40,804 bases of DNA, from positions 1 to 40,804 of the forward strand of contig JAVCCB010000006.1 of assembly GCA_030765685.1 (NCBI GenBank), in the 5' to 3' direction. A program made the translations under genes and the position numbers. Shown here one piece after another: positions 1 to 40,804 of the stretch; the stretch's first letter is position 1; each line of letters opens with the position of its first letter. The notes under the pieces are model-generated. The model was not told the origin of the DNA, did not search any database, and saw nothing but the letters and a program-made list of their open reading frames with translations. Source of the DNA: Candidatus Tantalella remota (GTDB taxonomy: Bacteria; Omnitrophota; Gorgyraeia; Tantalellales; Tantalellaceae).

Positions 1-39
1 AAACATTGTTGTGGCAGCTGGATAATGCCAGCGTAGGGA
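1..39 (+). promoter_or_regulatory. TPP riboswitch, 3' part of the aptamer (cut by window edge)
   Basis: The block CTGGATAATGCCAGCGTAGG at 18-37 followed by GA is the highly conserved 3' half of the thiamine pyrophosphate aptamer (THI box). The 5' half lies outside the window. The genes immediately downstream are thiamine synthesis genes, as expected. AGGG at 35-38, which should form the 3' strand of the closing stem, could instead pair with CCCT at 48-51 of the following hairpin. That would let ligand binding decide between antitermination and termination; this last step is inferred. Confidence 0.9.
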
Positions 40-46
40 GGTGAGG

Positions 47-74
47 ACCCTGTGCGGCAGCGCGGGGTTTTTTT
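47..74 (+). terminator. intrinsic attenuator of the TPP riboswitch
   Basis: An 8-bp stem (47-54 with 61-68, two G-T pairs) and a 6-nt loop are followed by an uninterrupted run of seven T (68-74). The T run ends at the base before the thiE ATG at 75. This is a transcription-termination expression platform. The only purine-rich stretch before the start, GGGG at 64-67, lies in the 3' arm of the stem, so the fold could also hide the ribosome site. Confidence 0.75.
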
Positions 75-719
75 ATGGATAAAATAATAAATAACAGCCT
101 GTATCTGGTTACCGGGACCGAATATTCCAAAGGCCGGGATACGCTTGAAGTCACCGAAAAAGCTGTTCTCGGCGGGATAGATATCCTTCAGATGAGAGAG
201 AAAGACATGTCCCCTGAGGAACTGTTGGATCTGGGGTTGGCGCTTAAGAAGTTGTGTTCCGAAAACAATGTCACTTTTATCGTTAATGACGACCCTCATT
301 TGGCTAAAGAACTGGACGCCGACGGCGTTCACTTGGGGCAGGAAGATCTTTTGAGGTATTCGGTGGAAAGGACGCGGGAAATAGTCGGCGTGAATAAGAT
401 AATAGGCGTTTCTACGCATTCTGTGGAACAGTTCCGCGCGGCATGCGAAAAAGACTGTGACTATATCGCTTTTGGCCCGGTATTTCATACGCTGACAAAA
501 AATTACACCATAGGAATAGGCGATGTTGAAGAGGTGTTGAGCGTCGCGGCTAAACCAGTTGTTTTTATAGGCGGTATCAACGCGGACAATGTCGGTTCCG
601 TTCTTGATAAAGGAGCGAAAAATATAGCCGTTATAAGGGCTGTCGCCCAGGCGGAAGATGTGACCGCCGCCGCATGCCGGATAAAGGACATAATGTCCGG
701 AGGAAGAGATGACACTTAA
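75..719 (+). CDS. thiE: thiamine-phosphate synthase
   Basis: ThiE joins the hydroxymethylpyrimidine and thiazole phosphates to make thiamine phosphate in the cytoplasm. The 214-residue protein has the normal family length and TIM-barrel motifs in order: QMREKD near 40, NDD and DGVHLGQEDL near 72-92, GVSTHS near 112, FGPVFHT near 133, and the phosphate-binding FIGGI segment near 163. It is the first gene after the TPP riboswitch, and its ATG directly follows the attenuator T run. It overlaps thiS by 11 nt, so the two are very likely translationally coupled. Function is assigned from family motifs; no residue looks broken. Confidence 0.95.
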   Translation: MDKIINNSLYLVTGTEYSKGRDTLEVTEKAVLGGIDILQMREKDMSPEELLDLGLALKKLCSENNVTFIVNDDPHLAKELDADGVHLGQEDLLRYSVERTREIVGVNKIIGVSTHSVEQFRAACEKDCDYIAFGPVFHTLTKNYTIGIGDVEEVLSVAAKPVVFIGGINADNVGSVLDKGAKNIAVIRAVAQAEDVTAAACRIKDIMSGGRDDT

Positions 720-909
720 GATAAACGGAAAAGAAGAGATATTGGAAAAGGAAATGACTTTAACGGGCCTTATCAAAGACAAAGGTCTTAATGGTAGGAA
801 CATAGTAATAGAGTGTAACCTTGAAATAGTTCCGCGCCAGACGTGGGGCAAAGTTGATGTAAAAGATGGCGACAGTATAGAGATCATAAGTTTTACCGGA
901 GGTGGATAA
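709..909 (+). CDS. thiS: thiamine biosynthesis sulfur carrier ThiS
   Basis: ThiS is the small ubiquitin-like sulfur carrier whose C-terminal glycine is adenylated by ThiF and converted to a thiocarboxylate for thiazole formation. This 66-residue protein begins with the typical MTLKINGKEEI strand and ends in TGGG, giving the required terminal Gly-Gly. It overlaps thiE and is followed after zero bases by the thiG ATG at 910. An SD-like GGAGG occurs just before its start (about 699-703), inside thiE. Size, terminal glycines and position between thiE and thiG make the call secure. Confidence 0.93.
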   Translation: MTLKINGKEEILEKEMTLTGLIKDKGLNGRNIVIECNLEIVPRQTWGKVDVKDGDSIEIISFTGGG

Positions 910-1677
910 ATGGAAGATGTCCTTAAAATAGGCGGGAAAGAAATAAAGAGCAGGTTTTTTGTGGGTACTGGAAAGTTTCCGGATAAAGCTGTTGTGCGCG
1001 ATGTCCTGGAAGCTTCGGCCGCGGAAGTCGTAACAGTGGCAGTCCGCAGAGTGGATCCGGATTCTTCGGACGAGAACATCTTGGACCATATTCCCGAAAG
1101 ATGTGTTCTTATGACCAACACTTCTGGCGCGAGGGACGCCGCCGAAGCGGTAAGGATAGCGCGTCTGGCGAAAGCCGCCGGATGCGGCGACTGGATAAAG
1201 ATAGAGGTTATCAACGACAATAAGTATCTTCTTCCGGACAATAAAGAGACTATTAAAGCTATCGAGATCCTGGCGGAAGAAGGGTTTACGGTCTTGCCGT
1301 ACATGAATCCCGACCTTGTTGACGCCAGAAGGATGGTCGATGCCGGCGCCGCGGCCGTTATGCCGCTAGGGTCGCCCATAGGAAGTAATAGGGGGTTCAG
1401 GACCGAAGAAATAGTAAGGATAATGGTTGATGAGATCAAAGTTCCGGTAATAGTGGACGCCGGTATAGGCGCCCCGTCGGAAGCTGCCAGATGTATGGAG
1501 ATAGGAGCGGACGCGGTCCTTGTAAACACCGCTTTATCGGCGGCGGCCGATCCTGTTAAAATGGCGGAGGCTTTCAGCAAAGCAGTCGAAGCCGGCAGGT
1601 CGGCGTATCTCGCGGGTATTCCTGAAAGAATAGAAGAAGCGAGCGCGTCGTCGCCGCTCACGGGGTTTCTGAGATAA
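910..1677 (+). CDS. thiG: thiazole synthase
   Basis: ThiG builds the thiazole phosphate ring from deoxyxylulose phosphate, dehydroglycine (from ThiH) and the ThiS thiocarboxylate. The 255-residue protein matches the family length. It has the N-terminal GTGKF segment, the [10 protein letters not shown] strand, the DWIKIEVI stretch carrying the Schiff-base lysine near residue 97, and the [11 protein letters not shown] and [11 protein letters not shown] phosphate-binding motifs. A GGAGG sits just before the start, overlapping the thiS terminus. thiH follows after 3 nt, so the cluster is one transcription unit. Confidence 0.95.
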
Positions 1678-1680
1678 GAT

Positions 1681-2784
1681 ATGGATACAGGATTTTATAA
1701 AGCATATAAAAAATACGATAACGCCTCGAGGGCCATCTTCGAGAATATACGCCCGCGGGATGTGGCGAGGGCCATATCTTCGAGAAGACTTTCGACAAAA
1801 GATCTCGTGGCTCTCTTGTCAACGGATGCGGAACCCCATCTTGAAGAGATGGCGCGGAAAGCGCGGGACATCACACTGCGGAATTTCGGCAAAGCCGTCC
1901 AGCTTTATACGCCGCTTTATGTCTCCAATTACTGCTCGAACGAATGCGTTTACTGCGGCTTTAATTCATCGGGAGACGTTGAGCGGAAGACTTTAAGCTT
2001 GGACGAAGTCCGTGAAGAAGCGGAGTTTATAGCGTCCACGGGGCTTAAACACGTCCTTCTTCTTACCGGCGGATGCCGGGTGGAGGCTTCTGTATCATAT
2101 TTGAAAGATTGCGTGAAAGTGCTTAAAGAATATTTTAGTTCAGTATCTATTGAGATATACGCGCTCGAGGAAGATGAATACACTGCGCTGATTGATGAAG
2201 GTGTCGACGGCCTCACGATATATCAGGAAACTTATGACGAGGAAGTATACGGTAAGGTGCATCTTTCGGGCCGGAAAAGAGATTTCAGGTTCCGGCTGGA
2301 CGCCCCCGAACGCGCCGGCATCCGCGGTATGAGGACTATTAATTTAGGAGTTCTGCTTGGCCTTGCGCACTGGCGCAGGGACGTTTTTATGCTGGCTTTG
2401 CACGCGGAATACATGCAGGATAAGTTTCCGTCGGCGGAGATAAGCGTTTCAGTACCGCGAATAAAGCCGAATGCTGAAGGGTTCGCCCCGAAATACGCGG
2501 TGACAGACGCGAACGTCGTTCAGATGGTACTTGCTCTCAGGCTTTTTCTTCCGCGGCTCGGTGTGACTTTGTCCACGCGTGAAGATGCCGATTTTCGGGA
2601 GAACATGCTTCCTTTAGGGATAACCCGGATGTCTGCCGGTTCGACAACGGCAGTCGGCGGCCATACAGCAGCAGACAGTAATGCCGCGCAGTTCGAGATA
2701 TCTGATAAACGCGACGTCAGGGAGATAATGGATATGCTCTCGAGTAAAGGGTACCAGCCGGTGCTCAAGGATTGGGTCGGGTAA
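1681..2784 (+). CDS. thiH: 2-iminoacetate synthase (radical SAM)
   Basis: ThiH cleaves tyrosine by radical SAM chemistry to give dehydroglycine for ThiG. It is the oxygen-sensitive alternative to glycine oxidase ThiO. The radical-SAM cluster motif is seen as C85-x3-C89-x2-C92 (CSNECVYC), followed by TGGC near residue 128. The C-terminal half has the family's MPLGITRMSAGSTTAVGGH region. At 367 residues it is full length. It starts 3 nt after thiG. Choosing ThiH over ThiO fits the other anaerobic enzymes in the window. Confidence 0.93.
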   Translation: MDTGFYKAYKKYDNASRAIFENIRPRDVARAISSRRLSTKDLVALLSTDAEPHLEEMARKARDITLRNFGKAVQLYTPLYVSNYCSNECVYCGFNSSGDVERKTLSLDEVREEAEFIASTGLKHVLLLTGGCRVEASVSYLKDCVKVLKEYFSSVSIEIYALEEDEYTALIDEGVDGLTIYQETYDEEVYGKVHLSGRKRDFRFRLDAPERAGIRGMRTINLGVLLGLAHWRRDVFMLALHAEYMQDKFPSAEISVSVPRIKPNAEGFAPKYAVTDANVVQMVLALRLFLPRLGVTLSTREDADFRENMLPLGITRMSAGSTTAVGGHTAADSNAAQFEISDKRDVREIMDMLSSKGYQPVLKDWVG

Positions 2785-3062
2785 TTAAGGAAAAAGTAAA
2801 AAGTAAAAAGTAAAAAATATATGTATGTCCTGGGTATCGAGTACCGGGTATCGGGAGATCAGAGACGGCGAGTTTAAAAACTAAATACTGAATACTGCAT
2901 ACTAAATACTAAATACTAAATACGGAACATGTGTAACACCGACCTTTGGTGATGCGAAATTGCTCCTGAGGAGCGGAACAATTTCGAAAAAATAGGAAGA
3001 CGGGGGATGTTTGATTCTCGATTTTCGATTCTCGGCGGGAACTAGGAGTTGGCGCTAAGAAG
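2785..3062. repeat. non-coding gap thiH-thiF: mixed short-word repeats and a hairpin
   Basis: No credible gene. From left to right: a tandem AAAAAGT tract (about 2789-2816), GGGTATCGAG/TACCGGGTATC words (2830-2850), an ATACTAAATACTGAATAC-type tract (2880-2922), then a nested palindrome with 8-bp outer arms 2955-2962 and 2979-2986 and inner arms 2962-2966 and 2970-2974, and GATTCTCGATTTTC words (3010-3035). The same word families recur in other gaps of the window. Confidence 0.7.
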
Positions 3063-3181
3063 GTTATCAGGGGATCGGGGGACCAGGGACAAAGTATCAA
3101 AAATGGTTGGTCCCTGATGTCCTGATGTCCTGATGCCCCGATATCCTAGTCCCTGATATCCCAATAACCTGATATCCTGTA
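3063..3181 (+). repeat. family B core-and-arms repeat, copy 1
   Basis: Left arm of GATCAGG-like words, a variable centre, then a right arm in fixed order: GTCCCTGATGTCC, a second CCTGATG word, ATATCCTAGTCCCTGATATC, AATAACCTGATATCCTGTA. The right-arm order including CCTAGTCCC is shared with copies at 6160, 12638 and 13386. It ends 32 nt before the thiF start. Confidence 0.75.
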
Positions 3182-3213
3182 TTTGGATACCAGGTTAGAC
3201 AAGTTGGGAAATT

Positions 3214-3822
3214 ATGAATAAATTCGAAAAAAGTTTATTGGAACAGTACGGCGAAGACGATCTCAAAAAGATCCAGGCCGCTAAGGTCGGCATTGCCGGT
3301 GCGGGCGGGCTTGGTTCGAACTGCGCGTTCAATCTTGTGAGGTCCGGGTTTAAGGACATTAGAATAATAGATTTTGATATCATCGACCATTCAAACCTTA
3401 ACAGACAGTTCTATTTTGCCGATCAGGTAGGGAAGGATAAGGTCGAAGCCTTGAAGGAGAACCTTTTAAGGATAACCCCGGATCTTGATATCGACGCTAG
3501 AGTCGAACGTATAGAAAAAGAAAATATAGCCGGACTATTTGAAGACCGTGAAATAGTCGTCGAAGCTTTTGATAAAGCTGAATACAAAAGTATGCTGGTC
3601 GAGACCTTTCTCGTGACAAATAAACTTATTGTGTCGGCTTCCGGTCTTGTCGGTATAGGCCGATCGGACGAAATAAAGGTGAACAGGCTGAAAAAAAATC
3701 TTATAGTCATCGGCGACATGACCAGTGATAGCAAAGACACGCCTCCGGTATCCCCGCGTGTCAACATCGCCGCCGCTAAACAAGCGGATGTGGTGCTGGA
3801 GTATGTTGTTGGCAAATCATGA
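3214..3822 (+). CDS. thiF: ThiF-family adenylyltransferase (short form)
   Basis: ThiF adenylates the ThiS C-terminus so that sulfur can be added. This 202-residue protein shows the nucleotide-binding GAGGLGSN near residue 29, the IIDFDIIDHSNLNRQF segment with the conserved D-x2-D and N-R-Q residues near 50-65, and VVEAFDKAE near 115. It lacks the C-terminal CxxC zinc pairs of the longer MoeB/ThiF enzymes. That is normal for the short second ThiF family found beside thiH in anaerobes. It lies 429 nt after thiH behind repeat DNA, so it may have its own promoter. Confidence 0.9.
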   Translation: MNKFEKSLLEQYGEDDLKKIQAAKVGIAGAGGLGSNCAFNLVRSGFKDIRIIDFDIIDHSNLNRQFYFADQVGKDKVEALKENLLRITPDLDIDARVERIEKENIAGLFEDREIVVEAFDKAEYKSMLVETFLVTNKLIVSASGLVGIGRSDEIKVNRLKKNLIVIGDMTSDSKDTPPVSPRVNIAAAKQADVVLEYVVGKS

Positions 3823-3831
3823 CAGCTTAGT

Positions 3832-3865
3832 CAGTATTTAGTATGCAGTATTTAGTATGTAGTTC
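3832..3865. repeat. family A word repeat (AGTATTTAGTATG)
   Basis: Tandem 5-7 nt words of the AGTATTTAGTATGCAGTATT type directly after the thiF stop. The same words in either orientation occur at 2880, 5150, 9385, 27972, 34391 and 40433. Confidence 0.7.
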
Positions 3866-3900
3866 TGATCGGGAATGCCAACAATACTCTTTTGAAAGCC

Positions 3901-3933
3901 AAAAAAACCCGGTCTTTGACCAGGTTTTTTTTT
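3901..3933. terminator. bidirectional intrinsic terminator between thiF and fbaB
   Basis: GGTC/GACC (3911-3914, 3918-3921) with a TTT loop is extended past one C-A mismatch by CC/GG and by an A7/T7 stem, with T3925-3933 on one strand and A3901-3907 giving T on the other. It lies between two convergent genes and can terminate both. Confidence 0.85.
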
Positions 3934-3970
3934 GGAGTATAAGTATTGTGTGAAAAAAGTAAGCTAAGTA

Positions 3971-4069
3971 AATTGCAAATGACAAAATCCAAATTACAAA
4001 TGAAATCCAAATGTCAAAATGCAAGAGTAGCGTTTCTTTTGGATTTTAAAGATTCCTTTGGATTTTTAA
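3971..4069 (+). repeat. family C repeat, copy 1 (shortened)
   Basis: Shares the words AATCCAAATGACAAATGAAA, GTAGCGTTTCTTTTGGATTT and GATTCCTTTGGATTT, in the same order, with copies at 34968, 36280 (inverted) and 40493. It stops within 2 nt of the fbaB stop codon. Confidence 0.75.
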
Positions 4070-4070
4070 T

Positions 4071-5123
4071 CTATGCGATCCCAATACTCTTATCCAGATA
4101 AACATCCTGCACAGCGTTCAAAAGTTCGATACCGTCTTCCATCGGTTTTTGGAACGCTTTTCTTCCGGAGATGAGACCGGTACCGCCGGCTCTTTTGTTG
4201 ATGATTGCCGTCTCGACCGCCTGCTGGAGGTCGTTCTTCCCCGAAGCGCCGCCGGAATTTATCAGACCGATGCGTCCCATATAACAGTTCGCTACCTGAT
4301 ACCGTGTAAGGTCTATCGGGTGGTCTGTCGTAAGTTCGTTATAGACAAGCGGGCTTGTTTTACCGAAACCTATCGCTGTGTACCCGCCGTTATTCGTGGG
4401 TTGTTTCTGTTTTATCATATCCGCCTCGATGGTTACGCCAAGATGGTTCGCCTGGCCGGTAAGGTCCGCCGCCGCAGAATAATCGACGCCATCTTTTTTG
4501 AAAGCGTCGTTTCTTAAGTAACACCACAGCACCGTGAATAGCCCGAGGTCATGGGCGCATTCAAAAGCTTCAGAGATCTCTTCTATCTGATCGCGCGATT
4601 CTTCCGATCCGAAATATATTGTCGCGCCCACACCCGCGGCGCCCATCTCATAAGCCTGGTCGACCGACGCGAAAAGACGCTGGTCATAAGAGTTGGGGTA
4701 GGTGAGAAGCTCGTTATGGTTCAGTTTCAGTATGAACGGTATTTTTTTAGCGTATTTTTTTGATACCATTCCGAGAACACCCAGCGTGGAAGCCACGGCA
4801 TTACAACCGCCTTCGATGGCGAGCTTGACGATGTTTTCCGGATCGAAATACATCGGGTTCGGCGCGAAAGATGCGCCGGCCGAATGTTCGATACCCTGGT
4901 CGACCGGAAGTATCGAAAGATAACCGGAACCTTTAAGGCGGCCGTGGTCGAACATGCGGTTCAAGTTCTTTATTACTTCGTTCGACCGGTCGGATATCGA
5001 GAATATTTTGTCGATAAACCCGGGGCCGGGTAAGTGTATATTTTCTTTAGGTATGGTATTGCACTTGTGGTCCATGAGATAATCATAATTTTCCCCGAGA
5101 ATATTCTGGATATGTGCGGACAT
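4071..5123 (-). CDS. fbaB: class I fructose-bisphosphate aldolase (FbaB/DhnA type)
   Basis: FbaB cleaves or forms fructose 1,6-bisphosphate through a lysine Schiff base, without metal. The 350-residue protein resembles Escherichia coli FbaB as I recall it, along its length: [20 protein letters not shown] near 66-86, LKLNHNE near 133, [12 protein letters not shown] near 162, the Schiff-base stretch ADMIKQK near 235, and [14 protein letters not shown] near 283. A clean AGGAGG lies 7 nt before the ATG on the minus strand. It is followed on the same strand by no other gene; gpmA lies upstream. Both act in glycolysis/gluconeogenesis. Confidence 0.95.
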
Positions 5124-5183
5124 GGAGGGCCTCCTTTGGTTTAGTATTAAGTATTTAGTATCCGGTATTCAGTTACGAAATTG

Positions 5184-5272
5184 CAGGCTATCAGGATATT
5201 GGGATATCAGGGACAAAACTGCTCCGCGTACTTTTTCCCCGATCGCCCGATTTCCTGATCTCCTGATATCCT
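5184..5272 (-). repeat. family B repeat, inverted partial copy
   Basis: Read on the minus strand it has a left arm of GATATCAGG words, then the core GATCGGGGAAAAAGTACGCG followed by GAGCAGTTTTGTCCCTGATA. That core is nearly identical to the core of the copies at 6160 and 12638. The distal part of the right arm after the first words is shorter. Confidence 0.75.
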
Positions 5273-5294
5273 TCTTCTGTTCACAGTTCACTAG

Positions 5295-6038
5295 TCACTT
5301 CTTTCCTTGTTTCTCAACAGCATCAGTCGCCTTCTTTATCTCTTCCGCGTCGCCGAGATAATAATGTTTTATTGGTTTGAGGGTATCATCAAGTTCATAG
5401 ACGAGCGGTATTCCCGTCGGTATGTTAAGAGCCGCTATTTCTTGGTCTGAGACGTTATCAAGATGTTTGACAAGCGCCCTCAAGCTATTGCCGTGAGCGG
5501 CGATTATTACATGTCCACCAGCTATTATCTCTTTGCAGATAGAGTCGTGCCAGTAGGGCATGGCCCTTTCGACGGTATCCTTCAGACATTCGGTAACAGG
5601 AAGTTCGTCCTGGGGAAGGTTCTTGTATTTCGGATCGTTACCCGGATACCTTTCGTCGGTTATCTCGAGTGCCGGCGGCCTGACGTCATAGCTTCTTCTC
5701 CAGATGTGTACCTGGTCTTCACCGTGTTTCTTGGCGGTCTCTTTTTTATTGAGTCCCTGAAGCGCACCGTAATGCCTTTCGTTCAGGTGCCACGACCTGT
5801 GGACAGGTATCCACATAAGATCCATATGGTCCAGGGTTATCCAAAGCGTCCGTATGGCTCTTTTAAGTACCGACGTAAAAGCTACGTCAAAAGCAAAACC
5901 TTCTTTTTTTAATATGTCGCCGGCTTTTTTTGCTTCTTCAATTCCCCGGGGGGAGAGGTCGACGTCGGTCCAGCCCGTGAACCGGTTCTCGAGGTTCCAT
6001 TCGCTTTCACCGTGACGCAGTAAGACAAGTTTTTTCAT
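5295..6038 (-). CDS. gpmA: 2,3-bisphosphoglycerate-dependent phosphoglycerate mutase
   Basis: GpmA interconverts 3- and 2-phosphoglycerate through a phosphohistidine. The 247-residue length is typical. The sequence shows [10 protein letters not shown] with the phosphorylated H9, the [10 protein letters not shown] loop, the [10 protein letters not shown] motif near 85-95, and [10 protein letters not shown] near 182 with the second catalytic His. The start follows a TAAAAT hexamer by 6 nt with no SD motif, so its mRNA may be leaderless. Its TGA stop lies inside a TGAAC-type repeat word that continues downstream. Confidence 0.95.
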
Positions 6039-6044
6039 ACTTCA

Positions 6045-6073
6045 ATTTTAAACCTAAAAGGGTAAACAGTAAA
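6045..6073 (-). promoter_or_regulatory. probable gpmA promoter giving a leaderless mRNA
   Basis: On the minus strand TTTACT (6073-6068), a 17-bp spacer and TAAAAT (6050-6045) precede the gpmA ATG by 6 nt. The expected transcription start is the A of the ATG. The -35 hexamer is part of a GTTTACTGTTTAC repeat tract. Confidence 0.4.
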
Positions 6074-6159
6074 CAGGAAACTGTAAACAGTGAACAGAGT
6101 TAGATTCTCGATGCTGGATGCTAGATGCTCGTAGGAGCAGGGAATAGGGAATAGCCGAG
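6056..6159. repeat. word repeats in the gpmA-tolC gap
   Basis: A GTAAACAGTAAACAGGAAAC tract (6062-6096) is followed by GATGCTGGATGCTAGATGC words (6109-6128) and AGGGAATAGGGAATAG words (6139-6154). No ORF with family support. Together with the family B copy that follows, this fills most of the divergent gpmA/tolC gap. Confidence 0.65.
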
Positions 6160-6278
6160 GGATATCAGGGGATCATCGAATCGGGTGATCGGGAAAAAAG
6201 CGCACGGAACAGTTTTGTCCCTGATGTCTCAATGTCCTGATAACCTAGTCCCGGATATTCCGAGAACCTGATATCCGG
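6160..6278 (+). repeat. family B core-and-arms repeat, copy 2
   Basis: Left arm GATATCAGGGGATCATCGAA and GGTGATCGGG, core GGGAAAAAAGCGCACGGAAC then AGTTTTGTCCCTGATGTC, right arm with GATAACCTAGTCCCGGATAT and AACCTGATATCCGG. It has the same order of parts as copies at 3063, 12638 and 13386. From 6279 to 6413 I see AT-rich unique sequence with TATAAT at 6367-6372, a possible -10 for the gene at 6414. Confidence 0.8.
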
Positions 6279-6413
6279 CCCAAAATATCCGGGAATCGCT
6301 CGATATCAGGTATAATTAATATTACCACTACCATATTTACTTGGAAATATGATAGTTTTAGGTTATTATAATATCTGCTGCAGCTCTATCTTTACAATCG
6401 TTGTCTGAAAGAT

Positions 6414-7880
6414 ATGAATATGGCGAAAAAAGCTTTAATATGCGTGTCGGTGTCTGTTTTTCTGATACTTATGACATGTTCTTCGGCGGTGGGGCGAACC
6501 ATAAAGGCTCCCCGCGAACCCGGCGAAGAATGGGAACCCACTCAAAAGACCATGAAAATAATGGCTGATGATCCCGTATGGGATTCTATCCGGTCAAAAG
6601 AGGTCGATCTGACCTCTTCGTATACTCTCGATGAACTTATCGATAAAGCACTCACTAATAATCCTTCTACGCGCGAAGCGTGGGAAAAAGCCAGAGCTCA
6701 GGACGCGGTAGCTACGCAGTCCAACAGCCAGTGGTATCCTAAGGCTACACTTAAGATGGACGCTAACTTTCAAAGGACAGTCTCCAATAAACGTATAAGC
6801 ACTATCAATCAATCCAGCTACGGTCCCAGCGCGGAAGTCACGTGGCTGCTGCTCGACCTCGGAGGACGCTCAGGGTCCGACCAGGAAGCTCGCCAGGCGC
6901 TTCTTGCCGCAAACTTCGCGTTCAACCAGGCGATACAGGACCTCCTTCTTGATACCGAAAAAGCTTATTACAATTTTTATTCCGCGATAGCGCTTGTTAA
7001 AGCCGGAGAGGCGGATGCCGCTGACGCTAAGGCTACGTACGTGGCCGCGCAGGAAAAATTAGATGTGGGTCTTGTGACCAAACTGGATCTCCTCCAGGCC
7101 AAGTCAAGTTATGATGATTCTTTGTTCAACCTTGAAGATGCTAAAGGGCAGTTAGAGGACGCGCGGGCTGACCTTGCCACGGTTATAGGGGTGCCCGCGG
7201 ACACTACTATTAACATAGTCGCCCCCGCCGAGGAGACGCCGCCCGAGGTGGAAGAGGGTGACGTAAGTGTTTTTATAGAAGAAGCGCTTAAAAGAAGACC
7301 CAACATCTCCGCCGCCAGGGCCAGCCTTAAGTCAAAACAAGCCGCGGTAAAAGTCGCCAATTCAGATCTCTGGCCGACGGTGAATGCTACAGGGGCGGCA
7401 GGTTACAACTGGTATAAATATTACGGAGATTTGAGCCACGCGACGACTGGCTATGTGAACTATAAAGAGTCTTATTCGTACGCCGGCGGGTTGGAGGTTA
7501 GGTGGGATATTTTTGACGGGTTTAATAACCTTTTCAAAAAACGGGAAGCCCAGCGACTAGCCTCCGCCGAAAGGGAGAAACTCGTGCAGTCGGAGATCGC
7601 GGCTAGCGCGGACGTATGGTCGAAGTATTACAATCGCAAGACTGCCAGACAGAAATTTATTTTCAGCAGGGCGTTCCTCGATTCAGCCGAAGAATCACAC
7701 GCGCTTGCGATGGAAGGGTATGAGGTGGGTCTTAAAAGCATACTTGACCTCCTGCAGTCGCAGAGCCAGCTTTCCGACGCGCGGACGAAATTTATCCAGT
7801 CAAGAGAAGATCTTTTTGTGGCGATAGCGGAATTCGCTCATGCTACGGGTTCTCTCACGACAGGGGGAGATAACCAGTAG
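6414..7880 (+). CDS. TolC-family outer membrane efflux protein
   Basis: Outer-membrane channel of a tripartite efflux system. It has 488 residues with an N-terminal signal peptide (charged MNMAKK, then a hydrophobic stretch to about residue 25). Two outer-membrane-efflux repeats follow, with the usual heptad-rich helices near 150-260 and 370-475 and typical segments such as LDVGLVTKLDLLQAKSS and YEVGLKSILDLLQSQSQL that mark each repeat. A second in-frame ATG at 6420 is an equally possible start. The adaptor gene begins 33 nt downstream and the RND pump follows, so the three form one export complex. The exported substrate cannot be told from the sequence. Confidence 0.92.
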   Translation: MNMAKKALICVSVSVFLILMTCSSAVGRTIKAPREPGEEWEPTQKTMKIMADDPVWDSIRSKEVDLTSSYTLDELIDKALTNNPSTREAWEKARAQDAVATQSNSQWYPKATLKMDANFQRTVSNKRISTINQSSYGPSAEVTWLLLDLGGRSGSDQEARQALLAANFAFNQAIQDLLLDTEKAYYNFYSAIALVKAGEADAADAKATYVAAQEKLDVGLVTKLDLLQAKSSYDDSLFNLEDAKGQLEDARADLATVIGVPADTTINIVAPAEETPPEVEEGDVSVFIEEALKRRPNISAARASLKSKQAAVKVANSDLWPTVNATGAAGYNWYKYYGDLSHATTGYVNYKESYSYAGGLEVRWDIFDGFNNLFKKREAQRLASAEREKLVQSEIAASADVWSKYYNRKTARQKFIFSRAFLDSAEESHALAMEGYEVGLKSILDLLQSQSQLSDARTKFIQSREDLFVAIAEFAHATGSLTTGGDNQ

Positions 7881-7913
7881 TAATTACCCATACTTTCAGG
7901 GGAGGAAAAATAA

Positions 7914-9125
7914 ATGGCCAGTAATAATGATATGAAGAACTTACAGGAGAAGGTACTAAAATACGCGAAAGCGAACAAGCGTATTTTGAAACTCATTGGT
8001 ACATTGCTGCTGGTGATGATCATCACCTCGCATATACGCGGATGCCAGATAAGGAATCACAAAGCTCCCGTGCAGCCGCGGCCCGTGCATACTGCGCTCG
8101 CTTTTAAAAAGACGGTGCCGATATACGTTGATTCTTTCGGGACATTATCTTCGCCGGAGAACGTCGACATAAAAGCGCAGGTGACCGGAAAAATACTTGA
8201 GGTGAACTTCACGCAGGGTCAGGAAGTGAAGAAGGGAGACCTTCTTTTTACGATCGATCCTAAAGAGTACAAGGCTGAGGTCGATAAAGCCGAAGGCGCG
8301 CTTGCCGAAAGCGTCGAGGACCTGAAGCTTAAGACAGACACTTTTGAGCGGAACAAACAGCTTTTTGAGAAAGAGCTTATATCGGCGCAGGATTTTGACA
8401 CGTACAAGACCGATATGTCCGCGGCCGCGGCGGCAACGCAGTTTAATGCCGCTGAACTTGAGATGGCGAAGATAAACCTCGAGTACTGCTATATTTCATC
8501 GCCCATCAATGGACTTACAGGTAAACGCCAGGTGGACCTGGGGAATATAGTTCCCGCGAATACCGGCCCGGTGCTTGTGAATGTGAAAAGGGTGGATGAG
8601 CTGTATCTTGACTTTACCCTTCCCGAGCGGGATCTTGACAAGGTGCGTAAAGCCATGAAAGAGGGTACTCTCACTGTCGAAATAACAGTCCCCGGCGAAA
8701 AAGACAAAAAATACGAGGGTAAACTCGAATTTATCGATAATACCGTCGACGACGCTACCGGGACGTTTGCTCTTCGCGCTATAGTCAAGAATGGGGGAAG
8801 AGCTTTGTGGTCGGGGCAGTTCGTTGATGTGCGGCTCATACTCGGGTCTGAAACGGCCGCGGTACTGGTTCCTTATGAAGCGGCTCAGATAGGTAAAAAC
8901 GGTTATTACGTATTCGCGGTAGGCAAGAAAAATAAAGCGGACCTTCGCCTGGTAACCGTTGGCAGCAGGCAGGGAGACAGCATAGTCATCGAAAAAGGTG
9001 TAGAAGACGGTGAAAAAGTCGTTACCGAGGGTCAGTTGGGCCTGAGTAATGGTATACCAGTCGTCGACATGGCGAAGTATGAGAAGAAGGATAAGAAGAA
9101 GAAAGAGAAAAAGAGTGATCAGTAA
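7914..9125 (+). CDS. RND efflux periplasmic adaptor (membrane fusion protein)
   Basis: Links the inner-membrane RND pump to the TolC-like channel. It has 403 residues. After a short cytoplasmic start there is one membrane anchor near 24-40, then the lipoyl-like half-motif VTGKILEVNFTQGQEVKKGD near 90-110, a helical hairpin near 120-190, the second half-motif ISSPINGLTGKRQVDLGNIV near 195-214, and beta-barrel and membrane-proximal domains. The C-terminus is a lysine-rich tail (KKDKKKKEKKSD). GGGGAGG lies 9 nt before the ATG. The TAA stop coincides with a CAGTAAAC repeat word. A Cys at residue 44 is not preceded by a proper lipobox, so I call it membrane-anchored rather than a lipoprotein. Confidence 0.92.
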   Translation: MASNNDMKNLQEKVLKYAKANKRILKLIGTLLLVMIITSHIRGCQIRNHKAPVQPRPVHTALAFKKTVPIYVDSFGTLSSPENVDIKAQVTGKILEVNFTQGQEVKKGDLLFTIDPKEYKAEVDKAEGALAESVEDLKLKTDTFERNKQLFEKELISAQDFDTYKTDMSAAAAATQFNAAELEMAKINLEYCYISSPINGLTGKRQVDLGNIVPANTGPVLVNVKRVDELYLDFTLPERDLDKVRKAMKEGTLTVEITVPGEKDKKYEGKLEFIDNTVDDATGTFALRAIVKNGGRALWSGQFVDVRLILGSETAAVLVPYEAAQIGKNGYYVFAVGKKNKADLRLVTVGSRQGDSIVIEKGVEDGEKVVTEGQLGLSNGIPVVDMAKYEKKDKKKKEKKSDQ

Positions 9126-9440
9126 ACGGTGAACAGTGAATTGGGAATAGATAAGGGATTGCAGAGATTATTTTAGATTACGGAGATAAATGGCTGGGCG
9201 CTGGGCAAAATATTTGTCGTCCTGAGCGTAAGCAATCCCCATATTTGTCATCCTGAGCGAACGAAGTGAGTCGAAGGATCTAAAAAGAGATTCCTCGACT
9301 CCCCTCGCTGCTGCTTTGTGCAGCAAAGCGCGGGGGTCACTCGGAATGACAGGGCTTTAACGATTCCATAGACGCAACCGATTAACTAAATACTATATAC
9401 TGAATACTGAATACAAAAATAGCGAGCTTAAGTAGCAACC
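9126..9440. repeat. non-coding gap adaptor-RND: word repeats and a terminal-inverted-repeat element
   Basis: Starts with AACGGTGAACAGTGAATTGG words. A palindromic element occupies about 9246-9352, with near-perfect 12-nt ends (TGTCATCCTGAG / CTCGGAATGACA) and two internal hairpins: AGTCGAAGGATCT against AGAGATTCCTCGACT (9269-9301), and GCTGC/GCAGC (9310-9324). A fragment of the same family precedes it at about 9217-9237. Then come a conserved GATTCCATAGACGCAACCGA word (9362) and a family A tract (9385-9418). No gene. Confidence 0.75.
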
Positions 9441-12400
9441 ATGGCTGTATTTTCGGAAAAATTTATACGCAAACCCATTATGACCACGCTTTGCATGGTC
9501 ACGGTCCTTTTTATGGGGATAGCCGCGTATTTTAAACTGCCCGTTAGCGATCTTCCGGTAGTGGATTATCCGGTAATAACGATAACGGCTGTCTATCCGG
9601 GGTCAAGTCCCACGACGATGGCGTCCACTGTCGCTTCACCGCTTGAGAATGAGTGTATGCAGATACAGGGGCTGCAGTCCATAATTTCCGACAATGTGGA
9701 CGGCCAGAGTACCCTGACACTTACGTTCAATCTTGACCGGAACGTAGATCTTGCGGCACCCGATGTCCAGGCGGCGATATCCCGCGCCCAGGCTAACCTT
9801 CCGGGAGATCTTCCGCAGCCACCGTCGTATGAAAAGACTAACCCTTCGGAAGCTCCTATCATATACATTATGCTCACTTCCGACACTCTCACTCCGGGTG
9901 ACCTCTACGATTTTGGAAACAGGACTATCGGTAAACGCATGAGTATGCTTGACGGTGTTTCGCAGGTGCAGATATACGGCGCTAAAACCGCCGTGCGCGT
10001 GCAGGTCGATCCGGACAAGCTTGCCGCTTACAAGATAGGCCTTAACGAGGTGTCGGATGTCCTCAAAGCAGGAACGGTCACTATCCCCGGAGGGTGCCTT
10101 AACGGGCCGGGCCGGACTTTTTCCATACAGCCTGACGGACAGCTTTTTAAAGCGAAAGAATATGAAGAACTTATCGTAAAGTATGTAGACGGAGCTCCCG
10201 TTTACCTGAAAGATATAGGAGTATGTGTCGACTCTCTGCAGAACGATAATATCAATGTCATGTATTCCGGGTATCCTAAAGATCCCATGCAGACGGGCGG
10301 CGTTGTTGTCGCGGTATCCAGAGCCGCAGGCGCGAATACGGTGGCGCTTTCAGCCAGGGTCAGGAGTACCCTTGACGAGATCAAAGATGAGATACCCGGA
10401 TCGGTGGAAGTCGATATCTGCTACGATAAATCGATTGCCATAGTAAAATCCATCGATGATGTTAAAACGACCATCGTCATAGCGCTTATCCTGGTCATCC
10501 TGGTGATTTTCCTTTTTCTCGGGCGTATGAACGATACCATCATCCCCAGCATGGTGCTTCCGCTTACTATATTTGCGACGTTCGGTGTCATGCTGGCATG
10601 CAACTTCACGCTCGATAACCTTTCACTTATGGCGCTTACTTTATCGGTGGGGTTTCTTGTCGATGACGCTATAGTCGTTCTTGAGAATACGACGAGGCAT
10701 ATAGAAAAAGGGCGGAAACCTCTTCTTGCGGCGATCGACAGTATGGGGGAGATAACGGGCGCTGTTATCTCTACCAGTGTCGCTCTTATCATAGTTTTTA
10801 TGCCGCTCGTTTTTATGGGCGGGGTAGTGGGGAGGAATTTCAAAGAGTTCGCTCTTACCGTCATTATCGCGATCACGTGTTCGACTATAATGGCGCTTAC
10901 ACTGACGCCTATGATGTGTTCCCGGATGCTTAAGGAGATCAAGGGCAAGAAGACCCGGATGCAAGTTTTTATAGACAAGTACATAGGAGGACTCATAACA
11001 AAATACGCGGTCGCGCTGCACTGGACGCTTACGCATAGGTACATAGCGCTTATCGCGTGGGTGTTGTGTCTGGCGGGTACTATGTGGCTTTTCAGTATCC
11101 TTCCTAAAGCGTTCATGCCGGAGGGGGATTCCGGCGCTATCCGGGGGGGGATGCTGATGCCTCAGGGGACGTCGACGGTGCAGGCCAGGAAATATCAGGA
11201 CCAGCTTAACGTCGTGTTCCGGAAGAACAAATTCGTCGAGAAGGTACTCACGATCACCGGCACCAACACCGGCGCCGACCAGAGTTCGGGTATGGTCATA
11301 CTTATCCTTAAGGACGGGCGCCGTCCGACCATACAGAAAATAACCCAGGAAATCACGGAGTGGGTCGCGTATCTTCCGGCGGGGTTTACCTTTCTTCAGC
11401 CTATACCCGCTCTTCAGTTAAGTGCCGGAGGAGAAAGTACCGCTACCGGAAGCCGGTATTCGTACATAGTCAAAGGGCAGGATTCGGATGATGTGTATGA
11501 TACCGCGTCCAAACTTGAAAACGTGATGAGTGGGTTGAAAGGGTTCACGGGCATCCAGAACAACGTGAAACTCAATATGCCCCAGTTGTCCATAAAGATA
11601 CTGAGAGACAGGGCGTCGACATTTGGTCTTACGGCGGCAGATATAGAGCAGGCGCTGCTGTTGGCATACGCGGGCGGGAAAATAACCACGTATAAAACGG
11701 ATGTGGACCAGTACTATGTCATACTCGAACTTACGAAGGAATATCAATATAATCCCGAAGACCTTTCGCGGATCTATGTAAGGTCAAGGACGACAAATGA
11801 CCTTATACCACTGGGTGCGGTAGCCGAATGGACCGAGACCGTGGGGCCCCAGAACGTCCCGCATTCCGACCAGCTGAATTCAGTTACGATATCTTTCAAT
11901 CTTGATCCTGGAATGCCGGTGGGGACTGCTACTAACGCTCTCTCGCAGGCAGCCGAAACTATTATTCCCCAGGGGGTTACCGGGACGTTCCAGGGTGAAG
12001 CGCAGGAATTTGAAGCTGCCGTAGCGAGTTTGGGAGTACTTCTTTTAATATCGGTTTTTCTCATGTACGCGATACTCGGAATACTTTATGAGAGTTATAT
12101 CCATCCGTTCACGGTACTGACGACTTTGCCGGTCGCGACCGTCGGGGGTCTGGCGACACTGCTTCTTCTCGGGCAGGAACTTTCGCTTTACGCCTATATA
12201 GGTATGTTCATGCTTCTGGGTATTGTGTCAAAGAACGGTATTCTTATGGTTGACTTCGCTAAGCAGAGGATGGAAGACGGCCTTAGCAGTTTTGACGCTA
12301 TTTACGAGGCTTGTCGTGAGAGGTTCCGTCCGATACTTATGACGGGCGCCTCGACTATAGTCGGGGCATTACCGATAGCTCTGGGATTTGGTGCCGACGG

Positions 12401-12593
12401 ATCTTCGAGGCAGCCGCTCGGACTTATAATCGTAGGAGGGCTTCTTTGCGCGCAGGTACTGACTCTTTTTGTCACGCCGGGTATATTTCTCTATATGCAG
12501 CAATTTCAGGAAAATGTTCTCGACAAGTTTGAGATGTCCCGGTCCACCGAGGCCAGGAAGAGGGAAGAAGAAGAGGAAAACAGGGAACAGTAA
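9441..12593 (+). CDS. RND efflux transporter, AcrB/MdtB-like (HAE1 family)
   Basis: Inner-membrane proton-driven drug/solute pump. It has 1050 residues, full length. The N-terminus is the usual amphipathic FSEKFIRKPIMTTLCMV, followed by two large periplasmic loops and twelve membrane helices. The proton relay is intact: D408-D409 in GFLVDDAIVVLEN (helix 4) and K931 in GIVSKNGILMVDFA (helix 10). With the TolC-like channel and adaptor upstream it makes a tripartite pump. It is separated from the adaptor by 315 nt of repeat DNA and has no clear SD before its ATG, so its expression may differ from the first two genes. The stop codon lies in a CAGTAAACTGTAAACAG repeat. Substrate unknown. Confidence 0.93.
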   Translation: MAVFSEKFIRKPIMTTLCMVTVLFMGIAAYFKLPVSDLPVVDYPVITITAVYPGSSPTTMASTVASPLENECMQIQGLQSIISDNVDGQSTLTLTFNLDRNVDLAAPDVQAAISRAQANLPGDLPQPPSYEKTNPSEAPIIYIMLTSDTLTPGDLYDFGNRTIGKRMSMLDGVSQVQIYGAKTAVRVQVDPDKLAAYKIGLNEVSDVLKAGTVTIPGGCLNGPGRTFSIQPDGQLFKAKEYEELIVKYVDGAPVYLKDIGVCVDSLQNDNINVMYSGYPKDPMQTGGVVVAVSRAAGANTVALSARVRSTLDEIKDEIPGSVEVDICYDKSIAIVKSIDDVKTTIVIALILVILVIFLFLGRMNDTIIPSMVLPLTIFATFGVMLACNFTLDNLSLMALTLSVGFLVDDAIVVLENTTRHIEKGRKPLLAAIDSMGEITGAVISTSVALIIVFMPLVFMGGVVGRNFKEFALTVIIAITCSTIMALTLTPMMCSRMLKEIKGKKTRMQVFIDKYIGGLITKYAVALHWTLTHRYIALIAWVLCLAGTMWLFSILPKAFMPEGDSGAIRGGMLMPQGTSTVQARKYQDQLNVVFRKNKFVEKVLTITGTNTGADQSSGMVILILKDGRRPTIQKITQEITEWVAYLPAGFTFLQPIPALQLSAGGESTATGSRYSYIVKGQDSDDVYDTASKLENVMSGLKGFTGIQNNVKLNMPQLSIKILRDRASTFGLTAADIEQALLLAYAGGKITTYKTDVDQYYVILELTKEYQYNPEDLSRIYVRSRTTNDLIPLGAVAEWTETVGPQNVPHSDQLNSVTISFNLDPGMPVGTATNALSQAAETIIPQGVTGTFQGEAQEFEAAVASLGVLLLISVFLMYAILGILYESYIHPFTVLTTLPVATVGGLATLLLLGQELSLYAYIGMFMLLGIVSKNGILMVDFAKQRMEDGLSSFDAIYEACRERFRPILMTGASTIVGALPIALGFGADGSSRQPLGLIIVGGLLCAQVLTLFVTPGIFLYMQQFQENVLDKFEMSRSTEARKREEEEENREQ

Positions 12594-12637
12594 ACTGTAA
12601 ACAGGGAATTGAGAATTGGGAATTGGAAATAGAAAGA
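12594..12637. repeat. GTAAACAG and GAATTGG word repeats
   Basis: CTGTAAACAGGGAATTGAGAA and ATTGGGAATTGGAAATAG tracts begin at the RND stop codon and run into a family B copy. Confidence 0.65.
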
Positions 12638-12750
12638 GGATATCAGGGGATCAGGCAATCAGGTGATCGGGGAAAGAGTACGCGGAGAGGGTTTATCCCC
12701 GATGTCCCGATGTTCTGATAACCTAGTCCCTGATAACCTGATCTCCTGTA
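12638..12750 (+). repeat. family B core-and-arms repeat, copy 3
   Basis: Left arm GATATCAGGGGATCAGG and CAATCAGGTGATCGGGG, core AAAGAGTACGCGGAGAGGGT, right arm CCCCGATGTCCCGATG, GATAACCTAGTCCCTGATAA and CCTGATCTCCTGTA. The core matches the copy at 6160 and the inverted copy at 5184. Confidence 0.8.
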
Positions 12751-12822
12751 ATTTTGTAACCGAACAACGATATGCGTAAAAACTGTGCGCGAGGAAACGC
12801 GCGTATCTTCGGGCAAAAAGGA

Positions 12823-12851
12823 TTGACAGAGAAAATCGGGCGTGATAAAAG
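12823..12851 (+). promoter_or_regulatory. promoter of the RRM protein gene
   Basis: A consensus TTGACA (12823-12828), a 17-bp spacer and TAAAAG (12846-12851). This lies in unique, non-repeat DNA 154 nt upstream of the coding start and implies a long leader. Confidence 0.65.
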
Positions 12852-12865
12852 TTATTATGCTGCAA

Positions 12866-13004
12866 GCTTCTCGCAGAGTCCGCGATAAGCGTTCTCGTAC
12901 TTGATAATGTCGACGACAAAGAGGATCGTATAGTCACTGTGTGCCTGCCTCCAAACCGGACATTATAGGACGAGCAAAACTGAAAAGCAACAAGGAGGAA
13001 ATGG
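12866..13004 (+). promoter_or_regulatory. structured 5' leader of the RRM gene
   Basis: Unique sequence containing a hairpin at 12866-12890 (GCTT-TCGC arms, one mismatch). A CCTCC at 12948-12952 could pair with the GGAGG ribosome site at 12994-12998. Genes for cold-induced RNA-binding proteins often have long structured leaders; whether this one is temperature-responsive is inference. Confidence 0.35.
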
Positions 13005-13274
13005 ATGGAAGGCAGTAGACTGTATGTGGGGAATTTGAAATACTCTGTTACAGAGGGGCAGCTGCAGGAGCTGTTCGGAGGGTACGGTACGGTTAAAGAC
13101 GTATCAGTGATAGGGGACAAGGGTTTCGGTTTCGTTGAGATGAACGATACCTCCGAAGCCGGCAAAGCCAAGGAAGCGCTGGACGGCCAGGATTTTGAGG
13201 GCCGCACACTGAGAATAGATGTAGCTCGCCCCAAAGAGGCAAGGGCGCCCAGGAGCGATGATAATTCCTATTAA
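13005..13274 (+). CDS. RRM-domain RNA-binding protein
   Basis: A single RNA-recognition-motif protein of 89 residues. RNP2 is LYVGNL at 6-11 and RNP1 is KGFGFVEM near 39-46, including both aromatic residues of RNP1 that stack on RNA. A short charged tail (RPKEARAPRSDDNSY) follows. Such stand-alone RRM proteins occur in cyanobacteria and many environmental phyla and are often cold-induced. AAGGAGG lies 6 nt before the ATG at 13005; another ATG at 13001 is in a different frame. It is monocistronic, with a promoter at 12823 and a terminator at 13302. Target RNAs unknown. Confidence 0.93.
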   Translation: MEGSRLYVGNLKYSVTEGQLQELFGGYGTVKDVSVIGDKGFGFVEMNDTSEAGKAKEALDGQDFEGRTLRIDVARPKEARAPRSDDNSY

Positions 13275-13301
13275 GGAATAGCAGGTACAACAATTGAAAA
13301 G

Positions 13302-13345
13302 GGCAGGTTTCGGATCGGCAAAAACAGTTCCGGAGCCTGCCTTGT
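13302..13345 (+). terminator. terminator of the RRM gene
   Basis: A 12-bp stem (13302-13313 with 13330-13341, including G-T pairs) encloses a 16-nt loop and is followed by TTGTTT. The T run is weak but the stem is long and lies 28 nt after the stop. Confidence 0.65.
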
Positions 13346-13385
13346 TTAAGCAGGCGAGAAAATGAGGGAGGAGGGAACGAAAGAA

Positions 13386-13499
13386 GGATATCAGGAGATT
13401 GGGGGATCAGGATATTAGGGACAAATGAAAGAGGACGACGCTGTCCCCGATATCCCGATAGCCTAGTTCCCAATGACCTGATAACCAGATATCCTGTAT
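13386..13499 (+). repeat. family B core-and-arms repeat, copy 4
   Basis: Left arm GGATATCAGGAGATTGGGGG and ATCAGGATATTAGGGAC, a different centre (AAATGAAAGAGGACGACG), right arm CTGTCCCCGATATCCCGATA, GCCTAGTTCC, AACCAGATATCCTGTA. It ends 26 nt before the next coding start. Confidence 0.78.
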
Positions 13500-13525
13500 T
13501 TCAATCTTAATTGTAAAGGATAATC

Positions 13526-14701
13526 ATGAGCAAAGTTCTGATAATAGGCGCGGGTGGAGTAGGATCCGTAGTGACGCACAAATGTGTTCAGGTGCCGGAG
13601 GTCTTTAAAGAGATCTGTCTGGCTAGCCGGACGGTCTCCAAATGTGAAAAAATAGCAGCGGAGATATCCCGCCCGATAAGAACAGAACAGGTGGATGCGG
13701 ATAATATCGCTGAGACTGCTGCTCTTATCCGTGACTTTGGCGCTGACCTCGTCATAAACGTCGCGCTTCCTTATCAGGATCTTAATATAATGGACGCATG
13801 CCTTGAGACCGGCGTCGATTATCTGGATACCGCTAATTATGAACCTATAGACGAAGCTAAGTTCTGTTATAAATGGCAGTGGGATTATATGGACCGTTTT
13901 AAGGAGAAGGGCCTTATGGCGCTTCTCGGGTCTGGGTTCGATCCCGGAGTCACAAATATTTTCTGCGCGTACGGTATGAAACATTATTTTGACGAGATAC
14001 ATACGGTAGACATCATGGACTGTAACGCGGGAGACCACGGCCATCCGTTCGCCACTAATTTTAATCCGGAAATAAATATAAGAGAGATAACACAGCGCGG
14101 TAAATACTGGGAGAATGGCGAGTGGAAAGAGACGGATCCTTTATCGGTCTACGAGACTTTTGATTTTCCACAGGTAGGCCCGCGCGAGATGTACCTTATG
14201 TATCACGAAGAACTGGAATCGCTGGTGAAACACATAAAAGGGCTTAAAAGGATACGGTTCTGGATGACTTTCGGAGAAGAGTACCTAACACATCTGAAAG
14301 TCCTGGAGAACGTAGGTATGACGCGCATAGACGAAGTGGAATACCAGGGGCGGAAAATAGTACCGCTGCAGTTCCTGAAAGTTGTTTTGCCTGAACCGTC
14401 GTCTCTGGGGGAGAACTATAAAGGAAAGACCAATATAGGCTGTATGATGGAAGGCGTCGCGGGCGGAAAGAAGAAAAAGGTCTACATATACAATGTATGC
14501 GATCACGCCGAGTGTTATGAGGAAGTCAAGTCACAGGCTATATCCTATACCACGGGAGTTCCGACGATGATAGGCGCTATGATGATGCTGTCAGGTAAAT
14601 GGAAGGCCGAAGGTGTTTTTAACGTGGAAGAGTTCGATCCCGACCCGTTCATGGACGCGCTGAATATACACGGCTTGCCGTGGGTCGTAGAGCAAAGATA
14701 A
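13526..14701 (+). CDS. carboxynorspermidine/carboxyspermidine dehydrogenase
   Basis: A saccharopine-dehydrogenase-like enzyme that condenses aspartate semialdehyde with diaminopropane or putrescine to carboxynorspermidine or carboxyspermidine. It has 391 residues with an N-terminal Rossmann motif GAGGVGSV at 8-15. The segments YQDLNIMDACLETGVDYLDT near 90-110, GSGFDPGVTNIF near 138-149 and the long C-terminal domain are typical of this subfamily rather than of lysine-pathway saccharopine reductase. The decisive context is the next gene, the matching decarboxylase. AAAGGA stands 6 nt before the ATG. Which diamine is used cannot be told from sequence. Confidence 0.88.
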   Translation: MSKVLIIGAGGVGSVVTHKCVQVPEVFKEICLASRTVSKCEKIAAEISRPIRTEQVDADNIAETAALIRDFGADLVINVALPYQDLNIMDACLETGVDYLDTANYEPIDEAKFCYKWQWDYMDRFKEKGLMALLGSGFDPGVTNIFCAYGMKHYFDEIHTVDIMDCNAGDHGHPFATNFNPEINIREITQRGKYWENGEWKETDPLSVYETFDFPQVGPREMYLMYHEELESLVKHIKGLKRIRFWMTFGEEYLTHLKVLENVGMTRIDEVEYQGRKIVPLQFLKVVLPEPSSLGENYKGKTNIGCMMEGVAGGKKKKVYIYNVCDHAECYEEVKSQAISYTTGVPTMIGAMMMLSGKWKAEGVFNVEEFDPDPFMDALNIHGLPWVVEQR

Positions 14702-14969
14702 AAAGACATGTTAGATACTAGATGCAGGATTCCAGATGTTCGTAGAAGAGAGGTAAGAGGGTACCGTGTATCGAGTACCGGGTATCGGGTGCGAAATGCC
14801 CGCGAGATCGGGAATCACAACGTCATCCCGGAATTCGCCGACCTGTCCGCCATAGCCTTGGCGAAGGCGGACGGCGAATATCCGGGATCACTTAAAAGTG
14901 ACCATTTTAAATGGATCCCCGCTTAGAACTTGCGGGGATGACGATTTTTCTTTTGATTTTTAATTTTCA
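14702..14969. repeat. gap with a terminal-inverted-repeat element interrupted by a second palindrome
   Basis: After GATACTAGATGC and GTATCGAGTACCGGGTATCG words, an element runs 14821-14943 with 9-nt ends (CGTCATCCC / GGGATGACG). Compared with its copy at 19452, it carries a 30-nt insertion at 14843-14872, itself a palindrome (CTGTCCGCC...GGCGGAC), flanked by GAC on both sides. No gene. Confidence 0.75.
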
Positions 14970-16115
14970 ATGAAGACTATGGGAAGCATTTCAGAAAAGA
15001 TAATCAAGACGCCGTGTTACGTAGTAGACGAAAGTCTCCTGAAACAGAATCTCGAGATATTGTCTGACGTGCAGAAGAAGACAGGCGTGACGATACTTCT
15101 TGCGCTTAAAGGGTTCGCGATGTTCAGCACATTCCCGGTCATACGGGAATATCTTTCCGGGACTTCCGCGAGTTCTCTTGACGAAGCCCGTCTTGGTGCC
15201 GAAGAGTTCGGCGGCGAAGTGCATATATGCGCTCCCGGGTACACCGGCGATGAGTTTGGCGATATTTTAAAATACTCTAGTCACGTTATTTTTAATTCTT
15301 TCTCGCAATGGCAGCGGTATAAGAATAGGGCACTCGCGGCTTTGGTAAAATGCGGACTTCGGATAAACCCGGAACATTCCGAAGTGAAGGTGCCGTTGTA
15401 TGATCCCTGCCGCCCGGGCTCGCGTCTCGGCCTGCGTATGGACGAATTTAAAGAACAGGACCTCTCGGGGATCTCGGGACTTCATTTTCATACTCTATGC
15501 GAACTTAACTCGGATTCTCTCCAGCGTACGCTTGTCGCTGTTGAGAAAAAATTTGCCAATATACTCCACAAAATGGAATGGGTAAATTTTGGCGGCGGAC
15601 ATCATATAACCAGAGAAGATTATGATGTGGACAGGTTATGCCGTCTCATTAACGAGTTCAAAGAAAAGTATGGTGTAAAAGTGTACCTCGAACCGGGCGA
15701 AGCTATAGCACTCGGAACGGGCGTTCTTGTCGCGACAGTAATAGATATCGTCACGAATGACGGAAACATAGCCATACTCGACACTTCAGCTGCCGCCCAC
15801 ATGCCGGACGTTCTGGAAATGCCGTATCGTCCGGAAGTAACCGGAGCCGGCCGTCCCTCTGAACACGCCTATACGTACAAGCTTGCCGGACAGACATGTC
15901 TTGCCGGCGACGAGATAGGGGAATATTCTTTTCCCGAACCGCTTGAAATAGGCAGCCGCGTTGTCTTCGAGGACATGGCCCATTATACGATGGTGAAGAA
16001 CAACACGTTTAACGGTATCCGCCTGCCTTCGATAGCCCTATACGATCCTGACAAAGACGATTTCCGCGTCATCCGTGAATTTAGCTATGAGGACTACCGC
16101 AATCGCCTATCGTAA
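14970..16115 (+). CDS. nspC: carboxynorspermidine/carboxyspermidine decarboxylase
   Basis: PLP-dependent decarboxylase of the alanine-racemase fold that releases norspermidine or spermidine from the product of the preceding gene. It has 381 residues. The PLP lysine is K47 in LLALKGFA. Further motifs are HFHTLCELN near 171-179, WVNFGGGHHIT near 205, and YLEPGEAIALGTG near 240. No good SD precedes either ATG (14970 or 14979), so the exact start is uncertain by three residues. With the upstream dehydrogenase it forms the alternative, S-adenosylmethionine-independent polyamine route. Confidence 0.9.
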   Translation: MKTMGSISEKIIKTPCYVVDESLLKQNLEILSDVQKKTGVTILLALKGFAMFSTFPVIREYLSGTSASSLDEARLGAEEFGGEVHICAPGYTGDEFGDILKYSSHVIFNSFSQWQRYKNRALAALVKCGLRINPEHSEVKVPLYDPCRPGSRLGLRMDEFKEQDLSGISGLHFHTLCELNSDSLQRTLVAVEKKFANILHKMEWVNFGGGHHITREDYDVDRLCRLINEFKEKYGVKVYLEPGEAIALGTGVLVATVIDIVTNDGNIAILDTSAAAHMPDVLEMPYRPEVTGAGRPSEHAYTYKLAGQTCLAGDEIGEYSFPEPLEIGSRVVFEDMAHYTMVKNNTFNGIRLPSIALYDPDKDDFRVIREFSYEDYRNRLS

Positions 16116-16129
16116 GTGCAAGAAATAGC

Positions 16130-16202
16130 GTAGTAGTGAACTGTAAACGGTAAACAGTAAACGGAACACTATCTCGCGTTGTTCACAGTTGACAGTTCCC
16201 TG
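16130..16202. repeat. GTAAACAG word repeat with inverted arms
   Basis: GTGAACTGTAAACGGTAAACAG on the left and GTTGTTCACAGTTGACAGTTC on the right form the two arms of an imperfect palindrome. The right arm supplies the possible -35 sequence of the next promoter. Confidence 0.6.
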
Positions 16203-16230
16203 TTCACAAATTAACCTATTTATGTAATAA
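16203..16230 (+). promoter_or_regulatory. possible promoter of the glucokinase operon
   Basis: TTCACA (16203-16208), a 16-bp spacer and TAATAA (16225-16230), with TG just before the -10. It lies 43 nt upstream of the coding start. Confidence 0.4.
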
Positions 16231-16273
16231 TATTTTATTCAGGATCTTTTTACTCTTACCGGAGGTTTATATT

Positions 16274-17254
16274 ATGAAAAAATATGTCATAGGTGTTGAT
16301 ATCGGTGGCACAAAGATAGCCACGGGACTGGTTGACAAAGACGGCAAGCTCAAACAGAAAGTCGTTCTTCCCACGCTTTCGGCAAAAGGGTTTGAGGCGT
16401 CTCTTGAACAGGTATATGTTTCTATAGAGAACCTCATGAAACTCAGCAAAGTAGGTTGGAAGTCTGTCGAAGGTATCGGAGTGTGCGCGCCGGGACCGCT
16501 TGATCCGCTTAAAGGGGTTGTCCATAATCCGCCGAACCTTAAAGGGTGGAAAGAAGTGCCTCTTGCTTCACTTTTGCGTAAGAAATTCAAGAAAAAGACA
16601 AAACTGGAGAACGACGCCAATGCCGCCGGTATGGCCGAAAAACTGTGGGGCGCGGCAAAGGGGTATAAGCATGTTTTCTACGTCACCGTAAGCACGGGTA
16701 TAGGAACGGCGATAATAATAAACGGCAAGATATTCCACGGCAAGAACGGTATGGCGGGTGAGGGCGGTCATGTAACGATAAAATATGACGACAAATACGG
16801 CAAATGTAACTGTGGCAATATCGGATGCGTAGAAGCGCTTGCTTCCGGGCCTTATACGGTGAAGCGCCTGTTGCGCAGGTTGAAAAAGAATCCTTCTATC
16901 AAGACCAGCATAATAGATATGGTCGACGGCGAACTGGAGAATATCTCCATGGTGACTGTCGGCGAGGCTGCCCGGGAGGGGGACAAGGTCGCTCTTGAGA
17001 CGATAGAAGAAGAGGGCAGACTTATCGGTATCTGGCTCGGTAGTATGATCAACATGATAGATCCGGAGATAATTGTTATAGGGGGAGGTGTGTCGCTTCT
17101 GGGCAACCTTATATTAAAGGAGATCAGAAGATCAACGCTGGCGCACACTCTGAATATATTCGCTAAAAACACGCCTATTGTGCAGGCCAAACTGAAAAGA
17201 GATGTAGGTATACTCGGCGCGGCTTCTGTCCTTATTAAGAAAAGCGCGTATTAA
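16274..17254 (+). CDS. ROK-family sugar kinase, probable glucokinase
   Basis: Phosphorylates glucose or a related hexose. It has 326 residues. The phosphate-1 motif is DIGGTK (9-14), the catalytic aspartate is D114 in LENDANAA, and the ROK zinc site is H166 with C178, C180 and C185 (GKCNCGNIGC), followed by the sugar-binding CVEALASG. The second nucleotide motif is VIGGGV near 263. The full ROK signature argues for a kinase rather than a repressor, and no DNA-binding domain precedes it. GGAGG lies 8 nt before the ATG. It begins a likely operon with two glycosyltransferases, 28 nt upstream of the first. Exact sugar not proven. Confidence 0.88.
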   Translation: MKKYVIGVDIGGTKIATGLVDKDGKLKQKVVLPTLSAKGFEASLEQVYVSIENLMKLSKVGWKSVEGIGVCAPGPLDPLKGVVHNPPNLKGWKEVPLASLLRKKFKKKTKLENDANAAGMAEKLWGAAKGYKHVFYVTVSTGIGTAIIINGKIFHGKNGMAGEGGHVTIKYDDKYGKCNCGNIGCVEALASGPYTVKRLLRRLKKNPSIKTSIIDMVDGELENISMVTVGEAAREGDKVALETIEEEGRLIGIWLGSMINMIDPEIIVIGGGVSLLGNLILKEIRRSTLAHTLNIFAKNTPIVQAKLKRDVGILGAASVLIKKSAY

Positions 17255-17282
17255 ACTTAAATAGAAAGTCAGGAGAAGATCT

Positions 17283-18602
17283 ATGAATATAGCTATTGTC
17301 TCTTTGCAGTTCGAGGAGACCGCGACCGGTGGCGGCGGGGTGCATGTTAAACATATTTGTGAACAGTTTCTCAAAATGGGACACAATGTTACTATTATTT
17401 CCATACATACTGACAGGACCCTTATAGGCAGTGAGATCCGGGAAGCGGAAGTACCTTACAGCGTACAGACACGTGGAGACCTGAAGATAATAAGGTTGCT
17501 GATAGATCGGGATATAGACCAGCCTTACGTGGGAGGTAAAGAGGCCGAATTGGACAGGATAATGCGGTTTGCTGCCGCGGCAATAGTGTGGATACATAAG
17601 AACCCCGCCGAGTACGATGTTATAAATCTTCAGGGCCATCATATTTTGCCGGGGTATATGGCCAAAGAGCTGCAGGGCATAGGGCCTAAGGTCATATCAT
17701 ACCTGCACGCTTTGGAAACGACGTATGTGACCGCGGACGGAAAGTTCGTCGGCGCTTATGACGGAACAGCCGAAATATTGTCAAAGATCCGGGAATGGGA
17801 ATCCATGTGCCGGTTTGCCGATATTGTTATAGGTAACAGTCCGATCGTGAATGAGGAATTCAAAGGTATCATAGCCGAGTATGAAGACGAGCCGGAAAAA
17901 TATTATGACAGGATAAAGCTTGTTGCCTCGGGTTGTGATGAGGATTTTCTTCTCGACGATGAGACCGTAAGGGCCAAACTCGTGGAAGTTCCTGAGACGA
18001 TAAACCTGGTTACTTTTTGCAGAGTAGATCCGAGCAAGGGTGTGGAATATTCCATAAGGGGCGCGAAGGAAGCTGCGCTGCTTTCGGATAGGCACTACCG
18101 ACTTACAATAGCGGGGATACCGGCTTCCGACGAATACGTGGAAAAATTAAAACAGGAACGGACAGATTTGCCGAAAAACCTGGAAGTCGAGTTTCGGTTT
18201 ACCGACGCTATAAGTCCTCTCGAGGAGAAAAAAGAGATCCTTGACGACAAACACATATACATTCTGCCGACGCTGAAAGAGCCTTTCGGGATGTCTCTGA
18301 TAGAAGCTTCAGCCCGCGGTCTCATGGCTGTCTCCGCCGACACGAATGGCCCCAAGTACATGTTCGATAGCGACAAAGGGGAAGTGACCCCCTGGGGAGT
18401 CATTACCGAACGCGGTGTACTGGCCAGGATAACAGACGATCCGCCGAAGAAATTTTCACAGAACGTAGGAAAAGCTATCGATTGGACCGTGGTCAACTGG
18501 GATAGGAGTGTTTCGCATGTACTCGCGTTCAACAAGAAGATAAGAAGTACCTGGACCTGGGAAGGTATAGCCGCGCAGTATATGGAGCTGTTTAAAAGCT
18601 GA
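17283..18602 (+). CDS. GT4-family glycosyltransferase
   Basis: A retaining GT-B glycosyltransferase of 439 residues. The N-terminal domain begins MNIAIVSLQFEETATGGGGV with the glycine-rich donor/acceptor loop. The C-terminal nucleotide-sugar domain begins near 238 (NLVTFCRVDPSKGVEYSIRG), and the E-x7-E motif is E333 to E341 in EPFGMSLIEASARGL. AGGAGA lies 7 nt before the ATG. It overlaps the next gene by one base (TGATG), so coupling is likely. The nearby hexose kinase suggests a glucose-derived donor and a storage glucan, compatible solute or glycolipid product, but I cannot name the acceptor. Confidence 0.88.
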   Translation: MNIAIVSLQFEETATGGGGVHVKHICEQFLKMGHNVTIISIHTDRTLIGSEIREAEVPYSVQTRGDLKIIRLLIDRDIDQPYVGGKEAELDRIMRFAAAAIVWIHKNPAEYDVINLQGHHILPGYMAKELQGIGPKVISYLHALETTYVTADGKFVGAYDGTAEILSKIREWESMCRFADIVIGNSPIVNEEFKGIIAEYEDEPEKYYDRIKLVASGCDEDFLLDDETVRAKLVEVPETINLVTFCRVDPSKGVEYSIRGAKEAALLSDRHYRLTIAGIPASDEYVEKLKQERTDLPKNLEVEFRFTDAISPLEEKKEILDDKHIYILPTLKEPFGMSLIEASARGLMAVSADTNGPKYMFDSDKGEVTPWGVITERGVLARITDDPPKKFSQNVGKAIDWTVVNWDRSVSHVLAFNKKIRSTWTWEGIAAQYMELFKS

Positions 18603-19420
18603 TGAGTCCCGCACGATGTATTGCCACAAGCTCTGACCACAAATATTTCCCCGCGCTTATAGCGCTTCTTGCCAGTCTCAAAAAGACGAATCCGGATATA
18701 CCTGTTACGGTTTTTGACGGCGGACTCACAAAGAGTCAGGTCAATAAAGCCGGGAGGTATGCCCGGATAATAAAGAAACAACCGTTCATGAACCTGGCAA
18801 ATAAAGGTAAGTTTGGTTATATAGGCAACACTACACTTCTTAAATTTGAAGCCGCGGAACTTGATTGTGATACTGTGCTTTATCTGGACGTGGATATGGT
18901 GGTCCTGGAGAGAGTAGATGAACTTTTTTCTTTTCCGCCAGAAACAGTTGCTGTCGTTAATGAAGTCAACGCCCTCAAGAATATGTTCCGCCCGAGGCAC
19001 AGGGGTATGCTGGCCGAAGCGATAGATATTGACTGGGAGTCGCCCGGATTCAACGCGGGCCTTTTTGTCTTGAGGCCTCAAGAGTGGAGGGACATTAAGT
19101 CAAAGGCCTTAAAACTCGTTGAACGTTTTGGTGAAGACGTATTTTCCAAGACAAAGGACCAGCAGCTGCTCAATATTATTTTCAGCGGAAACACATTCCG
19201 GCTTTCCGGTAAATATAATTTTTCTCCTCTTTATGACGAAGGGGACCATGAACCGACCATAGTCCATTATCTTGCCGAAAGCAAGCCCTGGCATTTTGAT
19301 TATCCGGAGGGTCATAGATACGAAGAGTTCCGCCGAAACGTATCGGTTTGGGATTATCCGAATATTTTATTAACGGATATAGCCAGGCTGGTTAAAAGAT
19401 TTACCGGGTGGAGAGCGTAG
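18602..19420 (+). CDS. GT8-like glycosyltransferase (GT-A fold)
   Basis: A protein of 272 residues with the GT8 pattern. The metal-binding D-x-D is D96-V-D98 in LYLDVDMVV, followed by SPGFNAGLFVLR near 147-158, the KTKDQQLLN segment near 180-188 and HYLAESKPWH near 223-232, which matches the family's H-x(n)-KPW motif. Retaining enzymes of this type include glycogenin and lipopolysaccharide glucosyl- and galactosyltransferases. The start overlaps the GT4 stop by one nucleotide. Acceptor and donor are unknown; a joint pathway with GT4 is inferred from the overlap. Confidence 0.85.
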   Translation: MSPARCIATSSDHKYFPALIALLASLKKTNPDIPVTVFDGGLTKSQVNKAGRYARIIKKQPFMNLANKGKFGYIGNTTLLKFEAAELDCDTVLYLDVDMVVLERVDELFSFPPETVAVVNEVNALKNMFRPRHRGMLAEAIDIDWESPGFNAGLFVLRPQEWRDIKSKALKLVERFGEDVFSKTKDQQLLNIIFSGNTFRLSGKYNFSPLYDEGDHEPTIVHYLAESKPWHFDYPEGHRYEEFRRNVSVWDYPNILLTDIARLVKRFTGWRA

Positions 19421-19766
19421 GGGTATAATAGTAAAGAAGAGTGAATAGTAACGTCATCTCGGAATTCGCCGACGGCGAATATCCGGGATCACATAAAAAT
19501 AGTAATTATTACGAGATCCCCGCTTAGAGGCCGAAGCCCTCTGGCGTTCGGCATTTCCTCGGGGCCCTTTGCCCCTCGGTCACATTCGGGGATGACATAT
19601 TTAAATATTACCCGCTTAAAGGCCGAAGCCTTGGCGGAGGCGGAAGGGAGTCGAAGGATCTAAAAAGAGATTCCTCGACTCGGGCTTCGCCCTAACTCGG
19701 AATGACAGGGCTTTGGCGGTTCCATAGACGCAACCGAACAACGATATACGAAATACGAGATGCGAA
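19421..19766. repeat. non-coding gap made of nested palindromic elements
   Basis: Holds a second copy of the CGTCATC...GATGAC element (19452-19597), uninterrupted at the site where the 14821 copy has an insert. This copy has its own insert in the other half (about 19528-19584, rich in GGCCGAAGCC and GGGGCCCTTTGCCCC palindromes). Then come a GGCCGAAGCCTTGGCGGAGG palindrome (19621-19644), a truncated copy of the 9246 element (19649-19709) with a different loop, TTCCATAGACGCAACCGA (19720) and GATATACGAAATACGAG words. No gene. Confidence 0.75.
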
Positions 19767-20567
19767 ATGAGGATATCAGGATATCAGGGGATCAGGTTAA
19801 CGGGGGCGATCGTAGCAGCATTTCTGCTCACCGCCGTGCCGGCGCAAGGGGAAGAACAGAAACTCTTCGCTACGACCGAAAGTCGGGAAGAGTTTGCCGC
19901 GGATATTTCCTCTATCATTGAAAAAGCGTGGAAAAGATGGCAGGATTCTGTTTTGATAGAGGAAGTGGATGTGGAGGGATCTCAGGGGCTTCTGTTTCCT
20001 GGAGATATGAGAGGCCCCGTTCTTACTTCCGCGGATATAATCGAATACTTGGACAGGAAGGGCAGGTCCCAGGAATATATAAGTTCAGTAAGGGCTATTG
20101 CCGGAGCGCTTGCCGACGGGATGAGGCTATGGCAGAAAGGGTATTCGAACAGGAACATACCTTTTTCCCAGGGGGCTTCATGTACATACACGATGCCGCC
20201 ATGCAACAACGTGCCGGTAAGCATAGCTTCGGGGAGATCTTCCGGCGACACCAAAATGACAAAAAAGGCGCTGTATAACTATATGCTCTACAGGGCGCCT
20301 GTCTACGAAAAGGAGATCCTGGAGGTATTTCAGGCTTCCGCGAAGGCCATAGTTGAATGTTTTGAAGTATGGAAAAACTCCTGTTCTATAGTGGGTATCC
20401 TCGCCAGCGGCGGGATAGCACCCCAGCCGTCTCCCCTGGGGCAGGGGCCCGGTCCGGTGAGGGGCGCGAAGGGCCGCGAAGGGAAGCTCGTAGGGGCGTA
20501 TTTTAGCGGCGACCTTATGAAGAAAAAGATGGCGGAGTATTTTCGTTCCGAGGAGCGGGAGAAGTAG
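19767..20567 (+). CDS. exported protein of unknown function, start formed by a repeat
   Basis: I do not recognise a family. It has 266 residues with a plausible Sec signal peptide: MRISGYQGIRLTG, a hydrophobic core AIVAAFLLTAV, and AQG before the mature chain. The body is predicted helical with a WKRWQDSVL segment, a Cys pair in CTYTMPPCN near 137-143 and a second pair near 198-208. The first 11 codons read through the GATATCAGG words of repeat family B. A second repeat-like, GC-rich palindromic insert encodes APQPSPLGQGPGPVRGAKGR near 222-241, after which the frame continues to a charged C-terminus. Weak GAG only before the ATG. It may be a real gene that tolerates repeat insertions. Cellular role unknown. 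Confidence 0.6.
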   Translation: MRISGYQGIRLTGAIVAAFLLTAVPAQGEEQKLFATTESREEFAADISSIIEKAWKRWQDSVLIEEVDVEGSQGLLFPGDMRGPVLTSADIIEYLDRKGRSQEYISSVRAIAGALADGMRLWQKGYSNRNIPFSQGASCTYTMPPCNNVPVSIASGRSSGDTKMTKKALYNYMLYRAPVYEKEILEVFQASAKAIVECFEVWKNSCSIVGILASGGIAPQPSPLGQGPGPVRGAKGREGKLVGAYFSGDLMKKKMAEYFRSEEREK

Positions 20568-20769
20568 GACCGAGTATCGGGTACCGGGTACCGGGAGAGC
20601 AGGGCAGGTTATATCAAATATCAAAATGCAAATATTGACAAGGGACGCTATATCAAACATGGCGTGCAAAGAAGCTTAAGTTTTTATATGTCATTTTGAT
20701 GTTTGATTTTTGATTTTCGAGGGGATGCGAAATGCTAGATACTAGATACGAGATACGAAAACTGCGCCC
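20568..20769. repeat. word repeats upstream of dnaX
   Basis: GTATCGGGTACCGGGTACCG words (20575-20594), an imperfect palindrome with ATATCAAATATCAAAATGC on the left (20612-20630) and GTCATTTTGATGTTTGA on the right (20689-20707), then GATACTAGATACGAGATACG words. No gene. Confidence 0.6.
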
Positions 20770-20798
20770 TTGTAATTTAAACCGCCCTGTGCTATAAA
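20770..20798 (+). promoter_or_regulatory. promoter of dnaX-recR
   Basis: TTGTAA (20770-20775), a 17-bp spacer and TATAAA (20793-20798), preceded by TGC, an extended -10. It is in unique sequence 45 nt upstream of the dnaX ATG. Confidence 0.6.
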
Positions 20799-20842
20799 AT
20801 AACAGTTCTTCATTTTTATCCTTAACAACCCCTAAGAGTTTT

Positions 20843-22585
20843 ATGTCATATAAAGTATTATCCCAGAAATACCGGCCGCAGACATTTGAGGATGTTATAG
20901 GCCAGGAAACGGTGACCAGGACGCTAAAAAATTCTGTTCTTCGGGATCGGAGCGCGAACGCGTATATATTCTGCGGCCCCAGGGGGGTCGGGAAGACTTC
21001 CGTGGCCAGGATACTTTCAAAAACGTTGAATTGCGAAGCTCCTCCGGAAAAGAGTCCCTGTAATAAATGTGATTCCTGCCTGGAAATATCCCAGAGTAAT
21101 AACATAGACGTTCTTGAGATAGACGGAGCGTCCAACAACCGTGTTGAAGAGGTAAGAGTCCTGCTTGAGAATGTGCAGTTCTCACCGTCAAAAAGCAAGT
21201 ACAAGATCTACATAATAGACGAAGTCCACATGCTTTCGGCCGGAGCATTCAACGCGCTTCTTAAGACTTTGGAAGAGCCGCCCGCGCACGTGAAGTTCAT
21301 ATTCGCCACTACCGAACCGCATAAAGTACTTCCTACTATAATGTCCAGATGCCAGAGATTCGATTTTAAAAGGATCCCTCCGCAGCTTACATTTGACAGT
21401 ATCATCGAAATATCAAAAAAAGAAAAAATAGATATCGATGAGAACGCGGCGTTACTTATCGCTCGTGGCGCGGACGGAAGTCTTCGTGACGGGCTTGTTA
21501 TCCTGGACCAGATGGTGTCTTTCTCGGGGGAAAAGATAATGCCGGAAGATGTCGTGGAGCTTCTGGGGATGGTACACAGGGACAGGATAATGGGGCTTTC
21601 TCAGGCCGTGATAGGGAGCGACCCGGTCGGCGTTATCAATTTGCTCGAGGAAATGATAGATGACGGTAAAGACCCGGTTTTTATAGTGAACAATCTGGTC
21701 AGTCATTTTAGGGACATAATGGTTCTCAATACTACCGGCGCGCCTACCGCGGACATGGCTCTTTCAAACGATGAGCTGGCAGAGATAAAGGCCCAGGCCC
21801 AGCAGCTGTCTATCGAAGAAATACTTTATATACTGCAGAATTTGTTGTATTGCGTGACTTTAATGAAGGGCACGGTATCTACCAGGGCGCCGCTTGAGAT
21901 AACACTTGTAAGGCTTACCCGCAGGGGGAGTATCTTTTCTCTCCCGGAAATAATAGAAAAACTGGATAAAAGATCGCTTGCCGGAGATACCACGGAGAAC
22001 AGCGAGACATCTTTTGCTCTGCCTCCGCGTCAGGCAGCGCCAAGGCCGGCGCCCGTCCCGGAAAAGGATCCTCCCGCGGCGAAACCGAACGTAACGGCCT
22101 CCGCGCCTACAGAGAACGAACCGCCGGTCGAGTCAGAGTCTTTTGAGGATACCGAAGAGAACGGCGACGGAAATCACGACGTTATATATCCCGAAGCCAG
22201 TTCACCCCAGGTCCAATGGAAGGCCATTCTCAGTTACATAAAGAGCAGGAAGATGTCGGTACATACTTATTTGCACACGGCAAAACCCGTACAGTTAACG
22301 AAAGACAGGATAATTATAGGGTTTCCACAGGACCATTCTTTCCAGAAGGAAGCGATCGAGGTAGACAGCAACAAGCGCATTCTGGAGGAAGCCGTCAGTA
22401 AGGTGACGGGGTTCTCCCCGATATACGAATTTACTCTTCTTGATGTCTCGGAAGAAGACCGCCAGGTAGAAGATCGCAGGACAGAGACGCAGGAAAAGGA
22501 AAAAGAAAAAATGAAACCCGTTATAGAAAAAGCCATGGACGTTTTCGGTGGCCATGTTGTACGGGATGTCACAGGGGGTGAGTAA
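20843..22585 (+). CDS. dnaX: DNA polymerase III subunit gamma/tau
   Basis: Clamp-loader ATPase of the replisome. It has 580 residues. Walker A is GPRGVGKT at 45-52, zinc ligands are C64, C73, C76 and C79, Walker B is IIDEVH at 124-129, and the sensor/arginine-finger SRC is at 168-170. After the AAA+ domains (to about 370) there is a proline-rich, low-complexity linker (about 385-440) and a C-terminal domain near 455-540 as in tau-like proteins. No obvious slippery heptamer was searched for systematically. It overlaps recR by one base (TAATG). Only a weak AAGAG precedes the ATG. Confidence 0.95.
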   Translation: MSYKVLSQKYRPQTFEDVIGQETVTRTLKNSVLRDRSANAYIFCGPRGVGKTSVARILSKTLNCEAPPEKSPCNKCDSCLEISQSNNIDVLEIDGASNNRVEEVRVLLENVQFSPSKSKYKIYIIDEVHMLSAGAFNALLKTLEEPPAHVKFIFATTEPHKVLPTIMSRCQRFDFKRIPPQLTFDSIIEISKKEKIDIDENAALLIARGADGSLRDGLVILDQMVSFSGEKIMPEDVVELLGMVHRDRIMGLSQAVIGSDPVGVINLLEEMIDDGKDPVFIVNNLVSHFRDIMVLNTTGAPTADMALSNDELAEIKAQAQQLSIEEILYILQNLLYCVTLMKGTVSTRAPLEITLVRLTRRGSIFSLPEIIEKLDKRSLAGDTTENSETSFALPPRQAAPRPAPVPEKDPPAAKPNVTASAPTENEPPVESESFEDTEENGDGNHDVIYPEASSPQVQWKAILSYIKSRKMSVHTYLHTAKPVQLTKDRIIIGFPQDHSFQKEAIEVDSNKRILEEAVSKVTGFSPIYEFTLLDVSEEDRQVEDRRTETQEKEKEKMKPVIEKAMDVFGGHVVRDVTGGE

Positions 22586-23187
22586 TGTCCAAAGGGTTTC
22601 CCCGTCCCATGGCGCAGCTGATCGAAGCATTCCGAAAAATGCCGGGTATTGGCACGCGCTCCGCACAAAGATTGACCTTTCATATTCTTCAGTCGTCCAG
22701 GCAGGATGCCGAAGATCTCCTTAAATGTATCCGTGAAGTAAAGCAGAACGTGAGGTTCTGTTCGAAGTGTAATAATCTTTCTGACGGCGAGATATGTTCT
22801 ATATGTTCCGATCCCGGACGGGACACCTCGCTTGTATGCGCGGTGGAGGGGCCCAGTGGCGTCATAGCCATAGAGAAGAGCGGTACGTATCACGGAGTTT
22901 ACCATGTCCTTCTGGGGGAGCTCTCGCCGATAGACGGTGTGGGCCCGGATGAACTTACAATAAAGGATCTTATTGCCCGGGTGAAAAAAGGCACGGTAAA
23001 AGAGGTCATCGTAGCTACGAATTTCACCATAGAAGGGGAGACCACGGCGTTATATCTCGCGGAAGTCCTTAAACCTTTTAAGGTAAAGGTCTCGCGTCTG
23101 GCCCGGGGAGTGCCCGCCGGAGGCAGTCTTGAATATGCCGACGTGACCACGCTGGAAAGAGCTCTGGATGACCGCAGGGCAGTATAG
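22585..23187 (+). CDS. recR: recombination mediator RecR
   Basis: RecR works with RecO/RecF in loading RecA at gaps. It has 200 residues, the normal length. It shows the helix-hairpin-helix MPGIGTRSAQRL near 18-30, a C4 zinc motif (CSKC...CSIC) near 57-72, and a Toprim domain starting VCAVEGPSG near 80 with DGVGPDELT near 114. It overlaps dnaX by one nucleotide. The small DNA-binding gene ybaB, which often lies between dnaX and recR, is absent here. Confidence 0.95.
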   Translation: MSKGFPRPMAQLIEAFRKMPGIGTRSAQRLTFHILQSSRQDAEDLLKCIREVKQNVRFCSKCNNLSDGEICSICSDPGRDTSLVCAVEGPSGVIAIEKSGTYHGVYHVLLGELSPIDGVGPDELTIKDLIARVKKGTVKEVIVATNFTIEGETTALYLAEVLKPFKVKVSRLARGVPAGGSLEYADVTTLERALDDRRAV

Positions 23188-23219
23188 CGGCAGGGAACGG
23201 TTATTTAGCCACTCGGGGT

Positions 23220-23247
23220 TTGACTTTATATTCAATATCATTATACT
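23220..23247 (+). promoter_or_regulatory. promoter of the membrane protein gene
   Basis: TTGACT (23220-23225), a 16-bp spacer and TATACT (23242-23247) in AT-rich unique DNA, 73 nt upstream of the ATG at 23320. Confidence 0.6.
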
Positions 23248-23319
23248 CTTAATTAGCATATTACTGTCGAGTATAGAAATGAGGATATTTTTTTAATTCC
23301 TGTTTTAAGGAGGTTATGT

Positions 23320-24123
23320 ATGGGTATTTTTGAAGCTGTAAAGAAAGGTTTTGCTCTGACCTCGAAGCTGTTGAACGTCGTGTTGGTGTTCTTCATCTTC
23401 AACGTGGTCATAGGGCTGATAAGTCTTCCCCTCGCCAATCCGGAAAGAGTAGGGGATCCGGGGATCGTGGCTGTATCGATAATATCAAGCATCCTGTTTT
23501 TCCTGATATTTATATTTCTTCAGGGAGGCGCGCTGGGGCTCGTCAGGGATCAGATAAAGACGGCAATGGCCAGTATGGCGCAGTTCACCAATTACGGTAA
23601 GAAATACTACGTAAGGATATTGGGCCTCTTGTTGCTTTATATCCTGATAGCGGTGGGTATAGTACTTGTACTCAGCCTGATAAGCGCCGGTCTTTTGCTT
23701 CTGGGGGATAATATAGCCACAAGAAGCATAGTCGCGACTCTTATAACTATTGTAGCCGTCGCAGTTATAACACTTCTGGTATACCCGATATATTCTATTA
23801 TCGTGGATGACCTGGGGGCCATCGCGTCTCTCAAGAAGGGGCTGGCCATGGCAAAAGCCAATTTTTGGCGTACCCTCGGGCTTTTCGCGGCAATGCTTAT
23901 AATAAGCCTGTTGATCTCGCTGGTGATCGGGTTTATTATCGGTCTGGTAACAGTGCCGTTGCCGATAAATATCAGCCAGGTGATAATAGCCATAGTGAAC
24001 GCTGCCGTACAGTCATACATTCCCATAGTGATGATGGTAGCTTTTATGAGTTTCTATATGTCAATAACCGGAGGAGCTCCTGTCTCTCAGCAGGAAGGAT
24101 CTTCGGTCATGGGCGACATGTAA
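23320..24123 (+). CDS. polytopic membrane protein of unknown function
   Basis: 267 residues with about six hydrophobic segments (near 20-38, 48-72, 95-125, 138-160, 190-222 and 230-250). The loop DDLGAIASLKKGLAMAKANFWRTLGLF near 165-190 resembles loops of uncharacterised membrane proteins related to the glycerophosphodiesterase membrane domain, but I see no catalytic motif. TTAAGGAGG precedes the ATG by 7 nt, a strong ribosome site. It is monocistronic, with a promoter at 23220 and a terminator at 24154. Function unknown; real gene with high confidence. Confidence 0.8.
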   Translation: MGIFEAVKKGFALTSKLLNVVLVFFIFNVVIGLISLPLANPERVGDPGIVAVSIISSILFFLIFIFLQGGALGLVRDQIKTAMASMAQFTNYGKKYYVRILGLLLLYILIAVGIVLVLSLISAGLLLLGDNIATRSIVATLITIVAVAVITLLVYPIYSIIVDDLGAIASLKKGLAMAKANFWRTLGLFAAMLIISLLISLVIGFIIGLVTVPLPINISQVIIAIVNAAVQSYIPIVMMVAFMSFYMSITGGAPVSQQEGSSVMGDM

Positions 24124-24153
24124 GAACAATAAACATATCGAGTTAGGAAAAAG

Positions 24154-24178
24154 CGGGCCTTCGAGGCCCGTTTTTTTT
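24154..24178 (+). terminator. intrinsic terminator
   Basis: CGGGCCT/AGGCCCG stem (24154-24160, 24164-24170) with a TCG loop is followed directly by eight T. It lies 30 nt after the membrane protein gene. Confidence 0.93.
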
Positions 24179-24199
24179 GTCTTTTTACCACATAAACTC

Positions 24200-24228
24200 T
24201 TAACAAGTCCAATCTATTGTGATAGAAT
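24200..24228 (+). promoter_or_regulatory. nifJ promoter
   Basis: TTAACA (24200-24205), a 17-bp spacer and TAGAAT (24223-24228), downstream of the preceding terminator. The expected leader is about 73 nt. A hairpin at 24238-24259 (GAGGC-TGA arm against TCA-GGCCTC with one bulged G) lies in the leader. Confidence 0.6.
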
Positions 24229-24307
24229 ATGCCACTTGAGGCTGAGCTTTTCAGGCCTCATCTTTGTATCCTAAAATAACTTTAAGATAGTAACAGGAGG
24301 TTTTGTA

Positions 24308-27300
24308 ATGAAGCGTAAAATGGTCCCTTATGATGGGAATTCCGCGGTAGCTCATGTGGCGCATGCCACCAATGAGATCATCGCTATATATCCGATAACT
24401 CCGTCTTCTTCTATGGGCGAGATATCAGACGCTAAGTCGGCAAAGGGAGAAAAGAATATCTGGGGTACTGTACCCACGGTAGTGGAGATGCAGTCAGAAG
24501 GTGGAGCTTCCGGCGCGGTACACGGTGCGCTTACGACCGGTGCTTTGACTACGACGTTCACGGCTTCGCAGGGTCTGCTTCTGATGATACCCAACATGTA
24601 TAAAATAGCGGGAGAGCTTACGCCGACGGTGTTCCATATAGCGGCGCGTTCTCTAGCATGCCAGGCATTGTCGATCTTCGGTGACCATTCAGATGTAATG
24701 GCCGCTCGTGCCACCGGATGGGCGATGCTCGCCTCTTCCAGTGTGCAGGAAGCGATGGATTTTGCTCTTATAGCACAGGCGGCCACGCTTGAGACCAGGC
24801 TACCGTTCCTTCACTTTTTTGAAGGTTTCAGGGTATCTCATGAGATACAGAAGATTGAAGAGCTTACCTTCGACGACATGAGAGCGATGATGGACTCGAA
24901 ACTGATACACGCGCACAGGAAATGGGGCATGAACCCGGAACATCCTGTTATCCGCGGTACTTCACAGAACCCGGACGTGTATTTTCAGGGACGTGAGACG
25001 GTAAACAAATATTACGACGACTGTCCCGGCATAGTGCAGAAGAACATGGATAAGTTTGCCAAGCTTACCGGTCGGAAGTACAAACTTTTTGATTATATCG
25101 GAGCCAAAGACGCTGAGAAAGTCATCATTATTATGGGTTCCGGAGGAGAAGCGGTACATGAGGCGGTAGATTACCTCAATGCCAAGGGTGAGAAAATAGG
25201 TGTACTGAGGATCAGGCTGTATCGTCCGTTTGCCACAAAAGCTTTCATCGAAGCGTTGCCGAAGACCGTCAAAAAGATAGCGGTTCTCGACAGGACAAAA
25301 GAGCCAGGCAGTCTCGGCGAGCCGATGTATGAAGACGTAAGGACCGCAGTGGGCGAGGCCATGGGCGAAGGGTACGCTCCCTTCAAGGAATACCCGGTTA
25401 TCATAGGCGGCCGTTACGGCCTGGGTTCGGCCGAGTTTACACCGGCGATGATCAAGGGCGTGTTCGATTCTCTTGATGTCGCGAAACCGAAGAACCATTT
25501 CACAGTAGGGATAAACGACGATGTGACGGGTACAAGCATTGACTACGATCCCTCGTTCAGTTCCGAGAGCGATGAGACTTACAGGGCCATGTTCTACGGC
25601 CTCGGCTCAGATGGTACGGTGGGAGCCAACAAGAACTCCATAAAGATAATCGCTGAGAAGACAGATAACAACGCTCAGGGGTATTTCGTATATGACTCCA
25701 AAAAAGCGGGAGCGGTAACGATATCGCATCTTCGTTTCGGGAAAAAACCCATAAGGAGTCCGTATCTCATAACAAAAGCTAACTTTATCGCATGCCACAA
25801 TTTCTCGTTCCTCGAAAAATATGACATGCTGAAGAACATAATGGACGGTGGAACGTTCCTGTTGACGTCGCTTTACGACAAAACAGAAGTATGGGCCATT
25901 CTTCCGCCAAAGGTGCAGAAACAGATAATAGAGAAGAAGCTCAAGTTCTACGTTATAAAAGCGGTTGATATTGCCGAAGATGTAGGGCTTGGAGGCCGTA
26001 TAAACGTTGTTATGCAGACGGCTTTCTTCAAGATATCAAAAGTTATCGATGAGAAGGTAGCTGTTGAGGCTATCAAGGAAGCGATAAAAAAGACTTATGG
26101 CAAAAAAGGCGACAAGGTCGTAGATATGAACATGCGCGCGGTAGACATCGCTCTCGGCAGGACAGAGGAAGTGGACGTTCCCGCGAAGTTTGAAGGAAAG
26201 ATTGAGGACAGGAAAGTAGTTCCCGACGACGCGCCGGAATTTGTAAAGACGACTACTACGAAGCTTCTTAAAGCCGAAGGTGAGACGGTTAGCGTGTCCG
26301 AGATGCCGGCGGACGGGACCTGGATGACTGCCACAACTCAGTACGAGAAACGTAATATAGCGCTTAACATACCGGTATGGAACGAAGAGACCTGTATACA
26401 GTGCGGTAAATGTACGATGCTGTGCCCGCACGCCGTGATACGCGCTAAGATGTATAAGGAAGAGCTTCTTAAAGACGCGCCTGAGACTTTCAAGCACGCG
26501 CAGACGAAGCCGAAAGCTAAAGAAGGCTACGTGTATACGCTTCAGGTGGCTCCCGAAGATTGTACGGGCTGCGGGGTATGTGTAGAGTACTGCCCGATGA
26601 AAGCCAAGGAAGCTATAAAGATGATGTCGCAGGAACCCTTGAGGGAAAAAGAAAGCGTGAACCATAAATTTTTCCTCAACATACCCGATACCGATCCGGC
26701 GCTTTACAACCGGAACATCATGAACGGCGTCCAGTTTGCAAGGCCGCTTTTCGAGTATTCCGGCGCCTGCGCGGGTTGCGGTGAGACCTCGTACGTGAAG
26801 CTGTTAACGCAGCTTTTTGGCGACAGGGCTCTTATCGGTAACGCTACAGGATGTTCTTCGATCTATGGAGGGAATCTTCCCACGACACCGTATTGTCAGC
26901 GCGAAGACGGCCGCGGGCCTTCATGGAACAATTCATTGTTCGAGGACGCGGCTGAATTAGCGTATGGCATGAGGCTGACGTGTGACAAATATACCGAATA
27001 TGCCGGTGAACTTGCCGACAGGATACTCGAAGGCGGAAGCTGTAGCTCTGGAATAAAGAAGCTGCTTGAGGAGGCTAAGGGCGCCGACCAGTCGACGCAG
27101 GAAGGTGTAGAGGCTCAGAGAGACCGGGTCAAGGAACTCTTGCCGCTGCTTGAGAAATGTGACTGCCCGGATTGCCGGGAACTCTCAAGTGTCGCTGATT
27201 ATTTTATCAAGCGTTCAGTCTGGGGAGTAGGCGGAGACGGCTGGGCGTACGATATAGGATATGGCGGTCTTGACCACGTACTCGCGGCGGGCAGGAACGT

Positions 27301-27895
27301 GAACATCCTCGTACTGGATACGGAAGTCTATTCCAATACGGGAGGCCAGGCTTCAAAAGCCACGCCGATGGGCGCGGTAGCGAAGTTCGCGGCAAGCGGT
27401 AAGCCGATAGGGAAAAAAGATCTCGGGCTGATGGCACTCAGCTACGGTTATGTTTACGTGGCTAAGATCGCTCTTGGGGCGGATCCGATGCAGACAATGA
27501 AGGCGTTTATCGAAGCCGAGTCGTATGACGGACCTTCGATAATCCTCGCTTATTCGCATTGTATCGCTCATGGATTTGATCTGATACACGGTGTAGATGA
27601 GCAGAAAAAGGCCGTTAATTCGGGTCATTGGCCGCTTTTTAGGTATAACCCTGATCTGTGCGAGAAAGGCGATAACCCTCTGACCCTCGACAGCAAAGAG
27701 CCGTCGATAAGCCTTGAGGATTACATCTATAACGAGAACCGCTACGCCGTCCTCAAGAAGGCCGATCCCGAAAGGGCGAAGGACCTGCTTGAAAAAGCTC
27801 AGAAGCTGGTAAAAGACCACTATGCTTTGTATAAGTATCTGTCCGAAAGGACGACGACCGCGTGTGAAGTCGAAGAGCTTAAAGTAGCGAAATAA
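24308..27895 (+). CDS. nifJ: pyruvate:ferredoxin (flavodoxin) oxidoreductase
   Basis: Oxidises pyruvate to acetyl-CoA and CO2 with reduction of ferredoxin, or runs in reverse; a cytoplasmic enzyme of anaerobes. The single chain of 1195 residues carries the pyruvate-binding domain I (YPITPSSSMGE near 27-37), a transketolase-C-like domain II near 260-390, a linker, and two [4Fe-4S] motifs, CIQCGKCTMLCP near 696-707 and CTGCGVCVEYCP near 751-762. The third-cluster/TPP domain contains GACAGCGE near 819, GDGWAYDIG near 976 and YSNTGGQASKATP near 1007. ACAGGAGG precedes the ATG by 8 nt. It has its own promoter and strong terminator, so it is transcribed alone. Confidence 0.96.
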   Translation: MKRKMVPYDGNSAVAHVAHATNEIIAIYPITPSSSMGEISDAKSAKGEKNIWGTVPTVVEMQSEGGASGAVHGALTTGALTTTFTASQGLLLMIPNMYKIAGELTPTVFHIAARSLACQALSIFGDHSDVMAARATGWAMLASSSVQEAMDFALIAQAATLETRLPFLHFFEGFRVSHEIQKIEELTFDDMRAMMDSKLIHAHRKWGMNPEHPVIRGTSQNPDVYFQGRETVNKYYDDCPGIVQKNMDKFAKLTGRKYKLFDYIGAKDAEKVIIIMGSGGEAVHEAVDYLNAKGEKIGVLRIRLYRPFATKAFIEALPKTVKKIAVLDRTKEPGSLGEPMYEDVRTAVGEAMGEGYAPFKEYPVIIGGRYGLGSAEFTPAMIKGVFDSLDVAKPKNHFTVGINDDVTGTSIDYDPSFSSESDETYRAMFYGLGSDGTVGANKNSIKIIAEKTDNNAQGYFVYDSKKAGAVTISHLRFGKKPIRSPYLITKANFIACHNFSFLEKYDMLKNIMDGGTFLLTSLYDKTEVWAILPPKVQKQIIEKKLKFYVIKAVDIAEDVGLGGRINVVMQTAFFKISKVIDEKVAVEAIKEAIKKTYGKKGDKVVDMNMRAVDIALGRTEEVDVPAKFEGKIEDRKVVPDDAPEFVKTTTTKLLKAEGETVSVSEMPADGTWMTATTQYEKRNIALNIPVWNEETCIQCGKCTMLCPHAVIRAKMYKEELLKDAPETFKHAQTKPKAKEGYVYTLQVAPEDCTGCGVCVEYCPMKAKEAIKMMSQEPLREKESVNHKFFLNIPDTDPALYNRNIMNGVQFARPLFEYSGACAGCGETSYVKLLTQLFGDRALIGNATGCSSIYGGNLPTTPYCQREDGRGPSWNNSLFEDAAELAYGMRLTCDKYTEYAGELADRILEGGSCSSGIKKLLEEAKGADQSTQEGVEAQRDRVKELLPLLEKCDCPDCRELSSVADYFIKRSVWGVGGDGWAYDIGYGGLDHVLAAGRNVNILVLDTEVYSNTGGQASKATPMGAVAKFAASGKPIGKKDLGLMALSYGYVYVAKIALGADPMQTMKAFIEAESYDGPSIILAYSHCIAHGFDLIHGVDEQKKAVNSGHWPLFRYNPDLCEKGDNPLTLDSKEPSISLEDYIYNENRYAVLKKADPERAKDLLEKAQKLVKDHYALYKYLSERTTTACEVEELKVAK

Positions 27896-27902
27896 AAACA
27901 TT

Positions 27903-27952
27903 ACGGGTCGAACAGCACGGAAGGTATCCGAGCAGTTCGGCCCGTTTTTTTT
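27903..27952 (+). terminator. intrinsic terminator after nifJ
   Basis: ACGGGTCGAAC (27903-27913) pairs with GTTCGGCCCGT (27935-27945, one G-T pair) and is followed by a run of eight T to 27952. The lipA ATG lies only 12 nt further on. Confidence 0.9.
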
Positions 27953-27963
27953 CTGCGAGCACA

Positions 27964-28917
27964 ATGAAGAAACTAAATACTGAATACAAAATACGTCTGT
28001 CCGCCGAAGCCTTGGCGAAGGAGGAGAATACTAAAAAGCCCTCCTGGATCCGCGCCAAAGCTGTTTCAGGGGATATGCCTCGTAAGGTCACCGAAACAAT
28101 GAACCACCTGGGTCTTAACAGTGTTTGCGAGGAAGCGACTTGCCCTAACAGGGGAGAATGTTGGAGTGACGGTCACGTTACCTTCATGATATTGGGCGAT
28201 GTATGTACCAGAGGCTGCCTGTTTTGTGATGTGAATTTCGGCACGCCGGCAGAACCGGATGCGGGGGAACCCTCAAGGATAGCCACCGGGATAAAAGAGC
28301 TGGATATTAAGCACGCGGTGATAACTTCTGTAACGCGTGACGATCTGGAAGATAAGGGGACCGCGCATTTTGTCGATGTGGTAAGAGAAATAAAGAACAC
28401 CTCGCCCGAGGTCACCGTGGAACTTCTTATACCCGATATGGGAGCGGAGGCGGACCTTATAGAAAGAATAGCTTTTTCAGGGGCCGAAGTCATCGGCCAT
28501 AATGTGGAGATGCCGGAATTCTTATACAAAGAGGTAAGGCCCAGGTCGGATTATTTGCGGACTTTGGATGTTCTCAAAAAACTAAGCTTATTCAGGGATG
28601 AAGGTGGTGCGGATATCTTTGTAAAATCGTCGATGATATTGGGGTTGGGTGAGAGTAGAGCGGATATCGGCTGCACGTTAGAGGATCTTAAGGACGCGGG
28701 TGTAGATATAGTATATATCGGCCAGTATCTTTCGCCTTCAACCGGGCATTGGAATCTTGATAAATACTATGAACCGTCGGAATTCGATGAACTGGCCGAT
28801 ATCGCGCGTAAAATGGGGTTTTGGGCGGTATGTTCCGGTCCCATGGTACGCAGTTCTTATAAGGCGCAGGAGTCTTACCGGTCGGCTCTCTTGACAAGAC
28901 GGTCTTTTGATTTATAA
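27964..28917 (+). CDS. lipA: lipoyl synthase (radical SAM)
   Basis: LipA inserts two sulfur atoms into the octanoyl chain on lipoyl domains, here most likely GcvH. The auxiliary-cluster cysteines are seen in CEEATCPNRGEC near 56-67 and the radical-SAM motif in CTRGCLFC near 82-89. Near the C-terminus is GPMVRSSYKA with the conserved R-S-S. It has 317 residues as written. The first 20 or so codons read through an ATACTGAATAC repeat and then a CCGCCGAAGCCTTGGCGAAG palindrome; conserved sequence begins at KPSWIRAK near 30. The ATG at 27964 lacks a good SD and is close to the nifJ terminator. A TTG near 28012 is an alternative. The true start is uncertain; the enzyme identity is not. Confidence 0.93.
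   Translation: MKKLNTEYKIRLSAEALAKEENTKKPSWIRAKAVSGDMPRKVTETMNHLGLNSVCEEATCPNRGECWSDGHVTFMILGDVCTRGCLFCDVNFGTPAEPDAGEPSRIATGIKELDIKHAVITSVTRDDLEDKGTAHFVDVVREIKNTSPEVTVELLIPDMGAEADLIERIAFSGAEVIGHNVEMPEFLYKEVRPRSDYLRTLDVLKKLSLFRDEGGADIFVKSSMILGLGESRADIGCTLEDLKDAGVDIVYIGQYLSPSTGHWNLDKYYEPSEFDELADIARKMGFWAVCSGPMVRSSYKAQESYRSALLTRRSFDL
27972..28025. repeat. two repeat families inside the lipA 5' coding end
   Basis: ACTAAATACTGAATACAAAA (family A words, about 27972-27991) is followed by the palindrome CTGTCCGCCGAAGCCTTGGC (27997-28016) continuing GAAGGAGGA. The latter matches the 30-nt insert at 14843-14872 and the copy at 19621. Confidence 0.75.
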
Positions 28918-28918
28918 T
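28891..28918 (+). promoter_or_regulatory. consensus promoter of the glycine cleavage operon
   Basis: Perfect TTGACA (28891-28896), a 16-bp spacer and perfect TATAAT (28913-28918). It overlaps the last codons and stop of lipA. Transcription should start near 28925, at the 5' edge of the aptamer-like sequence that follows. Confidence 0.8.
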
Positions 28919-28921
28919 AGT

Positions 28922-29029
28922 GGAGTGTTACTGGCGTTGGCGGACCCCGCGCCCAAAGCGGAGTCCAGTGGATAACCACAAGGAAGCATAGAATCAAAAA
29001 TCGCACGCCTGGGTTTTTGTCCAAAAACC
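28922..29029 (+). ncRNA. candidate ZTP (pfl) riboswitch upstream of gcvT
   Basis: The conserved blocks of the pfl/ZTP motif occur in order: ACTGGCG (28930-28936), the hairpin GTGGATAACCAC (28968-28979) running into AAGGAAGCAT (28980-28989), and CGCACGCCTGGG (29002-29013). GGC of the first block can pair with GCC of the last. Between the first two blocks is a 9-bp hairpin with one mismatch (about 28941-28966). A 7-bp hairpin GGTTTTT/AAAAACC (29012-29018, 29023-29029) uses the last GG of the conserved block and would compete with the aptamer. GATCCC (29030-29035) can also pair with GGGATC (29060-29065) near the start codon. Known ZTP riboswitches control folate and one-carbon genes, which suits gcvT. 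Confidence 0.72.
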
Positions 29030-29083
29030 GATCCCTGTCTTTGACCGGACATATCTAACGGGATCTTGAGTTCAGACATATTT

Positions 29084-30175
29084 ATGACAGATGCAGTTAC
29101 CAGATCAAAACGTACACCTCTTTACGAGTGCCATCTCCGTGCCGGAGGAAGGATAGTTCCTTTTTCAGGCTGGGAGATGCCGGTCCAGTATACCGGGATA
29201 ATAGACGAACATATGCATACGCGCGAGAAAACGGGATTGTTCGATATATGTCATATGGGCGAATTTATCCTTAAAGGCGCTGGCGCGGAGAAAGATCTCG
29301 AACATTTATTTTCTCGCAAGGTCGGAGATATGCTTCCGGGAAAGTGCCGTTATGGGTTTCTCCTGAACGATAAAGGCACTATAATTGACGACATTATTGT
29401 CTTTAAGGTCTCTCCCGAAGAGTTCATGCTTGTAGTCAACGCGGGTACGATAGACAAAGACGCCGAGTGGATAAAAAAGAATATCTCAGAAAGCACTGTT
29501 TTCGCCGATATCTCCGAGTCTACCGCCAAGTTGGACTTGCAGGGTCCGTTATCGGCGGACGTGCTTAAAAAATGTATCGATCCGGCGGTTGTCGAAGGGC
29601 TGAAGCGTTTTTCTTTTACCGACGTGTCCATTGATGGGGTGAAAGTTATCCTCAGCCGTACGGGGTATACAGGGGAATTGGGGTATGAATTATTTTTTTC
29701 TCCGGAATTCGCTTCGAAGCTGTGGGATAAGCTGTTAGTTTTCCCCGAAGTAAAACCTGTGGGGCTCGGAGCGAGGGATACCCTCCGGCTGGAAGAGGGA
29801 TATTCTCTTTACGGCAGCGACATAGACGAAGATCATACGCCCGTCGAAGCGGGCCTTTCGAAGTTCGTTTCGATGGAAAAAGATTTTATAGGCCGTGCCG
29901 CGCTCAAAGAACAGGAAGCCTCAGGCGTCAGCCGCGTTTTGACCGGTTTTATCTGTGAAGGAAGAAGAAGCGCTAGGAGCCATTTTCGCGTAATGGACGG
30001 ATCTCGTGACGCCGGAGAAGTCACGAGCGGAGCTTTTTCTCCCTGTTTGAAAAAAGGTATAGGGTTGTGTTATATTGATAAGGGTCTCGCGGTGGAGAAT
30101 CGCGAAATTTCCCTTATGGACGGAAAAGTGCAGATCGAAGCAAAAGTAAAGAGTCTGCCTATTTATGAGCATTGA
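29084..30175 (+). CDS. gcvT: aminomethyltransferase (glycine cleavage T protein)
   Basis: GcvT transfers the methylene unit from the aminomethyl-lipoyl group of GcvH to tetrahydrofolate and releases ammonia. It has 363 residues from the ATG at 29084. It shows TPLYECH near 10, FSGWEMPVQY near 26-35, FDICHMGEF near 50-58, the folate-site region VVNAGTIDKD near 118-127, and SRTGYTGELGYELFF near 197-211. A TTG at 29066 would add six residues (SSDIF plus start) but has only poorly spaced GGGA. It leads the gcv operon behind the candidate riboswitch. Confidence 0.94.
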   Translation: MTDAVTRSKRTPLYECHLRAGGRIVPFSGWEMPVQYTGIIDEHMHTREKTGLFDICHMGEFILKGAGAEKDLEHLFSRKVGDMLPGKCRYGFLLNDKGTIIDDIIVFKVSPEEFMLVVNAGTIDKDAEWIKKNISESTVFADISESTAKLDLQGPLSADVLKKCIDPAVVEGLKRFSFTDVSIDGVKVILSRTGYTGELGYELFFSPEFASKLWDKLLVFPEVKPVGLGARDTLRLEEGYSLYGSDIDEDHTPVEAGLSKFVSMEKDFIGRAALKEQEASGVSRVLTGFICEGRRSARSHFRVMDGSRDAGEVTSGAFSPCLKKGIGLCYIDKGLAVENREISLMDGKVQIEAKVKSLPIYEH

Positions 30176-30195
30176 GAGATTGGGAGAAGTACGAC

Positions 30196-30277
30196 AATAG
30201 GATTTCAGATTGGCGATTTCAGATATCTGACATCTGTAATCTGACATTTGTAATCTAACGTTGAATTTTATTTTCAA
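30196..30277. repeat. ATCTGACATTTGTAATC word repeat
   Basis: Left arm GATTTCAGATTGGCGATTTC and right arm ATCTGACATCTGTAATCTGA form an imperfect palindrome of short words between gcvT and gcvH, another family of the gap-filling type. Confidence 0.6.
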
Positions 30278-30292
30278 TTGAATGGAGGCAAA

Positions 30293-30679
30293 ATGATACC
30301 CGGAGAACTGAAATATACTAAAGAACATGAATGGGTCAGGATGGAAGAGAACGAAGTAGTGATAGGGATAACAGATCACGCCCAGTCGCAGCTTGGAGAT
30401 ATAACATTTGTGGAGCTGCCGGACGCGGGTAAGGACGTTAAACAGTCTGATAGCCTTGCCACGGTGGAGTCGGTGAAAGCGGCCAGCGATATTTATGCGC
30501 CTCTTTCCGGCAAAGTGACCGAGGTCAATACCAGCTTGCAGGATACCCCTGAGATGATAAACCAGTCTCCCTATGGCGACGGGTGGGTATGCCGGGTCGA
30601 TGTCGGGGATAAAACTGAGTTGGATGGACTGATGGACGCCGCGGCATACGAGGAGTTTATTAAAGGAACAAGTTCATAG
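30293..30679 (+). CDS. gcvH: glycine cleavage system H protein (lipoyl carrier)
   Basis: GcvH carries the aminomethyl group on a lipoyl lysine between GcvP, GcvT and lipoamide dehydrogenase. It has 128 residues. The lipoylated lysine is K62 in ATVESVKAASDIYAP, and YTKEHEWVR near 8-16 and SPYGDGWVCRV near 91-101 are conserved. I start at ATG 30293, which has TGGAGG at a good distance (5 nt); an upstream in-frame TTG at 30278 would add only MNGGK. The stop codon TAG lies inside the AGTTCATAGTTGATAGTTTG repeat that follows. Confidence 0.95.
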   Translation: MIPGELKYTKEHEWVRMEENEVVIGITDHAQSQLGDITFVELPDAGKDVKQSDSLATVESVKAASDIYAPLSGKVTEVNTSLQDTPEMINQSPYGDGWVCRVDVGDKTELDGLMDAAAYEEFIKGTSS

Positions 30680-30746
30680 TTGATAGTTTGTAGTTTGTTG
30701 TTTTCAAGTCAATGAACTATGAACAACGAACAATGAACAATGAACT
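30674..30746. repeat. palindromic word repeat between gcvH and gcvPA
   Basis: AGTTCATAGTTGATAGTTTG and related words on the left and ATGAACTATGAACAACGAAC plus AATGAACAATGAACTG on the right form a long imperfect palindrome. It is in frame with gcvPA and creates a false upstream start at 30712. Confidence 0.7.
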
Positions 30747-30771
30747 GAAAGTAGTACACGGAGTCGGCAAA

Positions 30772-32115
30772 ATGAGCTATATACCGCATTCTAAAGAAGA
30801 CCGCACGGAGATGCTTAAGGCTATCGGCATCAAGTCTACCGATATGGCGGATCTTTTTAAATGCATACCCGAAAAATTGAGAGCCAGATCTTTTGACCTG
30901 CCTTCAGGTATGTCAGAGCTGGAGGTCGACAAGACCCTCCGGCGCCTGGCGAAGAAGAATGCGACGGATCTTATCACTTTCGTGGGCGGAGGGTTTTATG
31001 ATCATTACACACCGGCGGCGGTGGACGCGGTAGTGTCCCGGTCGGAGTTTTATACGGCATATACACCTTACCAGCCTGAAGCTTCCCAGGGCACGCTGCA
31101 GGCTATATATGAATACCAGAGCTGCATATGCCATCTGACGGAGATGGAAGTTTCGAACGCTTCGCTTTATGACGGGGGAACAGCCCTTTACGAAGCCGCT
31201 ATGATGGCTATGCGTATTACCGGCAGGAACAAGATATTGATGGATGGAGGGGTAAACCCGATATATCGTAAGATGCTGGAATCGTACACGAGTAATCTTT
31301 CCATAGAGTTCGTCGAAATACCGGTCTGTCACGGTCAGAGCCACCGTGACGAGATCGAAAAATATCTAGATGATAAAACGGCGGCAATAATTCTGCAGAA
31401 CCCCAATTTTTTCGGAGTAATAGATGACCACACGGATATTTCTGAGATGTGCCACGCTAAAGGCGCGCTCGTCATAGAAAGCGTTTATCCGGTCTCGCTG
31501 GGGATGTTGAAGACGCCGCGCGAGATGGGGGCGGATATAACTACGGGCGAAGGCCAGAGTCTGGGGATACCCTTATCTTTCGGCGGACCTTATCTGGGTT
31601 TTATCGCGACGAAAAAAGAATATGCCAGGAAGATGCCCGGCCGTATAGTAGGAGCTACGGTGGACAATGAAGGGCGAAGGGCTTTTGTCCTTACGCTGCA
31701 GACAAGAGAACAGCACATCCGCCGGGAAAAAGCCACGTCTAATATATGTTCCAATGAGGCGTTATGCGCGCTGAGGGCGCTGGTTTACATGTGTCTTACC
31801 GGCAGGGGCGGCATAAAAATGGTCGCGCGACTTTGTATGGAAAAGACCGAATACGCGAAGAAGAAACTCAGTAAAGTAAAAGGGGTGGAAGTCAAGACCT
31901 CCTCGCCCACATTTAACGAATTTGTTATAAGGCTTCCGAAGGATCCGAACGAAATAATAGGCAAGCTTATAGACAAGGGTTTCGCGGCGGGGTTTCCGCT
32001 GGGCAGGTACTATCCGGATATGGAAGATTACATGCTTATCGCGGTAACGGAGAAAAGGACCAAGGAAGATATAGACCGTTTTGCCGAAGCTCTGGAGGAA
32101 GTACTGTGGAATTGA
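30772..32115 (+). CDS. gcvPA: glycine dehydrogenase (decarboxylating) subunit 1
   Basis: One half of the split P protein, which decarboxylates glycine and loads the aminomethyl group on GcvH. It has 447 residues from ATG 30772. The start MSYIPHSKEDRTEML is the family's usual N-terminus and GGAG lies 8 nt upstream; the longer frame from 30712 reads only repeat DNA. Conserved segments include FVGGGFYDHYTPAAVD near 71, YTPYQPEASQGTLQ near 100-113 and REQHIRREKATSNICSNEAL near 321-340. It overlaps gcvPB by 10 nt, which suits the obligate heterodimer. Confidence 0.95.
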   Translation: MSYIPHSKEDRTEMLKAIGIKSTDMADLFKCIPEKLRARSFDLPSGMSELEVDKTLRRLAKKNATDLITFVGGGFYDHYTPAAVDAVVSRSEFYTAYTPYQPEASQGTLQAIYEYQSCICHLTEMEVSNASLYDGGTALYEAAMMAMRITGRNKILMDGGVNPIYRKMLESYTSNLSIEFVEIPVCHGQSHRDEIEKYLDDKTAAIILQNPNFFGVIDDHTDISEMCHAKGALVIESVYPVSLGMLKTPREMGADITTGEGQSLGIPLSFGGPYLGFIATKKEYARKMPGRIVGATVDNEGRRAFVLTLQTREQHIRREKATSNICSNEALCALRALVYMCLTGRGGIKMVARLCMEKTEYAKKKLSKVKGVEVKTSSPTFNEFVIRLPKDPNEIIGKLIDKGFAAGFPLGRYYPDMEDYMLIAVTEKRTKEDIDRFAEALEEVLWN

Positions 32116-33566
32116 TATTCGAAAGATCCAGGAAAGGGAAGATAGGTGGCACGTTGCCTCTTAAGGATGTAAACGAAGAGGTCAAGGTGGATCCCGCGTA
32201 TCTGAGAAGCCGGGACGCCCAGCTCCCGTGCGTTTCGGAGCCGGAGGTAGTCAGGCACTTTACCAGGCTTTCAAACATGAACTTCGGGGTGGATTCGCAT
32301 TTTTATCCGCTGGGTTCATGTACCATGAAGTATAATCCCAAGTTTACCGAAAAAATAGCGTTACTTGAAGAATTTACCGCGTTGCATCCCCTGCAGCCGC
32401 AGCTTTTGAAAGGCGCGAAGCTTACCCAGGGCGCTCTTGAGATAATCTATAATCTTGAAGCGGTCTTGAGCGAGATAACAGGGATGGCGGAATATTCAAC
32501 GCATCCCATGGCGGGCGCGCACGGGGAACTCACGGGAGTTATGATGATAGCCGCGTATCACAGGCATAAAGGCAATGTAAGGAAACACATACTTATACCT
32601 GATTCAGGGCACGGGACGAACCCCGCGTCCGCGTCGATCGCCGGGTACGAGGTTAAGGCAATACCGTCGAACGCGGACGGTGTCATGGACCTTGAAGAGT
32701 TCAAAAAAACCCTGAACGAGGAAGTGGCGGCTGTGATGCTGACCTGTCCGAACACGCTCGGAGTTTTTAACCCGCATATAAAGGATATAGCTGATCTCAC
32801 GCATGAAGTCGGCGCACTTATGTATTACGACGGTGCCAACCTAAACGCCATAATGGGGAAAACACGCCCCGGAGATCTGGGGTTCGATGTGGTCCATCTA
32901 AACCTGCACAAGACGTTCGCCACTCCTCACGGCGGCGGCGGTCCGGGGGCGGGACCGGTAGGTGTCACAAAAGAACTCGCGCCGTTTCTTCCCGTATCCA
33001 GAGTAGTAAAAAAAGATGACGGTACTTTTGAGCTTGATTATGATGAGCCGCTTTCGATAGGGTACATAGCTCCTTTTTACGGAAATTTCGGGGTTCTTCT
33101 AAAAGCGTACGCGTATATACTTCTTCTGGGCAAGGAAGGACTTATAGAAGTTAGCGAGAACGCGGTACTGAACGCTAATTATCTAAAGGTAGCTCTGAGT
33201 AAATATTACGACCTGCCGTACGACAAGAACTGTCTTCATGAATTTGTTTTGTCCGTGTCCAGGCAGGCCGAGAAGGGCGTGAGAGCGGTGGATATGGCCA
33301 AAGCCCTTATAGACAAAGGGATACATCCACCCACCATATATTTTCCCATGATAGTGAAAGAAGCCATGATGGTGGAACCTACCGAGACCGAATCCAGGGA
33401 GACCCTGGATCACTTCATAGACGTCATGAAATACCTGGCGGAACTGGCGGAGAAAGAGCCGGAGTTGTTTAAGGATTTTCCGAAGACCGCGCCGGTAGGA
33501 CGTGTCGACGAGGTCAAGGCCGCGAAGGATATGGACGTCGCCTGTCTCAACGACGATAGTCTTTGA
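32106..33566 (+). CDS. gcvPB: glycine dehydrogenase (decarboxylating) subunit 2
   Basis: The PLP-bearing half of the split glycine decarboxylase. It has 486 residues. The PLP lysine is in HLNLHKTFATPHGGGGPG near residue 268. Other conserved stretches are GSCTMKYNPK near 73-82, HPMAGAHGELTGVM near 133, and DSGHGTNPASA near 165. It overlaps subunit 1, sharing 10 nt in a different frame. The two-subunit form is usual in Gram-positive, thermophilic and many anaerobic lineages, in contrast to the fused GcvP of Escherichia coli. Confidence 0.95.
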   Translation: MELIFERSRKGKIGGTLPLKDVNEEVKVDPAYLRSRDAQLPCVSEPEVVRHFTRLSNMNFGVDSHFYPLGSCTMKYNPKFTEKIALLEEFTALHPLQPQLLKGAKLTQGALEIIYNLEAVLSEITGMAEYSTHPMAGAHGELTGVMMIAAYHRHKGNVRKHILIPDSGHGTNPASASIAGYEVKAIPSNADGVMDLEEFKKTLNEEVAAVMLTCPNTLGVFNPHIKDIADLTHEVGALMYYDGANLNAIMGKTRPGDLGFDVVHLNLHKTFATPHGGGGPGAGPVGVTKELAPFLPVSRVVKKDDGTFELDYDEPLSIGYIAPFYGNFGVLLKAYAYILLLGKEGLIEVSENAVLNANYLKVALSKYYDLPYDKNCLHEFVLSVSRQAEKGVRAVDMAKALIDKGIHPPTIYFPMIVKEAMMVEPTETESRETLDHFIDVMKYLAELAEKEPELFKDFPKTAPVGRVDEVKAAKDMDVACLNDDSL

Positions 33567-33644
33567 ACTTCTGCCAAAAAAAAAGGGGTATAAACTCGGA
33601 GGTGTCACGGGTGAAAAACCGTGGAGCTCCACCCTGCAGAGCCC

Positions 33645-34370
33645 ATGATGCTTGTAAAATATTATCCCGAAACGATCGAAGAAAACATCGCCCTCGATGA
33701 GCTTTTGCTTATGAAAGCTGAAAAAGGTGAGGTTGGTGAGACTTTGCGTTTCTGGGAATCAGCAGAGTATAGCGTGGTACTGGGACGCGCTGGCAGAGCG
33801 GAAGAGGAATGTTTTCAGGACAAATGCGCTGATGACGGTGTTAAGGTTGCGCGTAGGGTTTCCGGCGGAGGGACCGTCCTTCAGGGACCAGGGTGCCTGA
33901 ACTATTCCGTGGTACTTTCGTATGACTGTGATGAAAGATATTCGAATATAATCTCTTCTTATGAATGTGTTCTCGGTGAGATAGCGTCGGTTTTTTCCGC
34001 AAAGGGCCCGGATGTGGAATTTTTCCCCGTGTGTGACCTGGCAGTGGGTGGCAGGAAGATCTCCGGCAACGCCCAGGCCAGAAAGAGGAAATATTTTCTT
34101 CACCACGGCACATTCCTGTATGACTTCGACCTGAAAAAGATATCCCGATATTTGAAGATGCCGCCGAAGGAACCGGAGTACCGTTCTGGAAGGCCGCATG
34201 AGAGTTTTGTGACTAATATCTCCATGACTAAAGACGCCCTGGAAGATTCCGTAAAACAAGTGTTGTCGTTCACTCCGGATGAATGGTTTCCGGACGAGGA
34301 GACTTTGCGGGAGCTGGATACACTTATAGCGGATAAGTATTCAAAAGACGATTGGAATCTGGTTTTTTAG
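33645..34370 (+). CDS. lipoate-protein ligase / lipoyl- or octanoyl-transferase family
   Basis: A member of the LplA/LipB/BirA fold family that attaches lipoate or octanoate to lipoyl domains. It has 241 residues from ATG 33645. RRVSGGGTVLQGPGCLNY near 67-84 is the RRxSGGG motif; the catalytic lysine region is GGRKISGNAQ near 135-144, followed by HHGTFLYDFD near 152-161. It lacks the C-terminal accessory domain of the longer Escherichia coli LplA. A Cys (FPVCDL near 130) sits where many ligases have Asn, so an octanoyltransferase role feeding LipA is possible. No LipB-type gene is in the window. An upstream GTG at 33621 would add eight residues encoded by a palindromic stretch. Confidence 0.82.
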   Translation: MMLVKYYPETIEENIALDELLLMKAEKGEVGETLRFWESAEYSVVLGRAGRAEEECFQDKCADDGVKVARRVSGGGTVLQGPGCLNYSVVLSYDCDERYSNIISSYECVLGEIASVFSAKGPDVEFFPVCDLAVGGRKISGNAQARKRKYFLHHGTFLYDFDLKKISRYLKMPPKEPEYRSGRPHESFVTNISMTKDALEDSVKQVLSFTPDEWFPDEETLRELDTLIADKYSKDDWNLVF

Positions 34371-34505
34371 CGGAGCTTTGCGCGCTATTTTAGTATTCAG
34401 TATTTAGTATTTAGTATTCAGTTCTTTGGTTATAGAATAAAACGAGCATCCAGCATCTAGAATCTAGCATCTAACACAGCGTATACAATAGTTAAGGAGT
34501 GTGCT
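34371..34505. repeat. word repeats between the lipoate ligase gene and the Ni-SOD gene
   Basis: An AGTATTCAGTATTTAGTATT tract (34391-34421) and GCATCCAGCATCTAGAATCT words (34445-34474). AAGGAG at 34494-34499 is the ribosome site of the next gene. Confidence 0.65.
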
Positions 34506-34958
34506 ATGAAGAAAGTAGTTATATTTTTGATGATGATGAGTTTCGCTCTGGGGACGACCGCGCATCCTCATTGTCAGGTGCCATGCGGCATATATGATGA
34601 TGATATGAGGTTCGACATGATAGCTGAAGACATAACCACTATTGGCAAAGCGATGGATGAGATAAATAAATTTTCACAGGAAACAGATAAGAACTACAAT
34701 CAGATCGTTAGGTGGGTCGAAACCAAAGAGAAGCATGCCGACAATATAAGTCACACTGTTACTTATTATTTTATGGCGCAAAGAGTCAAACCCGTAGATC
34801 CGTCAGATGTCGCCTCTTATGCGGTGTATGCGAATGAACTGGAGCTTTTGCATGGACTGATGGTCAATGTAATGAAGTCAAAACAGACGACTGATAGTAT
34901 TTATGTGGATAATATGAAAGGTCTACTGGAAGAGTTCTGGGTGGTATATGCGCAGTAG
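34506..34958 (+). CDS. sodN: exported nickel superoxide dismutase
   Basis: Ni-SOD converts superoxide to oxygen and peroxide using a nickel hook made of the first residues of the mature chain. Residues 22-30 read HCQVPCGIY, matching the canonical H-C-x-x-P-C-G-x-Y: ligands H22, C23 and C27, and the gating tyrosine Y30. The rest is the expected four-helix body (150 residues in all). Unlike the short propeptide of actinobacterial enzymes, the N-terminus is a Sec-type signal peptide (MKK, hydrophobic core, GTTA at 16-19), so the enzyme is probably periplasmic. Normal cleavage after A19 would leave an extra His-Pro before H22. No separate maturation protease gene is in the window. AAGGAG lies 6 nt before the ATG. 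Confidence 0.92.
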   Translation: MKKVVIFLMMMSFALGTTAHPHCQVPCGIYDDDMRFDMIAEDITTIGKAMDEINKFSQETDKNYNQIVRWVETKEKHADNISHTVTYYFMAQRVKPVDPSDVASYAVYANELELLHGLMVNVMKSKQTTDSIYVDNMKGLLEEFWVVYAQ

Positions 34959-34967
34959 CGTGACAGG

Positions 34968-35112
34968 TACGGTCCAACTGTCAGATTAAACCCAAATGTC
35001 AAAATCCAAATGACAAATGAAATCCAAATGACAAAACCAAAAAGTAGCGTTCTTTTTGGTTTTAGGATTTTTGAGATTCCTTTGGATTTTGGGCTTAGGA
35101 TTTTGGATTTAT
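34968..35112 (+). repeat. family C repeat, copy 2
   Basis: Begins with GGTCCAACTGTCAGATTAAA, then AATCCAAATGACAAATGAAA words, AGTAGCGTTCTTTTTGG, GAGATTCCTTTGGATTTTGG and GCTTAGGATTTTGGATTT. Same order as the copy at 40493 and the inverted copy at 36280. Confidence 0.78.
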
Positions 35113-35123
35113 TTTTTGGGCCA

Positions 35124-35173
35124 GTATCGGATTTTGTCCCTGATATCCCGATCACCTGATAATCCGATATCCC
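35124..35173 (+). repeat. family B repeat, partial copy 6
   Basis: Only the right half remains: ATTTTGTCCCTGATATCCCG, ATCACCTGATAATCCGATAT. It ends at the efp stop codon. Confidence 0.6.
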
Positions 35174-35174
35174 T

Positions 35175-35735
35175 CTATGTTTGTATCCTATCTATATACT
35201 TCTCCGTAGTCGAGTCCACTTCGACAACATCACCTTCCTCGATGAACTGAGGCGCGTCTACCTCCATACCGTTTTCGAGGGTTATCTGTTTGGCTGTTAC
35301 GGAATCATGCTGTTTTATCCCGGGAGGGGAGACGGTGACCTTCAGGCGTATGCGCGGAGGAAAAATGACCTCGATGGGCATTGATTCATAGATCTCAACG
35401 GTGTATTTTTCATTTTCTTTTAGGAATACTTCCTTGTTACCGACGATACTCTTATTTACATCGTAGTTTTCAAAAGTCTCCTCGTCTATGAAAAAGAACG
35501 AATCACTGTCTTTATATGAGTATGTGGCTTTTCTGTGTTGCACCTCGGCTTCGTCGAATTTATCGTCCTGCTGATAAGTATGTTCAAGGTCCTTGCCGTC
35601 TACAATATCCCGCATTTTTATGAATACTGTCTTGTGGACTTTCGCGGATCCTTTTACTTCCACTTCATCCACTTTAAATATTTTGCCATCTATAAGGAGA
35701 AGGTTTCCGACACGAACATCAATAGCTTCTTTCAT
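35175..35735 (-). CDS. elongation factor P family protein (divergent)
   Basis: EF-P-type factors bind between the P and E sites of the ribosome and rescue stalling at proline runs. 186 residues cover all three domains: an N-terminal KOW-like domain (1-62), a central OB domain (about 65-125, beginning YSYKDSDSFFFIDEETFE) and a C-terminal OB domain (PPGIKQHDSVTAKQ near 140 to YIDRIQT). The modification loop is shorter and unusual, VKGSAKVHK; by alignment by eye K32 falls at the position of the modified lysine of Escherichia coli EF-P. I start at ATG 35735 with AGGAGG 5 nt upstream; a TTG at 35753 would add MNPGGI. It follows the lipoprotein gene on the same strand after 52 nt. Confidence 0.85.
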   Translation of the reverse strand: MKEAIDVRVGNLLLIDGKIFKVDEVEVKGSAKVHKTVFIKMRDIVDGKDLEHTYQQDDKFDEAEVQHRKATYSYKDSDSFFFIDEETFENYDVNKSIVGNKEVFLKENEKYTVEIYESMPIEVIFPPRIRLKVTVSPPGIKQHDSVTAKQITLENGMEVDAPQFIEEGDVVEVDSTTEKYIDRIQT

Positions 35736-35787
35736 GATGCCTCCTGGGTTCAAACGGGATCTTGTTTATAAGGACTATGTTACGGAA

Positions 35788-36180
35788 CTATATTTGGCCG
35801 AAGATAATAGCGGCAGCCTTCTCCAGAGCCGTATCGCTTAAAGAGCTTACGGTTATTTCAGTGTTGTTATCTGAGATAGATTCAAAGAAAACACCCACCC
35901 TGGTGGTATTCGTCTGGTTAGGAAGGCCTATAAAGACGATATATTTAGCTTTTTTGCTGGATCGGAAGACTACGAGCTTATTGTCTTTGATGATATCCAT
36001 GACCTTATTGTAAGCGTCATTGTAAGAGAGAGAGACGGTTTCTATCCTGCCGTCGGCACGGGCGCTCTCGAGGTCCCGTATATTTATTCCCACCAGAGAG
36101 GCGGGGATTGAAGAAGCACAGCTCGAAACGGACAGTGCTGTGAGAAGTACAATGCTGATATACGCTGATAAATGCTTCAT
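35788..36180 (-). CDS. small lipoprotein of unknown function
   Basis: 130 residues from ATG 36180. A lipoprotein signal is clear: MKHLSAYISIVLLTALSVSS with the lipidated C21 (SVSSC). The mature part has one predicted alpha/beta domain (YNDAYNKVMDIIKDN near 52-66, VFFESISDNNTEITVSSLS near 100-118) like that of many short envelope proteins whose family I cannot name. No SD is present. A strong promoter 10 nt upstream gives a leader of about 4 nt, so translation may be leaderless. The longer frame from 36219 would run through the promoter and is rejected. Confidence 0.75.
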   Translation of the reverse strand: MKHLSAYISIVLLTALSVSSCASSIPASLVGINIRDLESARADGRIETVSLSYNDAYNKVMDIIKDNKLVVFRSSKKAKYIVFIGLPNQTNTTRVGVFFESISDNNTEITVSSLSDTALEKAAAIIFGQI

Positions 36181-36190
36181 AATACACTTG

Positions 36191-36219
36191 ATTATATAAT
36201 TAAAGGGCGAGGGGGTCAA
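36191..36219 (-). promoter_or_regulatory. strong promoter of the lipoprotein gene (near-leaderless)
   Basis: On the minus strand TTGACC (36219-36214), a 17-bp spacer and perfect TATAAT (36196-36191). The expected start of transcription is near 36184, only about 4 nt before the ATG at 36180. Confidence 0.75.
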
Positions 36220-36448
36220 GGGGAACTAAGCGTTTATACGCCATGTTAGATGTTCGATGCTAGATTCTAGTAGGAATGTAAACCCAAAACCCTAAGCCCA
36301 AAATCCAAGGGAATCTCAAAAATCCCAAATCCAAAAGGAACGCTACTTTTGTGTTTTGTCATTTGGGTTTAATCTGACAGGTGGACCGTCGTCTGTCGTC
36401 CGAGGACCATGGGTTATGCGGTCCTTATTGCGTCCCAGGGATAAGTAT
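36220..36448. repeat. gap with word repeats and an inverted family C copy
   Basis: GATGTTCGATGCTAGATTCT words (36249-36268), then family C inverted at 36280-36401: AACCCAAAACCCTAAGCCCA, AATCCAAGGGAATC, AACGCTACTTTTGTG, and GGTTTAATCTGACAG, GTGGACCGTCGTC. The terminal words match the ends of the copies at 34968 and 40493, so it is a whole inverted element. No gene. Confidence 0.75.
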
Positions 36449-36477
36449 TTGACAGCAAAAGAGTATTATTATAACAT
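36449..36477 (+). promoter_or_regulatory. pckG promoter
   Basis: Perfect TTGACA (36449-36454), a 17-bp spacer and TAACAT (36472-36477); TATAAC at 36470-36475 with 15 bp is an alternative -10. It lies 66 nt upstream of the pckG ATG in AT-rich unique DNA. Confidence 0.55.
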
Positions 36478-36542
36478 ATATGCTTTCTAGAACAGTATAT
36501 TGTAATATTATATAGGGTCTTAACAAGAATAGGAGAGGATCG

Positions 36543-38417
36543 ATGGAATTATTGAAACATAAGTTTGGTGAGGAAAATTATAAGAAGATACTTGAACTTG
36601 ATAATCCAAAATTACGCGAGTTTATAACAAGATACGTGGAGATATGCAATCCTGATTCAGTTTTTGTCAGAACTGACTCTGCTGAAGACGCTTCGTATAT
36701 AAGGGAAAAGGCAAAGGAAAATGGGGAAGAGAAAGCTTTGACTACAGAAGGACATACTATCCATTTTGACGGATATTACGACCAGGCAAGAGATAAATCC
36801 CATACGAAATATTTGCTGGAACCGGGTGTAGAGTTGGGGTCGGATATCAATTCGGAAGACCGTGAGGAAGGTCTTAATGAGATCCATAATCTTTTGAAAG
36901 ATTCAATGGTAGGAAAAGAGATGTACATATGCTTTTTCTGCCTGGGCCCGACGGATTCATCCTTCTCAATATCCGCGGTGCAGATAACGGACTCCTGCTA
37001 TGTAGCTCACTCTGAGGGGATACTTTATAGGTCAGGATACGAGCAATTCAGGAAACTTGGACAGTCTGAGAGGTTTTTCCAGTTTGTGCATACAGCCGGA
37101 GATCTTGAGGATGGTATCAGTAAAGAAGTGTATGATCGCCGTGTCTACATAGATCTTGAAAAAGAGCGGGTTTTCAGCACCAACACCCAATACGCCGGTA
37201 ACACGGTAGGCCTTAAGAAGCTTTCTATGCGCCTTGCTATAAGAAGAGCTTCTCAGGAAGGCTGGCTTACCGAGCACATGTTTGTTATGGGAGTGCATGG
37301 TCCGGACAAGAAAAGGGTGACATATTTTACGGGTTCTTTCCCGAGCGCTTGTGGAAAGACAGCGACAGCTATGCTCTCAGGTGAAAAAATAATTGGTGAT
37401 GACATAGCGTACTTGCGTAAGGTCGACGATAAGATCCGGACAGTAAACGTGGAAAAGGGGATATTCGGCATAATACAGGATGTCAGCGAAGAGAGCGATC
37501 CCGCCATATTTGAAGCGCTTACCACTCCGGGTGAAGTTATTTTTTCGAATATTCTGGTGGATGGAGACAATAATCCCAGGTGGCTTGGCGACGGAAGGTC
37601 TGTGCCTGAGAAAGGCGTCAATTTTGTCGGAGAGTGGGAACCGGACATCAAAGGGCCCGATGATAATGAAGTGCCGCATGCCCATAAGAACGCGCGGTAC
37701 ACTATCCAGATAAGCGATCTTAAGAATTGTGACGATAACATTGAGAATCCGGAAGGGGTCGAGGTCGGAGGCATAATTTACGGGGGCAGGGATTCTGATA
37801 CGAATATGCCTGTCGTCCAGTCCTTCGATTGGGAACACGGTATCCTTACGCAGGCGTCTGCGATAGAATCGGAGACGACCGCCGCTACTTTGGGTCAGGA
37901 AGGCGTGAGGAAGTTCAATCCCATGGCGAATCTGGACTTTTTATCCATACCTATAGGGCAATACATACAGAGTAATCTGGATATAGTAAAAGGGATGGAT
38001 AATCCGCCGCTTATATTCCACGTTAACTATTTTCTGAAAGGTAAAAACGGAAAATATCTCAACGGGATAAAAGATAAGCATGTTTGGGTGAAATGGATGG
38101 AACTGAGGGTTAATGGCGAGGCCGACTCGAGAGAGACCCCGGTAGGGAACATCCCCCAGTATGATGATCTTAAAAGACTGTTTAAGGAAGTGTTGGATAA
38201 AGAGTATGCTGTTGAAGAATATGTGGAACAGTTCACTTTACGTATTCCGGAGCTGCTGGCTAAGATAGACAGGATAAAAAAAGTTTACGAGACAAAGGTT
38301 ACAGATACTCCGACAGTTTTTGTCAAGGCCATGGAAGACCAGAAGGCCAGACTTGAAGAATTGCGCAAGAAGAGCGGAGATTACATATCACCGTTGGACC
38401 TTGCTAAGCAGGGATAA
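36543..38417 (+). CDS. pckG: phosphoenolpyruvate carboxykinase, GTP type
   Basis: Interconverts oxaloacetate and PEP with GTP/GDP; gluconeogenic or, in some anaerobes, anaplerotic. 624 residues match the GTP-dependent family in length, not the ~540-residue ATP family. The kinase-1 loop with the family's reactive cysteine is FPSACGKTATAM near 262-273, following KRVTYFTGS. The metal/substrate segment GDDIAYLR near 285-292 and the FNPMANLDFLSIPIGQYI region near 458-475 are also visible. AGGAGAGG lies 4 nt before the ATG. purC follows after 17 nt, so the two may be cotranscribed. Confidence 0.93.
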   Translation: MELLKHKFGEENYKKILELDNPKLREFITRYVEICNPDSVFVRTDSAEDASYIREKAKENGEEKALTTEGHTIHFDGYYDQARDKSHTKYLLEPGVELGSDINSEDREEGLNEIHNLLKDSMVGKEMYICFFCLGPTDSSFSISAVQITDSCYVAHSEGILYRSGYEQFRKLGQSERFFQFVHTAGDLEDGISKEVYDRRVYIDLEKERVFSTNTQYAGNTVGLKKLSMRLAIRRASQEGWLTEHMFVMGVHGPDKKRVTYFTGSFPSACGKTATAMLSGEKIIGDDIAYLRKVDDKIRTVNVEKGIFGIIQDVSEESDPAIFEALTTPGEVIFSNILVDGDNNPRWLGDGRSVPEKGVNFVGEWEPDIKGPDDNEVPHAHKNARYTIQISDLKNCDDNIENPEGVEVGGIIYGGRDSDTNMPVVQSFDWEHGILTQASAIESETTAATLGQEGVRKFNPMANLDFLSIPIGQYIQSNLDIVKGMDNPPLIFHVNYFLKGKNGKYLNGIKDKHVWVKWMELRVNGEADSRETPVGNIPQYDDLKRLFKEVLDKEYAVEEYVEQFTLRIPELLAKIDRIKKVYETKVTDTPTVFVKAMEDQKARLEELRKKSGDYISPLDLAKQG

Positions 38418-38434
38418 ACTAAGGGGAGGCAAGA

Positions 38435-39337
38435 ATGGGGAATACCACTACTTTATTAATTTTGGATATCGCGGGAGTGCCTCTTCTCAGGCAGGGGAAA
38501 GTAAGGAACGTCTACGACCTCGGTGATAAGCTGCTTTTTGTCGTATCAGACAGGATCTCGGCGTTCGACGTCATAATGTCCAATGGTATTTCGGACAAAG
38601 GGAAGATACTTAATCTCATCTCGGCGTTCTGGTTCGAGTTTATGGGGGATGTGGTTGAGAACCACGTCATAACTACCGATATAGACGAGATAATAGCCGC
38701 TGACGCTCGCCTTTTGTCTTACAGAGACTTGCTCGACAAGAGGTCTATGATGGTTGAAAAGGCGACGCCGCTGACCGTGGAATGTATAGTGCGCGGGTAT
38801 ATATCAGGATCCGGTTGGAAAGATTATCAGAAGACTGGTATGATATGCGGGATAAAGCTTCCTGAAGAGTTGAAACTGTCAGACAAACTGGAAGACCCCA
38901 TCTTTACGCCGTCTACCAAAGCGGATGAGGGACATGACGTAAATATCACGCAGGAAGAAGCGGTGAAAGAACTGGGTCAGGAAACGTTCGATTTTATAAA
39001 AGAGACGAGCGTTAAGATCTACTCGAAGGCAAGGGACTATGCCGCGACCAAGGGCATAATCATCGCCGATACTAAGTTCGAATTCGGCAAGATCGGAGAT
39101 AAGATCGTACTTATCGACGAGATATTGACGCCTGATTCTTCAAGGTTCTGGCCGGAAGATGATTACGCTCCGGGACGTCCGCAGAAAAGTTACGATAAAC
39201 AGTTCGTGAGGGATTATCTTGAGACCCTTGACTGGGACAAGACATCTCCGGGACCGGAACTCCCCGAAGATATAATAGAGAAGACCAGGGAAAAATATCT
39301 TCAGGCATATCAGATACTTACCGGTAAAGAAATTTAA
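38435..39337 (+). CDS. purC: phosphoribosylaminoimidazole-succinocarboxamide synthase
   Basis: PurC joins CAIR and aspartate in purine synthesis. It has 300 residues, the longer version of the family. It shows [20 protein letters not shown] near 21-40 with the SDRISAFD motif, [17 protein letters not shown] near 113-129, [11 protein letters not shown] near 160-170 and [14 protein letters not shown] near 226-239. GGGGAGG lies 6 nt before the ATG. It stands apart from other purine genes and downstream of pckG. Confidence 0.95.
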
Positions 39338-39408
39338 AAGAAAGCGTTTAGCGGTTAGCGTATAGCGCAATAGGAAAAAGCGCTGTGAGCTATCCGCTAT
39401 ATAAAGCC
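39338..39408. repeat. AGCGTTTAGCGGTTAGCG word repeat
   Basis: Short words of the GCGTTTAGCGGTTAGCG type (39345-39368) and GAGCTATCCGCTATATA (39387-39403) fill the purC-sua5 gap and read in frame with sua5, creating a GTG-started extension at 39385. Confidence 0.55.
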
Positions 39409-40440
39409 ATGAAACCACGTGTATTCAATATAGATCCGGTTAATATAGACCTTAGGGCCCTTAAGAGGTCGGCGGAGGTCATACACAACAGGGGTCTGGT
39501 AGCTTTTCCGACTGAGACTGTTTACGGACTTGGCGCGAACGCGCTTGACCCTAAAGCCGTGGCTAAAATATTTGAAGCGAAAAAAAGGCCTCTTGACGAT
39601 CCGCTTATAGTCCACATATCTGACATAAACGATCTGTTCAATATGGTTCTCGACGTTCCTCTTAAGATCCACAAGCTCGTTCACCGGTTCTGGCCGGGTC
39701 CCCTGACGATCGTCCTCAAAAAGACTAACCTTGTGCCGGATCTTGTTACTACCGGGCTTGATACTGTGGCTGTGCGGATGCCTTCGGGAGTCATTGCCAG
39801 GAAGTTCATAGAGATCGCGAAAACCCCTATAGCAGCGCCGTCGGCTAATCTTTTCGGCAGACCATCGCCGACGACGGCTAAACACGTCATAGACGATCTT
39901 GAAGGGAGAATAGACGTGGTTCTTGATGGGGGAAGCACTGAGATAGGCATAGAGTCTACGGTCGTCGAGTGTGTAGATGACCGTATCGTGGTCTTGCGTC
40001 CCGGAGGTATCGATCTGGAAGAATTGCGCGGTATTATAGGCGATGTAGAAGTACTATCTTCAGGGGAAGATCCCACGGCAGAACATACTCCCGGTAAATA
40101 CCCGCAGCATTATTCTCCCCGTGCGAAGGTGGTCGTCGTCGAAGATACCCCGCGCCAGGTGGATGAGGTCCTGGAGAAAGCATCCCGGATGGTCGCCGAC
40201 GGAAAGAAGACAGGGATACTGGCAAGGCAGGAACATTCTGACCTTTTTAAGGATTATAATGTCAAGATGCTGGGACCGGGAGACGATAGCAGGATATGCG
40301 CCTCAAGGCTTTTTCACATGCTGCGCGAATTCGATGCCGATAACGTCAATATGATAATAGCCGAAGGTATCCCCAAAAAGGGGCTGGGCCTTGCTGTTAT
40401 GAACCGGCTGAGAAAAGCGGCGGGACCGGATAGTATTTAG
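39409..40440 (+). CDS. L-threonylcarbamoyladenylate synthase (Sua5 type)
   Basis: Makes threonylcarbamoyl-AMP for the t6A37 modification of ANN-decoding tRNAs. 343 residues comprise an N-terminal YrdC domain (KRSAEVIHNRGLVAFPTETV near 12-31, YGLGANAL, KKRPLDDPLIVHI near 60-72, FWPGPLTIVL near 94-103, APSANLFGRPSPT near 142-154, GIESTVVEC near 180-188), a PGKYPQHYSP linker near 231-240, and a C-terminal Sua5 domain of about 100 residues. I start at ATG 39409; a GTG at 39385 with AGGA 9 nt upstream is possible, but its extra residues are repeat-encoded. The TAG stop is part of an AGTATTTAGTATTCAG repeat. Confidence 0.92.
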   Translation: MKPRVFNIDPVNIDLRALKRSAEVIHNRGLVAFPTETVYGLGANALDPKAVAKIFEAKKRPLDDPLIVHISDINDLFNMVLDVPLKIHKLVHRFWPGPLTIVLKKTNLVPDLVTTGLDTVAVRMPSGVIARKFIEIAKTPIAAPSANLFGRPSPTTAKHVIDDLEGRIDVVLDGGSTEIGIESTVVECVDDRIVVLRPGGIDLEELRGIIGDVEVLSSGEDPTAEHTPGKYPQHYSPRAKVVVVEDTPRQVDEVLEKASRMVADGKKTGILARQEHSDLFKDYNVKMLGPGDDSRICASRLFHMLREFDADNVNMIIAEGIPKKGLGLAVMNRLRKAAGPDSI

Positions 40441-40492
40441 TATTCAGTATTCAGTATTTAGTATTCAGTTAACCTGCTCGCCAGTTAGTCCT
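40433..40492. repeat. family A word repeat overlapping the sua5 stop
   Basis: ATAGTATTTAGTATTCAGTA and TTCAGTATTTAGTATTCAG words begin within the last two codons of sua5 and run to about 40469. Confidence 0.7.
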
Positions 40493-40648
40493 CAGGCCAT
40501 AGACGACGGACCACCATCAGATCAAATCCAAATGTCAAAATCCAAATGACAAATGAAATCCAAATGACAAAACCCAAAAGTAGCGTTTCTTTAGGATTTT
40601 GGATTTTAATGATTCCTTTGGATTTTGGGCTTAGGATTTTGGATTTAT
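40493..40648 (+). repeat. family C repeat, copy 4
   Basis: Full-length: AGACGACGGACCACC, ATCAGATCAAATCCAAATG, AATCCAAATGACAAATGAAA, CCCAAAAGTAGCGTTTCTTT, ATGATTCCTTTGGATTTTGG, GCTTAGGATTTTGGATTT. It is the best-preserved copy and is in inverse orientation to the one at 36280. Confidence 0.8.
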
Positions 40649-40804
40649 AGTTTTCGGGCACCTAGAATCCAGCATCCAGAATCTAGACCTGATGACTGAT
40701 GACTGGTCACTGATCCCGTCAATCGTTGATCGGTTGCGTCTATGGAATCGTTAGAGGGTTTACGGTTGGGGCTGAACCATAAGGTGCAGTATTAGATTTC
40801 TCGA
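40649..40804. repeat. terminal gap: word repeats and an inverted conserved word
   Basis: CTAGAATCCAGCATCCAGAA words (40662-40686), GATGACTGATGACTGGTCAC words (40690-40711), then ATCGGTTGCGTCTATGGAAT (40729-40748). The last is the reverse complement of the word beside the palindromic elements at 9362 and 19720, so another inverted copy may begin beyond the window. No gene seen to the end. Confidence 0.6.

Follow-up and report, generated by a model that had tools for sequence, protein, structure and literature searches.

Comparative evidence indicates that the leader upstream of the glycine cleavage (gcv) genes of Candidatus Tantalella remota carries a genuine ZTP aptamer. The reading we favour, with a probability of about 0.8, is that the gcvT-gcvH-gcvPA-gcvPB leader is a ZTP/ZMP riboswitch with its own promoter, which would turn expression on when 10-formyl-THF is short, its output most likely being ribosome access. 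By analogy with the known class, ZMP/ZTP is most likely the ligand and ON the polarity; ribosome access is put forward with less certainty than either. What appears from the comparison of loci to be new lies within the known ZTP class, namely an insert in the J1/2 junction and loss of the overlapping terminator. Coordinates in the table and text refer to the window, the whole 40,804-nt stretch of DNA that was analysed.

The aptamer, its genomic setting and its distribution

The earlier note had described a perfect promoter overlapping the lipA stop codon, and both the consensus boxes and the overlap are borne out, with the stop TAA (28915-28917) sitting within the -10 box. The window holds a single exact TTGACA-N16-18-TATAAT, and none appeared in 100 shuffles. 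From the usual promoter spacing, transcription is expected to start at about 28925, the first base of P1. Downstream of the aptamer, the gcv operon that had been proposed is confirmed by the gene families listed in the table. A nickel superoxide dismutase gene (34506-34958) follows the gcv/lipoate cluster, and pyruvate:ferredoxin oxidoreductase is encoded in the same genome (24308-27895).

Features of the leader and its neighbouring genes
Feature	Coordinates	Strand	Details	Basis
lipA, lipoyl synthase	27964..28917	+		NCBIfam TIGR00510 over cut-off
Promoter	28891..28918	+	-35 TTGACA 28891-28896, 16-nt spacer, -10 TATAAT 28913-28918	Sequence
P1 5' strand GUGU	28925..28928	+	Pairs with GCAU 28986-28989	Model match, covariation
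J1/2 block ACUGGCG	28930..28936	+	CU pairs with GG 28982-28983	
Pseudoknot 5' strand GGCG	28933..28936	+	Pairs with CGCC 29006-29009	Covariation
J1/2 insert, family-specific, 31 nt	28937..28967	+	Hairpin 28942-28966, GGACCCCGCGCCCAAAGCGGAGUCC	
P2 hairpin GUGG-AUAA-CCAC	28968..28979	+		Model match, covariation
J2/1 AAGGAA and P1 3' strand GCAU	28980..28989	+		Model match, covariation
P3	28995..29019	+	CAAAAAU 28995-29001 / GUUUUUG 29013-29019; loop holds CGCC 29006-29009 and U 29010	
Candidate anti-P3 hairpin GGUUUUU-GUCC-AAAAACC	29012..29029	+	Exclusive with P3	Chance level
Hairpin closed by GATCCC/GGGATC	29030..29065	+	29030-29035/29060-29065	Fold prediction only, both folded states
gcvT, aminomethyltransferase	29084..30175	+	ATG 29084 the likely start	TIGR00528 over cut-off
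gcvH	30278..30679	+	Start codon uncertain	TIGR00527 over cut-off
gcvPA	30712..32115	+		NF001696 over cut-off
gcvPB	32106..33566	+		NF003346 over cut-off
Lipoyl/lipoate protein ligase family gene (LplA/LipB-like)	33621..34370	+		PF21948 over cut-off

The three blocks of the pfl motif reported in this leader are present (ACTGGCG at 28930-28936, GTGGATAACCACAAGGAAGC at 28968-28987 and CGCACGCCTGGG at 29002-29013), and the ZTP aptamer read from them is upheld by a match to the Rfam ZMP-ZTP model (pfl, RF01750) and by covariation in relatives. The covariance-model search that had been suggested succeeds in part. The match (28917-29021; E 5.5e-4 in a permissive local scan) is full length, covering model positions 1-86 of 86, but its 33.9 bits lie under the gathering cut-off of 39 bits, a database threshold rather than a structural feature, and a scan of the window at gathering level returned no Rfam match. 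The 31-nt J1/2 insert and the short P1 together offer the best explanation of the low score. Even at E up to 10, the glycine riboswitch model gave no match in the leader. The only other candidate ZTP site in a whole-genome scan, a 16-bit match in coding sequence (E 2.9), was rejected.

A gcvT match was found in 18 of the 19 genomes of the window's family, and the aptamer lies directly upstream in eight of these 18 (G000, G005, G007, G010, G011, G012, G013 and G017), at the same place across eight genera and with a TTGACA/TATAAT promoter, read by eye, ahead of each. The closest named GcvT relatives belong to Candidatus Omnitrophota MAGs. These aptamers in relatives remove the doubt left by the failed Rfam threshold. 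The score under the cut-off could otherwise speak for a chance resemblance of the three blocks in an ordinary leader, a reading that comparative data already contradict and that we consider extremely improbable, given the shared site in eight genera, the covariation and an E of 5.7e-4 against the whole 2.0 Mb genome. Standard annotation overlooks the family's aptamers, with one of the eight passing the Rfam cut-off; relative G012 scores 43.5.

Carriers and non-carriers are intermixed on the GcvT tree, where well-supported branches force at least five changes. The earlier note had counted relatives that keep the gene order and lack the blocks as evidence against an aptamer, and this is half of what we see: the tree includes 17 family members, of which 9 have no aptamer (several of these still with lipA or the promoter), and the carriers covary. 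The closest GcvT relative (G014, locus L019) is without the aptamer and retains both the promoter and a reading frame resembling lipA. At L019, L020, L024 and L028 there is no aptamer, yet a TTGACA/TATAAT promoter stands at the same place before gcvT. We rejected the idea that Rfam had merely overlooked aptamers in non-carriers, as a custom covariance model gave no match at their gcvT loci; searched over 384 relatives, it found further aptamers in the class and none additional in the window's family.

Aptamer architecture and covariation

The leader resembles the ZTP/ZMP class (RF01750) in having P1, P2, P3, a pseudoknot between J1/2 and the P3 loop, the ACUGGCG and CGCCUGGG blocks and a link to one-carbon genes. 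It differs in a short P1 (four pairs only, plus CU/GG) and, along with the rest of the window's family, in a folded J1/2 insert of 27-82 nt and the lack of a terminator overlapping P3. Such terminators are common in the ZTP class, and not universal.

Covariation among related gcvT leaders, which the earlier note had proposed examining, is evident among the aptamer carriers. In an alignment of 21 Omnitrophota loci, gap-free after variable inserts and linkers were cut out, 91.6% of cells in P1, P2, P3 and the pseudoknot are paired and 12 of 21 pairs show two-sided changes, values that none of 500 shuffles matched; the structure was known in advance and the alignment hand-cut on its landmarks, which biases these figures toward the structure. 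Sliding the partners by 1-3 columns lowers pairing to 37-47%. For the nine-locus subset (the window's family plus L118) the figures are 96.3% of cells paired and seven pairs with two-sided changes. The two pseudoknot strands change together, being GGCG/CGCC in the window, GACG/CGUC in L026 and GGUG/CACC in four pfl-linked loci. Taken across the 21 loci, covariation supports P1, P2, P3 and the pseudoknot.

The U that follows the CGCC strand in the P3 loop (29010) is identical in 21 of 21 loci. A U in the P3 loop adjoining the pseudoknot contacts ZMP (PMC7337938), and we infer by analogy that U 29010 would be that nucleotide.

Among Omnitrophota loci, the distance from the pseudoknot strand to P2 is in the insert range in all eight loci of the window's family, 6 nt in L118 (the nearest aptamer-bearing gcvT relative outside it) and 2-8 nt in the other aligned loci. 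Compared with dinucleotide shuffles, the inserts form better folds (p 6e-10 for all eight combined; p 0.017 for the window), and a recognisable two-hairpin form is common to L021, L022, L023 and L025. The whole leader, folded without the pseudoknot, is not unusually stable at its minimum energy (z -0.73). The J1/2 hairpin appears to be a peripheral extension of the aptamer specific to the window's family, and would mean that this aptamer class tolerates a folded insert inside the pseudoknot junction. Neither the insert hairpin nor the terminator-bearing gcvT relatives described below figured in the earlier note.

Expression platform and output

All 11 gcvT-linked loci outside the window's family have a terminator overlapping P3. 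In these, a downstream CCAGGC- or CCCGGGC-type arm, itself followed by a U run, is able to pair with the aptamer's CCUGGGUUUU end; five of the 11 passed a strict scan that allowed no bulge and a loop of at most 8, and the other six, with the same hairpin and a loop of about 10, were read by eye. Overlap of P3 with a terminator arm is the mechanism of an ON switch (PMC7337938), and these loci therefore have an ON layout. In contrast, terminators overlapping P3 are missing from all eight family loci, one of which has a weak 5-bp hairpin separate from P3. The absence of an intrinsic terminator reported for the window also stands, since no terminator-like site was found between 28700 and 29300. 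For the same gene in related lineages, a terminator platform is present in some and absent in others, and the output in the window's family is probably not intrinsic termination.

The proposed anti-P3 hairpin exists, and its -3.8 kcal/mol compares with -0.7 for P3 when the pseudoknot is left out; as a platform, however, it is indistinguishable from chance (p 0.19 as a duplex, 0.52-0.60 by local folding and 0.08 for perfect-hairpin length, against shuffles). A conserved anti-P3 platform was also tried and rejected: pairings found by eye in L018, L021, L025, L032 and L033 gave a combined p of 0.30 in duplex shuffles, and local folding gave p 0.05-0.98. Masking of the start region by the P1 5' strand, seen in the minimum-energy fold, fared no better (p 0.12-0.81). 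The GATCCC/GGGATC pairing lies where the earlier note had placed it, but its supposed covering of the start region is weak, because GGGATC ends 18 nt before the gcvT ATG and no clear Shine-Dalgarno precedes gcvT, although other genes of the window do have one. The starts of gcvH and gcvPA (30278-30712) are likewise without a Shine-Dalgarno; GGAGG occurs at many other window genes.

These results leave the output step as something we can only infer, since anti-P3 pairings are common in shuffled leaders and the window lacks a clear Shine-Dalgarno. A genuine ZTP aptamer could instead act through Rho-dependent termination or RNA decay between P3 and gcvT, which would agree with the missing intrinsic terminator in the window and family loci, the lack of a Shine-Dalgarno to mask in the window, and the finding of no start-masking structure shared by the eight family loci. 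We regard this as rather unlikely. Counter to it, the arrangement at L025 fits masking of the ribosome-binding site: there a GGAGG lying 9 nt ahead of the ATG could be bound by the 3' strand of P3. This pairing is the best hint of a translational output, and by itself is not significant.

The loss of the terminator in all eight family loci, a platform without conserved structure and the complete loss of the aptamer in many family members might also point to a relic, a once terminator-coupled aptamer that still folds and no longer controls gcv. This we consider improbable. Decay would be expected of a relic, whereas two-sided changes have kept the pseudoknot and P3 pairs in the family, including GACG/CGUC, and the promoter start coincides exactly with the aptamer in each carrier. 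We retain the riboswitch reading, in which competition for the 3' strand of P3 would most likely govern whether ribosomes reach the gcvT start in this family.

Proposed role and relation to known ZTP riboswitches

In the proposed mechanism, the leader RNA would start at P1 from its own promoter. When 10-formyl-THF is low, ZMP/ZTP would build up and bind the aptamer, stabilising the pseudoknot and P3, and the stabilised P3 would raise gcv expression; methylene-THF formed from glycine would then restore the supply of 10-formyl-THF. Conversion of methylene-THF from glycine into 10-formyl-THF is an established pathway. The genome has purH, fhs and folD, so ZMP should be made, and the earlier note's logic of gcv control by this class is plausible. 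Raising glycine cleavage when ZMP/ZTP accumulates would cohere with what the riboswitch class does elsewhere.

In many bacteria gcv operons are controlled by the glycine riboswitch (gcvT motif), an unrelated aptamer that senses glycine itself, whereas the ZTP class responds to a folate-stress signal. The leader would provide a direct circuit from folate stress to glycine cleavage, for which control by glycine riboswitches is more familiar. The commonest ZTP targets are purH, fhs, pfl, glyA and folD (PMC2864571), unlike the gcv target of the window. We found no report of a ZTP riboswitch before gcv in the literature searched, which excluded Kim et al. 2015. That paper reportedly defined the class, and it may already record the gcvT link.

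The nearest parallels are the gcvT riboswitches of other Omnitrophota families (L013, L118-L121, L129-L133 and L051), alike in aptamer and gene. They differ in an insert-free J1/2 (2-6 nt at the loci measured) and in a terminator that uses the P3 3' strand. We tentatively raise the possibility that the family's leaders form a distinct ZTP subtype, in which a one- or two-hairpin J1/2 domain would prop up a weak P1, a translational (or Rho) output would replace the terminator, and gcvT would be the sole ZTP site found in the family's genomes.

Glycine cleavage would join the ZTP regulon, and is the most frequent target found in Omnitrophota, with at least 19 gcvT-linked ZTP aptamers (eight in the window's family, seven in f26, two in f21, one in f52, and L051). 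Other targets in the phylum are six pyruvate formate-lyase-like loci, purH-like L135 and NuoE-like L003. The six (L004, L006, L007, L116, L117 and L128) have terminator-type aptamers, mostly with a GGUG/CACC pseudoknot, and the purH-like gene of L135, in another family of the phylum, encodes an MGS domain. At L003 (1501-3084), the genes that follow a terminator-bearing ZTP aptamer are NuoE/NuoF-like (2Fe-2S thioredoxin-like ferredoxin); this target is unusual and may be part of a formate dehydrogenase or hydrogenase.
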